Below are positions 1 through 64,000 of a DNA stretch of 64,000 nucleotides, in pieces. Origin of the DNA: Salinirubellus salinus (GTDB lineage Archaea > Halobacteriota > Halobacteria > Halobacteriales > Haloarculaceae); NCBI RefSeq assembly GCF_025231485.1, contig NZ_CP104003.1, positions 1,674,001 through 1,738,000 on the forward strand, read 5' to 3'. A model generated the notes under the pieces. The model ran no database searches, was not told the origin of the DNA, and worked only from the letters and a program-made list of their open reading frames with translations. The stretch's first letter is position 1; every line of letters starts with the position of its first letter. The translations under genes and the position numbers were made by a program.

Positions 1-1586
1 CGGACCTGCGCGAGTACCTCGACGAACACGGCGACGAACTCGCCGTCGACACGCCGGAGCGGACGTTCCTCGAGGAGAACTTCTTCGACTTCTCGTACCT
101 CGACGCGTACCAGGAGGTCGAGCGTCGGTGGGTGAACAAGCCGTTCGCATACGTCTCGGTGCTGTACGACCCCCGCGAGAGAGAGTACCGCTACCACGTC
201 AGCCAGCCGGCGCTCGACGAGTTCGAGCGGTACGTCCGTGCCGACCTCGTCGAGTACCTCCGCAACAGCCTGATGTACCGCGACCTCGGCGGTGGCCGCG
301 AGAAGGGCGAGGTGTTCGAGGAGGACGTGGTCGAACTGGTCCGGGAACACGCCCGGAGCGTCGACGACGGGACGATGCTCAAGTTGCTCTACTACCTGCG
401 TCGTGACTTCATCCAGTTCGGGCCCATCGACGCTATCATGCGTGACCCGGCCATCGAGGACGTCTCCTGTGACGGTGCGAACGTCCCCGTCTTCGTCTAC
501 CACCGGGCGTACCGCGACCTCGAGACGAACGTGGAGTTCAGCGCCGAGCGGCTCTCCTCGTTCACCGTCCGACTGGCCCAGCGGGCCGGCAAGACCATCT
601 CCGTCTCCGACCCGCTGCTGGACGCCACGCTGCCCGACGGGTCGCGGCTGCAGTTGACGCTGGGTGGCGAGATCGCCACCCGCGGGGCGAACTTCACCAT
701 CCGGAAGTTCTCGGACGTGCCGTTCTCGCCCATCGACCTCACGAACTGGGGCACCTTCTCCATCGAGGAGATGGCGTACTTCTGGCTGGCCATCGAGAAC
801 AACAAGTCGCTCATCTTCGCCGGGGGGACGGGGTCGGGCAAGACCTCCTCGTTGAACGCCATCTCCTTCTTCATCCCACCCAGTGCGAAGGTCATCTCCA
901 TCGAGGACACCCGCGAGGTGGACCTCCCGCACAAGAACTGGATCCAGAGCGTGACACGCTCGTCGGCCTCCGAGGGGGGCCGCGGCGAGGTGTCGATGTA
1001 CCGGCTGTTGCAGGCCGCGCTCCGCCAGCGCCCCGAGTACCTGCTGGTGGGAGAGATCCGGACCGAGGAGCGGGTCGCCCTGACGTTCTTCCAGGCGATG
1101 GGCACGGGCCACACGGCCTACACGACGATGCACGCGGACTCCATCGACACGGTCGTCAACCGGCTCCAGAACCCGCCGCTGAACGTCCCGACCGCGATGA
1201 TACAGGACCTCGACGTCATCGCCATCCAGAAACAGACGTTCGTCGGCGAGGACCGCGTCCGCCGGAACCAGCAGGTCACGGAGGTGCTGAGCCCCGAGGA
1301 CGACCCGCTGTCCATCCGGACCCGCGACGTGTTCCGCTGGGACGCCTCGAGCGACACCCACCGACGGGTGGGCGAGTCGGGGGTACTCGGCGAGGTGGCG
1401 GACGAGCGGGGGTGGTCCCGCGAGCGGCTGGCGGCAGAGGTCGAACGCCGTGAGGGGCTGTTGCAGTTCCTCGTCGAGGAGTCGGTCACCGACTACCGCG
1501 ACGTGGCCGCGCTCGTCAAGCTCTACCACAAGGACCCGGAGTACGTGCTAGAGCGGGTCCGCGACCGGGGGTACGACCTCCCGTGA
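1..1586 (+). CDS. pilB: Type IV pilus/secretion ATPase, PilB family (5' end outside window)
   Basis: This is the cytoplasmic hexameric ATPase that powers assembly of type IV pilus-like filaments. The reading frame is open from base 3, and the residues before the first possible start (GTG at 132) match the N-terminal part of the paralogue at 5713, so the true start lies left of the window. Counting from base 132, the Walker A motif GGTGSGKT is at residues 231-238. An EDTRE Asp box, an EYLLVGEIR Walker B region and a HTAYTTMHAD His box follow, all intact. The gene overlaps the downstream PilC gene by 4 bp (GTGA), so the two are translationally coupled. It is close to the second ATPase down to long exact DNA repeats. 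I am sure of the family; the exported subunit is inferred from the pilin gene downstream. Confidence 0.93.
   Translation, partial: DLREYLDEHGDELAVDTPERTFLEENFFDFSYLDAYQEVERRWVNKPFAYVSVLYDPREREYRYHVSQPALDEFERYVRADLVEYLRNSLMYRDLGGGREKGEVFEEDVVELVREHARSVDDGTMLKLLYYLRRDFIQFGPIDAIMRDPAIEDVSCDGANVPVFVYHRAYRDLETNVEFSAERLSSFTVRLAQRAGKTISVSDPLLDATLPDGSRLQLTLGGEIATRGANFTIRKFSDVPFSPIDLTNWGTFSIEEMAYFWLAIENNKSLIFAGGTGSGKTSSLNAISFFIPPSAKVISIEDTREVDLPHKNWIQSVTRSSASEGGRGEVSMYRLLQAALRQRPEYLLVGEIRTEERVALTFFQAMGTGHTAYTTMHADSIDTVVNRLQNPPLNVPTAMIQDLDVIAIQKQTFVGEDRVRRNQQVTEVLSPEDDPLSIRTRDVFRWDASSDTHRRVGESGVLGEVADERGWSRERLAAEVERREGLLQFLVEESVTDYRDVAALVKLYHKDPEYVLERVRDRGYDLP
769..820 (+). repeat. 52-bp exact repeat, copy 1 (pairs with 6629-6680)
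   Basis: These 52 bases are identical to 6629-6680 in the second PilB gene and are flanked by mismatches on both sides. They encode the segment just before Walker A. Identity at wobble positions suggests recent duplication or gene conversion. Confidence 0.9.
1070..1127 (+). repeat. 58-bp exact repeat, copy 1 (pairs with 6930-6987)
   Basis: These 58 bases are identical to 6930-6987, at the same 5860-bp offset as the repeat at 769. They cover the His-box region of the ATPase. Confidence 0.9.
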
Positions 1587-3910
1587 GCGACGGGGGGACG
1601 CCCGAGCGCTCGGGGGACGGCCACGAAGACGGTGACGGGCCCGCCGGGGACGCCACGAACGGTCACCGGGGCGACGGTGTCGACGCCGGGGCCGCCGGAC
1701 CGGGGGACGTCGACGCCAGCGACCTCCCCGCGGACAGCCCGGCGCCGCCGGACCGACCCGACGAGACGGGTCGCGACAACGTCCGCTCGATGGGGACACA
1801 GGGCGAGGCGCAGGCCCGCGAGGAGCTGGCGAGCTTCGACCCGGACGCCGACGGCCCGACCCCGGACCTCGGTCCGGACGCCGACCCGGAGGGCGCCCCG
1901 CCGCCCGAGTACGCCATCGAAGGGCTCTCGGGGATGGGCGCCCCGCCGGTCGAGGAGCAGATCGAGGCCTACCGGCGCCAGTACGGCTTCGTCCGGACGT
2001 TCTTCCGGGTCCGGTCGGACCGCTACCGTGACCTCCAGCGCTCGCTGAACCAGGCACGCATCGGCGAGAGCTACGACACCTACCTCGCGCGAGCGGCCAC
2101 GTACGCGCTCGTGGCGGCCGTCGTCGGGGTCGTCCTCGGCGCGCTCCTGACGCTGGGACTGGCACGGGTGGGCGCGTTCGACGCCATCCGTGCGCCGGCG
2201 GCGCTCCGCGGTGGCGGCTCCGCCTTCGTCTTCGAGAACCGGGTGCTGTTCGGCGGGATCGCCGTCTCCATCCTGACCGCGCTCGTCCTCGGTGGGGCCA
2301 CCTACCTCGTGGCCGTCTACTACCCGAGCGCCGCGGTCAGCACCCGCCGGCAGAGCATCGACGTGACGCTCCCACACGCCATCGTCTACATGTACGCGCT
2401 CAGTTACGGGGGGATGAACCTGAGCGAACTCGTCCGGTCGCTGGCGGACGCCGAGGACACCTACGGGGAGGTGGCCCGCGAGTTCGACACCGTCGTCCGC
2501 GACCTCGAACTGTTCGGCAACGACCTGTTCACCGCGCTCCAGAACCTCCGGAACACCACTCCCAGCGACAACCTGGAGCAGTTCCTCGACGACCTGCTCT
2601 CCGTACTCGACTCCGGCGGGGAGGTGACCGGTTTCCTCGAGGACGAGGCCCGCGGCTACCTGGAGGAGGCCGGCGACGCACAGGAGGACTTCCTCGAGAC
2701 GCTGGCCATCCTCAGCGAGGTGTTCATCGTCGGGTTCGTGGCGACGCCGCTGTTCCTCGTCGTCATCCTCGTCGTCATCAGTCTCGTCGGCGGGCAGACC
2801 ATCGCGCAGTTGACGCTGCTGGTCTACGCCGTCATCCCCATCGGGATGGTGATGTTCCTCGTCCTCGTCGACACGCTCTCGGAACCGTACGTCCAGCGTG
2901 GCCGGGTCGCCGCACCCGACCGGACCGTCCCCGAGGAGGAACACGGCTCGCCGGCCCCGGACGACGAACGGCTGGCAGCCTATCGGAGCCAGCGTCGGCG
3001 CGACGACCTGCGCGGCCTGGTGACCGACCCCGTGACCCTGTTCCGCGACGAACCGCGCTACACGCTGGCGCTGACGGTGCCGCTGGCACTCGGCACCGTC
3101 GCGGGGTTGCTCGCCACCGGTACCGTGGGGCTGCGCCCCGAGGCCTTCGTCGCGGCCCCCATCGCGAACACGACGTGGCTCGTCGTGGTGCCGCTGCTGA
3201 CCGTGATGGTGCCGCTCTCCGTGGGCCACGAGTACCGGGCCGCCCGCGAGCGGCGGCTCACCCGGCGGTTCCCGAACACGCTCTCCATCCTCGCGTCGGC
3301 GAACAAGATGGGCATCGGGCTGACCGAGGGGATCGGTCTCGTCGTCCGCTCCTCCTCGGGTACCATCGCCGAGGAGCTGCGGAAGGTCCGCAACGACATC
3401 CTGTGGAACGCGTCGACGAGCGAGGCGCTGCTGGCGTTCGGCGCGCGACTCCACGTCCCGCAACTGGCACGGACCTCGCGCCTGCTGGCCGAGGGCATCC
3501 GGTCGACCGGCGACCTGTCGCGGGTCCTCTCCATCGCGGCCGAGGACGCACGCAACCGGTACAAGCTCGACCGGGCCCGAACGCGGGAGATGACCTCCTA
3601 CGTCGCCATCGTCGTCATCGGCTACCTCGTCTACCTGCTGGTCGTCCTGCTGCTCGACGCGAACTACCTCGGCCCCATCGCCGAGACAGCCGACCCGCCG
3701 ACGACGGGACTCGGTGGCGCGCAACCGCCGCTCTCGTTCACCAGCGTCCCCGTCGACGTCTACGAGGCCGTGTTCTTCCACTCGGCGCTCATCCAGGGCG
3801 TCGGGAGCGGCCTGCTGGCTGGGAAACTGTCGGACAACACCGTCCTGAGCGGACTGAAGTTCAGTATCGGCCTCGTGACCATCGCCCTCGTCGCCTTCAC
3901 CTTCGTCTGA
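1583..3910 (+). CDS. pilC: Type IV pilus platform membrane protein, PilC/TadC family
   Basis: Polytopic inner-membrane platform protein that pairs with the PilB ATPase to extrude pilin subunits (775 aa). Two type II secretion F-like halves are visible, each a soluble helical bundle with membrane helices: about residues 165-445 and 490-775. The GTG start overlaps the ATPase stop (GTGA). The first roughly 125 residues are an Asp/Gly/Pro-rich, low-complexity extension that the second PilC at 7710 lacks; its role is unknown. The C-terminal half resembles the paralogue closely and shares a 48-bp exact DNA repeat at 2356. A pilin-like gene begins 2 bp after its stop, so the three genes form one operon. 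Confidence 0.92.
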   Translation: MSDGGTPERSGDGHEDGDGPAGDATNGHRGDGVDAGAAGPGDVDASDLPADSPAPPDRPDETGRDNVRSMGTQGEAQAREELASFDPDADGPTPDLGPDADPEGAPPPEYAIEGLSGMGAPPVEEQIEAYRRQYGFVRTFFRVRSDRYRDLQRSLNQARIGESYDTYLARAATYALVAAVVGVVLGALLTLGLARVGAFDAIRAPAALRGGGSAFVFENRVLFGGIAVSILTALVLGGATYLVAVYYPSAAVSTRRQSIDVTLPHAIVYMYALSYGGMNLSELVRSLADAEDTYGEVAREFDTVVRDLELFGNDLFTALQNLRNTTPSDNLEQFLDDLLSVLDSGGEVTGFLEDEARGYLEEAGDAQEDFLETLAILSEVFIVGFVATPLFLVVILVVISLVGGQTIAQLTLLVYAVIPIGMVMFLVLVDTLSEPYVQRGRVAAPDRTVPEEEHGSPAPDDERLAAYRSQRRRDDLRGLVTDPVTLFRDEPRYTLALTVPLALGTVAGLLATGTVGLRPEAFVAAPIANTTWLVVVPLLTVMVPLSVGHEYRAARERRLTRRFPNTLSILASANKMGIGLTEGIGLVVRSSSGTIAEELRKVRNDILWNASTSEALLAFGARLHVPQLARTSRLLAEGIRSTGDLSRVLSIAAEDARNRYKLDRARTREMTSYVAIVVIGYLVYLLVVLLLDANYLGPIAETADPPTTGLGGAQPPLSFTSVPVDVYEAVFFHSALIQGVGSGLLAGKLSDNTVLSGLKFSIGLVTIALVAFTFV
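2356..2403 (+). repeat. 48-bp exact repeat, copy 1 (pairs with 8201-8248)
   Basis: These 48 bases are identical to 8201-8248 in the second PilC gene and are bounded by mismatches. They code for the conserved stretch around TLPHAIVYMYALS. Confidence 0.88.
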
Positions 3911-3912
3911 CC

Positions 3913-5601
3913 ATGTCCGGACCACTCACCCTCGACGGCACCGACGCCGACCACCCCCCGAGACCGTCACGGACTGACCGTGGCGTCTCCGAACTGCTGG
4001 GGGCCATCCTCCTGTTCGGCCTGCTCGTCGCCGTCCTCGTCCTGTTGCAGGCCAACGCCGTCCCGAGTCAGAACGAACGCGTCGAGTTCGACCACAACCA
4101 GCGCGTGCAGGCGGACGTCCTCGAACTGGCGAGCGCCACGGCGGAGGTGGCCGCCACCGGCCGCGACCGGAGTGCCGTCCTCGAACTCGCGCCGGAGTAC
4201 CCCAACCGCTTCCTGCTGTTGAACCCCGGCCGCGCACAGGGACGGGTCTCCACCGCCGACGCCGGGTTCACCGTGGAGAACGCCGTCGCCAGCGGCGAGA
4301 CGGCCGACTACTGGGACGGGTCGGCGCTCGCGTTCGACAGTCGCTCGCTCGCGTACGTCCCGAACTACAACGTCTACCGGAACGCCCCGACGACGAGGCT
4401 CGCCCACGGCACTGTCACCGACCGCTTCCCCGACGGCACCGTCACGGCCATCGGCGGGGGGTCGTTCGTCGACGGGCGACGCATCTCGCTGGTCGCGCTC
4501 GACGGCGAGCGCAGCGAGTCCCGTGGCGGCGCCCTCTCCGTGGAGGTGGTGCCCCTCGCCACCGAGACCGAGACGGTGACGGTCACCGACGACGACGGCC
4601 CCGTCTTCGTCCGCCTGCAGACCGACCGCACCGTCGCGCAGTGGGAGGGGATACTCGAACCCGAGCTCGCTCCCGACGGCTTCGTCACCGAGGTGCGCGA
4701 CGGGCCGGGCGAGACCGTCGAGGTCGTGTTCGACCGAGGCGAGACCTACCAACTCCAGCTGGGGAAGGTCGGCGTCGGTGGCGGCGTCACCGACCCGGAC
4801 CCGGCGTACCTCACCGCGCGCGGGGACACCGCACCGACGGTCGACCCCGGTGCCGAGCGCGAACTCACCGTGCAGGTCCGCGACGGCTTCAACGCCCCCG
4901 AACCGGGTGTCGAGGTGACGTTCGCGGCGAGCGAGGGACGCCTCGACGGGACCACCGTCGTCACCGACGCCGACGGCGAGGCGACGGTGACCTACACGGC
5001 CGGGTCGGCCGACGGAACGGTGACGGCCACGGTCGACGGCGGGACCGGCGCAGACGGTGACCCCCGCAGCGTCGTGTACGACGTGACGGTCCAGTCGGCG
5101 ACCGAGGACCCCGGTCAGGGGAGCGAACCGGGCGACCTGAACCCCGGTGGCGACGACGCGCTCCAGTTACGCGACGCCGTCCTGCAGGGGTGTCGGAGCG
5201 TCGACCCGAACCAGCGGAACGTCGAGCAGTACGACGCCGACGGCGACTGCGTGGTGCGGACGACGTTCGAGTCGACGGGACAGGACCGGACCGTCTCGGA
5301 GGTCCGCATCGCCGTCTTCGACGCCGACCAGTCGTTCACCGTCGGACGGGGGAGCAACGCCGTCGCCCGCGTCCGACCGACGCAGTACGCCTTCGAGGCC
5401 GGTGCGTTCCGGACCATCGGGCAGGCTGGCGAGACGCTGACCCCCGCGCGGTCGGTGCCGGAGGGGGAGACCCGGACCTACACCTTCGCGTTCCGTCGCG
5501 GAGGCGACCGCTACAACGTCGTCGAGGGGGACCTGTTCGTCCTGAAGCTCCGCTTCAGCGACGGGACCACGTCGGCGTACATCGTGGCGCCACAGGACTG
5601 A
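3913..5601 (+). CDS. Large pilin-like surface protein with Ig-like (Big_1/invasin-type) domain
   Basis: A predicted exported filament subunit or adhesin of 562 aa. The N-terminus has the archaeal class III signal layout: a charged leader ending in DRG, then VSELLGAILLFG and a hydrophobic helix at about residues 25-47, which PibD-type prepilin peptidase would be expected to process after the Gly. Residues 48-300 form an unknown beta-rich ectodomain. Residues about 310-393 resemble a bacterial Ig-like domain 1, with ELTVQVRDGFNAPEPGVEVTF followed by DADGEATVTY. A C-terminal region of about 130 residues carries two cysteines (428 and 446). The ATG start lies 2 bp after pilC, so it is the third gene of the operon. 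Ordinary archaeal pilins are about 100-200 aa, so this one is unusually large. Its paralogue is at 9908. Confidence 0.85.
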   Translation: MSGPLTLDGTDADHPPRPSRTDRGVSELLGAILLFGLLVAVLVLLQANAVPSQNERVEFDHNQRVQADVLELASATAEVAATGRDRSAVLELAPEYPNRFLLLNPGRAQGRVSTADAGFTVENAVASGETADYWDGSALAFDSRSLAYVPNYNVYRNAPTTRLAHGTVTDRFPDGTVTAIGGGSFVDGRRISLVALDGERSESRGGALSVEVVPLATETETVTVTDDDGPVFVRLQTDRTVAQWEGILEPELAPDGFVTEVRDGPGETVEVVFDRGETYQLQLGKVGVGGGVTDPDPAYLTARGDTAPTVDPGAERELTVQVRDGFNAPEPGVEVTFAASEGRLDGTTVVTDADGEATVTYTAGSADGTVTATVDGGTGADGDPRSVVYDVTVQSATEDPGQGSEPGDLNPGGDDALQLRDAVLQGCRSVDPNQRNVEQYDADGDCVVRTTFESTGQDRTVSEVRIAVFDADQSFTVGRGSNAVARVRPTQYAFEAGAFRTIGQAGETLTPARSVPEGETRTYTFAFRRGGDRYNVVEGDLFVLKLRFSDGTTSAYIVAPQD

Positions 5602-5652
5602 AACCGACGTTCCGGGGCGTCCCGACGCCAGTCACGGTTTCTGCCGATGGAG

Positions 5653-5666
5653 TTGCCCTACGCCAA
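5653..5666 (+). promoter_or_regulatory. 14-bp imperfect palindrome upstream of second pil module
   Basis: TTGCCCTACGCCAA lies 60 bp before the PilB start at 5713. A one-mismatch copy lies at 9857-9870, 51 bp before the second pilin gene. The motif reads TTG-C-TA-G-CAA symmetrically (10 of 14 positions match its reverse complement), as expected for a dimeric regulator site. Its function is inferred only. Confidence 0.45.
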
Positions 5667-5712
5667 GAGCACGGATTAGCACAAGGGACAGCATACTATT
5701 AATCCGATACTC

Positions 5713-7713
5713 ATGATGCACGAGACCAAGACGTTCCCGAACCACGGTGGGGCAGAGCTGCGGCCGGCGGTTCGGCGCGTCGAGACGGAGCCGTCGGAGG
5801 TGACGACGGACCCCGTCGAGGGGGTGGGACCCACGCTGCCGCCGGAGGCTGTCGTCGTGCTCGACGAGGTGGTCGAGTACTTCGAGAGCGCCGCGACCGC
5901 GATGGCAGAGCGGCCATCGCCCGAGTTCGTCCGCTCGCACTTCTTCGACTTCGAGTACCTCGAGCGCTTCCACGAGGTCGAGCGCTACTGGGTCAACGAG
6001 CCGTACGCGTACGTCAGCATCCTCTTCGACGAAGAGAACCGCGAGTACCGCTACCACGTCGTCGAGCCGACGCTCGACCTGTTCGAGCAGTACGTCCGTG
6101 CCGACCTCGTCACCCTGCTGCGCAACTCGCTGATGTACCTCGAGGTGGACCCCGGGGAGGATCGCGAGGCGGTGTTCTTCGAGCGGGTACAGGAACTCAT
6201 CGACCGGCACGCCGCGACCGTCGACGAGGGCACCCTCCACAAGGTGCTCTACTACCTCGAACGGGACTTCCTGAACTACGGTCCCATCGACGCCATCATG
6301 CGGGACCGGAACATCGAGGACATCTCCTGTGACGGCGAGGAGGTCCCCGTCTTCGTCTACCACCGCGAGTACCGCGACCTGAAGACGAACGTCGTGTTCG
6401 GCGGCCAGCGACTCAACTCGTTCACGGTCCAGCTCGCCCAGCGCGCGGGGCAGTCCATCTCGGTCTCGGACCCACTGCTGGACGCCTCGCTCCCGGACGG
6501 CTCCCGACTCCAGCTCACGCTCGGGGGCGACGTCTCCACGCGGGGGTCGAACTTCACCATCCGGAAGTTCGCCGACATCCCGTTCACGCCGGTCGACCTC
6601 GTCGAGTGGAACACCTTCAGCGTGGACCAGATGGCGTACTTCTGGCTGGCCATCGAGAACAACAAGTCGCTCATCTTCGCGGGCGGCACGGGGTCCGGCA
6701 AGACCACCTCGATGAACGCGGTGTCGTTCTTCGTCCCGCCGTCCTCGAAGGTGGTCTCCATCGAGGACACCCGCGAGATCGACCTCCCCCACGAGAACTG
6801 GGTCCAGTCGGTCACCCGCGAGTCCGCCACCGCCGACGGCCGCGGCGAGGTGTCGATGTACAACCTCCTGCAGGCCGCGCTCCGCCAGCGCCCCGAGTAC
6901 CTCATCGTCGGTGAGATCCGGACGGAACCGCGGGTCGCCCTGACGTTCTTCCAGGCGATGGGCACGGGCCACACGGCCTACACGACGCTCCACGCCGACA
7001 GCGTGGAGACGGCCCTCTCGCGCCTGCAGAACCCGCCGCTCAGCGTGCCGACCCAGATGCTGCAGGACCTCGATATCGTCAACATCCAGAAACAGACGTT
7101 CATCGGCGAACGCCGGGTCCGCCGGAACGCCGTCGTCGCCGAGCTGGGTGTGGACGAACACGACATCGACCGCATCCGCCACGACGAGGTGTTCCGCTGG
7201 GACGCCGCGAGCGACACCCACGAGCGCGTGGGCGAGTCCCGCGTCCTCGCGGAGATCGCCACCGAACGTGGCTGGGACGACGCCGAGCTCGAGCGGCAAC
7301 TGGAAGCTCGCCGGACGGTCCTCGAGTTCCTCATCCAGAACGACGTGACCGACTACGAGACGGTCGGTGCCACCGTCCACCTGTTCGCCCGCGACCCCGA
7401 CTCGGTCCTCGCGGCCATCGACGACGGCCGGCTGGCGGCAGACGAGACCGACCTGCTCGGGACGACCACCGACGACGCCGACGCGACGCCCGACGCCGGG
7501 GTCGAGGTCCCCGACCCCAGCGAGTTCGAGACGTGGGAGGCGGTGGTGGCCGCCGCGGAGGCGGACCACGACGCGGCCGGCGAGACCGACGCCGACACCC
7601 CCGACGACCAGCGTGCGGAGGCCGACGGAGGCGACCCGGCCGACGACGAGGCGTTCTCGTTCGGAGCGAGCGAGGGTGCGGACGACCACGACGACGGGGG
7701 TGAGGGTCGGTGA
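5713..7713 (+). CDS. pilB: Type IV pilus/secretion ATPase, PilB family (second copy)
   Basis: Second filament-assembly ATPase of the window (666 aa). Walker A GGTGSGKT is at 325-332, an EDTRE Asp box at 351-355, EYLIVGEIR at 396-403, and a HTAYTTLHADS His box near 420. Two adjacent ATG codons, 5713 and 5716, are both possible starts. The last roughly 85 residues are an acidic, low-complexity tail not seen in the first copy. The GTG of the next PilC gene overlaps its stop by 4 bp. A 14-bp palindrome lies 60 bp upstream and an AT-rich box (actattaat, 5695-5703) just before the start, suggesting its own promoter after the first operon ends at 5601. Confidence 0.94.
   Translation: MMHETKTFPNHGGAELRPAVRRVETEPSEVTTDPVEGVGPTLPPEAVVVLDEVVEYFESAATAMAERPSPEFVRSHFFDFEYLERFHEVERYWVNEPYAYVSILFDEENREYRYHVVEPTLDLFEQYVRADLVTLLRNSLMYLEVDPGEDREAVFFERVQELIDRHAATVDEGTLHKVLYYLERDFLNYGPIDAIMRDRNIEDISCDGEEVPVFVYHREYRDLKTNVVFGGQRLNSFTVQLAQRAGQSISVSDPLLDASLPDGSRLQLTLGGDVSTRGSNFTIRKFADIPFTPVDLVEWNTFSVDQMAYFWLAIENNKSLIFAGGTGSGKTTSMNAVSFFVPPSSKVVSIEDTREIDLPHENWVQSVTRESATADGRGEVSMYNLLQAALRQRPEYLIVGEIRTEPRVALTFFQAMGTGHTAYTTLHADSVETALSRLQNPPLSVPTQMLQDLDIVNIQKQTFIGERRVRRNAVVAELGVDEHDIDRIRHDEVFRWDAASDTHERVGESRVLAEIATERGWDDAELERQLEARRTVLEFLIQNDVTDYETVGATVHLFARDPDSVLAAIDDGRLAADETDLLGTTTDDADATPDAGVEVPDPSEFETWEAVVAAAEADHDAAGETDADTPDDQRAEADGGDPADDEAFSFGASEGADDHDDGGEGR
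6629..6680 (+). repeat. 52-bp exact repeat, copy 2 (pairs with 769-820)
   Basis: Identical to 769-820 in the first PilB gene. Confidence 0.9.
6930..6987 (+). repeat. 58-bp exact repeat, copy 2 (pairs with 1070-1127)
   Basis: Identical to 1070-1127 in the first PilB gene. Confidence 0.9.
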
Positions 7714-9752
7714 GCGGCTCCAGCGAGGAGTACCTGCTCGACGGCCCGCACCCGGAGTACGGGCTGGCGCAACTGCGCCGCGAGAGCCCCATCTCCGAGG
7801 ACGAGAAGGCCCGGATGCGCGCCGAGTACGGCCACGTCCGAACCTACTTCAAGCTCCACCCGGAGCGCTACGCGAAGGTCCAGCGCTCGCTCAACCAGGG
7901 GCGCTTCGGCGTCACCTACGACGAGTACCTCGCGCGGACCCTGGTGTTCACCATCGTGGCCAGCGTCGTGGGGTCCGTCCTCGGTGGCGTGCTGGCGTAC
8001 GTGCTCGCCGACGTGGGCGTCCTCGCGACGATGCAGAACCCCCTCGACGTCAGGGGCGGCTTCGTGAACTGGGTGGGTGCCAACCGCACCCTGTTCGCCG
8101 TCTTCGCGCTGACGTTCCTCGGCGGCGGCCTGGTCGCCGCGAGCGTCTGGTTCGGCCGGTACTACTACCCGTCCGTGGTGGTCTCCTCCCGGCGACAGAA
8201 CATCGACGTGACGCTCCCACACGCCATCGTCTACATGTACGCGCTCAGCCACGGCGGCATGGGCCTCCACGAGGTGATGACCTCGCTGGCGAACTCGCGT
8301 GACACGTACGGCGAGGTGGCGAACGAGTTCGAGGCCATCGTCAACGACATCGAGCTGTTCGGCACGGACCTGTACACGGCCCTGCAGAACGCGCGCAACA
8401 CCACCCCGTCTCGCAACATGGAGCAGTTCCTCGACGACCTGCTCGCGGCGCTCGACTCCGGTGGTGACGTCACCGCCTTCTTCGAGGAGGAGGCCGACAC
8501 CTACCTCCGCGAGGCCGAGGAGGCCCAGGAGGACTTCCTCGAGACGCTGGCGATGCTGGCCGAGGTGTTCGTCGTGGCGTTCGTCGCCGCGCCGCTGTTC
8601 CTCATCGTGGTGCTGGTCGTCATCAGCATCATGGGTGGCAGCACGCTCAGCCAGCTCTCGCTGCTCGTCTACCTCGTGCTCCCGGTCGCCATGGTGGCGT
8701 TCCTCGTCGTGGTGGACGTGCTGGGCGAGCCGTTCGAGCAGCCCGACGCGGAGCTGACCCACGGGACCCTCGAGGAGGACGCGGTCACGGGTGCCGACCT
8801 CGCCGACGACGAGCGGTTCACTCCATACGACCGCAACGCCCTGCGCGTCCGCGTCGAGGACCTGCTGCGCGACCCGACGGCGGTCCTGCTGGACCAGCCG
8901 TTCACCTCGCTGGTGCTGACGGTGCCGCTCGCGCTCGGTGCCCTCGTGGCCATGGTCGCCGCCGGCTTCGTCGAGCCGTCGATGGAGGCCCTGATGGCCC
9001 GGCCCATCGCCACGACGACGGCGCTGTTCGTCGCTCCGCTCCTCGTCGTCCTGACACCGCTGACGGTGTTCTACGAGCTGAAGCGGATGCGCGAGATCGA
9101 GATCGCCCGCCGGTTCCCCGACACGCTGAACATCCTGTCGTCGGCGAACAAGATGGGTATCCCGCTGGTCGACGGCCTGGACCTCGTCTCGCGCTGGTCC
9201 GAGGGCGTCGTCGCCAAGGAGCTCCGCGTGGTCCGCAACGACATCGAGTGGAACCACGACGTGACCGGCGCGCTGCTGAAGTTCGGCGACCGCATCCGCG
9301 TCCCGCAGCTCTCGCGGACGATGAAGCTACTGGCCGAGGGCATCCGGTCGTCGGGTGACCTGTCGCGGGTCCTCTCCATCGCGGCCGAGGACACCCGCAA
9401 CCGCGAGAAACTCGAGCGGACCCGCCGCCGCGAACTCGGCTCGTACATCGCCGTGGTGGTCATCGGGTTCCTCGTCTTCCTGCTGGTCATCGTCCTGCTG
9501 GAGGCGAGCTTCCTGACCCCGCTGGCGGGGCTTGAGGACACCAACCCGGCCCCGGCGGGCGCGGACGTGCCCATCGGGTTCAGCAGCGTCCCCGTGGAGA
9601 CCTACCGACTGATGTTCTTCCACGCGGCGCTCGTCCAGGCGCTCGGCTCCGGCCTGCTGGCCGGAAAACTGAGCGACAACGACACGATGTCCGGCCTGAA
9701 GTACGGGCTGGCGCTCGTGCTGATCGCGATGGCCGCGTTCGCCTTCGTCTGA
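7710..9752 (+). CDS. pilC: Type IV pilus platform membrane protein, PilC/TadC family (second copy)
   Basis: Membrane platform partner of the ATPase at 5713 (680 aa). Like its paralogue it has two F-domain halves separated by a short charged linker around residues 340-370, with hydrophobic helices at about 75-105, 125-150, 285-345, 400-450 and 575-600, and a helix at the C-terminus. It starts at a GTG overlapping the ATPase stop, so the pair is translationally coupled. It lacks the long low-complexity N-terminal extension of the first copy. The cytoplasmic KFGDRIRVPQLSRTMKLLAE region and the SGDLSRVLSIAAED motif are shared by both copies. Confidence 0.92.
   Translation: MSGSSEEYLLDGPHPEYGLAQLRRESPISEDEKARMRAEYGHVRTYFKLHPERYAKVQRSLNQGRFGVTYDEYLARTLVFTIVASVVGSVLGGVLAYVLADVGVLATMQNPLDVRGGFVNWVGANRTLFAVFALTFLGGGLVAASVWFGRYYYPSVVVSSRRQNIDVTLPHAIVYMYALSHGGMGLHEVMTSLANSRDTYGEVANEFEAIVNDIELFGTDLYTALQNARNTTPSRNMEQFLDDLLAALDSGGDVTAFFEEEADTYLREAEEAQEDFLETLAMLAEVFVVAFVAAPLFLIVVLVVISIMGGSTLSQLSLLVYLVLPVAMVAFLVVVDVLGEPFEQPDAELTHGTLEEDAVTGADLADDERFTPYDRNALRVRVEDLLRDPTAVLLDQPFTSLVLTVPLALGALVAMVAAGFVEPSMEALMARPIATTTALFVAPLLVVLTPLTVFYELKRMREIEIARRFPDTLNILSSANKMGIPLVDGLDLVSRWSEGVVAKELRVVRNDIEWNHDVTGALLKFGDRIRVPQLSRTMKLLAEGIRSSGDLSRVLSIAAEDTRNREKLERTRRRELGSYIAVVVIGFLVFLLVIVLLEASFLTPLAGLEDTNPAPAGADVPIGFSSVPVETYRLMFFHAALVQALGSGLLAGKLSDNDTMSGLKYGLALVLIAMAAFAFV
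8201..8248 (+). repeat. 48-bp exact repeat, copy 2 (pairs with 2356-2403)
   Basis: Identical to 2356-2403 in the first PilC gene. Confidence 0.88.
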
Positions 9753-9856
9753 GCGCGGTCGACCGACACCCGCCGGCCCCGTCCTGACCTCGATTCTCCG
9801 ACGTTCGCCCGACCGAGAGTGTCTTTTCTCCAGTACGCCGTCGTCTTCGTTGCGGC

Positions 9857-9870
9857 TTGCCCTGCGCCAA
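9857..9870 (+). promoter_or_regulatory. 14-bp imperfect palindrome upstream of second pilin gene
   Basis: TTGCCCTGCGCCAA differs from the copy at 5653-5666 at one base. It sits 51 bp before the ATG at 9908, upstream of a weak TATA-like box (ccctatcg, about 9878-9884). Its position fits an operator or activator site for a pilus regulon; this is inference. Confidence 0.45.
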
Positions 9871-9907
9871 TAGAAGCCCTATCGACCGGGAGATACACAT
9901 ACGATAC

Positions 9908-11539
9908 ATGATAACTCCCACGACCGAACGAGGGCTCTCGGAGGTCCTTGGGGCGATTCTGATGTTCGCGCTCGTGTTCGCCGTCCTCGTCATCGTCCAG
10001 GTGTGGGCGGTGCCAGCAGCGAACGCGCAGATAGAGGTCGAACACAACGAGGGGCTCGAGGCCGACTACGGGGAGTTTGGTGAGACGCTCGACCGTGTCG
10101 CCGCGCTCGGGTCCAGCGAGACGGTGAACCTCGACGCGGGGGTCCGGTATCCCTCGCGACTGTTCCTCATCAACCCACCACCATCTAGTTACACCTTCTC
10201 GTCCAGTGAGGTCTTCGACGACGGCGTAACGATCAGCAACATCCAGACGACGACCATCGACCCCGAATCTGACGAGTACCTGACCGGGGTCCGAGGTGGC
10301 GTTCTGAGCTACGACACGCAGTCCTACACCCTCAGTACGGACTACGCACAATACCAGAATTCGCCCACCTACCGAATCGAAGGCGGAGTGATGTACCAGC
10401 AGTTCGAGAACGGTGCCGTCTCGTTCATCGACGAAGGGGGGGTGGTTGACGGACAGCAGATCAACATCGTCCTGTTCGAGGGAGACGTCTCGACGGGTGG
10501 GACCGAGTCACTCTCGCTCCAGACGAGCGCCGTGAGCAGTGTGAGCCGCCCTATCACCGTGGACGACACGGGAACGCCCATCGAGTTGACGCTCCCGACA
10601 GAACTCGACCAGACCGCCTGGGACGAACTGGTCGATGGCCAGACCAACGTCGACACCGTCGTCGTCGATGAGACTCTCGGCACGGTCACGATTACGCTTG
10701 ACCCCGGCGTCACGTACGACCTGCGTATCACGAAGATACGTCTGAGTGACGACGACACCTCGTCCACGGCCGCCTACCTTACGGCCGCCTCCGGGACGGA
10801 TATCTCGCTCTCTGGCGACGCGACCAGCCTCTCTGTGGAGGTCCGGGACGAATTCAACAACCCCCGCAGCGGCACTCCCGTCACCTTCGAGGTCGTCTCG
10901 GGAACTGGCGTGTTCACCAACACGGCCACGGACACGGTCACGGTCGACTCGAACCAGCGCGGAGTCGCAACGGCTCGGTTTGAGCCGGACGACGACACTG
11001 TCGTCCGGGCCAGCATCGGGAGTGGTGATGCAGAGCGCGTCGATTTCACTGTCGACGTGCTCTCGACTATCGTCGTCAACGGGACCGACTCGTCGAACTT
11101 CATCAACCCCGCCACCAACGTGGTGCTAATCGACTCCGAGGAGGTCGGCAATGGGAACAAACTCGGTCACTTCCGACTCGAGCTGCAGAACCGTGGTGGA
11201 TCGGACAAGACCATCAGTGAGGCTCGGATCAACTTCGTGGCCGGCGCGAAGCCCGGTGGCGATTCCTCCTCGTTCACCGCACGTCTGAGCAACTCGTCCA
11301 CCTTCGACACCAGTTCGACCGCCGACCGGATGATCATCGGCCGCGAACTGGTCGAGTACGACATCGACGTTCCGGTCGACGGAGCGACAGACGAGGACAC
11401 GACGAACGTCTACGTGAAGTTCTACCGGAACGCCGACGCAACCGAGGCCTGGGAACCGAACAACACGGACATCATCTTCGTCCTGAGCGTCGTCTACAAT
11501 GACGGCACGCAGGCGACGTACTTCGTCGGGAGCAACTGA
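9908..11539 (+). CDS. Large pilin-like surface protein with Ig-like domain (second copy)
   Basis: Paralogue of the protein at 3913 (543 aa) and the likely filament subunit or adhesin of the second pil module. ATG 9908 puts a very short leader, ERG, directly before LSEVLGAILMFALVF and a membrane helix at about 9-31, a class III prepilin signal. The ectodomain (32-295) is beta-rich. Residues about 302-385 are Ig-like (SLSVEVRDEFNNPRSGTPVTF and RGVATARF), in the same place as in the paralogue. The C-terminal 150 residues are Asn/Ser/Thr-rich with several N-glycosylation sequons (for example NGT 392-394 and NSS 462-464). Base composition is visibly less GC-rich than in the pilB and pilC genes. 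It is separated from pilC by 155 bp that hold a shared palindrome, so it may be transcribed on its own. Confidence 0.83.
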   Translation: MITPTTERGLSEVLGAILMFALVFAVLVIVQVWAVPAANAQIEVEHNEGLEADYGEFGETLDRVAALGSSETVNLDAGVRYPSRLFLINPPPSSYTFSSSEVFDDGVTISNIQTTTIDPESDEYLTGVRGGVLSYDTQSYTLSTDYAQYQNSPTYRIEGGVMYQQFENGAVSFIDEGGVVDGQQINIVLFEGDVSTGGTESLSLQTSAVSSVSRPITVDDTGTPIELTLPTELDQTAWDELVDGQTNVDTVVVDETLGTVTITLDPGVTYDLRITKIRLSDDDTSSTAAYLTAASGTDISLSGDATSLSVEVRDEFNNPRSGTPVTFEVVSGTGVFTNTATDTVTVDSNQRGVATARFEPDDDTVVRASIGSGDAERVDFTVDVLSTIVVNGTDSSNFINPATNVVLIDSEEVGNGNKLGHFRLELQNRGGSDKTISEARINFVAGAKPGGDSSSFTARLSNSSTFDTSSTADRMIIGRELVEYDIDVPVDGATDEDTTNVYVKFYRNADATEAWEPNNTDIIFVLSVVYNDGTQATYFVGSN

Positions 11540-11649
11540 GGCGGCGGGACACGGTCCAGCAGCGTCTCGCCGGAACCACCGGCCCGCGTGGCGGTGCGAA
11601 GGATGACTCAGGAGAAAACACTTTCACGTTCGGGCGGAACGCTATCTAC

Positions 11650-12000
11650 GTGGCAGAAGAGCGTCCCATCGAGGAGATACTCAACACCATCGGCGACGAG
11701 CACGCGCGGACGGTGCTCGCGGCCATCAGCCGGGAGCCGCGCGCCGCGAAGGAGCTCTCCGAGGAGGTCGGCCTCTCGTTGCCGACCATCTACCGTCGAC
11801 TCGAGTTACTGCAGGAGCACGACCTCATCAAGCAGCGGACGGCCATCGCCGACGACGGCAACCACTTCAAGATGTACGAGTGCAACTTCGACAGCACCGT
11901 CATCTCGCTGCAGGACGACGAGTACAAGGTCCGCATCTACCGGCGTGAGAACCTGCCGGACCGGTTCTCGCAGCTGTGGGACGAACTCGGTACCGACTAG
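11650..12000 (+). CDS. Winged helix-turn-helix transcriptional regulator
   Basis: A 116-aa DNA-binding protein of the ArsR-like winged-helix type. Residues 15-85 hold the domain: DEHARTVLAAISREPRAAKEL, the recognition helix SLPTIYRRLELLQEHDLI, then a wing with IADDGNHFKMYE. No Cys pair or metal site is visible. The C-terminal VRIYRRENLPDRFSQLW region is likely a dimer or partner interface. GTG 11650 was chosen because a CACTTTCAC box lies about 28 bp upstream, giving a leaderless message. Its place directly after the pilus modules, before a small membrane protein, makes it a candidate regulator of either; there is no direct evidence. Confidence 0.8.
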   Translation: MAEERPIEEILNTIGDEHARTVLAAISREPRAAKELSEEVGLSLPTIYRRLELLQEHDLIKQRTAIADDGNHFKMYECNFDSTVISLQDDEYKVRIYRRENLPDRFSQLWDELGTD

Positions 12001-12174
12001 AGACCAAACTGTTCCCGTCGGGTTCGCGCCCGCGGCGCGAACCGCTCCGGCAAAACGTTGGATCCGAAAGGCGCCGCTCGCTGACGCTCGCGGCGGGTGA
12101 GCGCACTCTCTCGACAACACCGCCCCGCAGCCGCACCACTCGCGCACCGCCCACCACACGACTCCCCCGGACAG

Positions 12175-12182
12175 TTTATAAT
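12175..12182 (+). promoter_or_regulatory. TATA box for small membrane protein
   Basis: TTTATAAT is centred about 27 bp before the ATG at 12206, which predicts a leaderless transcript. The rest of 12001-12174 shows no gene. Confidence 0.65.
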
Positions 12183-12205
12183 CCGCCGGGACCCGTCACA
12201 ACGAA

Positions 12206-12496
12206 ATGGTCGACGTCCTGCAGATCGTACTCGTCTTCATGCGGTTGGTCCTGTTCGGCCTCTCGCTCGGCCTGACCGTCATCAGTTTCCAGGCGTACAC
12301 CCAGCAACAGTCCGACCGACTCCAGTACGCGTTCATCGGGTTCGCGTTCATCTCGATGGGTATCGCGGTGACGAACCTCACCACGCAGTTGAGCGTCGCC
12401 GGCGACGTGGGGGCGGAACTCGCGTACTTCCAGATCGCCGAGACGGTGCCGTTCATCGTCGGCTTCGCGATGATCTACGTCTCGCTCTACCGATGA
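12206..12496 (+). CDS. Small three-helix membrane protein (DUF7521-like)
   Basis: A 96-aa membrane protein with three predicted helices at about 6-30, 40-62 and 75-94. The only charged interior stretch is a short QQQSDR loop. Such small proteins are often found next to winged-helix regulators in haloarchaea, as here with the gene at 11650. From memory it resembles the DUF7521 family, which I could not verify. A signalling or regulator-sequestering role is conceivable but unsupported. A TATA box 27 bp upstream fixes the start. Confidence 0.65.
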   Translation: MVDVLQIVLVFMRLVLFGLSLGLTVISFQAYTQQQSDRLQYAFIGFAFISMGIAVTNLTTQLSVAGDVGAELAYFQIAETVPFIVGFAMIYVSLYR

Positions 12497-12633
12497 GTCG
12501 AGCGTCGCGAGGCGACGCTGGGGGTGAGCGAGCGTACAACGTGGACGGACAGGAGCCGGCGCTGCGTCGGGGGTAGTCGGGCGGGCGGCACGGCACACCG
12601 CGAAGAGAAGTCGGTCGGGAGGTCGGTTCTACG

Positions 12634-14697
12634 TCACTCGCGCCGGACGGCGAGCAGCGCGGCCGCGAGCAGGGCGACCAGCGCGACGCCGACACCGAAG
12701 CCGGCCCCGTCGCCGCTGGAGCCGCCGGGGGTCTGCTGGTCGTCGCCGGAGCCACCGTCGTCACCGGAGCCGCCGGCCGGGGAGGCCGTCGGCGTCGGCG
12801 TCAGCCCGAGGTAGTTCCGGGCACGGTCGCGGTCCATCTCCGGGAACGAGCGGTCCCACGTCCCGGGCATGTGGACGGTGGTGTTCTCGTCGACCACCGA
12901 GAGGGCGCGGACGTCCTCCTCGCTCGCGTCGCTGGAGACGGCCCCGCGGACGGAGACGTAGGAGTTCGTCGTGTTGCCCTCGGTACGGCCCACGACCTCG
13001 GTGACGGTCAGGCCGTCACCCTGCGCCACCGCGACCACGTCGCGGAGCGCGGCGAGGTTGTCGAACTTCGCGCCGGCCTCGATGCGGAGTTCACCGTTCG
13101 AGAACGTCACGTCGGTCTTGGCCCGCTGGAACTCGGCGGCCTCGAACGCGCGGAGGTAGCGGCGCACCTCCTCGGTGTCGGTCTCCTCGGTCGCCGAGGC
13201 GTTGAGGCTCTGCTCGAACTGGCTGATGGCCTGTCCGACGATGTCCTCCTGTTCGAGCGTGAACTCCCCGTCGAGCGCGATCTGCTCACCCTCGGTGCCG
13301 CCCGAGAGCGAGTAGGTGAGCGAGCCGAACGGGACGTCACGGCTCTCGAGTTCCTCGACGTAGGCGGCCCAGTTCTCGGACCGGGACTGCGCCTGGAGGT
13401 TCAGCGTCGTCGTCTCGGTGCTGGACTCCACGGTGGTCGAGAGCGAGTAGGTCCGGACGAGGTTCGCGGCCCGCTGGGCCTCGAGCTGGGTCCGGGCCTG
13501 GTCTAGCTGCTCGGTCTGGACGGCGAACTCGCTGGAGTTGACCGAGTCGGCCACGTCGAGACCCGCCTCGAGGGCCGTGTCGTAGTTCTCGATGTCGAGG
13601 TTGTACGAACCGGTCACGGCGCCGGTCTCGGTCTGCTCGAACGCGGCGCTGACCTCGTTGACCTGCAGTTCGGTGACGCGCTGGGCGATGTCGGTCGCCT
13701 CGGCCTGCGTGAGGTTCACGTCCTCGGTGCTGGCGAGCTGGAAGGCGAGCTGCTGGGACAGGCCCTGCTCGACGTCCGTGTACTCGACGGTGTACTCGAT
13801 GTCGAGGCGGCCCGAGTCGTCCTCGTTCCGGGAGAACTCGTAGGACTCGAGCGTGATGTCGGCGCTCCCACCCAGCGACTGGGCGATGGCGGCGTACTGC
13901 GCGTTCAGCGTCTGCTCGGCCCGAGCCGAGGTGTTCCACCGGTCGACGGTGAACGAGGAGATGCGGTAGTCCTGCGCGGCGTCGATGGTGTAGTCGCCGT
14001 CCGACTCGGTGACGGTGAACGACTGTGACTGTGCCGGCCCGAGCGCCGTCTGGAGGCTGGCGTCGAGCGACCCGGTCGAGGTGAACGTGCTGGGGCCGAC
14101 CTCGGCCTGCACGTCGACCTGCGCGTTCTGCAGGAGGCTGGCGGTGCCGGCCTCCTCGTTCGGGACGACGATTTCTGTGCTCGCGTCGAAGCGGGCGTCC
14201 TCACGAGTGCGGACCCCCTCGACGTCGAGCGTCATCGACTGGATGGCGTCCGGGCGGGGCGTCACGAGCGACCCGGTGCCGTTCAGACGACCCGTGGTGA
14301 GCAGCGCGTGGAACTCACCCTCGGTGGCGTTGGCCGCGTCGGGAGCGGCCGTCGTGGAGTTGGCCGTCACGAGGCTGTAGAACAGCCCCTCGCCGACCGC
14401 GAGGCCGTACTCGATGTTCGACTCGCTAGCGGGGGCCTCGGCGCCGGTCGGAGCCTCCGTCTCGGAGGTCGTGTTGCCCTCGTACCGGAGCACGAGGTTC
14501 CCCTCACCGTCGACCCACACCTCCGTGGCGGGGTCGAGCGTGGCGTTCTCGGTGGGGTCCTCCTCCTGCTGGAGGCTGGGTGCGGCGGGCGCGTCGGCGT
14601 CGGTGAGCGCGGCGGCCGACCCGAACCCGACACCGGCGAACCCGGCGCTCAGGACGAGGAGCGTCGCGAGGAGGACGGCACGGAGCTGGCGACTCAC
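12634..14697 (-). CDS. Secreted, cell-surface-anchored protein with PGF-CTERM-like tail
   Basis: An exported protein of 687 aa and unknown function. Residues 1-29 form a Sec signal peptide (SRQLRAVLLATLLVLSAGFAG). The ectodomain is Gln/Glu/Ser/Thr-rich and acidic, with predicted alternating helices and strands (for example repeated TELQVNEV, LDIENYDTALEAGLDV). A Thr/Pro/Gly/Ser-rich linker with TPTPTASPAGGSGDDG leads to GDGAGFG, a hydrophobic helix and a terminal RRE. This matches the three-part archaeosortase signal, with GAGFG in place of the usual PGFG. The gene starts at GTG. A TATA box at 14791-14800 suggests a leader of about 75 nt. No known enzyme motif was seen; a surface or structural role is a guess. 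Confidence 0.75.
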   Translation of the reverse strand: MSRQLRAVLLATLLVLSAGFAGVGFGSAAALTDADAPAAPSLQQEEDPTENATLDPATEVWVDGEGNLVLRYEGNTTSETEAPTGAEAPASESNIEYGLAVGEGLFYSLVTANSTTAAPDAANATEGEFHALLTTGRLNGTGSLVTPRPDAIQSMTLDVEGVRTREDARFDASTEIVVPNEEAGTASLLQNAQVDVQAEVGPSTFTSTGSLDASLQTALGPAQSQSFTVTESDGDYTIDAAQDYRISSFTVDRWNTSARAEQTLNAQYAAIAQSLGGSADITLESYEFSRNEDDSGRLDIEYTVEYTDVEQGLSQQLAFQLASTEDVNLTQAEATDIAQRVTELQVNEVSAAFEQTETGAVTGSYNLDIENYDTALEAGLDVADSVNSSEFAVQTEQLDQARTQLEAQRAANLVRTYSLSTTVESSTETTTLNLQAQSRSENWAAYVEELESRDVPFGSLTYSLSGGTEGEQIALDGEFTLEQEDIVGQAISQFEQSLNASATEETDTEEVRRYLRAFEAAEFQRAKTDVTFSNGELRIEAGAKFDNLAALRDVVAVAQGDGLTVTEVVGRTEGNTTNSYVSVRGAVSSDASEEDVRALSVVDENTTVHMPGTWDRSFPEMDRDRARNYLGLTPTPTASPAGGSGDDGGSGDDQQTPGGSSGDGAGFGVGVALVALLAAALLAVRRE

Positions 14698-14790
14698 GGT
14701 GAGTCACCCGGCCGGGTGGTGTTCGGAGGGCAGTGCTGCGGGGGACCCGCGGCGTCTGGCACAGACATACACGGCCCGATTCCGGCCAGC

Positions 14791-14800
14791 GCTATATAAA
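14791..14800 (-). promoter_or_regulatory. TATA box for secreted protein gene
   Basis: On the minus strand this reads TTTATATAGC, a strong archaeal TATA box about 95-100 bp before the GTG at 14697. It lies between that gene and the end of the PEBP gene. Confidence 0.6.
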
Positions 14801-14842
14801 TCCTTCAGGGTTGCCGAAACGTTACCGCCGGCCGGCACTCTC

Positions 14843-15316
14843 TCACGGCGCGTACCGCCCACGGAGCGTCGCCGTCTCGAGGACGTGGCCGCCCACGGCG
14901 TCCTCCAGTTCCTCCTTGGTCGCGCTCGGTGAGAGTCCCAGCGTCGTGTCGAGTGCGTACGCCCGGAACAGGTAGGTGTGCTCTCGGTCCGGTGGGTTCG
15001 GGCCGCCGTAGCCACGCTCGCCGTAGTCGTTGGTCCCCGCCTGCCCACCGGCCGACGCCGGGTCCCAGTCCTCGGGGATGTCGAGACGCGTGTCCGTCTC
15101 GGCCGGGGCGACGTTCCAGACGACCCAGTGGTCCCACACCTTCCCCGCAGGCGCCACCGCGTCGGGGTCCTCCACCACGAACGCGAGGGAGACCGTCTCG
15201 GGGGTCACCCCCTCGACGACGAGGGGAGGGTTCACGTTCCGCTCGTGGTAGCCGTACTGGCGTGGGATCACGCCTCCGTCCTCGAACGCCGGACTTCGAA
15301 GCTCGAACTCGGACAT
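14843..15316 (-). CDS. YbhB/YbcL family (PEBP-like) protein
   Basis: A 157-aa member of the phosphatidylethanolamine-binding protein superfamily. The family hallmarks are present: NVNPPLVVEGVTPETVSLAF with VVEDPDAV, then DHWVVWNVAP (the CR1/CR2-like ligand pocket with Asp and His), GTNDYGERGYGGPNPPDREHTY, and FRAYALD near the end. The ATG at 15316 (MSEFELRSPAF) begins exactly where family members begin; an upstream in-frame start would add an unrelated 25 residues. Bacterial and archaeal members have no agreed physiological ligand. A T-rich box (gtttttgac) 35-40 bp upstream could be the promoter. Confidence 0.9.
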   Translation of the reverse strand: MSEFELRSPAFEDGGVIPRQYGYHERNVNPPLVVEGVTPETVSLAFVVEDPDAVAPAGKVWDHWVVWNVAPAETDTRLDIPEDWDPASAGGQAGTNDYGERGYGGPNPPDREHTYLFRAYALDTTLGLSPSATKEELEDAVGGHVLETATLRGRYAP

Positions 15317-15410
15317 CCTATCACCCGGGGAACGTTGACCGAGCCACGTCAAAAACGTCTCGGCGGCCCGAGTGGTCGGGAGTGTCCCCACGACAGGTGT
15401 GAACCGGGGG

Positions 15411-15418
15411 TTTTTGTA
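15411..15418 (+). promoter_or_regulatory. TATA-like box for pilin gene at 15441
   Basis: TTTTTGTA is centred 27 bp before the ATG at 15441, consistent with leaderless transcription. Confidence 0.5.
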
Positions 15419-15440
15419 CAGCTATCCCGACCTTCGAACG

Positions 15441-16394
15441 ATGATGGGAGTGGGACCTTCGGGGGGGAGCGAGAGCCGTCGGGCCGTCTCGCCGGTGATC
15501 GGTGTCGTACTGCTGGTGGCGGTGACGACGATACTCGGCTCGCTGGTCGGGGCGTACTCGTTCGGGCTTATCGACGGCATCGTCGGGGAGGCGGCGCCAC
15601 AGGCGACCTTCTCCGTGGAGCAGGAGGCCGGGCAGATGAACGTCACGCACACCTCTGGCGAGCCGATTCCGGCCGGTGAGTTCTACGTCGTCGGCGGGGG
15701 ACTTGCCGAGCAGCGGTGGGCGGCGGCCGGCGGCGAGACGACCGACGGGACCGTGCAGGCCGGCGACAGCCTCGAACTCTCGCCGACGAGCAGCGACGAC
15801 CCGGTCCGACTGGTGTGGCGGGCGGAGCGCGGTGACCGGTCGGCCGTGCTTCGGACCATCCCCGTCGAGAGCACCGGGCCCGCGGCGTTCGCCGGGTCGG
15901 TGAGGACCGGCACCGGGTTCGGTGACCAGCAGTTCGCGGACCAGTCGTACACGTGGACAGGGCGGGCCCGGTACGGTGAGATTGGCAACTGGGAACTGAA
16001 GGTCGGCGACTCGCTCTCCGGAGGTGCGCAGGCCGGCCGGACGTGGACGAGTGGCGCGACGGAGTCGTTCGAGCTGACCTACGATGGGAGTGGGACGGCG
16101 ACGTTGACTGTCGGCGGGACGACCATCTCCGACAGTGTCTCAGTCCCGCAGGGTGACGCCGTCGCCATCACCGTGCGAGCCCCGTCGAGGGGGTCCGCGA
16201 CGGCGAAGAACGTCAGGATCGGCGGCGCAGTGCCCGCGACGGACAGCGTGACCGCCGCCGACGGGGACAAGCAGTACATCGTCGTCGAGAGCGTCGGCAC
16301 CTCGGACGGGTTCACCATCACCGGCGAGATGGTGTTCACGTGGACGGGGACGACGGGCAAGGAGGACCCGGGGATGTACATCGACGTGGACTGA
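15441..16394 (+). CDS. Type IV pilin-like protein (archaeal Pilin_N type)
   Basis: A 317-aa exported protein with the classic haloarchaeal pilin N-terminus. ESRRAVSPVIGVVLLVAVTT gives a class III signal sequence and membrane helix at about residues 16-42, to be processed by prepilin peptidase near RRA. The ectodomain (45-317) is Gly/Thr/Ser-rich and beta-type, with SQDQ-like low complexity absent. Residues about 185-280 (WELKVGD, RTWTSGATESFELTYDG, GTTISDSVSVPQ) may form a jelly-roll-like fold. Two ATGs, 15441 and 15444, are possible. It stands alone, 4 kb from the pil modules, on the same strand. Pilin identity is clear from the N-terminus; its filament is unknown. Confidence 0.8.
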   Translation: MMGVGPSGGSESRRAVSPVIGVVLLVAVTTILGSLVGAYSFGLIDGIVGEAAPQATFSVEQEAGQMNVTHTSGEPIPAGEFYVVGGGLAEQRWAAAGGETTDGTVQAGDSLELSPTSSDDPVRLVWRAERGDRSAVLRTIPVESTGPAAFAGSVRTGTGFGDQQFADQSYTWTGRARYGEIGNWELKVGDSLSGGAQAGRTWTSGATESFELTYDGSGTATLTVGGTTISDSVSVPQGDAVAITVRAPSRGSATAKNVRIGGAVPATDSVTAADGDKQYIVVESVGTSDGFTITGEMVFTWTGTTGKEDPGMYIDVD

Positions 16395-16542
16395 CGCGTT
16401 CGGAGTCACGAGCGAGACCACTGGGGGACGTTCGAGAACGAAACGGCCGTGGACTCGCTGCGCTCGTCCACGGAATCACGAAACGAGGTACGCGAACGCC
16501 GTGGCACGACGCCGTCGCGCCACGAGGTCCGAAACGAGTGAC

Positions 16543-16612
16543 GGGACCGCCGTGAATCGAACACGGTTCATGCGGACCCCATCCGCATAGGATGCCACTA
16601 CCCCACGGTCCC
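16543..16612 (-). tRNA. tRNA-Pro (anticodon GGG)
   Basis: Read on the minus strand, 70 nt fold fully. The acceptor stem GGGACCG pairs with CGGTCCC, the T stem is CCGTG/CACGG around TTCGATT, and the anticodon stem TGCGG/CCGCA holds the loop ATGGGGT, giving anticodon GGG (Pro). A D arm with GGGTAGTGGCATCC is present. There is no intron and no encoded CCA. The 343-bp spacer from 16395 to 16737 holds this gene and, on its right side, a TATA-like CCTATAGA for the channel gene. Confidence 0.95.
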
Positions 16613-16737
16613 TCGCATTCGAGAGTGTGGCCGTCCCCGTAGTAAGGGTGTCGCTTCGGGTCTGTCCCATCACCGCCCCCGATTTTCTCACCATCCGACC
16701 CGTCAGACCTATAGAACGTCCGTGAGTCCGGTCTGGC

Positions 16738-17619
16738 ATGTTGCCGTTACAGCTGTTCGGACCGGGCGGGGTACTCGACCAACTGGTCGCGGGGGCGGGC
16801 CGCTTCGTGGCGCAGGCCATCACGTTCCTGTTGACCGCGGCCGTCGTCTACGTCGTGGGGCGGATCGTCGTCCTCCCGCTCGTGAGCCGGGCGCTCCGTG
16901 CGCGGAACGTCGAACCGACGCTGGCGAAACCCGCACGGAAGGCCACCCTCGCGCTCGTCGTCTTCGCCGCGTTCGCGGTGGCGTTCGCCGTCGCCGGGTT
17001 CGGCAACCTGCTCACGTCGCTGGCGACCATCGCCGCGGCGCTCACGCTGGCCATCGGGTTCGCCTCCCAGGATATCATCGGGAACCTCGTCAGCGGCGTG
17101 TTCCTCATCAGCGACCCGAAACTGAAGATCGGCGACTGGGTCGAGTGGGACGGGAACGCGGGCGTCATCGAGGACATCTCCTTCCGCGTGAGCCGGGTGC
17201 GGACGTTCAACAACGAACTCATCACGGTGCCGAACTCGGAGTTGGCGAACACGGCGGTGACGAACCCGGTGGCGAAGGACACGCTCCGCATCCCGTTCAC
17301 CTTCGGTGTGGGGTACGACGACGACCTCGACCACGCCAAGGCAGTCATCGTGGAGGAGGCGGAGCAGCACGACGAGATCCTGGACGAGCCCGCGCCCTCC
17401 GTCCGGGTGACGGAACTCGCGGACTCCTACGTCGGCATCCAGTCGCGTTTCTGGGTCGAGGACCCGGCACGCTCCGACTTCGTCCGCGTGAAGAGCGAGT
17501 ACGTCCAGGCCGTCAAGGAGCGGTGTGACGCCGAGGCCATCGACATGCCCTACCCCTACTCGGAGCTCACGGGGAGCATCGAGGTGGAGCGCGTGGGGGC
17601 GACGCCGGCGAACGACTAA
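16738..17619 (+). CDS. Small-conductance mechanosensitive channel, MscS family
   Basis: A 293-aa membrane channel expected to open on membrane tension and release solutes during osmotic down-shock. Hydrophobic helices lie at about residues 20-45 and 68-90. The pore-lining helix follows (LATIAAALTLAIGFASQDIIGN), then the MscS beta domain (LKIGDWVEWDGNAGVIEDISFRVSRV) with the conserved VPNSEL turn at about residues 165-170. The C-terminal alpha/beta domain ends near 275. A CCTATAGA box about 27 bp upstream supports ATG 16738. It converges on truB. A second MscS-type gene lies at 51872. Confidence 0.92.
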   Translation: MLPLQLFGPGGVLDQLVAGAGRFVAQAITFLLTAAVVYVVGRIVVLPLVSRALRARNVEPTLAKPARKATLALVVFAAFAVAFAVAGFGNLLTSLATIAAALTLAIGFASQDIIGNLVSGVFLISDPKLKIGDWVEWDGNAGVIEDISFRVSRVRTFNNELITVPNSELANTAVTNPVAKDTLRIPFTFGVGYDDDLDHAKAVIVEEAEQHDEILDEPAPSVRVTELADSYVGIQSRFWVEDPARSDFVRVKSEYVQAVKERCDAEAIDMPYPYSELTGSIEVERVGATPAND

Positions 17620-17667
17620 AGGGTCCGCGTCGTGCCAACCGCGGACGCCTGCGCGGCGCCCGGGTTC

Positions 17668-18573
17668 TCAGACGAGGACGCGCTCCAGTTCGAGCACCGT
17701 CCCCGACTCGGCGTCGGGGTCGCCCACCCGCCGGCCGAGACAGACCGCGGCCCCGTTCGGGGTGTAGCCGGCGACGAGCGCGCCCGCCTCGCACTCTTCA
17801 CAGTCGAGGACGCCGGGGGCGTACACCGGCGCACCGTCGGCCACCTCGCGGGCGGCGCTCTCGGCCATCGTCAGTCGCGGGAGGTGCGAGAGCGCGCGTT
17901 CGGCCGGCGCGACACACTCGCGGAGGGACGACTCGTCGACCTCCGCGTCGCCCACGTCCTCGGCGTCGACGACGCCGGCCCACACCAGCGCGTCGCGCAG
18001 GTCGTGGAGCGTCACGAGAGCCGTGTCGTCGAAGGTCCCGGTCCGGACCCGGCGGAGGTCACCCATGTGCGCGCCCGTCCCGAGCGCGAGGCCGATGTCG
18101 TGACACAGTTTCCGGACGTAGGTGCCCGACTCACACTCGACGTGCAGGAGCGCCCGTCGCGCCTCGAGTTCGAGGGCGTCGAGCGTGTAGATGGTCCGGG
18201 CGCGCAGACGACGGGTGACAGCGGACTTCCGCGGCGGCTTCTGGTAGACTGGACCCTCGAACTCCGCGACGACGGACTCGAAGTCGGCGGGTGCCGGCCC
18301 GTGGAGTTCCAGCACCGTGACGTACCCCTTGCGCGCGTCGTCGAACACCTGTGCGGCGCGGGTGGCGTCGCCGAGCAGGATGGGGAGACAGCCGGTCACC
18401 TTCGGGTCCAGCGTCCCGGAGTGGGCCGCCCGTTCCTGACCGGTCACGTCGCGGACCCACGCGGCGACCTGGTGGGCCGAGGGGCCGGGGGGTTTATCGA
18501 GGTTCACCACGCCGAACGAGAGCAGCTCGTCGACGGAGCGCTCGTCGGGCGGCCCACGGAGCGCTCCCGACAT
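17668..18573 (-). CDS. truB: tRNA/rRNA pseudouridine synthase, TruB/Cbf5 family
   Basis: Archaeal Cbf5-type pseudouridine synthase (301 aa), the catalytic subunit of H/ACA ribonucleoproteins and of tRNA U55 modification. Catalytic Asp56 lies in HSGTLDPKVTGCLP. Family motifs YQKPPRKSAVTRRLRARTIY and CESGTYVRKLCHDIG follow, and a PUA domain fills about residues 215-295 (GAPVYAPGVLDCEE). The start lies 3 bp after the cmk stop, so the two form an operon, a usual archaeal arrangement. The last residues ELERVLV match family ends, so the protein is complete. Confidence 0.95.
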   Translation of the reverse strand: MSGALRGPPDERSVDELLSFGVVNLDKPPGPSAHQVAAWVRDVTGQERAAHSGTLDPKVTGCLPILLGDATRAAQVFDDARKGYVTVLELHGPAPADFESVVAEFEGPVYQKPPRKSAVTRRLRARTIYTLDALELEARRALLHVECESGTYVRKLCHDIGLALGTGAHMGDLRRVRTGTFDDTALVTLHDLRDALVWAGVVDAEDVGDAEVDESSLRECVAPAERALSHLPRLTMAESAAREVADGAPVYAPGVLDCEECEAGALVAGYTPNGAAVCLGRRVGDPDAESGTVLELERVLV

Positions 18574-18576
18574 GGG

Positions 18577-19152
18577 TCAGAAGTCGTAGTCGACCTTGAC
18601 GGGGGTCTTGCCCTCGTCCTCCTCGGGGTTGTACGCCTCGATGATGGTGACGATGGCGGAGACGACCCCCTCGGGGTCCAGCCGGGCCGTGTTCAGGACG
18701 AGGTCGTAGATGGAGAGGTCCTCGATGTCGATGCCGTAGTAGGCCTCGTAGCGCGTGGCCTCGCTCTCGGCGCGGGCACGGGTCTCCTCGCGAGCCACGT
18801 CGACGGACTTCTCCTCGCGCTCGGAGATACGTCGGGCGCGAATCTCGAGGGGGGCGTCGAGCCAGATACGGAAGTCGGCGTGTTCGCCCGCCATCCAGCC
18901 CGCGAGCCGCGACTCGAGGACGAGGTCGTCGTTCTCGGCGGCGGTGGTCCGGAGCCGTCGGTCGAGGTCGAGGTCGATGCTCTCGTCGGTCTCGGCCTCC
19001 TGGTTGAGTTCGAGTGGCGTCAGCCCACGGTCGGCGGCGAGTTCACGGAAGATATCACCGCCACTGACGTGGTCGTACCCGAGCGCCGTGGCGAGCGCCG
19101 CCGCAGCGGTGCTCTTGCCACTCCCGGCGGGGCCCGAGATGGTAACCAACAT
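18577..19152 (-). CDS. cmk: Cytidylate kinase, archaeal type
   Basis: Phosphorylates CMP and dCMP to the diphosphates (191 aa). The P-loop GPAGSGKST is at residues 7-15; [19 protein letters not shown], the archaeal-type NMP-binding segment, follows, with ESRLAGWM and a lid with RISEREE. ATG 19152 ([10 protein letters not shown]) was chosen because family members start just before the P-loop; longer in-frame starts would add 24 unrelated residues. A CTTTGAAC box about 27 bp upstream fits a leaderless message. truB follows after 3 bp. Confidence 0.95.
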
Positions 19153-19269
19153 GTTCTCTCTCCGAGGGTGACGTTCAAAGAGGTTGCCCTTCGCCGAACC
19201 CGAGCGAGCGGCTGTCACGCACACCGACGGCCACGTCCCGAGGTGACGACCGCCGACCCGCGAGCCCGC

Positions 19270-19452
19270 TCACCCCGGCGGCGGGTCGTGGAGTGCGGAC
19301 TCGACGGCGAAGCTCCCACACTCCGGGCAACTATGATACTGTACCTCGAACCGGCGCTCGCACCCGTGACACACGTACCCATCCGTGTCTCCCCTCCCTC
19401 CCTCGGTGCGCGCACCGCCTGTCAGTGCCCGAAGGCGGTGGAACGGCCTCAT
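19270..19452 (-). CDS. Small zinc-ribbon protein
   Basis: A 60-aa protein with a single zinc ribbon: CHGC at 28-31 and CPEC at 42-45, spaced by ten residues (ERRFEVQYHS). The N-terminus is basic. Such one-ribbon proteins in haloarchaea are usually uncharacterised; they may bind nucleic acid or protein. It lies between the phosphatase gene and cmk, all on the minus strand, 117 bp before cmk. The two CXXC pairs and ATG start support reality; no function can be given. Confidence 0.6.
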   Translation of the reverse strand: MRPFHRLRALTGGARTEGGRGDTDGYVCHGCERRFEVQYHSCPECGSFAVESALHDPPPG

Positions 19453-19535
19453 CTTCCCACTCGGACCACTCCGGCGGGGGTCAAGAATGTTCGTGTCGGA
19501 TGCACTGTATACGAACGAAAGAAGATGTCGGCTGC

Positions 19536-21284
19536 TCAGCGGTCCCTGAACGCCGCGGTCACGTCCACCAGTTCCGTCTCGCCCTCCGGCACCCGGAACG
19601 CACTGACCACGGACCGGTCCGCGTCGGGCGAGTCGACGTGCTTGTCGACGCTGTAGGCGACGAACGTGCAGGCCTCCTCGGTGAACTCCGCGACCGAGTA
19701 GCCCCAGCGGTGCCCGTCGAAGTGCTCGACGTGTGGATTCATCAGTTCGACGAGACCGGAGACGAGCGGTGCGGTGAGTCGGGTGGCGAGCGGACCGGTC
19801 AGGCCCACCGCCTCCGCGGGGTTCACGGACGTGACCGCGGGCGTCATGAACTCCACGCCCAGCCGTTCGGGTTCGGGCGCGTGCCGCCCGAACAGCCAGT
19901 CCCGGTAGCCAGCCTGCTTGTACGCCGCGACGTAACAGTGCATGTCGCCGGTGATGGTGACGAAGTTCTCCAGCCCGAGGGTCTGCACCCGCTCCTCGAT
20001 GGCCCGGCGCTCGCGCGTGTAGCCGTCCCACCCCATCTGGACGGGGTAGAGCGTCGCCCGCCCGGCGCCGAGCTTGAACGGCACCGTCAGCACCTCGTCG
20101 GTCCACACCGTCCACGTCGCGTCGTTCTCGAACTGCTCGAACAACCACGCTCGCTGGTCCGGCCCGAGCATCGACCGGTCCGGCGGTTCGCGGTCCGGGT
20201 CGACCGCCCGCCGGGTCGGGATCGCATCGCGCGGCGGGTCACGGAACAGTCGCTCGTCGGTCAGGACGAGTCGGACCAAGTCGCCGAACTCGAACGACCG
20301 CCACAGCCGGAAGCGGTCCTGCAGGCGGTCGGCGGCCGGGTCGTACTCGACGCGGGCGGGCATGTACTCCCACCACGCGTGCATCCCGTCGGCCACCAGC
20401 CGGGTCATGAACGTCGGGTCGTCGCCACGCGGGTGGTCGCCACGCGGCGCGTCGGTGGCGTCGTTCCAGTGCAGGTCGTTGGCGAACTCGTGGTCGTCCC
20501 ACCCGGCGACGAGCGTGTGCGATTCGAGCGCCTCCTGCAGGAACGCGTCCGAGCGGTAGACGCGGTAGAGGTAGCGGTAGTCCGCCAGTCTCTGCACCCG
20601 GTCGGCACCGCTCGGGAGGTCCTTCACCCGGTCGTGGTAGGTCCGACTCCCGACGCCTTTGAAGTGACCGCTGTCGGACTCGTAGATGGCGTCGCCGACG
20701 TGGACGATGAAGTCCACGTCCGCCTCGGCGATGTGGTGGAACGCCCCGTAGTAGCCGTTGAGGTAGTTCTGACAGGCGACGACGGCGAACCGGACCGACT
20801 CGGGGTCGGTCGGGAGCGTCCGGCAGGTCCCCACGGGCGACGCCGAGCCGTCGTGGACGAACCGGTAGCGATACGCCTCGCCGGGGGCGAGGTGGCCGTC
20901 GAGGTCCACCTTCAGCGTGTGGTCGTGGGCCTCGACCCGCTCCGGGTCGGTGACCGACCCGCGGTAGACCACGTCGTCGAACCCGTCGTCGTGGGCGACC
21001 TCGACGCCGACCGGGCAGTCCGGGTCGTACTGCTCGGGGTCGATTCGCGTCCAGAGGATGACCCCCGCCGTCGTGGGACCGCCGGAGGCCACCGACTGCG
21101 GGAACGTCTCGCGGTCGGCCACCTCGTCCACCCGGAAGTCCTCGGTCGACGCCTCGGGGGTGAGCGCGAACGCGATGTCGTGACTGTCGAGTTCCGAGAG
21201 CAACCCCACGTGGTCGTCCGAGGGCGTGAGCGCGGCCGGTTCGTCGTCCCCGTCGTGGGCCGACGCCGGCGCCAACTGGTCCAT
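19536..21284 (-). CDS. phoD: PhoD-family alkaline phosphatase/phosphodiesterase
   Basis: A 582-aa metallophosphoesterase of the PhoD family, which releases phosphate from mono- or diesters. Visible signatures are FPQSVASGGPTTAGVILWTRI (PhoD N-domain), VACQNYLNGYYGAF, the metal-binding HVGDAIYE, WDDHEFANDLHWND, and VTITGDMHCY near residue 440. The C-terminal region is beta-rich. Unlike many PhoD enzymes it shows no Tat or Sec signal at the start chosen (MDQLAPASA), and no upstream in-frame ATG fits, so it may be cytoplasmic, or exported without an obvious signal. The start is only moderately sure. Confidence 0.88.
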   Translation of the reverse strand: MDQLAPASAHDGDDEPAALTPSDDHVGLLSELDSHDIAFALTPEASTEDFRVDEVADRETFPQSVASGGPTTAGVILWTRIDPEQYDPDCPVGVEVAHDDGFDDVVYRGSVTDPERVEAHDHTLKVDLDGHLAPGEAYRYRFVHDGSASPVGTCRTLPTDPESVRFAVVACQNYLNGYYGAFHHIAEADVDFIVHVGDAIYESDSGHFKGVGSRTYHDRVKDLPSGADRVQRLADYRYLYRVYRSDAFLQEALESHTLVAGWDDHEFANDLHWNDATDAPRGDHPRGDDPTFMTRLVADGMHAWWEYMPARVEYDPAADRLQDRFRLWRSFEFGDLVRLVLTDERLFRDPPRDAIPTRRAVDPDREPPDRSMLGPDQRAWLFEQFENDATWTVWTDEVLTVPFKLGAGRATLYPVQMGWDGYTRERRAIEERVQTLGLENFVTITGDMHCYVAAYKQAGYRDWLFGRHAPEPERLGVEFMTPAVTSVNPAEAVGLTGPLATRLTAPLVSGLVELMNPHVEHFDGHRWGYSVAEFTEEACTFVAYSVDKHVDSPDADRSVVSAFRVPEGETELVDVTAAFRDR

Positions 21285-21340
21285 CGGCGACGGCTACGCC
21301 GGCCGTCCGTTTGAGTGTTCAGGCCGAGACGGTGCGGTAC

Positions 21341-23368
21341 TCAGTCGTCGAGCCCGATGGCCGAGGGGGTCGGTTCGCCCGCCTCGACCGCCCGCTGGGT
21401 CGCGGTCCGCAACCCGACCTCGAGGGTCGTCCCCTCGCCTTCGGGGTCGACCACCTCGAGTTCACCGCCGATGCCCGTGACGATCCAGTTGGCGAGCCAG
21501 AGGCCCAGTCCCGTCCCGTGTTCGAGCGGCGTCTCCGAGCGGCCGTCGAGGACCGCCCGCTCGTTGGAGGCCAGCCCCGGTCCCTCGTCCGAGACCCGGA
21601 CGGTGACCCCGTCGTCGTCCGTCGCGACCACGACGCGCACCGTCGAGGCCGCCCCGGCGTGCTGGGCGGCGTTCTCGACGACCTCGAACAGGGCACGCTC
21701 CAGCCGGTCGGTGCCGAGCACCGGCGGAACCGACTCCGCGGCGGTGCGAACCGCGATGTCGGCCTCGGGGTACTGCTCGCGGACCCGGTCGACCACGGAC
21801 TCGGCCACCGTCACCGGGTCACGCTCGGCGGGGTCGCCGGGGTCGTCGGCGACCTGCTCGAGCGTCCGGGCCTTCTCGCTGAGCGCGACGAGTTCCTCTG
21901 CCGTCTCGGCGATGGTCTCCCCGGACTCGGCGACGGGGCCGTCGTACTCCGACGCGAGCAACGCCGCGTGCCCCCGGACCACGGTCATGTCGTTGCGCAG
22001 GTTGTGCCGAAGGACCCGGTTCAGGACCGAGACGAGCGTCTCCCGCCGCTTGCGCTCGGTCACGTCCCGCTGGAAGCCGACGAAGTGAGTCACGTCGCCG
22101 TCCGCGTCGTGGACCGGCGTGACCGTCACCTCGTTCCAGAACGGCGTCCCGTCGGCCCGGTAGTTCAGCACCTCCTGCTGGACCGGCTCGCCAGCCTCGA
22201 TGGCCTCGCCGAGCGCCGCGGTGGTCCCCCCGTTCGTCCGCTCGCCCTGCAAGAGCCGGCAGTCACGGCCGATGACCGCCTCCCGGTCGTACCCCGTCAG
22301 CCGAGTGAACTCCGGGTTGGCGTACACGAGCGGGTCCTCGGCTTCGCCCGCCTCGGCGATGGTGATGCCGACCTGTGCCTCCTCGATGGCCCGGTCCTTC
22401 AGCCGGAGTTCACGCTGGCGCTCGCGGCGCTCGGTCACGTCGCGGAACACCGCCTGCACGTACTGCCCGTCGTCGAGCGTGACGTGACTCGCGCTCACCT
22501 CGACGGGGATGGCTGAGCCGTCGCGGTGTCGGACCCGCAGGGGCGAGCCGTCCGGGTGGCTGTCGACGGGTCCGTCGGCCGCCACCAGCCGGTCCACGAG
22601 TCGGTCGCCCACGTCGTCGTCGTCCGGCGCCACGCCGACGACCAGTTCCCGCCACGCGGTGCTCACCAGGTCCCGCTCGGCGTAGCCGGTCAGGTCCGCC
22701 GCGGCCGCGTTCGCCTCCGCCAGTTCCTCGGTGTCGGTGTCGACCAGCACGATGGCGTCGGGCGCCGTCTCGACCAGCGACTCGTACTTCCGCTCCGACC
22801 GTTCGAGTCGGCGCTCTCGCGTGTCGATGGCCTCGCGGTGCTCGTCGAGTCGGTCCTCGTAGCGCGCCGAGGCGAGTTCCCGCTCGACGGAGCGAGCCAC
22901 CAGTTCCGCGAACGACCGCTCGGCCTCGGTGAACGACCGGGAACGGGCGTCCCGGTCGACGAAACAGAGCGTCCCGAACGTCTCCTCCCCGAGAGTGAGT
23001 TCCACCCCGAGGTAACACCCGACGCCGTGTTCGGCGTAGCGGTCCTCCCACCCCGGCTCGGCCGGGACGTCCGACATCGCCAGCGGCGATTCCCGCTCCA
23101 GCGTCACCCGACAGTAACTCGTCGCGAGGGCCGACACCTCCCCCTCGGTGACGACGCCGTCCGCGTCCCCGGTGCTCAGGTACACCTCCCGCCGGTCACG
23201 GTCGCGGTCGATGCGGGCGACGTGGCCGTTCTCGACGCCGAGGTACTCGCGGCCGACCTCGAGCGCGGCGACCACACGCTCCGAGAGCGTGACCGACTCC
23301 TCGGCCAGTACCTGGTACAGTCGGCGTCGATACTGTGATGCGTCGCTGGTGTCGGTGTCGACGGTCAT
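21341..23368 (-). CDS. GAF-PAS-LOV sensor histidine kinase
   Basis: A soluble signal-transducing kinase (675 aa). Domains in order: GAF at about 20-170, PAS at 190-315, a second PAS at 330-440 with LOV hallmarks, a HisKA-like segment with H-box LRHNLRND at 453-460, and HATPase_c at about 545-660 (ENAAQHA, DEGPGLA, GTGLGLWL). The second PAS has GRDCRLLQG (Cys370), NYRADGTPFWN (Asn402 and Asn412) and GFQRDVT (Gln433): the cysteine, asparagines and glutamine that bind FMN and react to blue light in LOV photoreceptors. No membrane segment and no receiver are present. ATG 23368 (MTVDTDTSD) was chosen because longer in-frame starts would run through the tRNA-His gene. A TTTATT-type box lies about 50 bp upstream. 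Confidence 0.92.
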   Translation of the reverse strand: MTVDTDTSDASQYRRRLYQVLAEESVTLSERVVAALEVGREYLGVENGHVARIDRDRDRREVYLSTGDADGVVTEGEVSALATSYCRVTLERESPLAMSDVPAEPGWEDRYAEHGVGCYLGVELTLGEETFGTLCFVDRDARSRSFTEAERSFAELVARSVERELASARYEDRLDEHREAIDTRERRLERSERKYESLVETAPDAIVLVDTDTEELAEANAAAADLTGYAERDLVSTAWRELVVGVAPDDDDVGDRLVDRLVAADGPVDSHPDGSPLRVRHRDGSAIPVEVSASHVTLDDGQYVQAVFRDVTERRERQRELRLKDRAIEEAQVGITIAEAGEAEDPLVYANPEFTRLTGYDREAVIGRDCRLLQGERTNGGTTAALGEAIEAGEPVQQEVLNYRADGTPFWNEVTVTPVHDADGDVTHFVGFQRDVTERKRRETLVSVLNRVLRHNLRNDMTVVRGHAALLASEYDGPVAESGETIAETAEELVALSEKARTLEQVADDPGDPAERDPVTVAESVVDRVREQYPEADIAVRTAAESVPPVLGTDRLERALFEVVENAAQHAGAASTVRVVVATDDDGVTVRVSDEGPGLASNERAVLDGRSETPLEHGTGLGLWLANWIVTGIGGELEVVDPEGEGTTLEVGLRTATQRAVEAGEPTPSAIGLDD

Positions 23369-23437
23369 GGGGGTTGTGGAGGGCGAAACCGGTCGTTGGC
23401 TGGCGGTTTCCAGTTCGTTTATTCCAACGTCTCGCAG

Positions 23438-23451
23438 ACACGAAAACGTGT
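23438..23451. promoter_or_regulatory. 14-bp perfect inverted repeat upstream of the LOV kinase
   Basis: ACACG-AAAA-CGTGT lies about 70-83 bp before the kinase start and just upstream of its TATA-like box (23416-23424 on the minus strand). It could be an operator. The rest of 23369-23618 shows no gene. Confidence 0.35.
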
Positions 23452-23618
23452 TGGCCGACCGGGGGGGGACGACGGTCGTCGCCGAGGGGTCCGCGAACCG
23501 GCGGACCGGGAAACGTGGTGGACGTCGGAGGGCTGTTCCAGTCGCGCTGCGGTCGTGCGAGACGAAGGTGACGTGGCCGGGGAACTCCCCAGCCGAGCCG
23601 TGTGAGAAAGTTGGTGTA

Positions 23619-23692
23619 GTCCAGGTGCGAGAATCGAACCCGCGTCTCAGCCTCCACAAGGCTGAAGGATAGTCCACTACCCCAACCCGGAC
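23619..23692 (-). tRNA. tRNA-His (anticodon GTG) with encoded G-1 and C73
   Basis: On the minus strand the acceptor stem TCCGGGT pairs with ACCTGGA, the T stem GCGGG/CTCGC encloses TTCGATT, and the anticodon stem CAGCC/GGCTG encloses TTGTGGA, giving anticodon GTG. The base before the acceptor stem is G and the discriminator base is C, the G-1:C73 pair that identifies tRNA-His. No intron and no encoded CCA. Confidence 0.95.
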
Positions 23693-23811
23693 ATGCAACC
23701 TCACCTAGTCCGATGCGACGGATATAGATTTCGCTCCGGTGCCGGTTCGTCACGGCCTCGCACGTCGCATCCGGGGGGCTTTTGTCCGCGAGCGGCCAAC
23801 GCCGCGTAACA

Positions 23812-24264
23812 GTGGCCATCACGGACAAGATCTACGTGAAGAACCACCGGCAGTTGGCCTCGCAGCTGGAGACCAACTTCCCCAAGAGTGCCTTCTCCGG
23901 CGCCACGCTGGACCTCCTCTTTCGCGGCGAGAACCTCGCCAAACTCGACGACGCCACGCAGGAGCGGGTGCTCGACTTCGCCACGGACTTCATGGACTGT
24001 GACTGCCAGTCCAACCCCCACTGCGGACACCCGCAGGAGAAGTTCATCCGCTACCTGCTGGAGTTGCGCGAACAGGGCCTCGGCCCGGACGCCATCGTCG
24101 ACGTGATGGGACAGGACTACATGCTGTACGCGTACCCTGGCGACGTGCTGGGCTTCCTCGACGACGCGGTCCGGACGCTCGAGGCGGTGGAGGAACTCGC
24201 GGAGGTGGACGGGCGGCAGGAGGCGGCCGACGAGGCGCGGGAGAAGAAACGGCGGCTGACCTGA
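23812..24264 (+). CDS. Conserved haloarchaeal protein with Cys-rich motif (DUF5814-like)
   Basis: A 150-aa protein of no known function. It starts AITDKIYVKNHRQLASQLET, followed by alpha-helical sequence and a Cys-rich stretch, DCDCQSNPHCGHPQEKF (Cys at about 63, 65, 71 and His 73), which could bind a metal. The C-terminal 30 residues are charged and helical. From memory the N-terminus resembles haloarchaeal DUF5814 proteins, which I could not check. GTG 23812 is supported by a CTTTTGT box about 28 bp upstream (leaderless) and by the conserved-looking AITDKIYVKN start. Confidence 0.7.
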   Translation: MAITDKIYVKNHRQLASQLETNFPKSAFSGATLDLLFRGENLAKLDDATQERVLDFATDFMDCDCQSNPHCGHPQEKFIRYLLELREQGLGPDAIVDVMGQDYMLYAYPGDVLGFLDDAVRTLEAVEELAEVDGRQEAADEAREKKRRLT

Positions 24265-24279
24265 CCCGGGTCGAGCCGG

Positions 24280-24696
24280 TCAGCCCAGACGGAACGGCTG
24301 GTCCTCGGCGTCCTCGTCGTCGAGGTCGTCGAGCATGATTATCTCCTCGTCCTCCTGTTCGTCGAGGCGCTGGCTGAGCCGGGTGACGTAGCGCTTGTAC
24401 TCGTCGAGTTGCTCGCGGAGGTGTTCGGCCTCGAGTTCGAGTCGCTCGTGTTCGCGGACGAACGACTTGGGCACCTCCACCTTCGGCGGGAACGATTCGG
24501 CGGGTGACGAGGCGCTCGCCTCGTTCAGCTCGTGCTTGGGGACGACCTGGACCTGGCCATCGTGGGCAACGAGCATATCCACGTAGTCGCGGAACACCGC
24601 CGAGAGCGAGATGTCCCGCTCCTCGGCTATCTCCCGCAGGGTCTCGAAGGCGTCCTCGTTGACCCGGAAGGAGATGGTCTTGTTCTTGTTGCCCAT
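24280..24696 (-). CDS. Ribbon-helix-helix protein with acidic coiled-coil tail (CdrL-like)
   Basis: A 138-aa putative transcription regulator. Residues 5-45 form a ribbon-helix-helix domain: the strand KTISFRVNED, then helices FETLREIAEERDISLSAVFRDYVDMLVA. Residues about 77-115 are a charged coiled coil (REHERLELEAEHLREQLDEY), and the tail is very acidic. This layout resembles the haloarchaeal cell-division regulator CdrL, but I recognise it only by pattern. It is divergent from the hut operon across 139 bp, and its TATA-like TTAACC box is about 30 bp upstream, predicting a leaderless transcript. Control of hut is possible because of the location, not because of sequence. Confidence 0.75.
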   Translation of the reverse strand: MGNKNKTISFRVNEDAFETLREIAEERDISLSAVFRDYVDMLVAHDGQVQVVPKHELNEASASSPAESFPPKVEVPKSFVREHERLELEAEHLREQLDEYKRYVTRLSQRLDEQEDEEIIMLDDLDDEDAEDQPFRLG

Positions 24697-24803
24697 ATCA
24701 CGTCTGTTTTCCAGTTACTGCTACTTAACCGTTCGTCAGACGCTCGCACGCCAGCAGCCGACCCGTCTCCCCGCGCCGCGCGGCTGCCCGCCGCCTGCAC
24801 AAG

Positions 24804-24811
24804 CAATATTT
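24804..24811 (+). promoter_or_regulatory. TATA box of the hut operon
   Basis: CAATATTT is centred about 28 bp before hutU ATG 24836, predicting a leaderless hut mRNA. Confidence 0.6.
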
Positions 24812-24817
24812 GCCGTG

Positions 24818-24833
24818 ACGTTCCAAGGGACGT
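24818..24833. promoter_or_regulatory. Inverted repeat overlapping the hut transcription start
   Basis: ACGTTCC-AA-GGGACGT: six of seven arm positions pair. It lies between the TATA box and the hutU start, where a bound repressor would block transcription. No factor can be assigned. Confidence 0.4.
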
Positions 24834-24835
24834 AG

Positions 24836-26593
24836 ATGAGCCACCCCGACGCGGAGCCACGACCCGAGAACCGAATCGGCGAACCGAGCGAGGAGTGGCG
24901 GCGATACCAGGGGTCGCCGACCGGAACGGACCTCGAGTGTCGAGGCTGGCGACAGGAGGCCGCGCTCCGACTCCTGAACAACAACCTCGACCCCGAGGTG
25001 GCCGAGAAACCCGAGGAGCTCGTGGTCTACGGCGGCACCGGCCGCGCGGCCCGGTCGTGGGACGCCTACGACGCCATCCTCCGCGAGTTGCGCGAACTCG
25101 GCGACGAGGAGACCCTGCTCGTCCAGTCGGGCAAGCCCGTCGGGCGGTTCCGGACCCACGAGCGTGCCCCTCGCGTCCTCATCGCCAACTCCAACCTCGT
25201 CGGGAAGTGGGACGACTGGGAGCACTTCCACGAACTCGAGGCCGAGGGCCTGTTGATGTACGGCCAGATGACTGCCGGGTCGTGGGCCTACATCGGAACG
25301 CAGGGCATCCTCCAGGGGACCTACGAGACGCTCGCCGAGGCGGGTCGTCAGCACTTCCCGGACCGCGAGGGGTTGGCAGGCACCGTCACCGTCACCGCCG
25401 GCCTCGGTGGGATGGGCGGTGCCCAGCCGCTCGCGGTGACGATGAACGGCGGGGTCTGCATCGCCGCGGAGGTCGACGAGCGCCGTATCGACCGGCGCAT
25501 CGAGACGGGCTACTGTATGGACCGGGCACCGGACCTCGAGACGGCCATCGAGCGCGCGGAGGCGGCGGCCGAGGCGGGCGACCCCTACAGCGTCGCGGTC
25601 CACCAGAACGCCGCGGACTTCCTCGAGGCGATGCTGGACCGGGGGTTCGTCCCGGACCTCCTGACCGACCAGACGAGCGCCCACGACGAACTCGAGGGGT
25701 ACTACCCCTCGGGCTACACGGTCGCCGAGGCCGACGACCTCCGCGAGTCGGACCCCGAGGCCTACGTCGAGGCCAGTCTCGACACGATGGCCCGACACGT
25801 CCGCGCGATGCTCGCCCTGCAGGACCGGGGCGCCGTCACGTTCGAGTACGGCAACAACATCCGCGGACAGGTCGAGGAGTACCGCGGCGTGGAGGAGGCC
25901 TTCGACTTCCCCGGCTTCGTCCCGGCGTACGTCCGCCCGCTGTTCTGTCGCGGGAAGGGGCCGTTCCGCTGGCTCGCGCTCTCGGGCGAGCCGGCCGACA
26001 TCCACCGGACGGACGAGGCCATCCGCGAGCTGTTCCCCGAGGACGAGGCCCTGCTGCGCTGGATCGACCTCGCCGCGGAGCAGGTCCAGTTCCAGGGCCT
26101 CCCGAGTCGCGTCTGCTGGCTCGGCTACCGGACCGACGAGGAGGGCCTGACCGAGCGGGCACGGTTCGCCCTGCGCATCAACGACCTCGTCCGCGAGGGG
26201 GAGATATCCGCACCCATCGTCGTCACGCGCGACCACCTCGACGCCGGGAGCGTCGCGTCACCGAACCGCGAGACAGAGGCGATGCGCGACGGGAGCGACG
26301 CCGTCGCGGACTGGCCCATCCTGAACGCTCTGCTGAACTGCGCGGCGGGTGCGGACATCGTGAGCGTCCACGACGGCGGCGGGGTCGGCATCGGGAACTC
26401 GCTCCACGCGAACAACCACGTCGTCCTCGACGGCACCGACCTCGCCGCCGAGAAGGCACGTGCCGTGTTCACCACGGACCCCGGCATGGGCGTGATCCGT
26501 CACGCGGACGCGGGCTACGAGGACGCCATCGACGAGGCCGAGCGCTCGGGCGTCCACATCCCGATGCGCCGAGAGGAGGGAGACGACGCATGA
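24836..26593 (+). CDS. hutU: Urocanate hydratase
   Basis: NAD-dependent hydration of urocanate to 4-imidazolone-5-propionate, the second step of histidine breakdown (585 aa, close to the usual 550-560). Recognised from [67 protein letters not shown] and the urocanase signature [10 protein letters not shown] near residue 420. It is the first gene of a four-gene operon; its stop overlaps the hutG start by 4 bp (ATGA). TATA box and inverted repeat just upstream set the start. Confidence 0.96.
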
Positions 26594-27579
26594 GCGGCCT
26601 CACCAGCGCCCCGAGGTGGCGGAGCCCCTCGCGCGACCCGAACGACGAGACGTTCGGCGATGTCGTCGAACCGGTCGAGGACGTCCGGAGCGAGGGGGGC
26701 GAGTACGACGCAGTCCTCGTCGGTGAACCGTTCGACCGCGGCGTCGTCGGGCGGAAGGGAGCGGCGCAGGCGCCACACGCCATCCGGCAGGCGCTCGCCG
26801 GCGTCAAGACCCACCACTTGGGCGGTCACGGCGTCGGCACCGTCGGGGACGCGGGTGACGCGTTCGTCGCCGTCGACTCCGGCGACGACCTCCCCGAGAC
26901 GACCCGTGACCTGCAGCGACACCTCCGCGTGGTCGCCGGCTACCTCCACGAGGCGGAGACGTTCCCGGTCTTCCTCGGCGGCGACAACTCGCTCACCTAC
27001 GCCAACTGTCTCCCCCTGCTGGGCGAGGGGTCGCTGGGCGTGGTGAACCTCGACGCACATCTCGACGTGCGCGAGCGGCACGAGGACGCCACCAGCGGCA
27101 CCCCCTACCGCCAGCTGTTCGCGGCGGGACTGGACGCCTACGCCTGCGTCGGTGCCCGGCACTTCGAGACCTCGGGCCACTACGCCGAGTACGTCGAGAA
27201 CCGTGGTGGCGTCGTCGTGACGAGCGACGAGGTGGGACAGGACGTGGCGAGCGCGGCCGAACGCGCCCTCGAAGCGATGCGGGACGTCGACCGTATCTAC
27301 CTCAGCCTCGACGTGGACGTGCTGGACGCGACGGCCGCACCGGGTGTCAGCGCGCCCACGCCGGGCGGCATCACCACCCGCGAGTGCTTCGGATTGCTCT
27401 CGACGCTCGCCCGCGAGGAGCGACTCGCCGGCTTCGAGGTGGTCGAGTGTGCCCCGCCGCTTGACAGGGAGGGCCGGACCGTCGACGCCGCTGCACGGGC
27501 CGTCGCGCACGTCCTCGCCGGCCGGCAGGCGGGAATCGCCGAGCGAGCGGCGGCCGGCGAGGGGGAGACGGCCCGATGA
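26590..27579 (+). CDS. hutG: Formimidoylglutamase, arginase/ureohydrolase family
   Basis: Hydrolyses N-formimino-L-glutamate to glutamate and formamide, the last hut step (329 aa). Arginase-fold manganese motifs are visible: NLDAHLD (Asp155, His157, Asp159) and SLDVDVLD (Asp241, Asp243). The first-ligand motif reads GGDNS at 130-134, where most ureohydrolases have GGDHS, so one Mn-binding His is replaced by Asn133. ATG 26590 overlaps the hutU stop, and its own stop overlaps hutI, which settles both ends. The assignment rests on operon position plus family. Confidence 0.9.
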
Positions 27580-28802
27580 GTCCGACGCTAGACGCGGTTG
27601 TCCACGACGCCGCGGAGGTGTTCGTCGGTCCGAACGACGACGGGACCGGACCAGAGACGGTCGAGGACGGCGCCGTCGCCATCGCGGACGGCCGCGTCGT
27701 CGCCGTCGGCCCCACCGACGCGGTGACCCGCGAACACCCACCCGAGAACGCCGTCGCGGCCGTCGACGCGAGCGGCGGGACCGTCCTGCCGGGGTTCGTC
27801 GACAGCCACACCCACGCGCTGTTCGCAGGCGACCGCTCGGACGAGTTCGCCGCGAAACTCCGGGGGGCCACGTACGCCGACATCCTCGCGGAGGGGGGCG
27901 GCATCCTCCGCACCGTCCGCGCGGTCAGGGAGGCGAGCGACGAGGCGCTCCTCAGGGGGCTGCTGGACCGACTCGACACGGTGCTCGCCACGGGCACGAC
28001 GACGCTGGAGGTGAAGTCGGGCTACGGCCTCGACACCGAGACGGAGCTCCGGATGCTCGCGGTACTGGCCGCGGCCGACGCCCGCCACCCGGTCGACGTG
28101 GTGCCCACGTTCATGGGCGCCCACGCGGTGCCCGAGAGCGACGAGACCGACGCGTACGTCGAGGCCGTGGTCACGGAGCAGCTCCCGGCCGTCGCCGAGC
28201 AGGGCGTCGCCGAGTTCTGCGACGTGTTCTGCGAGGAGGGCGTCTTCTCCGTCGCGCAGTCGCGGCGAATCCTCGAGGCGGGGGTGGAACACGGCCTCGT
28301 GCCGAAGGTCCACGCCGAGGAACTCACCCACCAGGGCGGGGCGGCGCTCGCGGCCGAACTCGGCGCGGTCAGCGCCGACCACCTGCTCCACGCGACCCGC
28401 GAGGACGCCCGCGTGCTGGCCGAGACGGACGTGACGGCCGTGCTCCTCCCCGGCACGGCGTTCTCGCTCGGCGCCGAGTACGCCGACCCCGCGCGGTTCC
28501 GGGAGGCGGGCGCGACGGTCGCCGTCGCCAGCGACTTCAATCCGAACTGCTACGCGCCGTCGATGCCGTTCGCGGTGACGCTGGCCTGCGTCGGGATGGG
28601 GATGGCGCCGGACGAGGCCGTCCTCGCGGCCACCAACGGCGGGGCGAGCGCGCTCGACCGAGCCGACCGCGGGACGCTCCGCGAGGGCGCGCTCGGGGAC
28701 TGTGTCGTCCTCGCCGCACCTTCGCACGTCCACGTCCCCTACCGGTTCGGTGACACGCCGGTCGCCGCCGTTCTCAAGGAGGGGGTGGTCGTCCGTGACT
28801 GA
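27576..28802 (+). CDS. hutI: Imidazolonepropionase
   Basis: Metal-dependent amidohydrolase that opens the imidazolone ring to give formiminoglutamate (408 aa). GFVDSHTHALFAGDR holds metal ligands His78 and His80. TTTLEVKSGYGLDTETELRML, PTFMGAHAVP, KVHAEEL (a third metal ligand) and VAVASDFNPNCYAPSM (Asp ligand region) follow in family order. The ATG overlaps the hutG stop, and its own stop overlaps the hutH GTG by 8 bp. It has no signal peptide; it is cytoplasmic like the rest of the pathway. Confidence 0.96.
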   Translation: MSPTLDAVVHDAAEVFVGPNDDGTGPETVEDGAVAIADGRVVAVGPTDAVTREHPPENAVAAVDASGGTVLPGFVDSHTHALFAGDRSDEFAAKLRGATYADILAEGGGILRTVRAVREASDEALLRGLLDRLDTVLATGTTTLEVKSGYGLDTETELRMLAVLAAADARHPVDVVPTFMGAHAVPESDETDAYVEAVVTEQLPAVAEQGVAEFCDVFCEEGVFSVAQSRRILEAGVEHGLVPKVHAEELTHQGGAALAAELGAVSADHLLHATREDARVLAETDVTAVLLPGTAFSLGAEYADPARFREAGATVAVASDFNPNCYAPSMPFAVTLACVGMGMAPDEAVLAATNGGASALDRADRGTLREGALGDCVVLAAPSHVHVPYRFGDTPVAAVLKEGVVVRD

Positions 28803-30408
28803 GGTGGTGCTGGACGGCGAGTCCCTCACGGTGGCGGCGGTGGTCGCCGTCGCCCGCGAGGACGCCACTGTGGCGGTGAGCGACGCGGCACGCGAGCGGG
28901 TCCGTGCGGCCCGCGACCGAGTTGAGGCCGTCCTCGATACCGACGAGCCGGTCTACGGGCTGAACACGGGGTTCGGCGACCTCGTCGACACGCGCATCCC
29001 GCGCGAGCGGGTCGCCGACCTCCAGACGAACCTCGTCCGCAGCCACGCGGCCGGCACCGGCCCAGAACTCCCCCGCGAGGCCGTCCGGGCGCTCCTGCTG
29101 ACCCGCGTGAACGCGCTCGTGAAGGGCTACTCCGGCGTCCGCGAGGTGGTCGTCGACCACCTCGTAACCTTGCTGAACGAGCGGGTCCACCCCGTCGTGC
29201 CCTCCCGTGGGAGTCTCGGTGCGAGCGGCGACCTCGCGCCACTGGCACACGTCGCGCGCCTCCTGCTCGGCGAGGGCGCGGCCGACGTGGAGGGCGCCAG
29301 CGACGGCGAGTGGGTCCCCGAGCGCCTCCCCGGCGACGAGGCACTCGCCACAGCTGGGCTCGAACCGCTCGGCCTCCGGGCGAAGGAGGGCCTCGCGCTG
29401 GTCAACGGGACCCAGCTCACGCTCGGGCTGGCCGCGCTGCTGGTCCACGACGCCGAGCGACTCTGCCGGGCCGCCGACGCCGCCGGCGCACTCACGACGG
29501 AGGTGACGATGGGGTCGACCGTCCCCGTCGAGGACGCCATCCAGCGGGTCCGACCCCACGCCGGGCAGGCCGCGAGCGCCCGCGCCGTCCGCCGGCTCTG
29601 TGCCGGCTCCGAGGTCGTGGAGTCACACCGCAACTGCGACCGGGTGCAGGACGCCTACTCCATCCGGTGTCTCCCGCAGGTCCACGGCGCCGTGAGGGAC
29701 GCGGTAGCCCACCTCCGCGCGGCCGTCGAGACGGAACTGAACAGCGCCACGGACAACCCCCTCGTCTTCCCGGCCGGCGACATCTCCCGCCACACCTCGG
29801 GGACCGACGCGGCGGACGTGGTCTCCGGCGGCAACTTCCACGGCGAGGTGCTCGCCCTGCGTCTCGACTACGTCCGGAGCGCGCTGACCGAACTCGCCGC
29901 CATCGCCGAGCGCCGCGTCGACCGCCTGCTGAACCCACACGTTCAGGAAGCGCACCTGCCGCCGTACCTCACCCCCGAGAGCGGTCTGGAGTCGGGGCTG
30001 ATGATCGCTCAGTACACCGCCGCGTCCTGTCTCGCGGAGTGTCGGAGCGTCTCGACACCGGCCACGGACACGACGCCCGTCTCCGGCGGACAGGAGGACC
30101 ACGTCAGCATGTCGGCGACGAGCGCCCACGCCACGCGGCGGACCCTCGGTTGGGCACGCACCGTCGTCGGCGTCGAACTGCTCTGTGCGGCGCAGGCCGC
30201 CGAGTTCGTCGAGGAGGGACTCGCGCACGGCGACGGGACGGCGGCCGTCTACGACGCGGTCCGCGAGGTGGTGCCGCCGCTCGACGGCGACCGGTCGCTC
30301 GCAGGTGACATCGACGCCTGCGACGCGCTGGTGGCGAACGGGGCCCTCGACGCCGCCGTCGCCGAGGCGCTCGGCTCGGCGTCGCTCGCGTGGGACCAGG
30401 ACCGCTGA
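28795..30408 (+). CDS. hutH: Histidine ammonia-lyase
   Basis: Deaminates L-histidine to urocanate, the first catabolic step (537 aa). The MIO cofactor triad Ala-Ser-Gly is at 143-145 in GSLGASGDLAPLAH. Other lyase motifs are PVYGLNTGFGDL, QDAYSIRCLPQVHGAVRDAV, ELNSATDNPL and SGGNFHGEVLAL. GTG 28795 (TEVVLDGESLTV) was chosen since it overlaps hutI and matches usual family starts. It is the last gene of hutUGIH, so histidine is turned into glutamate, ammonia and formamide by one transcript. Only 18 bp separate it from the convergent RPA-associated gene. Confidence 0.97.
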   Translation: MTEVVLDGESLTVAAVVAVAREDATVAVSDAARERVRAARDRVEAVLDTDEPVYGLNTGFGDLVDTRIPRERVADLQTNLVRSHAAGTGPELPREAVRALLLTRVNALVKGYSGVREVVVDHLVTLLNERVHPVVPSRGSLGASGDLAPLAHVARLLLGEGAADVEGASDGEWVPERLPGDEALATAGLEPLGLRAKEGLALVNGTQLTLGLAALLVHDAERLCRAADAAGALTTEVTMGSTVPVEDAIQRVRPHAGQAASARAVRRLCAGSEVVESHRNCDRVQDAYSIRCLPQVHGAVRDAVAHLRAAVETELNSATDNPLVFPAGDISRHTSGTDAADVVSGGNFHGEVLALRLDYVRSALTELAAIAERRVDRLLNPHVQEAHLPPYLTPESGLESGLMIAQYTAASCLAECRSVSTPATDTTPVSGGQEDHVSMSATSAHATRRTLGWARTVVGVELLCAAQAAEFVEEGLAHGDGTAAVYDAVREVVPPLDGDRSLAGDIDACDALVANGALDAAVAEALGSASLAWDQDR

Positions 30409-30426
30409 AAATCGGTTATCGGGCGC

Positions 30427-31032
30427 TCAGGCCTCTATCTCCGGCTCCGGTTCGGCGTCGCCCTCCTCGAGGGACTCCAGCGCCGCGATGACCTTGTCGC
30501 GGTACGTCTCGACCGGGAGGTCGTAGCGCTCCTCGGCCATCGCGGCGTACTCGTTGGTCTCGGCGTCGAACGCCTCGATGCGGTCGAGCGTGCGCTCGGC
30601 CGTCTCGACCACCCAACGGTCGCGGGTGGCGGCGTCGACGACGCTCACGGACTCGGGCTGGATGGACACCAGCACGCCGTCGCCGTCCTCCGGCTCGTAG
30701 GTCCGGGGCTTGCCGACGATGGCGACGTAGGCCGGCGGCTCGATCTCGCGGAGGGTCGCGGCCGCTTCGGGCTGGTACTGCCCGGCGTAGGCGAAGAACG
30801 TCCCCGTGGGGTCGACCACGCGGCCGCGCCAGTACTCGGACTCCTCGCCGATGTTCTCCTTCTCGGTGAGGGTGCCGACCACGAACACGCGGTTGGCACG
30901 CTCCCCGGTCGGGAGCAGCAGGTAGATGGGTGCACGCTCGTCGTCGGACTCGCGGAACGTGTAGCTCGCGTCGTTGAACTCCCCGGCGAACGCCCGTCGG
31001 GCGACCTCGCGGGAGGGGATCTCGGCACTCAT
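30427..31032 (-). CDS. rpap3: RPA-associated protein (RPAP, COG3390 type)
   Basis: A 201-aa OB-fold protein that in haloarchaea acts with its cognate RPA in single-stranded DNA binding. The start PSREVARRAFAGEFNDASYTF, then YLLLPTGERANRVFVVGTLTE, EYWRGRVVDPTGTFFAYAGQYQPEA and PAYVAIVGKPRTY are typical. The ATG overlaps the upstream rpa stop by 1 bp, so the two are co-translated, a pairing known for rpa1 and rpa3 in Haloferax. The C-terminal tail is acidic (EEGDAEPEPEIEA). I assign it to the rpa3 type by its partner's size. Confidence 0.9.
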   Translation of the reverse strand: MSAEIPSREVARRAFAGEFNDASYTFRESDDERAPIYLLLPTGERANRVFVVGTLTEKENIGEESEYWRGRVVDPTGTFFAYAGQYQPEAAATLREIEPPAYVAIVGKPRTYEPEDGDGVLVSIQPESVSVVDAATRDRWVVETAERTLDRIEAFDAETNEYAAMAEERYDLPVETYRDKVIAALESLEEGDAEPEPEIEA

Positions 31033-31967
31033 TATATCGACCTCGCTCGGATCAGCGTCGCCTCGGCGTCCACGGCGCCGGTCAGTTCCTCCGTCTCGTT
31101 GGCCAGCACGTACCGTCCCAGCGTCGGCCCGGTGACGCGGTAGTAGGTGCCGAGCACCTTCGTCCGCATCTCGTCGGCCACGACGGTCGTGTCCAGCGCG
31201 TCCATCGCCATCTCCTTGGCCTGTTCCAGCCCGATGCCGGTCAGCGCCTCGGTGGCCTCGCGGTCGAAGATGAGCTCGTGGACGTCGTCGCCGTCGTCGA
31301 GCACCCCCTTGATTCGGAGGTCGAACTCGCCCTCGCCCTCGCCGTGCTCGGAGCAGCGGCCGTTCTGGAGGACGCGGGTACAGCCCTCCTCCGGGCAGCG
31401 CTTGATGAGCCCCGACCCGGACTGGATGTCGACGAGCGCACCCTCGACGACGGTCGAGTCGTCGCCGACCTCAATCTCCTCGTCCAGTTCGGTGATGCCC
31501 GTGGTCCGGTTCAGTTTGATGGAGTAGTTCCCCTGGTACTCGTCGGTGACGACGTTGGATAGGGCGTAGCTCTTGCCCTCCTCGAGTTTCGGGAGTTCGC
31601 TCGTCTCGAACGCGACGAACTTGATGGTGCCCGACTCGTCGCCCACGAGTCCGACCTGCGAGATGCTGTCGGAGCGGGGTTCCCAGAGGTCCGCGACCGT
31701 GACGCGGACGTCGATCCACTGTTCGTCCTCGTCGACGTCGCCGACGAGTATCGTCTCGTTGTCACCGCCGCCGCCGAGTTCGTCGCGGTCCAGCCCGGCC
31801 TCGTCGAGGTAGGTGGAGCGGACGCTCCGGCGTGCTTCGTCCAGCGGGACCCGGTACTCGTTGACGAGGGTGTCCAGCCGCGAGCGGACGTCCTCCTCGG
31901 TCAGTCCGTCTATCTTGTCCGAGAACTGCGCGTGTATCTCGGACGCAGTCGTATCTAAATCGCTCAT
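31032..31967 (-). CDS. rpa3: Replication protein A, single OB-fold plus zinc finger (RPA3-like)
   Basis: Single-stranded DNA-binding protein for replication and repair (311 aa). An N-terminal helical segment is at 1-65, an OB fold at about 72-160 (WIDVRVTVADLWEPRSDSISQVGLVGD, TIKFVAFETSELPKLEEG), and a C-terminal zinc motif has CPEEGC at 191-196, Cys205 and His208. The length and single OB fold match haloarchaeal RPA3 better than RPA1 or RPA2. An AT-rich promoter (TTTAAATA) lies about 65 bp upstream, so this operon probably has a short leader, unlike most genes here. Confidence 0.92.
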   Translation of the reverse strand: MSDLDTTASEIHAQFSDKIDGLTEEDVRSRLDTLVNEYRVPLDEARRSVRSTYLDEAGLDRDELGGGGDNETILVGDVDEDEQWIDVRVTVADLWEPRSDSISQVGLVGDESGTIKFVAFETSELPKLEEGKSYALSNVVTDEYQGNYSIKLNRTTGITELDEEIEVGDDSTVVEGALVDIQSGSGLIKRCPEEGCTRVLQNGRCSEHGEGEGEFDLRIKGVLDDGDDVHELIFDREATEALTGIGLEQAKEMAMDALDTTVVADEMRTKVLGTYYRVTGPTLGRYVLANETEELTGAVDAEATLIRARSI

Positions 31968-32027
31968 GGTCGTGCTCGCCTCCGCGTGTGTCTCTGTGGG
32001 AGGCGTACGTCGGTTGGTGCTCGATGG

Positions 32028-32038
32028 TATTTAAATAT
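32028..32038 (-). promoter_or_regulatory. TATA region of the rpa operon
   Basis: On the minus strand this reads ATATTTAAATA, the strongest AT-rich box of this region. Spacing predicts a leader of about 40 nt before the ATG at 31967. No gene lies in 31968-32106. Confidence 0.55.
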
Positions 32039-32106
32039 ACGCAAGCAGGGTGGAAGTGTAATCACAGGACTGGACGCGCCTCCACGTCGACGACGCCCTC
32101 GCTCAC

Positions 32107-32964
32107 TCACTCGGCGAGGAACCGCCGAATCGGGTCGTTCTGCTCGGGGACGTTCAGCGACGGCGCGTGCCCGCAGTCGTACTCGTGGGCCTCCACGTCA
32201 CGGGTCGCCTGCATCCGCTCGAACGTCTCGTCGGCGAGGATGTCCGAGCGCTCGCCCTTCAGCACCATCGTCGGCGTCTCGATCGACTCCCAGACGGCCC
32301 ACGGGTCGTGGGCCGTCTCCTCGGTCAGGAGTGGCTCGACCACGCGCGGGTCGTAGGCGGGGGCGAACTCCCCGTCCGGTGTGCGGCGCGCCGACCCGAC
32401 GGTGAACACCCGCCACTCGGCGTCCGTCATCGGCGAGAACGTGGCGTAGGTCTCGCGGTAGAACGCCTCCAGGTCGGTGAGTTGCTCGAACGACGGCGGG
32501 TCGGTGAGGTACTCGACGATGCGGTCGATGCCCTCCTGCGCCGCCTCGTCCTCCGCTGGCGTCGGTCCCACGTCGTTTAGGACGAGATGACTGAGCCGCT
32601 CGCGGAGCGGCCCGGCGGCGAGTCCCATCCCCAGCTGTCCGCCCATCGACGTGCCGACGTACCGGGCCTCCTCGATACCCAGTTCGTCGAAGAACCCCGC
32701 CAGTAGCTCGGTCATCCGGCTCCCGGTATAGAGGTCGTCGGCCTCGCCCTCGGCGGCCCACTCGCTCAGCCCCCTGCCCGGCATGTCCGGGCAGAGCACG
32801 CGGTACTCGTCGGCCAGTTCCGCCGCGAGGAAGTCGAAGTCCCGACCCACGCGCGAGAGACCGTGGACGCAGACCACGGGCGGAGCGCCCGTCTCGCCCC
32901 ACGCGGAGTAGTGCAGTTCGGTCCCGTCCACGACGACGAACTCGTCGGTCCTGTCGGATGCCAT
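32107..32964 (-). CDS. Alpha/beta-fold hydrolase
   Basis: A 285-aa cytoplasmic esterase- or peptidase-like hydrolase. The strand-turn VVCVHGLSRVGRDFD forms the oxyanion region. The nucleophile elbow is GTSMGGQLG, with Ser near residue 105; the acid is probably the Asp in LKGERSDILA, and the catalytic His is in YDCGHAPSLNVP. ATG 32964 (MASDRTDEF) was chosen because a CTTTTGG box lies 27 bp upstream. Substrate cannot be predicted. It is divergent from the small gene at 33067. Confidence 0.88.
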   Translation of the reverse strand: MASDRTDEFVVVDGTELHYSAWGETGAPPVVCVHGLSRVGRDFDFLAAELADEYRVLCPDMPGRGLSEWAAEGEADDLYTGSRMTELLAGFFDELGIEEARYVGTSMGGQLGMGLAAGPLRERLSHLVLNDVGPTPAEDEAAQEGIDRIVEYLTDPPSFEQLTDLEAFYRETYATFSPMTDAEWRVFTVGSARRTPDGEFAPAYDPRVVEPLLTEETAHDPWAVWESIETPTMVLKGERSDILADETFERMQATRDVEAHEYDCGHAPSLNVPEQNDPIRRFLAE

Positions 32965-33066
32965 GGTCCTACCGAGGACCCCGGGGGGCCAAAAGTTGGG
33001 TGTTGACGTGTGAACCCCGAGGGGGCGGGCCGAACCGCCTTTGTGCCTGCCGGCCCTCGCTCTGAC

Positions 33067-33354
33067 ATGGGCAATCGGCGCCGGCTGAAGTGGCTCCTCC
33101 GCACGAAACTGCGGTCTGCGGGCCGGCAAATCGAGGAGGCGCGCCAGCAGTACCGCGACGGCGTGGCGAGCGCGAAGTCCGGGCTCCCGCGCGACGAGCG
33201 GGGCCGCGCGAAGGTCGTCTGTCGCCGCTACGCGGAGAAGCGGGCCGTCTCGCTCGACGACGCCTCCCGACCACACTGTTTCGACCCCGACTCCGTCGAC
33301 TGTCGGGGGTGTGTCGAGGACATCCGAGAGGGTGTCGTCGAGACGTGGGAGTGA
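33067..33354 (+). CDS. Small conserved haloarchaeal protein (DUF7091-like)
   Basis: A 95-aa protein. The N-terminus is very basic (GNRRRLKWLLRTKL), and the C-terminus has four or five Cys (CRR, CFD, CRGC) that may bind zinc. I recall similar haloarchaeal proteins under DUF7091; unverified. ATG 33067 was chosen over a GTG 57 bp upstream because a CTTTGTG box lies about 27 bp before it. A T6 run 33 bp after its stop may end transcription. Confidence 0.65.
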   Translation: MGNRRRLKWLLRTKLRSAGRQIEEARQQYRDGVASAKSGLPRDERGRAKVVCRRYAEKRAVSLDDASRPHCFDPDSVDCRGCVEDIREGVVETWE

Positions 33355-33386
33355 GCGTGACCGGCGTCGACCGTGCTCACCAGGTG

Positions 33387-33392
33387 TTTTTT
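33387..33392 (+). terminator. Possible T-tract terminator
   Basis: Six T after a GGTG, 33 bp beyond the stop of the small gene and before the pilin-like gene. Archaeal terminators are often simple T tracts. There is no hairpin. Confidence 0.3.
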
Positions 33393-33415
33393 CAGAGACA
33401 GAAGACACTGGTACA

Positions 33416-33421
33416 TTTATA
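33416..33421 (+). promoter_or_regulatory. TATA box near the pilin-like gene at 33436
   Basis: TTTATA lies only about 18 bp before the ATG, so a leaderless transcript would start at about 33443 and use GTG 33448 or 33466 rather than the ATG. Confidence 0.4.
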
Positions 33422-33435
33422 CGTCTGTTCGACAC

Positions 33436-35481
33436 ATGTTAGTTATCGTGTACGATTCGATACCGGTGGGCGACGAGGGGTCCGAGCGCGGACAGGCGGG
33501 GGTGCTGGGGTTCGCTCTACTCATCGGTATCGTCGCCGTCGGTGTGACGACCGTCTTGCTCGTCGGTGGGGCCGGCTTGGCCGACACTCAGGAGCGCGTC
33601 GAGGTCAAACAGGCCACCCAGACAATGACGCTGATCGACTCGCAGGCGTCGACCGTCGCGCTCGGCGAGAACCCGGTCCAGTCGGTGTCGGTCGATGGGA
33701 TCAAGCGCTCCGGTACCCTCCAGGCGGAGGCGACCGGCCGTCTCGTCGTGGAGACGGACGACGGGACCACCTACGTCGACCAGGAGCTCGGGACGCTGTT
33801 CTACCGCAACGAGGGCGGTGAGGTCGTCGCCTATCAGGGTGGTGGCGTCTGGCGGGGCACGGGCACCGAGAGTCGGATGATCTCGCCGCCGGAGTTCCAC
33901 TACCGCGATGGGACGCTCACGCTCCCGATAGTGGTGGTCAACCCGGACACGTCGGGCGCGAGCGGTGACGGTCGCGTCACGTTCACGCCCAACGGGAGCA
34001 GCCTCTCGCTCGCCCCCGGCGTCATAGAGAACGAGATCCTGACCATCACCATCACCAGCGACTACTACGTCGCCTGGGGTGGCTACTTCGAACAACGGGT
34101 CGACGGCGTCACCGTCGAGTACGACCACCCGGCGGATACCGTCGAGATAACGCTCGCCGAACTCGACATCGACGGCGACTACACGACGGGTGTGGTCGCG
34201 GCCGGCGACGTCACGGCCGAAAACGGGAACCCGAACATCGAATCCGAGGTCCTCACGAGCGGAACGGTGACCGGCGACGTGAACTGTGATGCGGGTACGG
34301 GAAGCGACTGCATCACGGAGGGTTCCAGTATCGACAACACGCCACTCGACATGGCCATCGACCGACTGATGGCCGACTCGGAGGCGAACGACCCGGAGGT
34401 GAACCTCGACGACGGTGGGACGCTCGACGACGACGGGACTGGCGACGACGTCTCGTACTACGCCGAGGGGTTCGTCACGAGCGACACCGTCACGTTCGAC
34501 CTCACCGACGGGAACGTCACGCTGTTCGTCGACGGCAACGTCGGCCTCGACGGAGGGAGCATCCGAGTCGAGAACGGCGAGGATACGAACCACTACGCGA
34601 AGGTGTTCACCAACGGGGACTTCGCGATGCGGGGCGGAACGGCGAGCGTGACCGTCGAGAGCGACAACGCCACCCGGTTCCAGATGTTCGGAACCAGTGA
34701 GATGCACTTCAACCTGGGTCAGAGCAACAACCCGGGCTACGTGGGGACGGTGTACGCGCCCCGGAACGAGCCGGCCGACGGCGATAACGACCTCGTAGGC
34801 ACCGGGTCGTTCAACTCCGCGAAGTGCAATACCGACGCCGACTTCTGCATGGGCAAAGGGAGCGGGACGTTCCGCGGCGCGGTCAACGCCGGACCTTTCT
34901 CCGTCCACCAGAGTACGGACTTCGTGTATGCCGACGAACTCGAGGGGTTCGAACCCTCGCTGCCGACCGGCGCGGTGCTGCCGCCGCCGATCACGTTCCT
35001 CCACGTCTCGGCCAACCGGATCGACGTCACTGGTGTGCCGGGGAGCGAGGACGTGAGCCTGCAGACGGCGACGCCGACACCGGACTCGGACGACGACGGC
35101 GACACCGATTCGGATGGCGACGGCGACTCCGACTCGGACGACGACAGTGACGCCGACTCGGACGCCCCATCGGTCGAGTCACTCACCGTCACGCCCGACG
35201 GCGCGAAGTTCGACATCACGGCCGACCTGAGCGACCCGAGCGGGGATAGTGACCAACTCGAGGAGGTAGACATCTCCATCGTCAGGAAGAAAAATGACAA
35301 AGTGAAGTACGAGAAGACAATCACCATCTCTGGCGACAGTGGTTCCATCAGCCACAAGACGACGGAGCTGAGCAACGAGAAGGAGTACGAAATTACAGTG
35401 ACGGTCTCCGACTCGGACGGAGGGGACAGCGCCTCGAGCACCGAGACGGAGACGACCTGCCACAAGAACAACGGCTGCTAG
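33436..35481 (+). CDS. Pilin-like surface protein with Asp/Ser-rich stalk and Ig-like tail
   Basis: A 681-aa exported protein. After the leader, SERGQAGVLGFALLIGIVAVGV and a helix at about residues 24-45 look like a class III signal. The middle domain (about 300-530) has GNVTLFVDGNVGLDGGS and YVGTVYAPRN, resembling polymer-forming surface domains seen beside pilins. An Asp/Ser/Gly-rich stalk (PDSDDDGDTDSDGDGDS) at about 550-575 leads to an Ig-like domain (580-670, with lysines) and a CHKNNGC end. GC is lower than in neighbours and codon use is looser. The start is uncertain: ATG 33436 or GTG 33448/33466. From memory, the family may be DUF7289. It stands alone. Confidence 0.7.
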   Translation: MLVIVYDSIPVGDEGSERGQAGVLGFALLIGIVAVGVTTVLLVGGAGLADTQERVEVKQATQTMTLIDSQASTVALGENPVQSVSVDGIKRSGTLQAEATGRLVVETDDGTTYVDQELGTLFYRNEGGEVVAYQGGGVWRGTGTESRMISPPEFHYRDGTLTLPIVVVNPDTSGASGDGRVTFTPNGSSLSLAPGVIENEILTITITSDYYVAWGGYFEQRVDGVTVEYDHPADTVEITLAELDIDGDYTTGVVAAGDVTAENGNPNIESEVLTSGTVTGDVNCDAGTGSDCITEGSSIDNTPLDMAIDRLMADSEANDPEVNLDDGGTLDDDGTGDDVSYYAEGFVTSDTVTFDLTDGNVTLFVDGNVGLDGGSIRVENGEDTNHYAKVFTNGDFAMRGGTASVTVESDNATRFQMFGTSEMHFNLGQSNNPGYVGTVYAPRNEPADGDNDLVGTGSFNSAKCNTDADFCMGKGSGTFRGAVNAGPFSVHQSTDFVYADELEGFEPSLPTGAVLPPPITFLHVSANRIDVTGVPGSEDVSLQTATPTPDSDDDGDTDSDGDGDSDSDDDSDADSDAPSVESLTVTPDGAKFDITADLSDPSGDSDQLEEVDISIVRKKNDKVKYEKTITISGDSGSISHKTTELSNEKEYEITVTVSDSDGGDSASSTETETTCHKNNGC

Positions 35482-35490
35482 CTTTAGCTT

Positions 35491-36291
35491 CTACTTCCCC
35501 TCGAACTCCGGCGAACGCTTCTCCATGAACGCCGTCGCGCCCTCGACGTGGTCGTCGCTCTCGAAGACGGCGGCCTGCGCGGCGGCCTCGAACGCCATCG
35601 CGTCGTCGATGGAGCGCTCGAAGCCACGGGCGAGCGCCTGCTTCGAGGCACGCAGGGCGACTGTGGGGCCGCTCGCGATCTCCTCGACGAACGCCGCGAC
35701 GTCCTCCTCGAACGTCTCGGCCGGGAACGCGTGGTTCACGAGGCCGATGTCGACGGCCCGCTCGGCGTCGACGTTCTCGCCGGTGAACACGAGTTCCTTC
35801 GCGGTGTTCGAGCCGACGGCCCGCGGGAGGAAGTAGGAGGTCCCGGTGTCGACGCCGAGCCCGACCTGCCGGAAGCCGAAGGAGACGAACGCCTCCTCGT
35901 TCATCACCTGCAGGTCGCAGGCGAGCGCGAGGTTCGCCCCGGCACCGTACGCGAACCCGTCGATCTTCGCCACCGTCGGGAGGTAGAAGTCGTGGACCCG
36001 CTGGATGGCACGGGAGGTCTGGTCCTGGATGCGACGGACTGCCTCGTGCAGCGGCACCACGTCGGACATCAGTTCCATCATGGAGTTCACGTCGCCGCCG
36101 GCACAGAACGACCCGCCGGAGCCGGTGACCACCAGACAGCGTGCGTCGTTCCGGTCCTCGAGTTCGTCGAGTTTCTCGACGATACCCGAGGAGACCGGCT
36201 CGGAGAGGGCGTTCCGGTTGTCCGGTCGGTTCAGGGTGAGCGTCGCCACACCGTCGTCGTCCACGTCCAGTAGGACCGCGTCGTCTGCCAT
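35491..36291 (-). CDS. Enoyl-CoA hydratase/isomerase family protein
   Basis: A 266-aa crotonase-fold enzyme of acyl-CoA metabolism, probably hydrating enoyl-CoA. TLTLNRPDNRNALS begins the fold, and the oxyanion-hole segments are SGGSFCAGGDVNSM and KIDGFAYGAGANLALACD. The usual first catalytic Glu of hydratases (E-x-G-A position) is not obvious: FAYGAGANL has no Glu, so hydratase activity is uncertain and an isomerase or thioesterase role is possible. The C-terminal PEFEGK end is typical of the family. A GGTTTAGG box about 38 bp upstream may be the promoter. It lies downstream of the ABC importer genes but 272 bp away. Confidence 0.85.
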   Translation of the reverse strand: MADDAVLLDVDDDGVATLTLNRPDNRNALSEPVSSGIVEKLDELEDRNDARCLVVTGSGGSFCAGGDVNSMMELMSDVVPLHEAVRRIQDQTSRAIQRVHDFYLPTVAKIDGFAYGAGANLALACDLQVMNEEAFVSFGFRQVGLGVDTGTSYFLPRAVGSNTAKELVFTGENVDAERAVDIGLVNHAFPAETFEEDVAAFVEEIASGPTVALRASKQALARGFERSIDDAMAFEAAAQAAVFESDDHVEGATAFMEKRSPEFEGK

Positions 36292-36563
36292 ACGGCGGAA
36301 CGTCCCACCGTGCCCACCTAAACCTTCCCCGGCACGGTTCGGGTCGCGACCTCCCTGGCCCGTCGTTCCGGGGAGTGTATATCAACGACCCGCGGATGCG
36401 GCGCAGAAACGCGACAGTAATTAACGCGAATATACCGACTGGAAGGTGCGAGGAACGGACGGGGCACTGCACGCGACGCTGGCGGCGCTACTCGTGCTGG
36501 CGAGTCGGCGAGCGTAGAGACAGACAGGGTGAGAGAGCGAGAGCGCGAGAGAGAACGGTCGCT
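36292..36563. other. Intergenic gap between enoyl-CoA hydratase and ABC ATPase
   Basis: I see no gene here. The left part holds the probable promoter of the hydratase (minus strand, around 36325-36331). An AT-rich patch lies at 36415-36435 (attaacgcgaatatacc). The right part is a GA-rich tract, listed separately. Confidence 0.6.
36516..36555. repeat. GA-rich simple-sequence tract after the ABC ATPase
   Basis: About 40 bp of near-pure GA/GAGC repeats lie just after the stop of the importer ATPase; the minus strand is thus a C/T-rich run, which may act as a transcript end or be a plain simple repeat. Confidence 0.5.
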
Positions 36564-37391
36564 TTACTCGGCCTCGCTGCCGAGGTACGCTTCCTGGACG
36601 GTCTTGTCGTTCCGGATCTCGTCGGGCGTCCCTTCGGCGATCTTCGAGCCGAAGTTGATGACGATGGCCCGGTCGATGAGCGAGAGCAGGCCCCGCATGT
36701 TGTGGTCGACGACGACGAGCGTCATCCCGTCGTCACGGAGTTCGGTCATGAGCTTCGAGAGCCCCTCGACCTCCTGCCCGGCGAGTCCGGCGAACGGCTC
36801 GTCGACCAGCAGGAGGTCCGGGTCCGTCGCCATCGCGCGACCCATCTCCAGCCGGATCATGTCGGCGTGGGGGAGCGCGTCCGGCATCTTGTGCATCGAC
36901 TCACCGAGGCCAACCCGTTCGCACAGTTCTACCGCCCGGGCCCTCGTGCCGCCACGGAGCCCGGAGGTGGAGAACAGCTTGTTCGGGACGAGCGAGATCT
37001 GGACGTTCTCGACGACGGTCCGGTCCTCCAGCGGCCGGAACGACTGGAACGTGCGGGCCATCCCGCCGGCGACCATCTCGTGGAACGGCGTCCCCGTGAC
37101 GTCCTCGCCGCGGTACCAGACGGTGCCGTCCGAGGGCGGGTAGACCCCCGTGATGCAGTTGAACGTCGTCGACTTCCCCGCCCCGTTCGGGCCGATGAAG
37201 CCGAGTATCTCCTGTTCCTGCACGGCGAACGAGAGGTCGTCGACGGCCACGAGACCGCCGAACCGCTTGGTCAGCCCGTCCGTGACGAGGATACCGTCGT
37301 CCGGGCCGTAGGAGTCGGTCTGGCTCCCACCGGCCGTCCCGGCGGGGGCGCTCGGTCCCTCGCCGCTCGAGGACCCGGAGTCCGAACTCAT
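36564..37391 (-). CDS. livG: Branched-chain amino-acid-type ABC transporter ATPase (LivG-like)
   Basis: Cytoplasmic ATPase of a Liv-type importer (275 aa). Walker A GPNGAGKST is at 67-75, a Q-loop segment with RTFQSFRPL at 113-121, Walker B LLLVDEP at 193-199 and the H-loop VVDHNM. The ABC signature, LSYGQ in most LivG, reads LPHAD at 173-177, so it is degenerate. The first 30 residues are a Ser/Gly-rich extension. The ATG overlaps livM by 4 bp. No LivF-type second ATPase follows, although Liv importers normally have both, so a partner must be encoded elsewhere or this forms a homodimer. Confidence 0.9.
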   Translation of the reverse strand: MSSDSGSSSGEGPSAPAGTAGGSQTDSYGPDDGILVTDGLTKRFGGLVAVDDLSFAVQEQEILGFIGPNGAGKSTTFNCITGVYPPSDGTVWYRGEDVTGTPFHEMVAGGMARTFQSFRPLEDRTVVENVQISLVPNKLFSTSGLRGGTRARAVELCERVGLGESMHKMPDALPHADMIRLEMGRAMATDPDLLLVDEPFAGLAGQEVEGLSKLMTELRDDGMTLVVVDHNMRGLLSLIDRAIVINFGSKIAEGTPDEIRNDKTVQEAYLGSEAE

Positions 37392-38560
37392 CGCTCGTCA
37401 CCTCCCTCGAGCCCGACCAGTTCACGCAGCTGCGAGACGAACTTCGCGATGGCCGACTCCGCGGGCGTCCGCCCGCCGTCGGCCGCGACTGCGGCTCGCG
37501 ACTGCCGTCCCTTCACGTACTGGGCGATACGCGGGAGTGCCCCCTCGGGCACGTAGAACAGGAACACGAGCGCGAGCAGGGCGAAGATGAGGAAGTACGA
37601 GTCTGCAACGGCGCCGGTCAGCGTCTCCAGCAACGGCACTCCGAAGTCCGGGAGCGCCCGCAGGAAGCGGACCGTCATGTAGAACATCAGGCCGCCGATG
37701 GCCGCGCCGGTGATGGTCCCCATCCCGCCGAGGATAGCCGCGACGATGACCTCGATGGAGAGGACGAGCGCCAGCAGGTCCGACGGAGAGGCGACCCCAC
37801 CGAGCACGCGCGTGTGCAGCGCGATCGCCCCCGCGAGACCGCCGACGGCCCCACTGAGGACGAACGCGAACAGTTTGAACTTCTGCGGGTTCAGCCCCGC
37901 GGCCTGCACCGCCATCTCGTCCTCACGGATCGCCGTCAACACCGTCCCCGCATCCGAGCGGGTGATCGCGAGGAACAGCACCAGCGCGAACGCGAACACG
38001 CCGAACGCGAGGTAGTACGAGATGATGGTGTCACGCGTGAGGACGTCGATGCCCGTCAGTCCCGAGGCACCGCCGGTGATGTCCGAGGCGAACACCAGCA
38101 TCGAGATGAGGATGATGGGTGTCACCAGCGTGATGAGCGAGAAGTACGGCCCGTGCAGGCGCAGCGAGGGGAACCCGATGAGCAGGCCGGCGAGCGTCGC
38201 CGCGACCACCCCGATTGGAATGGTGACGAACAGCGACAGTTCCAGCTGTGTGTTCACGATGGCGCTGGTGTAGGCCCCGACGCCGAAGAACAGCGCGTGG
38301 CCGAACGATATCTCGCCCGTGTAGCCCGAGACGACGTCCCAGGTCATCACGTAGGTGGCGAAGATGAACGCCCCAGTCAGCTGTAACACCATCAGTTCGC
38401 GGCCGAGGATGACGCCGATGGGAGCGAACACGGCGAGCCCGAGCAGGGCGAGCACGCCCAGTCGCTGGAGCGTCCCCATCTCGCGCGGGTCGACGAGTTC
38501 GAACAGCGAGCCGTCTTCGCTCGGTTCCTCCGTCATCGTGGATTCGGTCTCTCCCGACAT
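37388..38560 (-). CDS. livM: Branched-chain amino-acid-type ABC permease (LivM-like)
   Basis: Membrane-spanning permease, 390 aa, with eight to ten hydrophobic helices between residues 30 and 345. The cytoplasmic-loop motif is LTAIREDEMAVQAAGLNPQKFKLF, which contacts the ATPase; TWDVVSGYTGEISFGHALFFGVGAYTSA matches LivM. The N-terminal 35 residues are charged and cytoplasmic. Its start follows the livH stop with no gap and its stop overlaps livG. Substrate is unknown: Liv systems take branched-chain amino acids, amides or urea. Confidence 0.93.
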   Translation of the reverse strand: MSGETESTMTEEPSEDGSLFELVDPREMGTLQRLGVLALLGLAVFAPIGVILGRELMVLQLTGAFIFATYVMTWDVVSGYTGEISFGHALFFGVGAYTSAIVNTQLELSLFVTIPIGVVAATLAGLLIGFPSLRLHGPYFSLITLVTPIILISMLVFASDITGGASGLTGIDVLTRDTIISYYLAFGVFAFALVLFLAITRSDAGTVLTAIREDEMAVQAAGLNPQKFKLFAFVLSGAVGGLAGAIALHTRVLGGVASPSDLLALVLSIEVIVAAILGGMGTITGAAIGGLMFYMTVRFLRALPDFGVPLLETLTGAVADSYFLIFALLALVFLFYVPEGALPRIAQYVKGRQSRAAVAADGGRTPAESAIAKFVSQLRELVGLEGGDER

Positions 38561-39427
38561 CTATCCCTCCGCGAGTTCGCGGCCGAACAGGCCCTGTGGT
38601 CTGACGAGCAGTACGACGACGAGCACGACCAGCCCCGCCAGTCCAGCCAGTCGTTCACTCACGTAGAAGATAGTGAGCTGGTCGAGCAGGCTGATGAAGT
38701 AGGCCCCGATGACCGACCCGCGGATGGAGCCGAGCCCGCCGAGGACGACGATGGCGAACGAGAGCAACAGGGGGTTCCGACCCATCAGCGGCGTCAGGCT
38801 CTGGAACGACCCGAGGAACAGGCCGGCGACACCGGCCAGCGCGCCGGCGATGAGCCACGTGTACGTGTAGGTGCGGTCCGGGTCGATCCCGACCAGCGCG
38901 GACCCCTTCTTCGACATCGAGGTGGCCAGGACGGCCTGTCCCGTCTTCGTCCGGTTGACGAAGAAGAACAGGCCGCCGATGAGCACCCACGAGAGGACGA
39001 ACCCGAGCACGCGGTTGGCCTCGATACCGCCGAGGACAGGCACCTGCCCCGTGACGAATCCCGGGATGGTGACGGCCTGTGCCCCCGCGATGGCGAGGAA
39101 CACCTGCTCTACCACGAGGGTCATCACCAGGGTGAGTATCAGCACGGCCACGGGGTTGTCCCCGACCGGTTTGATGATCCCCTTGTACAGGGCGAGGTTG
39201 AACACGGCCGGGACGAGCAAGGCGACCACGGCACCTGCGTAGATGCCGAGGCCGAACTGGACGGCGTAGTACGCCGAGTACGCCCCCAGCGTGATACTCG
39301 CGCCGTGCGCGAGGTTCAGGACCCCACCGACACCGAAGATGAGGGTGAACCCGATGGCGACGAGCGAGTAGAGCGCGCCGAGCAGTAGGACGTTCACAAC
39401 GACTGTCGCGATGGATACGGATGCCAT
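38561..39427 (-). CDS. livH: Branched-chain amino-acid-type ABC permease (LivH-like)
   Basis: Second permease of the importer (288 aa, all helical membrane protein). GALYSLVAIGFTLIFGVGGVLNLAHGA near the N-terminus and RTKTGQAVLATSMSKKGSALVGID in the loop match LivH. It begins 36 bp after the binding-protein gene, and its stop touches livM, so the four genes form one operon. Confidence 0.93.
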   Translation of the reverse strand: MASVSIATVVVNVLLLGALYSLVAIGFTLIFGVGGVLNLAHGASITLGAYSAYYAVQFGLGIYAGAVVALLVPAVFNLALYKGIIKPVGDNPVAVLILTLVMTLVVEQVFLAIAGAQAVTIPGFVTGQVPVLGGIEANRVLGFVLSWVLIGGLFFFVNRTKTGQAVLATSMSKKGSALVGIDPDRTYTYTWLIAGALAGVAGLFLGSFQSLTPLMGRNPLLLSFAIVVLGGLGSIRGSVIGAYFISLLDQLTIFYVSERLAGLAGLVVLVVVLLVRPQGLFGRELAEG

Positions 39428-39463
39428 ATGATAGTTCTAGGGAGAGAGTGGTGAGTTGGTCGC

Positions 39464-40774
39464 TTACTGGTTCCAGGGGGCCGGGACGTACTCTCCGGTC
39501 GCCAGGTTGTCGGGCCAGAGCACCTCCTGGACACCGTTGCCCTCGGAGTCGGCCTGCCACTGGAAGAACACGCCAGTGGTGTAGTCCTCGCCGAAGCGAA
39601 CGTCGTGCGGGAACTCACCGTCCTGGCCGAAGAACTCGATGTTCCCCGCCGTGCCGGTGTAGGAGATGTTCTCGAGTTCCGTCACGAGGTCGTCGGAGTT
39701 CACCGACTCGGCGCTCTCGATGGCCTCCTTGAGCATGTACATCGCGTCGTACGCGCTGTATCCGGTGTACACCGGGTAGCCGTCGTTGGCCTCGTTGAAC
39801 GCCTCGGCGTACGGGATGGTCTTGTCGGTGATCTCGGACGTGGGAGTCGCCGTGGTCTGTGAGAACGTGGAGATCGCCGCCCCCTGTGTCGCCGAGTAGA
39901 ACGACGGCAGCTGGGTCGGGACGTGGATGCCGCCGTAGCCGAACGGCCGCTGTTGCTGGGCCCACTGGACCAGCGAGTTCGTCCCCGTGTGTGCGAGTGC
40001 GGTGAAGGCCCCGTCGATGTCGGACGCCTCGAGCTGGTCGTAGACCGGCGTGAAGTCCTCGGTCCCGGAGGCGACCCGGCGCACGTCGACGACGTCGACG
40101 CCGACCTCGTCGACGAGGCGGCTCTCGATATCGCTCGTGATCGGCTCCGTCCACTTGTAGTCCTCCGCGAGGACCGCGACGGTCTCCCAGCCCATCGCCT
40201 CGAACTGGGAACCGGCGTACTGGATCATCGCCTCGAGGAGGAACACGGAGTTCACCGGCCCCACCCGGAACCAGTACTTGTTCGTCTCGTAGTCGTCGGC
40301 GACGAGTGCCGGGGCCTCGGTGCTGGCCGCCCCTGCGGTCAGGTGGACCGTCTCTGCACTGGCGAACTCCGGCATGAGCGCGAGCAACTGCTCGGAGCCG
40401 AAGATACCGACCGTGGCGTGTGCCCCCTCGGTCGACGTCAGCTCCTGGTAGCCCGTCCGCGCGGTCGAGGGCTGGTCCATCGTGTCGCGCGTGAGTACCT
40501 CGACGTCGGCGCCCGCGATCCCGCCGTTCTCGTTCATCTCGTCTGCCGCGAGCTGTGCGCTCTTGAGGATCGAATCACCGAACGGGGCGTCGGCTGGCCC
40601 CATCGCACCGATGGTGATAGTGTCGGGGATACCGCCGTCGCCGCCACCGCCGCCAGTTATCGTCTCTGTACACCCAGCCAGCGCCACCGTGGCGCTGCCC
40701 GCACCAGTCGCCTTCAGGAACGAGCGGCGGTCGACACCGCTCGCGACGCCCTTCGGCTTTCCATTGTTAACCAT
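39464..40774 (-). CDS. Liv-type ABC substrate-binding lipoprotein (Tat)
   Basis: Extracellular ligand-binding protein, 436 aa. VDRRSFLKATG is a twin-arginine signal, and ALAGC is a lipobox with the Cys as lipid anchor, so it is exported folded and tethered to the membrane. The mature part is a periplasmic-binding fold of the LivK type (DTITIGAMGPADAPFGDSILKSAQLAADEMNENGG at its start). ATG 40774 was chosen over GTG 40789 because the TATA box at 40805-40811 predicts transcription from about 40781. It is first in the operon. Ligand not predicted. Confidence 0.9.
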   Translation of the reverse strand: MVNNGKPKGVASGVDRRSFLKATGAGSATVALAGCTETITGGGGGDGGIPDTITIGAMGPADAPFGDSILKSAQLAADEMNENGGIAGADVEVLTRDTMDQPSTARTGYQELTSTEGAHATVGIFGSEQLLALMPEFASAETVHLTAGAASTEAPALVADDYETNKYWFRVGPVNSVFLLEAMIQYAGSQFEAMGWETVAVLAEDYKWTEPITSDIESRLVDEVGVDVVDVRRVASGTEDFTPVYDQLEASDIDGAFTALAHTGTNSLVQWAQQQRPFGYGGIHVPTQLPSFYSATQGAAISTFSQTTATPTSEITDKTIPYAEAFNEANDGYPVYTGYSAYDAMYMLKEAIESAESVNSDDLVTELENISYTGTAGNIEFFGQDGEFPHDVRFGEDYTTGVFFQWQADSEGNGVQEVLWPDNLATGEYVPAPWNQ

Positions 40775-40804
40775 GGCAGTCGCTCTCACTTACGCTACAC
40801 CAAG

Positions 40805-40811
40805 CATAAAT
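40805..40811 (-). promoter_or_regulatory. TATA box of the liv operon
   Basis: On the minus strand ATTTATG, about 27 bp before a predicted start at about 40781, giving a leader of a few bases. No gene lies in 40775-40900. Confidence 0.55.
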
Positions 40812-40900
40812 CCACCGTCGATGATTGCGTCCCAACGTAAATAGGACGGGAACTTTCCGACATTCGGCGTGCAAAATTTACCGACCCGTGCGCGGCGAGG

Positions 40901-41680
40901 TCAGCGAGCGGTCCACCCGCCGTCGACGGCGAGTGTCGTCCCCGTGACGTAGGCGGCCGCGTCGCTGGCGAGGAAGACGACCGGGGCGGCCACCTCCTCC
41001 GGCTCGGCGAACCGGTCCAGCGGCGTCCGTTCCTCGATGGACGCGCGCAGTTCCTCGTTCTCGGTGAGGTCCTCGGTCAGGTCGGTGGCGACGTAGCCCG
41101 GCGCCACGCAGTTCACCCGCACGTCCGGTGCCCAGTCGATGGCCATCGACTTCGTCAGCCCCACGAGCCCGTGTTTCGAGGCGACGTAGGGGTGCTGGCG
41201 CGGCAGGCCGACCAGCCCGCCGACGCTGGCGACGTTCACGACACACCCACCCGTCTCCTCGAGGTTCGGGGCCGCCGCCCGCGCACACGCGAACGCCCCA
41301 CCGAGGTTCACGTCGGTCACGAGGTCCCACGCGTCCTGGTCGACACGGTCGGGCGTCCCGAGCGCGTTCGCGGGGTTGATACCCGCGTTGTTCACGAGGA
41401 CGTCGACGGGACCGAGTTCGGCCTCGACGGCCTCGAACAGCGCGTCCACGTCGTCGGCGTCGGCCACGTCGCAGGTGAGGAGGGCGCTCTCGCCGCCCCG
41501 CTCCTCGACGCCCGCGACGACGGGTTCGAGGTCGGACTCCGTGCGCGCCGTGGGTACCACGTCGGCACCGGCGTCCGCGAGGCCCAGTGCGATGGCCCGT
41601 CCGATACCGCGTCCACCGCCCGTCACCACGGCCGTCCGGCCGGTCAGGTCGAACCGCTCGTCCACTGCGTGTTCGGTCAT
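40901..41680 (-). CDS. Short-chain dehydrogenase/reductase (FabG-like)
   Basis: An NAD(P)-dependent oxidoreductase of 259 aa. The Rossmann motif TGGGRGIG is at about 20-27, NNAG in VLVNNAGINPAN at about 97, and the catalytic Ser-Tyr-Lys is S in VASVGGLVG and YVASKHGL. PGYVATDLTEDLTENEEL and ASDAAAYVTGTTLAVDGGW close the fold. Possible substrates are 3-oxoacyl-CoA or sugars. ATG 41680 was preferred over an in-frame start 24 bp upstream. It is divergent from the photolyase gene with 71 bp between starts. Confidence 0.9.
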   Translation of the reverse strand: MTEHAVDERFDLTGRTAVVTGGGRGIGRAIALGLADAGADVVPTARTESDLEPVVAGVEERGGESALLTCDVADADDVDALFEAVEAELGPVDVLVNNAGINPANALGTPDRVDQDAWDLVTDVNLGGAFACARAAAPNLEETGGCVVNVASVGGLVGLPRQHPYVASKHGLVGLTKSMAIDWAPDVRVNCVAPGYVATDLTEDLTENEELRASIEERTPLDRFAEPEEVAAPVVFLASDAAAYVTGTTLAVDGGWTAR

Positions 41681-41751
41681 GGCGGCTCGACTGCCGGCAC
41701 GCACATAAGGCTACCCGGAGCTTCATGCGGTCCCCGCGCCTCCGTCGAGAT

Positions 41752-43158
41752 ATGCGCCTGCACTGGCACCGGCAGGACCTGCGGGGCACCGACAACACGG
41801 CGCTCGCGTGGGCCGCCGACCACGGGGACGTGCTCCCCGTCTTCGTCTTCGACGACGCCGTCCTCGAACACGGGTCGTCACCCCGCGTCCGCTTCATGCT
41901 CGACGCGCTCGCCGATCTCCGTGCGTTCTACCGCGAGCGTGGCGGGGACCTGCTGGTCCGCCACGGCGACCCCGCCGTGGTGCTGCCCGCCCTCTGCGAG
42001 GAACTCGACGCCGAGGGGGCGCTCTGGAACCGCGACTACTCCGGACTGGCACAGGCACGCGACGCCCGGGTCAAGGAGGCCCTCGCCGACCGCGACCTCG
42101 AACGTCAGTCGTTCCACGACGATATCCACCACGAACCGGGGTCCATCACGACGAACCAGGGCGAGCCGTACTCCGTCTACACCTACTTCTGGAAGAAGTG
42201 GCGCGACCGGGCCAAGGCCGACCCCTATCCCGCACCCGAGTCGGTCGTCGACCCGGCCGACCACGCTGTCGAGGCGGGCGAGATGCCCACCATCGAGGAA
42301 CTGGGCTTCGAGGAACCGGACTGCAACGTGGAGCCGGCGGGCTACGAGGCCGCCCGCGAGCGGCTGGACGCCTTCTGCGAGTCGGCCGTCTTCGAGTACG
42401 ACGACCGGCGGGACTATCCGGCGGACCGCGCCACCTCGAAGCTCTCGGCGCACCTCCGCTGGGGGACCATCGGTGTCCGCGAGGTGTACGCCGCCACCGA
42501 GGACGCGACGATGGCGGCCGAGACGGAGACCGAACGCGAGAACGTGGAGGCGTTCCAGTCACAGCTCGCGTGGCGCGAGTTCTACACCCACGTCCTCTAC
42601 TTCAACCCCGAGGTCGTCTCGCAGAACTACAAGGAGTACGAGCACGGCATCCGCTGGCGCGAGGACGGCGAGGAACTCGCGGCGTGGAAGGCCGGCGAGA
42701 CGGGCTACCCCATCGTGGACGCCGGGATGCGCCAGTTGCTCGCGGAGGGGTACATGCACAACCGGGTCCGGATGATCGTCGCCTCGTTCCTCACCAAGGA
42801 CCTCCTGCAGGACTGGCGCGAGGGGTACGACCACTTCCGCGAGCACCTCGTCGACCACGACACCGCCAACGACAACGGCGGCTGGCAGTGGGCGGCCTCC
42901 ACCGGTACCGACGCCCAGCCCTACTTCCGCATCTTCAACCCGATGACGCAGGGCGAGCGGTACGACCCCGACGCCGAGTACATCAGGGAGTACGTGCCGG
43001 AACTCGCGGACGCCGACCCCGACCAGATACACGGCTGGCACGAGCTCTCGCTCCCCGAGCGCAAGGCCGCCGCCCCCGACTACCCGAACCCCATCGTCGA
43101 CCACTCGGAACGCCGAGAACAGGCGCTGGCGATGTTCGAGGAAGCGCGGGGGGAGTGA
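41752..43158 (+). CDS. phr: Deoxyribodipyrimidine (CPD) photolyase
   Basis: Light-driven repair of cyclobutane pyrimidine dimers, with FAD as cofactor (468 aa). MRLHWHRQDLRGTDNTALAW is the antenna-binding N-domain start. The FAD-binding domain has TGYPIVDAGMRQLLAEGYMHNRVRMIVASFL, GGWQWAASTGTDAQPYFRIFNPM and ERYDPDAEYIREYVPEL. The class I photolyase pattern fits. ATG 41752 was chosen over ATG 41725 because a TATA-like ACATAAGG (41702-41709) predicts transcription from about 41732. UV repair suits a sunlit brine. Confidence 0.94.
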   Translation: MRLHWHRQDLRGTDNTALAWAADHGDVLPVFVFDDAVLEHGSSPRVRFMLDALADLRAFYRERGGDLLVRHGDPAVVLPALCEELDAEGALWNRDYSGLAQARDARVKEALADRDLERQSFHDDIHHEPGSITTNQGEPYSVYTYFWKKWRDRAKADPYPAPESVVDPADHAVEAGEMPTIEELGFEEPDCNVEPAGYEAARERLDAFCESAVFEYDDRRDYPADRATSKLSAHLRWGTIGVREVYAATEDATMAAETETERENVEAFQSQLAWREFYTHVLYFNPEVVSQNYKEYEHGIRWREDGEELAAWKAGETGYPIVDAGMRQLLAEGYMHNRVRMIVASFLTKDLLQDWREGYDHFREHLVDHDTANDNGGWQWAASTGTDAQPYFRIFNPMTQGERYDPDAEYIREYVPELADADPDQIHGWHELSLPERKAAAPDYPNPIVDHSERREQALAMFEEARGE

Positions 43159-43447
43159 GGACGGTTGGGGGTGACGGGTCGACCGCTGGTGGGGGCCCGT
43201 GGTCGCCGACGGGACCCCACACGCACACCGAGTAGAGGATGGCGACCGTACCGACGCCGACGAGTGCAGTCGTGACGTATCCGGCGTACGGGACGACGAG
43301 GTGCCGGACGCCGAACAGCGGACAGTCGAGGACGCCCCCGACGTTGTCGTGTCTGACCCGCCCGTGTCGAGCCGGTCTCCCCCAGTTCTCACACCCCCCA
43401 TCTGATAGGAAGGTTCAAACTCCCCGAATGACACGTTTCGACCCATC
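43159..43447. other. Intergenic gap with a possible gene remnant on the minus strand
   Basis: No complete gene was found. Minus-strand sequence from about 43380 to 43200 reads as a hydrophobic stretch (including LFGVRHLVVPYAGYVTTALV) open in one frame but with no ATG, GTG or TTG before it after the upstream stop. It may be a decayed small membrane-protein gene, or chance in GC-rich DNA. Confidence 0.35.
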
Positions 43448-43996
43448 ATGGACCAGACGACTGCCCGAGTGCTCTCCATCGGGATGGCGTTCCTCGCGGG
43501 CGTCCTCGTCGGCGGCGTCCTGCTGACCGCCTTCCCGCTCGGGGGCGGTGGCCCCTCCATCGTCCCGCCAGACCCCGAGAACCCACCCGTCTCCACCTCG
43601 ATGGGTGGCCCGAGTTGCTGGGACCCCGAGGCCGACCTGAACCCGAACGCCGGGTGGGTCCACGAGGTGGCCGCGGGCGTCTCATACCCCGTGACGCTGA
43701 ACGCGACGGTCGTCCACCCGGCCGGGACCGAGGTGGACGTCAGCGAGAGTCCCGTCACCCGCCGGTCGCCGGGCGTCTACGAGATCACCATCCGGACGAC
43801 CGACGCCACGGACGGCGGCCCGACCGGGTGCGAGCGCGTCCGGACGACGCTCGAGATCGCCGCCTCGCTCCCGACGGAGTACGAGCGACTCGTCGTGACG
43901 GCCGAAGGGTACGACGACCCGCTCGTCGACGCCGAGCGCGACGACACGACCGCCGACCTCTACCCCCTCCCGAACCCGATAAACGTCACCGGCTGA
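43448..43996 (+). CDS. Membrane-anchored hypothetical protein
   Basis: A 182-aa protein with one N-terminal hydrophobic helix at about 9-30 (VLSIGMAFLAGVLVGGVLL), then a Pro/Gly-rich linker and an exported-looking beta domain (residues 55-175) with Cys at about 57 and 127 that could pair. Sequons NATV and NVTG are present. I recognise no family. It sits between photolyase and superoxide dismutase genes, all on the plus strand, but distances suggest separate transcripts. Confidence 0.6.
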   Translation: MDQTTARVLSIGMAFLAGVLVGGVLLTAFPLGGGGPSIVPPDPENPPVSTSMGGPSCWDPEADLNPNAGWVHEVAAGVSYPVTLNATVVHPAGTEVDVSESPVTRRSPGVYEITIRTTDATDGGPTGCERVRTTLEIAASLPTEYERLVVTAEGYDDPLVDAERDDTTADLYPLPNPINVTG

Positions 43997-44077
43997 AGGG
44001 TTCGTCCGGATCGGGTGACGGTCGCGTAACCACCGGACTGAAACGCCGTGTGTGGCCTGCTACCTCGGGACTACGAA

Positions 44078-44085
44078 CCTTTAAC
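44078..44085 (+). promoter_or_regulatory. TATA box of the superoxide dismutase gene
   Basis: CCTTTAAC predicts transcription from about 44108, leaving a leader of about 15 nt that contains a Shine-Dalgarno sequence. Confidence 0.5.
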
Positions 44086-44109
44086 AGTCGGCCGTGAGAT
44101 AGGTAGGAC

Positions 44110-44115
44110 GGAGGT
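44110..44115 (+). promoter_or_regulatory. Shine-Dalgarno site of the superoxide dismutase gene
   Basis: GGAGGT lies 7 bp before ATG 44123. Most genes here seem leaderless, so this clear ribosome-binding site is notable and confirms the start. Confidence 0.7.
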
Positions 44116-44122
44116 TACAAGC

Positions 44123-44734
44123 ATGCCAGAACACTCTGACCCGGAGCTCCCCGAACTCCCGTACGACTACGACGCGCTGGAGCCGTTCCTCGACGAGCAG
44201 GTGCTGACGTGGCACCACGACACGCACCACCAGGGCTACGTCAACGGGCTGGCCTCGGCCGAGGAGACGCTCGCCGAGAACCGTGAGGCCGGCGAGTTCG
44301 GCTCCTCCGGCGGAGCGATGCGCAACGTGACCCACAACGGCTCGGGCCACTACCTGCACACGCTGTTCTGGGAGAACATGGACCCGAACGGCGGCGGCGA
44401 ACCCGAGGGTGCGCTCGCCGACCGCATCGAGGAGGACTTCGGCTCCTACGAGGGCTGGAAGGGCGAGTTCGAGGCCGCCGCCGGCGCCGCCGGTGGCTGG
44501 GCGCTGCTCGTGTACGACCCCGTCGCCAAGCAGCTCCGTAACGTGGTCGTCGACAAGCACGACCAGGGTGCCCTCTGGGGCAGCCACCCCATCCTCGCGC
44601 TCGACGTCTGGGAACACTCGTACTACTACGACTACGGCCCCGCCCGCGGTGACTTCATCGAGGGCTTCTGGGACGTCGTCGACTGGGACCACGCCGCCGA
44701 ACAGTACGAGAAGTCCGTCGAGCACTTCGAGTAA
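44123..44734 (+). CDS. sod: Superoxide dismutase, Fe/Mn family
   Basis: Converts superoxide to oxygen and hydrogen peroxide in the cytoplasm (203 aa). Metal ligands are seen in WHHDTHHQGYVNGL, in GSGHYLHTLFWENM, and as Asp and His in LDVWEHSYYYDYG, the four Fe/Mn-family sites. ATG 44123 (MPEHSDPELPELPYDYDAL) follows a strong GGAGGT, which fixes the start against longer in-frame options. Confidence 0.97.
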   Translation: MPEHSDPELPELPYDYDALEPFLDEQVLTWHHDTHHQGYVNGLASAEETLAENREAGEFGSSGGAMRNVTHNGSGHYLHTLFWENMDPNGGGEPEGALADRIEEDFGSYEGWKGEFEAAAGAAGGWALLVYDPVAKQLRNVVVDKHDQGALWGSHPILALDVWEHSYYYDYGPARGDFIEGFWDVVDWDHAAEQYEKSVEHFE

Positions 44735-44824
44735 CGGACTCGCCACGCGGCGAGCCGTCCACCTGCGCTTTCTTTCGAGGCTCCGTGAGACAGCGACGCG
44801 TCCGTCCTGTCGTCCCGTTCCGCG

Positions 44825-45265
44825 TCAGTTCGCCGTGTAGCCCAGCGGTCCCGCGTCCGGCACCTCGGGCACGTCCCAGTCCGGTTCGCCGTAGCCCGGC
44901 ACGTCCAGCAGTTCCGAGAAGAGGTCCGCGAACTGGACGCCAGACCCCCGGTCGACGCTCACGAGGACACCCACGGGCGAGTCGCTCCCGTCGTCGAGGA
45001 ACGTCCGGAACGTCTCGAACTGGGTGAACCCGCGGACCGTGTACTCGTAGCCCGTGTAGGTGAGTTCCTCGTACGTGAGTCGCGTGATGTAGCCGTAGCG
45101 TTCGTTGTCGATGAACGCCTCGGGGTCGTGGTCCTCGAGGTGGTCGGCCACGTCGTCACGGACGTAGAGACACTCCTGGCCGGACCGGTCGAACGTCCAC
45201 AGGTCTCTGAGCGCCTCGCCGGCCAGGTCCCGGACGGCCTCGAGGAGCGGCGTTGCCTCCGACAT
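44825..45265 (-). CDS. Conserved haloarchaeal protein (DUF7522-like)
   Basis: A 146-aa acidic soluble protein of unknown function. QECLYVRDDVADHLEDHD, ERYGYITRLTYEELTYTGYEYTVRGFTQFETFRTFL and GVLVSVDR are its more distinctive stretches; the pattern is an alpha/beta fold. It resembles, from memory, proteins tagged DUF7522. ATG 45265 was preferred to a start seven codons upstream. It is convergent with sod. Confidence 0.65.
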   Translation of the reverse strand: MSEATPLLEAVRDLAGEALRDLWTFDRSGQECLYVRDDVADHLEDHDPEAFIDNERYGYITRLTYEELTYTGYEYTVRGFTQFETFRTFLDDGSDSPVGVLVSVDRGSGVQFADLFSELLDVPGYGEPDWDVPEVPDAGPLGYTAN

Positions 45266-45401
45266 GAGATACCCTCTGGACCACACCCACCTATAACGTC
45301 GAGAGCGTTTTCACGGCCTGAACAGACCCCGGCCACGGGGCGAGGCGAGACGCGAGTGAGGGGAACGCCGCACTTACGACCGGTGGTGGCGAACGACCGC
45401 C

Positions 45402-45668
45402 ATGCCCAAGCCGAAGTCCGAGTTCGACGACCTGCGCGCACTGGAGTTCCGCGACCCCGACGAGGTCCTCGAGTCCGACCAGATGTACACGGTCTACGAG
45501 GTGGCGCGACTGCTCCAGGGGGTGGCGGTCGACCAGGGCCTCGACGTGGAGACGGAGAACGTGTTGCTCGACTGGGCCATCCCCTGGATGATCTACCACC
45601 AGGAGTCGTTCGTGTTCGCCAACCCGGCCTCGGACGAGGAGCCGGGGTACTACGGGCTGGCCGAGTGA
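45402..45668 (+). CDS. Small conserved haloarchaeal protein (DUF5827-like)
   Basis: An 88-aa protein with no known function. The start MPKPKSEFDDLRALEFRDP and the C-terminal PGYYGLAE resemble a small haloarchaeal family I recall as DUF5827. It is helical, has no signal or metal motif and no obvious operon partner. The ATG follows gaccgcc and no clear Shine-Dalgarno sequence is seen. Confidence 0.65.
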   Translation: MPKPKSEFDDLRALEFRDPDEVLESDQMYTVYEVARLLQGVAVDQGLDVETENVLLDWAIPWMIYHQESFVFANPASDEEPGYYGLAE

Positions 45669-45681
45669 GGCCGGTCGGCGC

Positions 45682-46062
45682 TCAGGCGCTCGGCTCCTCC
45701 TCGCCGCCCCGGAACCCCATCGCGTGTTCGACGGCCGAGGAGAGGACCTCCGTGCGGCGCCGGCGGTGCGGTTCGTCGGCCGATTCCTCGTCGGGGGCGT
45801 CGACGGGGACGTCCACCACGTCGGTCTCCTCCACGGCCGCCTCGACCTCTGCCTCGGCCGCCGCCGCTGCCTCGGCGATGGCCTCGAAGTCCACGTGGGC
45901 CATCGCGCTGTAGGTCCCGACACCGACGGCCGTCCCGACGAGTGTGGCGGCCACGCGGGGGTGCTGGTACCCCGTCGCCCGGCCGAGGAGGTAGACCGCC
46001 GCCCCGGTTGCAGCCCCGTTCAGCGTCGCGTTCAGTGCACGTTCGATGCTGTTCGTGTCCAT
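45682..46062 (-). CDS. Small membrane protein with acidic tail
   Basis: A 126-aa protein. Residues 12-55 hold two short hydrophobic helices (ALNATLNGAATGAAVYLLG, AATLVGTAVGVGTYSAMA), then an Ala/Glu/Val-rich helix (EAIAEAAAAAEAEVEAAVEE) and an acidic tail with an RRRR patch. Unknown function. ATG 46062 was chosen because the sequence before it loses composition typical of these proteins. It is divergent from the P-loop gene at 46187. Confidence 0.6.
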   Translation of the reverse strand: MDTNSIERALNATLNGAATGAAVYLLGRATGYQHPRVAATLVGTAVGVGTYSAMAHVDFEAIAEAAAAAEAEVEAAVEETDVVDVPVDAPDEESADEPHRRRRTEVLSSAVEHAMGFRGGEEEPSA

Positions 46063-46186
46063 GTGATACGTCAGGTGACGAGGAGCCATAACCCCAAGAT
46101 TGGCACACGGCAGACCCCTCCCGTCGGCGAGGAGCGTCCCGACCGGAACGGCGGAGTTTTGCCGGGGGCGCGCGCACCGCCACCGA

Positions 46187-47002
46187 ATGCAACTGCTGGT
46201 CGCCGGCGGAGACCGGGTGGACGCGGGCAAGACCACGTTCTCGGTGGGGCTGTGTCGCGAACTCGACGCGCCCGGCTACAAGCCGCGTGCGGGCAACGAC
46301 TACTGGTTCGACCACGACGACTACCGGCGGGCCGTCGACGCCGGCCGGCTCTACGGGAAGGACGCCCGACGGCTGACCGGGGCGGCGCCGGGCGAGGCGG
46401 ACCCCGAGGCCGTCAACCCCGTCCACCGGCTCTGGACGCCCGTCCCCGGCCCGAAGCAGGGGTTGCTCGGCCGGACCGGCCGGGAGTTCCTCGTCGACCG
46501 GGTCGGCCCGCGCGGCGACGAGACGTGGGTCGTCAACGGCACCGCCGACCTGCCGAACTCGCTGGTCGAGTCGCTCCCGCTCGAGGGGGCCGTCACCGTG
46601 GACTCGGTCCCCGCGTTCAACGACGTGATGGCCGCCCACCACGTGCCGGCGTTCGAGGCGCTGGCCGACCGCATCGCGGCCGAGGACCGCGCCGTCGTCG
46701 AGTCCTACGCCGACATCGCCCGGCCGCTCGACGGCTACGAACCGGACGCCGTCGCCGTCGTGGAACCGCGGCAGGCCCGTATCTACGACGGGGCGCGCTA
46801 CGCGAACGCCTGCGAGGTGGCCAGTGGGTCGGCCCGCGAGGGGACCCTGGAGGAGACCACGGAGAACGTGCTGGCGATGATCGAGCCCCGCGCCCGGGTG
46901 GAACTACCCGCGCTGACGGGCGCCCAGCGGAAGGACCCGGACGCGGTGGCCGACGAGTACGCCCCCGCCTACGAGGCGTTGCTGGCGACGGCGCTGGAGT
47001 AG
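46187..47002 (+). CDS. BioD/MinD-like P-loop ATPase of unknown function
   Basis: A 271-aa soluble protein. Its P-loop reads GGDRVDAGKTT at residues 7-17, with five residues between Gly and GKT, as in dethiobiotin synthetase (G-x5-GKT), not the classic four. YKPRAGNDYWFDHDDYRRAV and TWVVNGTADLPNSL are conserved-looking. It may be an amide- or phosphate-transfer enzyme of the BioD/CobB fold, but no biotin genes lie nearby, so the reaction is unknown. A TTTTGC box about 27 bp upstream supports ATG 46187. Confidence 0.65.
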   Translation: MQLLVAGGDRVDAGKTTFSVGLCRELDAPGYKPRAGNDYWFDHDDYRRAVDAGRLYGKDARRLTGAAPGEADPEAVNPVHRLWTPVPGPKQGLLGRTGREFLVDRVGPRGDETWVVNGTADLPNSLVESLPLEGAVTVDSVPAFNDVMAAHHVPAFEALADRIAAEDRAVVESYADIARPLDGYEPDAVAVVEPRQARIYDGARYANACEVASGSAREGTLEETTENVLAMIEPRARVELPALTGAQRKDPDAVADEYAPAYEALLATALE

Positions 47003-47035
47003 CCCCACCGCCGGTCGGCCTGCCGGAGTCGGGGG

Positions 47036-47365
47036 CTACGGGGAGCGCCGGTGTCTGTGTGGGTCCGACGAGCCGGGGTCGTCGCGGATGAGTTCGTCGA
47101 ACCGCCGGAGGAACGACCAGCGGTCGGTCTCGCCCGCCCCGGCCGCGACGAGCGTCTCCTCCAGCCCCTCGCGTGACTGGTGACAGCACTCGCGGTGACA
47201 CGGCTTGCAGAGGAACTCGAAGCGCTTGCCGCGCCGGTCCCAGCGGTCGCCGTGCTTGTCGTACTCCCTGGCCTCGGCCCGGGCGACCTCCGCCCCGCAC
47301 GCGATGCAGGTGACCGACTCCCCGTCGGCCTGTCCGAGGTCCCCGGCTGACGGCGGCGGACTCAT
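47036..47365 (-). CDS. Zinc-finger protein coupled to nuoCD
   Basis: A 109-aa protein with one zinc site: CIAC near 20-23 and CKPCHREC near 53-60, separated by a basic stretch (DRWDRRGKRFEF). The C-terminus is helical and charged. Its ATG overlaps the nuoCD stop by 4 bp (ATGA), so it is translated with nuoCD. It resembles, from memory, a small haloarchaeal DUF7562-type family. A role in NuoCD maturation would be speculation. Confidence 0.65.
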   Translation of the reverse strand: MSPPPSAGDLGQADGESVTCIACGAEVARAEAREYDKHGDRWDRRGKRFEFLCKPCHRECCHQSREGLEETLVAAGAGETDRWSFLRRFDELIRDDPGSSDPHRHRRSP

Positions 47366-49029
47366 CGGTCCACCTCGCCCATGATGGGGTCGAGACTGCC
47401 GAGCGTGGCGATGAGGTCCGGGACGAACTCCCCCTCGGCCATCGACGGGAGCGCCTGCAGGTTCGAGAAACACGGCGACCGGATCTTGAACCGTGCTGGC
47501 GTGTCGGTCCCGTCGGCACGGATGTAGATACCGAGTTCGCCCTTCGCGGCCTCGACTGCCCGGTAGATCTCGGTGTCCGGGTCGGGTTTCAGCGTGCGGG
47601 GGACGTTCGCCTGGACGGTGCGCTCGTCCGCGGGCCACTCCTCGAGCGCCTCGAGACACTGCTCGACGATGCGAGCGGACTGCTGGAGTTCCTCGAGGCG
47701 GACGAGGACCCTGGCGAAGTTGTCGCCGTCGGCCGCCGTCGCCACGGTCCAGTCGAGTTCGTCGTAGTAGCCGTAGGGGTCGTCCCGGCGGAGGTCGTAG
47801 TCGACGCCCGAGCCACGGGCGACCGGCCCGGTACAGCCGTACGCCTTCGCCACCTCGGGGTCGAGGACGCCGGTGTCGACGGTCCGTATCTGGAACACCT
47901 CGTTCCCCGTCAGCAGCGAGTGGTACTCGTCCAATCGCTCGGGGACGCCGTCGAGGTAGTTCCGGACCGTCTCGAAGAACGCCTCGCGCGGTTCGGGGAG
48001 GTCGAAGGCGACCCCGCCGAGGCGGAAGTAGTTGAACATCAGTCGCTGCCCGGTGAGATCCTCGAGGATGGTCTGGACGCGTTCCCGGTCCTGCATCGCG
48101 TACATGAAGGCGGCGGTGAACTCGCCCACGACGTCGAGCGCGTAGGTCCCGACCGCGAGGTAGTGCGCCAGCATCCGGGAGAGTTCTGCTGACATCGTCC
48201 TGAGGACCTGCGCGTACGCCGGCACCTCGATGTCGACGAGGTCCTCGGCAGCGCGGGCGTACGCCCACTCGTTGAGGATACCGGCCCCGCTCCAGTCCCA
48301 GCGGTCCGGGTACGGCATGATCTGGTGGCGGTAGGTGGACTGCTGGCACATCTGCTCCTCGCACCGGTGGATGTAACCGAGGTCCGGTTCCACGTCCGCG
48401 ACCTGTTCACCGTCCAGCACCGTCTGCAGGTGGAGCACGCCGTGGGTCGCGGGGTGGTTCGGCCCGATGTTGAGGAGCATCGTGTCACCGTGCTCGCCCG
48501 CGCGCTGGTCCGCCGCCAGTGGGTTCTCGTGCTCGCGCAGCGTGACCACCTGTGGCTGCTCGGAGTCGTAGTCGAGCGAGAGCGGGTGGCCCTGCCACGT
48601 CTCCGGGAGCAGGATACGCCGGAGGTCCGGGTGGTCGTCGTACTCGATACCGACGAGGTCGTAGGCCTCGCGCTCGTGCCACGCGGCCGTGGGGAACACC
48701 GGCGCCGCGGACTCGCTGACCGGGTCGCGCTTCGCCGTCGGGACGACCACCGACAGTTCCCGCGTCGGGTCGTCGTACGTCCTGAGGTGGTAGATAGACT
48801 CGAAGCGGTCCCCGTACTCCTGTGCGGTCACACAGGCGCAGTGGTCGAAGCCGGCGGCCTCCTTCAACGTCGAGAGGACCGCCTGGACCGCGTCGGGGCG
48901 GACGACGAGCGCCTCGGCGTTCCGGTGGTGCTCGCTGTCGAGGGGCTGCTCGCCGACCTGCTCCTCGACCAGGCCGGCCACGTCCTCGGTTGTCGTCTCC
49001 GCAGCGGTCGTCTGTGGTTCGAGGCTCAC
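47362..49029 (-). CDS. nuoCD: Fused NADH-quinone oxidoreductase subunits C and D, without other nuo genes
   Basis: A peripheral-arm complex I protein that helps form the quinone site (555 aa). NuoC is at about 30-155 (EREAYDLVGIEYDDHPDLRRILL), and NuoD follows with NIGPNHPATHGVLHLQTVLDGE, YIHRCEEQMCQQSTYRHQIMPYPDR and GPVARGSGVDYDLRRDDPYGYY; the end matches haloarchaeal NuoCD. GTG 49029 (VSLEPQ) is the usual start. Haloarchaeal nuoCD normally sits within a nuoA-N operon. Here nuoB is not upstream (a regulator diverges instead) and nuoH is not downstream, so it is an orphan, perhaps a paralogue or a split piece. Confidence 0.92.
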   Translation of the reverse strand: MSLEPQTTAAETTTEDVAGLVEEQVGEQPLDSEHHRNAEALVVRPDAVQAVLSTLKEAAGFDHCACVTAQEYGDRFESIYHLRTYDDPTRELSVVVPTAKRDPVSESAAPVFPTAAWHEREAYDLVGIEYDDHPDLRRILLPETWQGHPLSLDYDSEQPQVVTLREHENPLAADQRAGEHGDTMLLNIGPNHPATHGVLHLQTVLDGEQVADVEPDLGYIHRCEEQMCQQSTYRHQIMPYPDRWDWSGAGILNEWAYARAAEDLVDIEVPAYAQVLRTMSAELSRMLAHYLAVGTYALDVVGEFTAAFMYAMQDRERVQTILEDLTGQRLMFNYFRLGGVAFDLPEPREAFFETVRNYLDGVPERLDEYHSLLTGNEVFQIRTVDTGVLDPEVAKAYGCTGPVARGSGVDYDLRRDDPYGYYDELDWTVATAADGDNFARVLVRLEELQQSARIVEQCLEALEEWPADERTVQANVPRTLKPDPDTEIYRAVEAAKGELGIYIRADGTDTPARFKIRSPCFSNLQALPSMAEGEFVPDLIATLGSLDPIMGEVDR

Positions 49030-49094
49030 GCCGACCACCCCCAGCCGTACGCTCGTCGCTGGAGGGTCGTCAGCGAGGGATGACGCGTCGTCAT
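49026..49094 (-). CDS. Tiny open frame overlapping the nuoCD start
   Basis: A 22-codon frame (MTTRHPSLTTLQRR and eight more residues) whose TGA overlaps the nuoCD GTG in a GTGA junction, the same coupling seen between the pilB and pilC genes. It might be a coupling leader peptide or a remnant of an upstream gene. Very short, so uncertain. Confidence 0.25.
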   Translation of the reverse strand: MTTRHPSLTTLQRRAYGWGWSA

Positions 49095-49152
49095 GGCTAG
49101 TCGACAGTCGGGCCGCGGGGTGCAAGCCGCTTCAGGCGAACGTGCGAGGGTG

Positions 49153-49159
49153 GTTTAAG
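49153..49159 (+). promoter_or_regulatory. TATA box of the Bat-type regulator gene
   Basis: GTTTAAG is centred about 27 bp before GTG 49183 and so favours that start over the GTG at 49177. It may also serve nuoCD on the other strand. Confidence 0.55.
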
Positions 49160-49182
49160 TAACGCCGCGGAGAGGTGTGGTC

Positions 49183-49842
49183 GTGAAGTACCTCCGACTC
49201 GCCGTCCGGGAGCCCCCCGAGTCACGCAATCCGATGCACACGTTCGTGATGGAGCGCGACGAGGTGACGCTGACACAGCTCTGGAACTGGAGTACGACTG
49301 ACGAGGCCGTGGACGTGGTGCTGTTCCGCGTCGTCGGTGACCGCGGGGTCTACACGGCCGCGCTGGAGGAGGTACCGTTCGTCACGGCCTACGAGACGGT
49401 CCGACTGGACGAGGAGAGCTTCTACGCCTACGTCGAACACGAGACCCGTGACGCCGACCGGGGGTTCAGGGAACCGTTCGTCGACCGGCGAGTCCTGACA
49501 CTCCCGCCCATCGAGTTCGCCAGCGACGGCGAGACGAGGATGGAGGTGGTCGGCCGGCAGACGGACGTCCAGGCGGTGGTCGACGGCTTCCCCGCCGAGT
49601 TCGAGGTGCGTGTCGACCGGATCGGAAGCTACGAACACGGTCTCGACGGTGGGGCCCTGCTGACCGGGCGACAGCGCGAGGCCGTCGCCGTCGCGCTCGA
49701 ACTGGGCTACTACGAGGTTCCCCGGAGCGCCTCGGTGGATGCCGTCGCGGCGGAACTCGGGTGTGCGGCCAGCACCGCGGCCGACCACCTCCGGAAGGCA
49801 CAGGCCAGACTCGCCCGGCAGGCGGTCGGGACGGAACGCTGA
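49183..49842 (+). CDS. Bat-type helix-turn-helix transcription regulator (HTH_10)
   Basis: A 219-aa regulator of the bacterio-opsin activator-like class. The N-terminal 150 residues form a sensor-type domain with no cofactor motif I can name. The C-terminal 55 residues are the HTH_10 domain: LLTGRQREAVAVALELGYYEVPR, then VDAVAAELGCAASTAADHLRKAQARL. It is divergent from nuoCD and could control it, which is inference from location. GTG 49183 is preferred because of TATA spacing. Confidence 0.85.
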   Translation: MKYLRLAVREPPESRNPMHTFVMERDEVTLTQLWNWSTTDEAVDVVLFRVVGDRGVYTAALEEVPFVTAYETVRLDEESFYAYVEHETRDADRGFREPFVDRRVLTLPPIEFASDGETRMEVVGRQTDVQAVVDGFPAEFEVRVDRIGSYEHGLDGGALLTGRQREAVAVALELGYYEVPRSASVDAVAAELGCAASTAADHLRKAQARLARQAVGTER

Positions 49843-49932
49843 CGCGGCCCGGTGACCGCGCGTGGAACCTGAAGCACCGGCCGCGCCCACGCTGGGGGAG
49901 GCTTTTTCCTCCGACCGGACGCCGTTCCGGAC

Positions 49933-50307
49933 GTGGCCTCCCTCGTCCGTTCGGTCGTCCTCGCGTTCTGGGTCTCGCCCGCCTGTGCCCCGATGCTATC
50001 ACTGTTCCCGCCGGCGACCGGTCCGGGTGTCCTCGGCCAACTGCTCGTGGCGCTCTGTCTGGGCGTCCTCCTCGAACACCGCACCGACCACGGCGAGGGG
50101 CGCGTGTTCGCGTTCGCCCTGACGACGCTCGGTGCGTTCCTGCTCGTCGGCCTCGCGGCTGGCTACGGGGTGAACGAGCCGCCGGCCCCGGCGGCGGTGG
50201 TGGTCGTCTGCTGGCTGTTCGGCCTGAGCGTCGGCTACACGGTGTGGCTCGGTGACGGGCTGACGCGGCTCCGCGGGCGACTCGAGCGGGGCTCTACCGA
50301 CGGCTAG
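49933..50307 (+). CDS. Small four-helix membrane protein
   Basis: A 124-aa membrane protein with four hydrophobic stretches at about 4-25, 31-47, 59-77 and 86-106, a short charged EHRTDHGEGR loop, and a basic C-terminus. Unknown function and family. GTG 49933 has a GGCTTTTTC box 27 bp upstream (leaderless). Its last 4 bases overlap the end of the convergent hydrolase gene. Confidence 0.65.
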   Translation: MASLVRSVVLAFWVSPACAPMLSLFPPATGPGVLGQLLVALCLGVLLEHRTDHGEGRVFAFALTTLGAFLLVGLAAGYGVNEPPAPAAVVVVCWLFGLSVGYTVWLGDGLTRLRGRLERGSTDG

Positions 50308-50909
50308 GCCATCATCCGCGCCGCTCGGCTCGCCGTCTCGATGTCGTGGCGCGGGTTCGTCGTGATGGAGGGGCCGTGGCCCGTGTGCATCTCCGAGAGC
50401 GACGGGTCGACGAGGTCGAGCAGGCGGTCGATGGACGCGACCAGCGTGTCGCGGTCCCCTTCCTCGAGGTCGGTGCGGCCGAACGAGCCGTTGGCGAAGA
50501 CGAGGTCGCCGGCGAACAGGACGCCGCCGTCCTCGCTGTAGAAGCAGAGGTGGTCGTCCTTGTGCCCGGGCGTGTGGACCGCGAGGAACTCGTGGTCGCC
50601 CAGCAGGACCCGCTCCTCGTCGGCGATGGCGTGGTCGACCAGTTCGTGGTCGGGGTCGTACCCCCACACGTCGCAGCTGAACGCCTCGACCACGCTCTCC
50701 ACGTTCCCCACGTGGTCCGAGTGGGTGTGGGTCAGGACGACAGCGTCGAGCGAGGCCTCACCCAACTGCTCGCGGACCTTCGGCACCACGTCGAACGCGT
50801 TGCCGGGGTCGACGAGGACGTTCCGGCCCTCGTCGGCGTCCGCGCAGACGAGGAAGACGTTGCTCGTGAACACCCGTTCGTCGTGCGCGAGGTTCCAGAT
50901 GGTGGTCAT
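50304..50909 (-). CDS. Metallo-beta-lactamase-fold hydrolase (glyoxalase II-like)
   Basis: A 201-aa zinc hydrolase. HTHSDHVG (THxHxDH motif) is at about residues 62-69, then HTPGHKDDHLCFYSED, AGDLVFANGSFGRTDLEEGD and the last ligand region GHGPSITT. The size and FGRTD motif point to glyoxalase II-like thioester or sulfur dioxygenase relatives; the substrate is not fixed by this. ATG 50909 was chosen since the extra upstream frame is compositionally unlike protein. Convergent, 4-bp overlap with the membrane-protein gene. Confidence 0.88.
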   Translation of the reverse strand: MTTIWNLAHDERVFTSNVFLVCADADEGRNVLVDPGNAFDVVPKVREQLGEASLDAVVLTHTHSDHVGNVESVVEAFSCDVWGYDPDHELVDHAIADEERVLLGDHEFLAVHTPGHKDDHLCFYSEDGGVLFAGDLVFANGSFGRTDLEEGDRDTLVASIDRLLDLVDPSLSEMHTGHGPSITTNPRHDIETASRAARMMA

Positions 50910-51004
50910 CGGCGGCAGTAGGGAGGGTGGGGCTTTGGGCGTGTCGGGCCACGTCGGTCGGCGTCGTGGCAGCCACGGACTGGGGGAGCAGCTCGTGGCC
51001 CGGC

Positions 51005-51805
51005 TCAGACGTGGTCGGCGGGCATCAGCGCCTCGTAGTCGGCGTCGGCGAGCCACTCACACAGCTGGACGAGTTGTTCGCTCGCGGCGTCGAACAGTTC
51101 GGCCCCCTTCGCCGCGGTGGCGTCGGTCTGGTCGCCGAACACGCCGTTCTCCGAGTTGTCCCGCGCGTCGTAGAAGGTGCGGGCACCGTTGACCATCGGC
51201 GGGCGGCCCTCGGGCTCCACCTCGCCGGCGAAGTACTTCTCGAACTCCCGGACCCCACCCTCGGCCGCGTCGTCGAGTCGGTCGTCGTGGACGAGTTCGG
51301 GCCGGAGGTGCTGTATCATCGCCGTCTCCTTCGGGCCGCCGTGGGGGCCGTTGTGCTCGAACAGGTCGTCCACGAGGTCCGGGATGGACTCGTCCCACAT
51401 CCACTCGACGCAGAACGCCGTCTCGTCGGCGTGGAGGCGTCGACCCACCTCCTGCAGGTGTTCGACGTTGCCGCCGTGGGCGTTGACGTAGACGACGCGG
51501 TCGATGCCGTGGTAGGTGAGGTTCCGGGTGAACGACTCGACGTAGTCGCGGAACTCGGGCGCATCGACCCACATCGTCCCGTGGAACTGTCGGTGGTGCG
51601 GCGAGACACCGACGTTCACCGTGGGCGTACAGAGGTAGCCCGAGCGCTCGGCCGCCTCGCGAGCGAGTCCCTCGGCGATGAGGTGGTCGGTCGCGAGCGG
51701 CAGGTGCGGGCCGTGCTGTTCGGTCGACCCCAGCGGGACGATGGCGAGCGACTCCTCGGCGAAGTAGGTCTCGAGGTCCGGCCACGCCTCGTCGGCGAGA
51801 TACAT
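51005..51805 (-). CDS. Creatininase-family amidohydrolase
   Basis: A 266-aa metal-dependent amidohydrolase. GSTEQHGPHLPLATDHLIAE and VYVNAHGGNVEHLQEV carry the metal ligands of the creatininase fold, and EWMWDESIP and GPHGGPKETAM are also conserved. In archaea this family includes ArfB, the deformylase of riboflavin and F420 synthesis, and MftE-like peptidases; I cannot choose among these. ATG 51805 follows family starts. 66 bp separate it from the channel gene on the same strand. Confidence 0.9.
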   Translation of the reverse strand: MYLADEAWPDLETYFAEESLAIVPLGSTEQHGPHLPLATDHLIAEGLAREAAERSGYLCTPTVNVGVSPHHRQFHGTMWVDAPEFRDYVESFTRNLTYHGIDRVVYVNAHGGNVEHLQEVGRRLHADETAFCVEWMWDESIPDLVDDLFEHNGPHGGPKETAMIQHLRPELVHDDRLDDAAEGGVREFEKYFAGEVEPEGRPPMVNGARTFYDARDNSENGVFGDQTDATAAKGAELFDAASEQLVQLCEWLADADYEALMPADHV

Positions 51806-51871
51806 ACTGGCCCGTCGGCCGGGGGCGTCAAGAGCGTGGCCCTCGCGGCGGTCCGCGCCGGCGCCCGTCAC

Positions 51872-52765
51872 TCACTCGCCAGCGTCGGTGCCGTCGGTCC
51901 GCGCCACCTCGATGGCTCCCGTCACCGACTGGGCCGAGGGGGGCGCGAGCGTGATGCCCTCCTCGTCGAAGTGGCGTTTCACGCGGCGGCGGAAGTCCGA
52001 ACGCACGTCGACGATGCCGCCGCCGTCCGGGTCGTCGACCCAGAACTCCGCGCGGAGGGTGATGCTGTTCTCGCCGAGGTCGACGATGCGTGTCGTCGGC
52101 GTGGGCTCCTCCAGCACCCGGTCGTGCGCGCCGGCGAGCGTGCGGAGCTCCATCAGCGCCCGCTCGGTGTCCTCGGCGTAGGAGACGAAGATGCGCTCGG
52201 TCACGCGGTAGCTGTCGCGCCCGAACGGCCGGGTCAGCGCGTTCGTCGTCAGCTGCGTGTTCGGGACGGTGATGGTCTCGTTGTCGATGGTCCGGATGCG
52301 CGTGACCCGGAAGTCGACCGCCTCCACGTAGCCCTCGCCGCCGGGCCACGAGATCCAGTCGCCGACGTTGAAGTCCGGGTCGGCGACGAGGAAGATGCCG
52401 CTGATGAGCGACCCGAACACCTCCTGGCCGGCGACGCCGAACGCGAACGTGAGCGCGGCGATGAGGATGGCCGAGTCGGTGCTGACGAGGAACGCGGCCT
52501 GCCCGCTGGCGACGAGGCCGGCGAAGATGGCGATGCCCGCGATGACCACCGACAGGTACGTCTCCGTCGCCGTGACGAGCGTGGGGTTGTTCCGGTTGCG
52601 CATCCGGACGACCCGCACCGCGCCGGGCACGACGAGGAGACGGCCGAGCAGGTAGACGACGAGGGCCACGGTGACGAACAGCGTCACGTCGCCCACGAGT
52701 TCACTGTACGGCTCGACGGCGTCCTCCACGGTGGGCGGGACGACCTGGAAGGCGTCTGGGGGCAC
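51872..52765 (-). CDS. Mechanosensitive channel, MscS family (second copy)
   Basis: A 297-aa channel with helices at about 25-47 and 70-95, the pore helix (ILIAALTFAFGVAGQEVFGSLISG), and the beta domain FNVGDWISWPGGEGYVEAVDFRVTRI with VPNTQL. GTG 52765 was chosen because a CTTTTGC box is 27 bp upstream. It is more distant from the channel at 16738 in the loop regions, so the two may differ in threshold. It lies upstream of the creatininase-family gene on the same strand, 66 bp away. Confidence 0.9.
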   Translation of the reverse strand: MPPDAFQVVPPTVEDAVEPYSELVGDVTLFVTVALVVYLLGRLLVVPGAVRVVRMRNRNNPTLVTATETYLSVVIAGIAIFAGLVASGQAAFLVSTDSAILIAALTFAFGVAGQEVFGSLISGIFLVADPDFNVGDWISWPGGEGYVEAVDFRVTRIRTIDNETITVPNTQLTTNALTRPFGRDSYRVTERIFVSYAEDTERALMELRTLAGAHDRVLEEPTPTTRIVDLGENSITLRAEFWVDDPDGGGIVDVRSDFRRRVKRHFDEEGITLAPPSAQSVTGAIEVARTDGTDAGE

Positions 52766-52815
52766 GTCTCGGTCACGCGACGGGGACGGGCAAAAGTCCA
52801 CGCCCCCGGGTGGCC

Positions 52816-53478
52816 TCACCCGAGTGGTCGGACGAGCACCCGACAGGGCGCGCCGTCCCCACCACGGAGGGAGAGCGGCGCACACACCACCTCGACGCGC
52901 TCACCGACGAGTGCCGACGGGTCCGCGAGGTTCTCCACGACCGGAACGCCCGCCCTCAGCAGTCGTCGGTGGACGGGGTACGGGTCGGCGTCCGAGTCAC
53001 GCGACTCGCGCGGTTCGTCCGGCGAGAGTGTGTCCATCCCGAGCAGCGAGACGTCCCGCGCCAGTAGCCAGTCCGCGAGGTCGGTCGACAGCCACGGGTA
53101 GCGGTGGTACGCCTCGGTCCCGGCGTGCTCGGCCCACCCGAACGAGAGCAGCACGGCGTCCCCGTCGCGAAGCGTGTCGGCCCCAACGAGGTCCCCCCGG
53201 TCGACGGCCCGCGACCCGTCGACCTCGACGCCGAGGACGACCCCCTCGCCGGTGAGCCGCGAGAGCGGGTACTCGTCCACCGTCGGACCGTCCACGAGGA
53301 CGTGCCGGGGCGCGTCGACGTGCGTGCCGGCGTGGGTCGGCGTGCAGACCCGCTGGACGTTCGCGCCGTCGCGGGCCACGTCGGCCAGCGTCTCGACCTC
53401 GGGGGCGGGGAGCGACAGCGAGTGCTCGGCGTCAGCGTCGAACAGCCGGGTCAGGTCGACGAACTCGGACACCGTCAC
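52816..53478 (-). CDS. Cyclase/kynurenine-formamidase-like hydrolase
   Basis: A 220-aa metal-dependent hydrolase of the cyclase family. The signature HAGTHVDAPRHVL lies near residue 49. DGDAVLLSFGW, YPWLSTDLADWLL and GMDTLSPDEPRESRDSDADPYP follow. Family members include kynurenine formamidase; substrate not fixed. It begins at a GTG, with another GTG two codons downstream also possible. The aldo/keto reductase gene is 39 bp upstream on the same strand, so they may be co-transcribed. Confidence 0.85.
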   Translation of the reverse strand: MTVSEFVDLTRLFDADAEHSLSLPAPEVETLADVARDGANVQRVCTPTHAGTHVDAPRHVLVDGPTVDEYPLSRLTGEGVVLGVEVDGSRAVDRGDLVGADTLRDGDAVLLSFGWAEHAGTEAYHRYPWLSTDLADWLLARDVSLLGMDTLSPDEPRESRDSDADPYPVHRRLLRAGVPVVENLADPSALVGERVEVVCAPLSLRGGDGAPCRVLVRPLG

Positions 53479-53517
53479 CGCCTCAGTCCTCGCCGACTGA
53501 CGTGGCCAGCGAGCACA

Positions 53518-54327
53518 TCAGTCCGTCGTGGCGTGCCACGGCGCCTCGTCGAAGTCCACGACACGGTGCTCCTCGTCGATACCGTCGATGCGCTCGCGGG
53601 CCTCGGCGTCGAGGGCGACGTCCAGCGCCCCGACGTTCTCCACCACGTGCTCGCCGGTGGCCTTCGGGATGGCCGCGACGTGCTCGCGGTCGAGCAGCCA
53701 CGCGAGACAGACCTGTGCGGGCGTGCAGTCGAGTCGCGCCGCCGTCTCGGCGATGGCCGGGTGGTCGAAGAACTCCCCGCGGGCGATGGGTGAGTACGCG
53801 ACGACCCAGTAGTCGTGTTCGCGGGCGTCGGCCAGCAGGGCGTCCTGCTGGAGCATCGGGTGCATCTCGACCTGGTTGGCGAAGATGGGATTCTCCAGCA
53901 CGTCGCGGGCTTCCTCGAGGTGCCGCGGCTCGAAGTTCGAGACGCCGACGTGGCGTATCCACCCCCGGTCGACCAGTTCGTCGAGCGCCGGGAGCGTGTC
54001 GGCGGGGTCGTAGGTGTTCAGCGGCCAGTGGACGTACAGCAGGTCGATGGTGTCGACGCCGAGGCGGTCCATGCTCTCCTTCGTGGAGTGGATCACGTCG
54101 TCGTACGCGAGGTTCTCGGTCAGGAGCTTCGTGGCGAGGAACACGTCCTCGCGGTCGACGCTCGACTCGCGGATGCCACGCCCGACGTCGGCCTCGTTCT
54201 CGTATCCCTGTGCGGTGTCGACGTGTCGGTACCCCACCTCGAGCGCCTGCCGGACGCTCTCGGCGCACACCTCCGGGTCGTCGTGCGCGTAGGTCCCGAA
54301 CCCGAGTCGGGGCATCTCGCCGGGCAT
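53518..54327 (-). CDS. Aldo/keto reductase
   Basis: An NADPH-dependent reductase of 269 aa with a TIM-barrel fold. The catalytic tetrad is seen as Asp and Tyr in DTAQGYENE, Lys in LATKLL, and His in YVHWPLN. GVSNFEPRHLEEA and IPKATGEHVVENVGAL complete the pattern. Short-chain aldehyde or methylglyoxal reduction is common in the family. ATG 54327 (MPGEMPRLGFG) was preferred; ATG 54315 is an alternative. Confidence 0.92.
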   Translation of the reverse strand: MPGEMPRLGFGTYAHDDPEVCAESVRQALEVGYRHVDTAQGYENEADVGRGIRESSVDREDVFLATKLLTENLAYDDVIHSTKESMDRLGVDTIDLLYVHWPLNTYDPADTLPALDELVDRGWIRHVGVSNFEPRHLEEARDVLENPIFANQVEMHPMLQQDALLADAREHDYWVVAYSPIARGEFFDHPAIAETAARLDCTPAQVCLAWLLDREHVAAIPKATGEHVVENVGALDVALDAEARERIDGIDEEHRVVDFDEAPWHATTD

Positions 54328-54399
54328 ACCCGGAGGAGGGGCGGGCGGGGCTTGAATCCGGTGGCCTCGGGAGCGGCGCCGACGTGGGCGTCCCCTCGG

Positions 54400-55899
54400 C
54401 TACTCGGTGCGCCGTCGGGCGGCCGCCGCGGCGCCCAGCACGACCGCCACGAGCGTCGCGAGGACGCCGAACCCCGCGCCGTCGCCGCCCGAGCCGCCGG
54501 GCGTCGTCTCGCGTGGCTCGGTGACCGTCGCCGACCCGCCCGGCGTCGTCGTGAACGCCGCGTCCGTCTGTCCGCCGTCCGGGTCGTCCGCCGTCGGGGT
54601 GGGCGTCCGCGCGTCCGTCGGCACCGGGGTCTGCCCCTCCGGCGGGGCGAGTCGGTACACGGTCCCGTTCGAGAGGCAGGCGTAGAGGTTCCCCGCGCGG
54701 TCCTCGCCGAACGCCAGGAGCGGACTCGGCGGGCGGCCGTCGTCGGTGTTCGTCACCCGGAGCCGGCGGACGGGCCAGTCGTCGCCCTCGGGCGTGGCGG
54801 CGAACAGGCCGCCGGTGAAGTCACCGAAGACGTACTCGCCGACGAGACCCGGCAGGCGGCCCCGGTGGACGTAACCGCCGATGACGGCGTTGCCCGACAC
54901 CTCGGCACCGGAGTGGGGGTACTCCAGCACCGGGTCAACGAGGGGGCCGGTCGGCGAGTCCGTCGGGCAGGACTCGGCCCCGTAGCAGTGGCGCCCCTCG
55001 CGGACGTTCCAGCCGTAGTTGCCGCCCCGCTCGACGACGTTCACCTCCTCGTAGCCGCTCTGTCCCACGTCCGCGACGACGAGTCGGCCGTCCGGGGCGA
55101 ACGAGAACCGCCACGGGTTCCGGAGCCCCCACGCCCAGTGCTCGTCGAGGCCGTCGCGGCCGACGAGCGGGTTGTCCTCGGGGATGCCGTAGGGTCTCCC
55201 GTCGGTCCGGCCGTCCACGTCGATGCGGAGGATGGACCCGAGCAGGTTCTCGGTCACGTCCTGGCCGTTACCACCCGGGACCGCGTCGTACCAGTCCTCG
55301 ACGTGACCGGTCCCCTCGTCGCCGCCACCGCCGCCGTCGCCCGTGCCGACGTAGAGGTAGCCGTCCGGGCCAAACGCGACGGCCCCGGCGTTGTGGTTCC
55401 CCTGCGGTTCGGGTAGCTCGAGCAGCGTCCGCTCGGTCGACGGGTCGACCGTCTCGCGGTCGGGGGCCACGAACTCCGAGAGCACGAACGTGTGGCTGAA
55501 CTCGGAGGGGGTCCCCGAGCGCCGGGGCGCCGAGTACCGGACGTACACCGTCCCGTTCTCGGCGTACGCCGGGTGGAAGGCGATGCCGAGGAGACCCCGC
55601 TCACCCTGCGGGGCGGTCATCCGGTCGCGCACGTCGAGGAACGTGCCGGTGACGGTGCCGTCCTCGACGACCCGGACCCGGCCGGTCTGTTCGGCGACGT
55701 AGAACGCGTCGCTGCCGGGGGCCGTCTCGAAGGCGAGTGGCGCTTCGAGTCCCTCGACGACGGGGTCGAGCCGGACCGCCGGGCCGGACTGGAACGTGTC
55801 GAGCCGGGGCGGCGTCGTACCGAGACGACCAGTGACGCCGGCGGCGAGCGCGGCGCTCCCGAGGCCGAGGGCTCGGCGTCGGGTCAGCGGGGGTCCCAT
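54400..55899 (-). CDS. Secreted PQQ-dependent sugar dehydrogenase-like beta-propeller protein
   Basis: A 499-aa exported soluble aldose dehydrogenase-type protein. TRRRALGLGSAALAAGVTG is a twin-arginine signal. The propeller has GERGLLGIAFHP, YLYVGTGDGGGGGD, GSILRIDVDG, WAWGLRNPWRFSF and NYGWNVREG. A Thr/Pro-rich linker leads to GDGAGFG, a hydrophobic helix and an RRR tail, an archaeosortase-type anchor in a variant form also found at 12634. ATG 55899 is confirmed by a TATA box exactly 27 bp upstream. Whether PQQ is available in this organism is unknown. Confidence 0.9.
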   Translation of the reverse strand: MGPPLTRRRALGLGSAALAAGVTGRLGTTPPRLDTFQSGPAVRLDPVVEGLEAPLAFETAPGSDAFYVAEQTGRVRVVEDGTVTGTFLDVRDRMTAPQGERGLLGIAFHPAYAENGTVYVRYSAPRRSGTPSEFSHTFVLSEFVAPDRETVDPSTERTLLELPEPQGNHNAGAVAFGPDGYLYVGTGDGGGGGDEGTGHVEDWYDAVPGGNGQDVTENLLGSILRIDVDGRTDGRPYGIPEDNPLVGRDGLDEHWAWGLRNPWRFSFAPDGRLVVADVGQSGYEEVNVVERGGNYGWNVREGRHCYGAESCPTDSPTGPLVDPVLEYPHSGAEVSGNAVIGGYVHRGRLPGLVGEYVFGDFTGGLFAATPEGDDWPVRRLRVTNTDDGRPPSPLLAFGEDRAGNLYACLSNGTVYRLAPPEGQTPVPTDARTPTPTADDPDGGQTDAAFTTTPGGSATVTEPRETTPGGSGGDGAGFGVLATLVAVVLGAAAAARRRTE

Positions 55900-55922
55900 G
55901 GCGCTCCGTGGGGTCGCTGCCG

Positions 55923-55930
55923 ACATAAAG
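55923..55930 (-). promoter_or_regulatory. TATA box of the sugar dehydrogenase gene
   Basis: On the minus strand TCTTTATG, 27 bp before ATG 55899. It settles the start against an ATG nine codons upstream. Confidence 0.65.
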
Positions 55931-55960
55931 ACGGTACCCGGCCGGGGGCGGACGGCCCGG

Positions 55961-56416
55961 TCACTCGCGGACGATCGTCTCACGACGCCCGGTCAGGCTC
56001 CCGGGTGCGAGCCGGTAGAACTCGAAGGTGACCTGGGCGCTGGGGCGGCCGAACACGTCGAACATCGGGATGTGACTCCGGTCGAGGCCCGCGAGCGCGT
56101 CGGTACCGACGTCCTCGTCCTCGACGTGTTCGAGGTGGCCGGTGGCGACGACGCTCTCCCAGTGGTCCGCAGAGCGTTCGTAGACGACGAACGACACGCC
56201 GCGGTCGAGCAGGTCGGCCTTCTCGCTCTCCGGGCCGACCGCCAGGCGGAAGTAGAACGTCTCGTCGGTGGCGTCGAACCCGTAGGAGACCGGGATGGAG
56301 TGCGGTGACTCGTCGGCCTCGGTGGTGAACGAGAGGACGCCGGTGCCGCCGGACCCGAGGAACGCCGCGCGTGCCTCCCGGTCGAGTTCGCCCTGCTCAC
56401 GCTCGTCTGTCGACAT
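55961..56416 (-). CDS. Pyridoxamine 5'-phosphate oxidase-like FMN-binding protein
   Basis: A 151-aa flavin-binding split-barrel protein. GTGVLSFTTEADESPHSIPVSYGFD, TFYFRLAVGPESEKADLLDR and VSFVVYERSADHWESVVATGHLE match the family of small oxidoreductases, F420- or FMN-binding. Which flavin is used cannot be told. ATG 56416 (MSTDEREQGEL) has a GTTTTTG box about 27 bp upstream. It is divergent from the membrane protein gene. Confidence 0.85.
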   Translation of the reverse strand: MSTDEREQGELDREARAAFLGSGGTGVLSFTTEADESPHSIPVSYGFDATDETFYFRLAVGPESEKADLLDRGVSFVVYERSADHWESVVATGHLEHVEDEDVGTDALAGLDRSHIPMFDVFGRPSAQVTFEFYRLAPGSLTGRRETIVRE

Positions 56417-56549
56417 ACGACCCTGGACGGTGTCAGCGGTCAAAAACATCGTGTCGGCGCAGGGCGAACCGCCGGACGGCGTTCGGTCCACCCGCCGCTC
56501 CCGACGCGGGGAAGGTTCATACCTCGAGACGACCCAGAGTCCGCCGAAG

Positions 56550-57308
56550 ATGGGAACGAGTGGGGACAGGGCTCGGCTCCCCGGGTGGCTCGGGCGGTCG
56601 CGCCGGGCAGCGGTGCTCGCGCTGCTGGCGACGAACGCTGTCCCGCTCCTCGGCGTCGTCATCTTCGGCTGGTCGGTCCAGACGTTGCTGGTGCTCTACT
56701 GGCTGGAGAGCGGCGTCGTCGGCGCGTTCAACGTCCCGAAGGTCCGCCGCGCGCACGGCGCCGAGACGGCCGCGTCCCGGAAGCGGGCGCTGCGGCTGAA
56801 GTCCAACGGGTCGACGGTCAGCCTCCCGGAGGCCCCCGCGACGGTCCCCGACGAGCCCGTCCCGCGGCCGGAGACCCGCCGCGTGGCGCGGTTCTTCCTC
56901 GGACACTACGGCGGGTTCTGGCTCGTCCACGGCGCGTTCGTCTTCCTCGTGCCGCTGTTCGCGGGCGGCGCGGGGCGCCTCGGCGTGGCCGACCTCCCGA
57001 CGCTGGTGTTCGCGACGCTCGCGGCCGTCGTCAGCCACGGTGTCTCCTACCGGGAGAACTACCTCGCGGCCGGGGCGTGGCGCCGCGTCTCGCCGGGGGA
57101 GCGTCTCTACGCACCGTACGGTCGGGTCCTCGTGATGCACCTCACCATCGTCGTGGGCGCGTTCGTCGTCTCCGCGGCCGGGACGTCGGTGGCCGCGCTG
57201 GTCGTGATGGTGCTCGTGAAGACGGCCCTCGACCTCCGGGCACACCTGCGGGAACACGAGCGCGAGGGGCGACGGTCGAGCGAGGGCGAGCGACCGGTCG
57301 CGCAGTGA
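56550..57308 (+). CDS. Polytopic membrane protein (DUF6498-like)
   Basis: A 252-aa membrane protein. Hydrophobic helices lie at about 20-60, 115-140, 145-165 and 190-225. The motif WSVQTLLVLYWLESGVVGAFNVPKV is characteristic, as is SHGVSYRENYL. I recall it as DUF6498; no function is known. The ATG at 56550 follows a TTCATAC box by about 30 bp. A 130-bp spacer with an inverted repeat separates it from thyA, so the two need not be co-transcribed. Confidence 0.7.
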   Translation: MGTSGDRARLPGWLGRSRRAAVLALLATNAVPLLGVVIFGWSVQTLLVLYWLESGVVGAFNVPKVRRAHGAETAASRKRALRLKSNGSTVSLPEAPATVPDEPVPRPETRRVARFFLGHYGGFWLVHGAFVFLVPLFAGGAGRLGVADLPTLVFATLAAVVSHGVSYRENYLAAGAWRRVSPGERLYAPYGRVLVMHLTIVVGAFVVSAAGTSVAALVVMVLVKTALDLRAHLREHEREGRRSSEGERPVAQ

Positions 57309-57333
57309 GCGGGCACACCACTTCCGCCCTGTG

Positions 57334-57348
57334 GACAATCTTATTGTC
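57334..57348. promoter_or_regulatory. Inverted repeat on the possible thyA-folA promoter
   Basis: GACAAT-CTT-ATTGTC has perfect 6-bp arms and overlaps the only TATA-like box (atcttattg) before thyA. A transcript from it would carry a leader of about 70 nt. A dimeric regulator site is plausible but unproved. Confidence 0.4.
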
Positions 57349-57439
57349 GCGGCTTCGTCACCGGAGGGTAACGAGCGGTCGTCACCTGCGAGCCGGCACC
57401 GGGGCCGCGCCGGGCGGCGACCACCTCGACCCACGAACG

Positions 57440-58462
57440 ATGCAACAGTACCTCGACCTCGTCGACCGCGTCCTCCGCACGGGGACGTACAAGCCGAACC
57501 GCACAGGCGTCGACACGGTGTCGGCGTTCGGCCAGCAGTACCGCGTTGACCTCGCAGAGGGGTTCCCCCTGCTCACCACGAAGGAGATGACCGGCTTCCG
57601 CTGGAACTCGCTCATCCACGAGTTCCTCTGGTACCTCTCGGGCGAGGAGCACGTCCGCACCCTCTCCGAGGAGACCGCCATCTGGGACGCGTGGGCCGAC
57701 GACGAGGGACGCCTCGACACGGCCTACGGGCGCTTCTGGCGCCGCTACCCGGTCCCCGAGGGGGCCGACCGGCTGCCGGGCGAGAGCTGGGCGGACCCGG
57801 ACGGCGACGGCGCCCGCTGGGTCAACGAGGAGGACGGCCGGCGCACCTTCGACCAGATCGGGTACGCGCTCGACACGCTGCGGGAGAACCCCAACTCCCG
57901 GCGCATCGTCGTCGTCGCGTGGCACCCCGCGAACGCAGCCGTCTCCACGCTGCCGCCGTGTCACTACACCTTCGTGTTCAACGTGCAGGGTGACCGCCTG
58001 AACGTCCACCTGACCCAGCGCTCGGGCGACGTGGCGCTCGGCATCCCGTTCAACATCGCGGCCTACAGCCTGCTCTGTCACGCCGTCGCCAACCGCACCG
58101 GCTTCGAGGTGGGCGAGTTCGTCCACAGCGTCGTCGACGCACACGTCTACTGCGGGCAGGGCGCGCGCGGCGACTGGTACGCCGACAACCTCGGCGCGCT
58201 CCAGTCCCGCCTCGCCGACGTGGACGAGCGCGAGGCGTACCTCGACGTGCGCGACTGGCTGGTCGAGGCCGCCCCCGCCGAACCCGAGGACGAGGAGGGC
58301 TACGACCACGTTCCGGGGCTGCTGGAGCAGTGTGCTCGGACGCCGAAGGCCCGGCCCACCATCGAGGTGGCGGACAAGCCGCTCGACGAACTCGTCTTCG
58401 AGGACGTCCAGCTCCACGACTACGAGTCGGCGCCCGGACTCCGGTTCGCCGTGGCCGAATGA
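57440..58462 (+). CDS. thyA: Thymidylate synthase ThyA
   Basis: Makes dTMP from dUMP with methylene-tetrahydrofolate, producing dihydrofolate (340 aa). Catalytic Cys174 is in LPPCHYTFVFN, preceded by RRIVVVAWHPAN. QRSGDVALGIPFNIAAYSLLCHAVA and VHSVVDAHVYCGQ are conserved. An insertion of about 20 residues (PEGADRLPGESWADPDG) after RRYP is unusual. ATG 57440 matches family starts. The stop overlaps folA, which recycles its product. Confidence 0.97.
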   Translation: MQQYLDLVDRVLRTGTYKPNRTGVDTVSAFGQQYRVDLAEGFPLLTTKEMTGFRWNSLIHEFLWYLSGEEHVRTLSEETAIWDAWADDEGRLDTAYGRFWRRYPVPEGADRLPGESWADPDGDGARWVNEEDGRRTFDQIGYALDTLRENPNSRRIVVVAWHPANAAVSTLPPCHYTFVFNVQGDRLNVHLTQRSGDVALGIPFNIAAYSLLCHAVANRTGFEVGEFVHSVVDAHVYCGQGARGDWYADNLGALQSRLADVDEREAYLDVRDWLVEAAPAEPEDEEGYDHVPGLLEQCARTPKARPTIEVADKPLDELVFEDVQLHDYESAPGLRFAVAE

Positions 58463-58968
58463 GCGGGCGCGATAGCGCACGTCCGCGGGTCGTCCTCGTC
58501 GCCGCCGTCGCCGAGAACGGCGTCATCGGCGTCGACGGCGGGATGCCGTGGCACTACCCCGCTGACCTGCGACACTTCAAGGAGACGACCACGGGCCACC
58601 CCGTCGTGATGGGGCGGACGACCTACGAGTCCATCGTCGCCGACCTCGGCGGCCCCCTGCCCGACCGGACGAACGTGGTGCTCTCGACGCGCGACCTCGA
58701 CCTCCCCGAGGGGGCGGTGCTCGCGGACTCGCTCGACCGGGCGCTCGAGCGCGCACGCGAGGCCCCGGGCGGCGACACCGTCTACGTCGTCGGTGGGGAG
58801 ACCGTCTACGAGCAGTTCCTCGACCGGGCCGACGCGCTGGTGCTGACCGAGGTGCCCGAGTCGCCCGAGGGCGACACCCACTTCCCCGCGTTCGACGCCG
58901 AGATGTGGCGGGAGGTCGAACGCCGCGAGGCGGGCGAACTGGCCTTCGTCACCTACGAGCGACGCTGA
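58459..58968 (+). CDS. folA: Dihydrofolate reductase
   Basis: Reduces dihydrofolate to tetrahydrofolate with NADPH (169 aa). VLVAAVAENGVIGVDGGMPWHYPADLRHFKETT has the Met-Pro-Trp and Asp/Glu region; VVMGRTTYESI and VYVVGGETVYEQFL are NADPH-binding. The ATG overlaps the thyA stop (ATGA), so the two form a working cycle in one operon. It matches other haloarchaeal enzymes in length. Confidence 0.96.
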   Translation: MSGRDSARPRVVLVAAVAENGVIGVDGGMPWHYPADLRHFKETTTGHPVVMGRTTYESIVADLGGPLPDRTNVVLSTRDLDLPEGAVLADSLDRALERAREAPGGDTVYVVGGETVYEQFLDRADALVLTEVPESPEGDTHFPAFDAEMWREVERREAGELAFVTYERR

Positions 58969-58974
58969 GCCGGC

Positions 58975-59910
58975 TCAGACCGCGCTGTCGAACTCGCCCG
59001 AGACGAGGTCGGTCGCCAGCCCCCGGAGGTGGTCTGCCAGCGGGTCGCCGGCTGCCGTCCGGAGGTAGTCGACCCACCGCTCGGGCAGGGCGCTCGTGCC
59101 GAACCGGGCCCCCGCGACGGCACCGGTCACGGCGCCGAGGGTGTCGGCGTCGCCACCGCGGTTGACCGCGGTGATGATGGCCGCCTCCGCGGTGTCGGCC
59201 ACGAGCGCGTCGTGGAGGCTCGTCTGGAGCGTCGAGACGACGTACCCCGAGTTGTCGAGCGCCTCGTCGTCGCCCTCGCCCACGCCGTCGAGCGCGCCCC
59301 GGAGTTCGCCGGGCAGCTCGGTCGTCTCCAGCGCCCGGGCCAGCGGGTCGGTCTCGCCGTCGAGGAACCCGCGTATCGTCCGGTTCAACACCGCACACCC
59401 GGCCTGACAGCGCGGGTCGAAGTGCGTGATGGCCGAGGAGGCGCGGCTCACACGGTCGAGTCGGCCGCCCGAGAACGCGAGGGCGTGCGGGGCACAGCGC
59501 ATCACGCTCCCGTTTCCGGCGTTGCCACCCTCGGCGAGGCGCTCCCAGACCGTCTCGCCGGCCTGCAGGGCCGGCGTGCCCGACCGGAGCTCGTTGATGG
59601 CGTCGCTGGTCGTCAGCCCCACGTCGAACGGACCGGCCTCGAGCCAGTCGACGAACCGGCGCCCCACGTCGTCGGGGGCGAATCGGCCCGTCTCGACGAG
59701 GCTCTCGGCGATGCACAGCGCGAGGTCCGTGTCGTCGGTGACGGTCCCCGCGGGCTGGCGGTGGGTCCCCTGGCCGACCATCTCGCGGAGGGTACCGTGT
59801 TCGCGGTCGATATCCGCTGGCGAGCGGAACTCGACGGGGCGCCCGAGCGCGTCGCCGCAGGCGAGTCCGAGGAGCGCTCCCTTCGCCCGGTCAAGCGTGT
59901 CGTCGTCCAT
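58975..59910 (-). CDS. ADP-ribosylglycohydrolase (DraG/ARH family)
   Basis: A 311-aa Mg-dependent hydrolase that would remove ADP-ribose from proteins or metabolites. AKGALLGLACGDALGRPVEF, TVTDDTDLALCIAESL (three metal Asp/Thr), NAGNGSVMRCAPHAL, THFDPRC and NRGGDADTLGAVTGAVAGA are the family motifs in order. ATG 59910 (MDDDTLDRAKG) was chosen since family members start just before the first motif. It is convergent with folA, with 6 bp between stops. Confidence 0.92.
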   Translation of the reverse strand: MDDDTLDRAKGALLGLACGDALGRPVEFRSPADIDREHGTLREMVGQGTHRQPAGTVTDDTDLALCIAESLVETGRFAPDDVGRRFVDWLEAGPFDVGLTTSDAINELRSGTPALQAGETVWERLAEGGNAGNGSVMRCAPHALAFSGGRLDRVSRASSAITHFDPRCQAGCAVLNRTIRGFLDGETDPLARALETTELPGELRGALDGVGEGDDEALDNSGYVVSTLQTSLHDALVADTAEAAIITAVNRGGDADTLGAVTGAVAGARFGTSALPERWVDYLRTAAGDPLADHLRGLATDLVSGEFDSAV

Positions 59911-59962
59911 GGCAGTGGCTGGGGCCGGCGCGGGGAGAATCCTTCGGCACGAGCGCTCGCTG

Positions 59963-60355
59963 CTACAGTTCGCGGTGGAGGTACGCGCCCAGCACGCCGC
60001 CGACGGCCGAGAGCCCGACGGTGTACAGCAGGCCGAGGAGGCCGACGAACAGGAAGGCGACGAAGCCGAGCGCGCCGACGGCGCCACCGCGCGGGCCCAT
60101 CATCGGGACGAACGCGAGGAAGAACCCGCCGAACAGGAACCCGACGAGTGCGAGGGGGACGATGGCGACGAGGCCGGCGTACAGCCCCACCTTCAGGCCG
60201 GCGTCGGTGTCCGGCCCTTCGAGGTAGCCCGCAAGCGCGCCACCGAGGACGGTGGAGAACGGGAGGAACGCGAGGACGATGCTGGCGAGGCCGCCGACGA
60301 GCGCGTTGACGCCGGTACTGGAGCCGTACTCGGAGAGCGGAGGGCTACTCGACAT
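59963..60355 (-). CDS. Small membrane protein (DUF5518-like)
   Basis: A 130-aa four-helix membrane protein rich in Gly, Leu, Val and Phe. Helices at about 15-42, 55-80, 85-105 and 108-126. The pattern GLKVGLYAGLVAIVPLALVGFLFGG resembles the haloarchaeal DUF5518 family, which I recall but cannot check. ATG 60355 gives a polar N-terminus (SSSPPLSEYGS). 52 bp separate it from the ADP-ribosylglycohydrolase gene on the same strand. Confidence 0.7.
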   Translation of the reverse strand: MSSSPPLSEYGSSTGVNALVGGLASIVLAFLPFSTVLGGALAGYLEGPDTDAGLKVGLYAGLVAIVPLALVGFLFGGFFLAFVPMMGPRGGAVGALGFVAFLFVGLLGLLYTVGLSAVGGVLGAYLHREL

Positions 60356-60475
60356 GCCCGCAGGTGGTTCGGCACCGTACAAGAAGGTTCGCCGTCCGTG
60401 TCACCGGCCCCGGAGCGGCGTCTCGGATGCGGAGTGGCCCGCGGATTCTTGCCGTTCGGGTGCCACCGTCCGTGT

Positions 60476-60661
60476 ATGGGAGCGACGTTCGAACTCTACG
60501 AGGACCGCGAGGGGAAGTACCGCTGGCGACTCGTCCACGACAACGGGAACATCATCGCGGACTCCGGTGAGGGGTACGCGACCCGGCAGAAGGCCCGGCA
60601 GGGCATCGAGAGCGTGCGGGCGAACGCGCCCGACGCGCCGCTCGAGTCACTCGAGGACTGA
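60476..60661 (+). CDS. Small HVO_2922/YegP-like (DUF1508) protein
   Basis: A 61-aa protein of the DUF1508 type: FELYEDREGKYRWRLVHDNGNIIADSGEGYATRQKARQGIESV, a single unit of the fold. Its short length, the strand-turn-strand-helix pattern and the KYRWRL and NGNIIADS motifs support the assignment. The molecular role is unknown. No clear operon partner. Confidence 0.85.
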   Translation: MGATFELYEDREGKYRWRLVHDNGNIIADSGEGYATRQKARQGIESVRANAPDAPLESLED

Positions 60662-60690
60662 CGGCGCAGCGCGGCCCGGCCGTCGGACGC

Positions 60691-60697
60691 TTTTTAG
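60691..60697 (+). promoter_or_regulatory. TATA box of the FAD/Fe-S dehydrogenase gene
   Basis: TTTTTAG is centred 27-28 bp before ATG 60722, favouring that start over GTG 60716. Confidence 0.55.
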
Positions 60698-60721
60698 CCA
60701 CCCGCCCGCGTAGCCGTGTGC

Positions 60722-63700
60722 ATGGCGACCGAGGGACGTGGCGGGCACGGCGAGAGCGCGCGACACGTCGACGACGACGGCAGTGACGGCGACGTACCCC
60801 CGGACCCCGCGAGCGACCCGCGGGCCGACTACGACTATCGCTCGGACGACGGAGACGCAGTGGGAGGGACCGGGACCGACCCCGCCCTCGCGGCCGCGCT
60901 GGACCGCCTCGTCGACGGCGAGGTCCGGTTCGACGAGTACACCCGCACGCTGTACGCCACCGACGCCTCTGCCTACGAGGTGCCCCCGGTCGGCGTGGTG
61001 TTCCCGCGTCACACCGAGGACGTGGCGGCCGTCGTCTCGCACTGCCGCGAGGCGGGCGTCGCCGTCCTCCCGCGCGGGGCGGGCACGTCGCTCGCGGGCC
61101 AGTCGGTGAACGAGGCCGTGATCCTGGACTTCACGAAGCACATGGACCGGGTGCGAGACATGGACCTCGACGCACCCGAGGTACGCGTCCAGCCCGGTTG
61201 CAGGCTGGGCGACCTGAACGACCGACTGGCCGACCACGGGCTGAAGTTCGCGCCCGACCCCGCGTGGGGCGACAAGTCCGTCGTCGGCGGTGCCGTCGGC
61301 AACAACTCCACCGGCGCACACTCGCTGCAGTACGGCAAGACCGACGCCTACGTCGAGTCGCTCGAGGTGGTGCTCTCTGACGGGTCGATCCACGAGTTCG
61401 GCGAGATGACGCTCGAGGAACTCCGGTCGCGGGCCGACGGCGACTGGAACCTCGAGTCGAAGGTCGCCCGCGAGGTGCTCCGCATCGTCGAGGAGGAGGC
61501 CGACGCGGTGGACGAGGCGTTCCCCGACCTCAAGCGGAACGTCTCGGGGTACAACCTCGACCGGCTGGTCGAGGAGGGTCGCGAGGCCCTCGCCGACGAC
61601 GAGGCGACGGTCAACCTCGGCCGACTGCTCGCCGGGAGTGAGGGGACCCTCGCCGTCGTCACCGAGGCGACGCTCTCGCTCGAACCCATCCCGGAGACGA
61701 AGTCGGTGGCCCTGCTCGCGTACCCGGACCTCGTGGACGCGATGGAGGACGTCGCCCCCATCCTTGAACACGACCCCGCGGCCGTCGAGGTGATGGACGA
61801 CGTGTTGCTGGACCTCGCCCGCGACACCAGCGAGTTCGGCGACCTCGTCGGCGAGATGGTGCCCGAGGGGACGGGCGCGATGCTGCTCGTGGAGTTCTAC
61901 GCCGACTCGGACGCCGAGGGGCGCGAGAAGGTGGCCGGGCTGCTGGCCGACCGCTCGCCCGACACCCCCACCGAGGCCGCGGTGCCCGACTGGGCGCCCG
62001 AGACGGGTGCGGCCGTCCGGGCCACGCAAGCCGACGAGGCCCACGACGACGCCGAGCGCGCCCGGTTCTGGAAGCTCCGGAAGTCGGGGCTCCCCATCCT
62101 CCTCTCGCGGACGAGCGACGCGAAACACATCTCGTTCATCGAGGACACCGCCGTCCCGCCCGAGGCGCTGCCGGGGTTCGTCACGGAGTTCCGCGAGGTG
62201 CTGGAGGCCAACGGCACCTCCGCCTCGTTCTACGCCCACGCGGGGCCCGGCTGTCTCCACGTCCGCCCGCTCGTGGACACGAAGACCGTGGAAGGCATCG
62301 CGCAGATGGAGGCCATCGCCGACGGCGTGACCGACCTCGTCGTCGAGTACGGCGGGAGCGTCTCGGGCGAGCACGGCGACGGCCGCGCCCGGAGCCAGTG
62401 GAACCGGAAACTGTACGGCGACCACGTCTTCGAGCTGTTCGTCGACCTGAAGCGGGCGTTCGACCCCGACGGTATCCTGAACCCCGGACAGGTCTGCGGC
62501 GACGTCTCGATGACCGAGCACCTCCGGTTCGACGACGAGTACGACCTCGACCTCGGGTTCGAGCCGGCGCTGCACTGGGAGAACGAGAACGGGATGGCCG
62601 GGATGGTCGAACTCTGTCACGGCTGCGGGGGCTGTACCGGCCCGCAGCACACGACCGGTGGCGTGATGTGTCCGACCTACCGCGCGACGGAGGAGGAGAT
62701 CCAGTCGACCCGTGGCCGGGCGAACATGCTCCGGCAGGCGATGAGCGGGACGCTCGACGCCGAGAGCACCGACCCCGAGTTCCTCCGGGAGGTGCTCGAC
62801 CTCTGTGTTGGATGCAAGGGGTGTGCCCACGACTGCCCGAGTCAGGTCGACCTCGCCAAGATGAAGGTGGAGGTCGAACACGCCCACCACCAGGAGTCCG
62901 GGTCGACCCGCCGCGAGCGGCTGTTCGCGAACGTCCACACCCTCTCGAAGGTCGGGTCGGCGCTCGCGCCGCTCTCGAACGTCGTCCAGTCGCTCCCGGG
63001 GAGTGGGTGGCTGGCTGAGCGGACGCTCGGCATCGCCCGCGAGCGGTCGCTCCCTCACTTCGAGCGCGAGACGTTCCGCGACTGGTTCGCCGCACGCGAG
63101 GGCGGCCTGCCCGAGCGCGAGGCGACCCGACGGGCGGTGCTCGTCCCCGACACCTACAACGACTACTCGAACCCCGCGGTGTTGCGGGCGGCCGTCCAGG
63201 TGCTGGAGGCGGCCGGCGTCCACGTCGACGTCCCGGACACCGGCCCCACCGGCCGGGCCGCCCACTCACAGGGGTTCCTCGACGTGGCGAAGGAGCGGGC
63301 GACCGCGACGGTGGGCGAACTCGCCCCCCGCGTGGAGGACGGCTGGGACGTGGTCGTCGTCGAACCGTCCGACGCCGTGATGCTCCAGTCGGACTACAGG
63401 GACCTCCTCTCGGGGACGGCCGTCGACCTGCTCTCGGAGTACACCTACGGCGTCTGTGAGTACCTCGACCACCACGACCTGACGGCCGGCGTCGACTGGC
63501 GCTCCGACACGTCCGCCGGGTCGCTCACCTACCACGGCCACTGCCACCAGAAGGCCACGCGGAAGGACCACCACGCCGTCGCCGTCCTCCGCGGGGCCGG
63601 CTTCGAGGTGGACCCGCTCGACTCCTCCTGTTGCGGGATGGCGGGGTCGTTCGGCTACGAGGCCGAGCACTACTCGATGTCGAAGGCGGTCGCCGAACAG

Positions 63701-63841
63701 TTGTTCGAACTGGTGGACGCGAGTCCGGGCGACCGCGTCGTCGCACCGGGGGCGTCCTGCCGGACGCAGCTGGGTGACCGCGAGGGGAGCGAGTCGCCGC
63801 CGCACCCGGTGCAGGTGCTGGCCGAGGCGCTCGCCGACTAG
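60722..63841 (+). CDS. FAD-linked 2-hydroxyacid dehydrogenase fused to Fe-S/CCG domain (D-lactate/glycolate type)
   Basis: A 1039-aa respiratory dehydrogenase, likely oxidising D-lactate or glycolate and passing electrons to the membrane. The FAD-binding domain is at about 65-280 (PRGAGTSLAGQSVNEAV, GGAVGNNSTGAHSLQYGKTD), and the FAD-oxidase C domain runs to about 590 (GEHGDGRARS). Two 4Fe-4S motifs follow: CHGCGGCTGPQ with CP near 632-650, and CVGCKGCAHDCP near 694. The last 250 residues are a CCG domain pair, with GHCHQKATRK and SSCCGMAGSFGYEAEHY. The N-terminal 45 residues are acidic and disordered. The fusion replaces separate GlcD, GlcE and GlcF-type subunits. Confidence 0.92.
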   Translation: MATEGRGGHGESARHVDDDGSDGDVPPDPASDPRADYDYRSDDGDAVGGTGTDPALAAALDRLVDGEVRFDEYTRTLYATDASAYEVPPVGVVFPRHTEDVAAVVSHCREAGVAVLPRGAGTSLAGQSVNEAVILDFTKHMDRVRDMDLDAPEVRVQPGCRLGDLNDRLADHGLKFAPDPAWGDKSVVGGAVGNNSTGAHSLQYGKTDAYVESLEVVLSDGSIHEFGEMTLEELRSRADGDWNLESKVAREVLRIVEEEADAVDEAFPDLKRNVSGYNLDRLVEEGREALADDEATVNLGRLLAGSEGTLAVVTEATLSLEPIPETKSVALLAYPDLVDAMEDVAPILEHDPAAVEVMDDVLLDLARDTSEFGDLVGEMVPEGTGAMLLVEFYADSDAEGREKVAGLLADRSPDTPTEAAVPDWAPETGAAVRATQADEAHDDAERARFWKLRKSGLPILLSRTSDAKHISFIEDTAVPPEALPGFVTEFREVLEANGTSASFYAHAGPGCLHVRPLVDTKTVEGIAQMEAIADGVTDLVVEYGGSVSGEHGDGRARSQWNRKLYGDHVFELFVDLKRAFDPDGILNPGQVCGDVSMTEHLRFDDEYDLDLGFEPALHWENENGMAGMVELCHGCGGCTGPQHTTGGVMCPTYRATEEEIQSTRGRANMLRQAMSGTLDAESTDPEFLREVLDLCVGCKGCAHDCPSQVDLAKMKVEVEHAHHQESGSTRRERLFANVHTLSKVGSALAPLSNVVQSLPGSGWLAERTLGIARERSLPHFERETFRDWFAAREGGLPEREATRRAVLVPDTYNDYSNPAVLRAAVQVLEAAGVHVDVPDTGPTGRAAHSQGFLDVAKERATATVGELAPRVEDGWDVVVVEPSDAVMLQSDYRDLLSGTAVDLLSEYTYGVCEYLDHHDLTAGVDWRSDTSAGSLTYHGHCHQKATRKDHHAVAVLRGAGFEVDPLDSSCCGMAGSFGYEAEHYSMSKAVAEQLFELVDASPGDRVVAPGASCRTQLGDREGSESPPHPVQVLAEALAD

Positions 63842-63922
63842 CCGCTCGTGACGGGTTTCGAGGGGGCTCGCGGCCCACAGCCGACGGCGAGCGAGCGACT
63901 CGCCATCGGTGCGTGCCACAGG

Positions 63923-63931
63923 GATTTTATA
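63923..63931 (+). promoter_or_regulatory. TATA box of the gene at the right edge
   Basis: GATTTTATA is centred about 27 bp before ATG 63956, predicting a leaderless transcript. Confidence 0.6.
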
Positions 63932-63955
63932 ACGCGCCGGGAGAGGTAGCAACAG

Positions 63956-64000
63956 ATGCGACCGGACCGTCCCACGCGTGCAATGGCCCTCTCCCTCGCC
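63956..64000 (+). CDS. Start of a gene cut by the window edge
   Basis: The first 15 codons (MRPDRPTRAMALSLA) follow a well-placed TATA box. Two or three basic residues followed by a hydrophobic run look like the beginning of a signal peptide or membrane protein, but there is too little to say more. Confidence 0.5.
   Translation, partial: MRPDRPTRAMALSLA

Follow-up and report, generated by a model that had tools for sequence, protein, structure and literature searches.

The window analysed here, a stretch of 64,000 nucleotides from Salinirubellus salinus (genome of 4.38 Mb in two contigs), carries a gene that a first-pass annotation had read as a possible blue-light (LOV) histidine kinase. 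A complete open reading frame is present at the coordinates given there, on the minus strand: according to the ORF list and translation, it starts with an ATG at 23368, its stop codon ends at 21341, and it encodes 675 amino acids. A GTG at 23704 would open a longer frame, which crosses the tRNA-His gene at 23618-23692; this start was therefore ruled out and the ATG preferred. The domain list of the protein holds no membrane part, in line with a soluble protein. Its acidic composition, with 4 lysines against 68 arginines in the 675-residue translation, is as expected for a haloarchaeal cytoplasmic protein.

A gene for a PhoD-like phosphatase (19536-21284, minus strand) begins 57 bp downstream of the kinase stop codon on the same strand. 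A functional operon of these two genes was not accepted, since the phosphatase is absent from the homologous loci. Upstream of the kinase gene lie tRNA-His and then the genes for a DUF5814 protein, a CopG-like protein and urocanase. This row (23618-26593 of the window) places a histidine tRNA beside histidine breakdown, an adjacency that is probably coincidence. Among 19 homologous loci of 16.5 kb, no recurrent neighbour gene was found, either shared with the window or generally between the loci; an HTH_10-type gene was seen by eye near the kinase homologue at three of them. A search for a target response regulator, which the first-pass annotation had asked for, gave 32 REC matches in the genome and none inside the window. 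The LOV kinase gene stands alone functionally.

Pfam and TIGR00229 matches revealed a GAF domain, a PAS domain (from about residue 190), a LOV-like PAS domain, a weakly matching HisKA domain and a HATPase_c domain, in this order (Table 1). The LOV-like domain is thus the second PAS domain, as previously proposed, and Pfam PAS_9 matches it at residues 345-438. His455 and the N and G boxes of the kinase part are intact and conserved in an alignment of 21 rows. This architecture, LOV plus GAF/PAS sensors followed by a C-terminal histidine kinase, is that of haloarchaeal LOV histidine kinases, and the C-terminal BAT and HTH_10 domains by which Bat regulators are recognised were absent from the protein in the Pfam search. 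Two NCBIfam models, which match the protein essentially in its LOV part, scored below their curated cut-offs: BluLightHisKinLov (NF052306) with 130.6 bits against 450, and YtvA_fam (NF052652) with 132.8 bits against 250. Within the GAF domain, Cys86 and Cys135 are invariant across the 21 aligned proteins and may have a redox or ligand role.

Table 1. Features of the LOV histidine kinase gene and its product (window positions).
Feature	Position	Strand	Evidence
LOV histidine kinase gene	21341..23368	(-)	ORF and translation; Pfam GAF-PAS-LOV-HisKA-HATPase_c; full-length haloarchaeal homologues of ≤50% identity
GAF domain, residues 34-164	22877..23269	(-)	Pfam PF01590, E=2.8e-9
First PAS domain, residues 190-321, not LOV-like	22406..22801	(-)	TIGR00229 best stretch 190-321; PAS_8 194-253
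LOV domain, residues 322-437	22058..22405	(-)	phmmer against PDB; AlphaFold2 pLDDT 95.2; Foldseek matches are LOV crystal structures
LOV signature GRDCRLLQG, residues 367-375 (canonical GxNCRFLQG)	22244..22270	(-)	
Cys370 codon, predicted flavin-adduct cysteine	22259..22261	(-)	Cys in 27/29 full-length homologues
Asn402 codon, predicted flavin ring contact (YtvA Asn94)	22163..22165	(-)	Invariant in homologues
Asn412 codon, predicted flavin ring contact (YtvA Asn104)	22133..22135	(-)	Invariant in homologues
Gln433 codon, predicted signal-relay glutamine (YtvA Gln123)	22070..22072	(-)	Invariant in homologues
Continuous helix, residues 437-474, from LOV DVT motif to kinase dimerisation domain	21947..22060	(-)	AlphaFold2 full-length model; pLDDT 56-60 at 441-460
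His455, predicted phosphoacceptor (NRVLRHNLRND)	22004..22006	(-)	Weak Pfam HisKA 450-505; nearly invariant in alignment
HATPase_c catalytic domain, residues 554-654	21407..21709	(-)	Pfam PF02518, E=8e-17; N-box ENAAQH and GxGL motif present

When the protein was compared with the PDB by phmmer, the best matches were LOV proteins (E = 1e-32 to 1e-20), a resemblance that at the sequence level is far beyond chance. They include PpSB2-LOV and 4r3a (Blue-light-activated histidine kinase 2), alignable through LOV and kinase. An AlphaFold2 model of the LOV part, built with 41 relatives, was compared with known structures by Foldseek. All top PDB matches were LOV domains, among them Meiothermus LOV (MrLOV; TM 0.92, rmsd 0.7-1.0 Å), and further LOV matches were Brucella LOV-HK, YF1, PpSB2-LOV, Chlamydomonas phototropin LOV1 and Chloroflexus LOV.

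The translation places Cys370, Asn402, Asn412 and Gln433 exactly where the first-pass annotation had numbered them. Cys370 aligns with the cysteines of PpSB2-LOV and 4r3a and with Cys62 of YtvA, and the published LOV pattern [NS]-x2-[FPGHSA]-x4-[GEQR]-x(9,11)-C matches the kinase only once, at residues 351-370, ending in Cys370. Eight of ten diagnostic residues agree with YtvA; the mismatches are Asn61, replaced by Asp369, and Phe64, replaced by Leu372. The exact nonamer GxNCRFLQG is thus not found in GRDCRLLQG, and the earlier statement that only one position departs from it was wrong, since both Asp369 and Leu372 differ. A third departure lies at the position 17 residues after the cysteine, which, by counting, is the equivalent of AsLOV2 Arg467. 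Of the two arginines that contact the FMN phosphate in plant LOV domains, the kinase thus has the first (AsLOV2 Arg451) as Arg371, and Gly387 stands in place of the second; 4r3a carries Ala at the Arg467 site.

Each of these departures has natural precedents. In the PDB alignment, an Asp before the cysteine is also seen in PpSB2-LOV (QDCRFLQG), in which C53 is photoactive and which drives a kinase in the SB2F1 fusion (PMC13322254). ALovD-1 carries Tyr at the Phe position of the signature, yet photocycles (PMC12202551). These two cases show that LOV function does not strictly depend on the exact nonamer. Cys-bearing haloarchaeal homologues likewise have Asp at the Asn site (e.g. L023 and L030) or Gly at the Arg467 site (L021, L022, L026 and L038). 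Judged from these sequences, none of the three departures would exclude LOV function.

The full-length AlphaFold2 model has a pTM of 0.37, and we used its local helix continuity alone. In this model a single helix (residues 437-474) carries His455, and helices 148-201 and 312-330 connect GAF, PAS and LOV. Scored by script, the predicted phosphoacceptor His follows the Thr of the DVT/DIT motif at a distance of 18 residues in 36 of 37 Cys-bearing sequences; in the 37th, L058, the motif reads NVT and the spacing, judged by eye, is also 18. The same DVT-to-His spacing was present in five more kinases lacking the LOV signature. In bacterial LOV kinases, the signal reaches the dimerisation helices by way of the DIT/DVT junction (PMC13322254). 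The modelled helical link between LOV and kinase matches this signalling-helix picture. The linker length differs from that of YF1, and the direction of the light effect therefore cannot be predicted.

Full-length homologues occur in several haloarchaeal families; their identity to the kinase is 34-48% among the 21 aligned rows and reaches 50% in the genome search, from which 29 were taken as loci (L018-L046). The nearest are L018 (49-50%) and L019 (47%), which are also the nearest rows in the tree, without strong support. The equivalents of Asn402, Asn412 and Gln433 are retained in all 29, the adduct cysteine in 27; Trp replaces it in L032 and Leu in L040. In the tree, these two lie apart from each other within a clade of 22 rows whose other members are Cys-bearing, which suggests that the cysteine may have been lost separately in each. 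Since two of the 29 homologues have lost it, the family appears to tolerate non-adduct versions. Natural cysteine-less LOV kinases of the same family are L032 and L040, and also L140 and L146, with Cys changed to Trp or Leu and the Asn/Asn/Gln set kept. Within this family, the copy in the window is not special.

Other genes related to light were found in the same genome. It encodes two rhodopsins and has three matches to photolyase/cryptochrome, of which one is a gene of the window (DNA photolyase/cryptochrome-type gene, 41587-43158, plus strand; FAD_binding_7, E = 6e-83). A Bat-type regulator with LOV (GRNCRFLQG), GAF, BAT and HTH_10 domains, in which the adduct cysteine is kept, is encoded outside the window, about 5 kb beyond its left end (L127:7956-10283, plus strand; G000:C1 ~1666.5-1668.8 kb). 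It adjoins phytoene-synthase-like and bacterioruberin-type carotenoid genes, functions that were assigned by eye. A short stand-alone LOV-like protein (L003:~1318-1842, plus strand; G000:C1 ~2679.1-2679.6 kb) reads DRNPRLLQG, with Pro for Cys and FRN for FWN, in a frame that carries no effector domain. With rhodopsins, photolyase/cryptochrome, Bat-type LOV and LOV-like protein in its genome, the host organism is well equipped for light.

Taken together, the sequence, the predicted fold, the conserved cysteine and flavin contacts, and the helical LOV-kinase coupling support the initial reading as a blue-light LOV histidine kinase. The protein is very probably a functional soluble blue-light LOV receptor kinase, as judged from sequence and models. 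These establish the order of domains, the LOV fold, photoactive residues that are present and conserved, a conserved helical coupling and intact kinase motifs, whereas flavin binding, adduct formation, the direction of any light effect, a partner regulator and the roles of GAF and PAS are inferred. We propose that FMN in the LOV domain would absorb blue light and, once lit, bond reversibly to Cys370. Protonation of the flavin would flip Gln433, and this change would travel by way of the DVT motif and the continuous helix as far as His455, where it would tip the kinase/phosphatase balance. One or more response regulators whose genes lie elsewhere would then receive the phosphate. Upstream on the same helical spine, the GAF domain and the first PAS domain may tune the response, and it is plausible that they add further inputs.

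Two other readings of the LOV domain have to be weighed against a light receptor. It could mainly be a flavin-based redox or oxygen sensor that can do without the cysteine, a role proposed for BAT-LOV* of haloarchaea, which lacks this residue. Flavin binding and a response to reduction are documented for cysteine-less haloarchaeal LOV-like domains (PMC4682037), the Cys-less L032 and L040 fall inside the very family studied here, and Asp369 together with Gly387 could loosen flavin binding. A pure redox sensor, however, has no need of the cysteine, and Cys370 is kept with all adduct-pathway residues both in the window protein and in 27 of the 29 homologues; we therefore consider this function improbable. 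Even less credible, to the point of being very hard to sustain, is an ordinary PAS domain that has lost flavin binding, its LOV-like motif being a relic and the kinase sensing something else. The two departures in the motif and the loss of one phosphate-binding arginine would fit such decay, but the conserved pocket of a relic would be expected to drift, and here Asn402, Asn412, Gln433, Arg371 and Gln374 are intact; moreover, the Asp and Gly at the departing sites recur in the Cys-bearing homologues named above.

A more elaborate version of the blue-light kinase, which we regard as rather unlikely, would be a multi-input protein whose GAF domain (Cys86/Cys135, perhaps redox-active) gates the LOV domain, with the lost arginine giving a fast-recovering LOV and the family having switched repeatedly between Cys-based light sensing and Cys-less redox sensing. 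An analogy for a shorter adduct life after loss of an arginine is PpSB1-LOV R66I, which affects a different arginine and has a value of 23 min against 2471 min (PMC6047819).

Archaeal LOV proteins are well documented at the sequence level: a 2014 survey listed 167 from more than 80 species, and about 30% of those from halobacteria were HTH proteins, the rest being two-component kinases with RR, GAF and PAS domains (PMC4844311). A report of 2025 on ALovD-1, from a Halonotius PAS histidine kinase, was the first to demonstrate flavin binding and a photocycle for an archaeal LOV domain, at salt concentrations of up to 3 M (PMC12202551). Like these proteins, the window kinase is haloarchaeal, acidic and arginine-rich, and has an adduct cysteine and GAF/PAS domains before a histidine kinase. 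It differs from ALovD-1, for which photochemistry was measured and which has GxNCRYLQ and three PAS domains, in having GRDCRLLQ and a GAF-PAS-LOV order. With Brucella LOV-HK, the Erythrobacter blue-light kinase 2 (4r3a) and the engineered YF1 and SB2F1, it shares the fold and the arrangement in which LOV regulates a kinase through a helical linker. Unlike these bacterial LOV kinases, it carries GAF and PAS N-terminal to LOV, its LOV domain lies 18 residues from the phosphoacceptor His, and its HisKA belongs to the NRVLRHNLRND type of haloarchaea. Bat (bacterio-opsin activator; REC/PAS/LOV-GAF-BAT-HTH_10) is likewise haloarchaeal and pairs GAF with a LOV or LOV-like domain, but it acts as a DNA-binding regulator and has no kinase part, and the published BAT-LOV* has Pro for Cys.

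The window protein thus fits the known archaeal LOV kinases and differs in detail (GRDCRLLQG, Gly387, GAF-PAS-LOV order), not in principle. Such kinases had been recognised as common in haloarchaea before; the finding is sound rather than surprising. In the literature searched, we found no paper that connects light absorption by an archaeal LOV kinase with a response of the cell, and published work there on Cys-bearing haloarchaeal LOV consists of the photochemistry of one domain only. Because the family is widespread, keeps the spacing from LOV to His fixed and includes natural cysteine-loss variants, it would serve well for testing how LOV domains control kinases and how light sensing compares with redox sensing in archaea.
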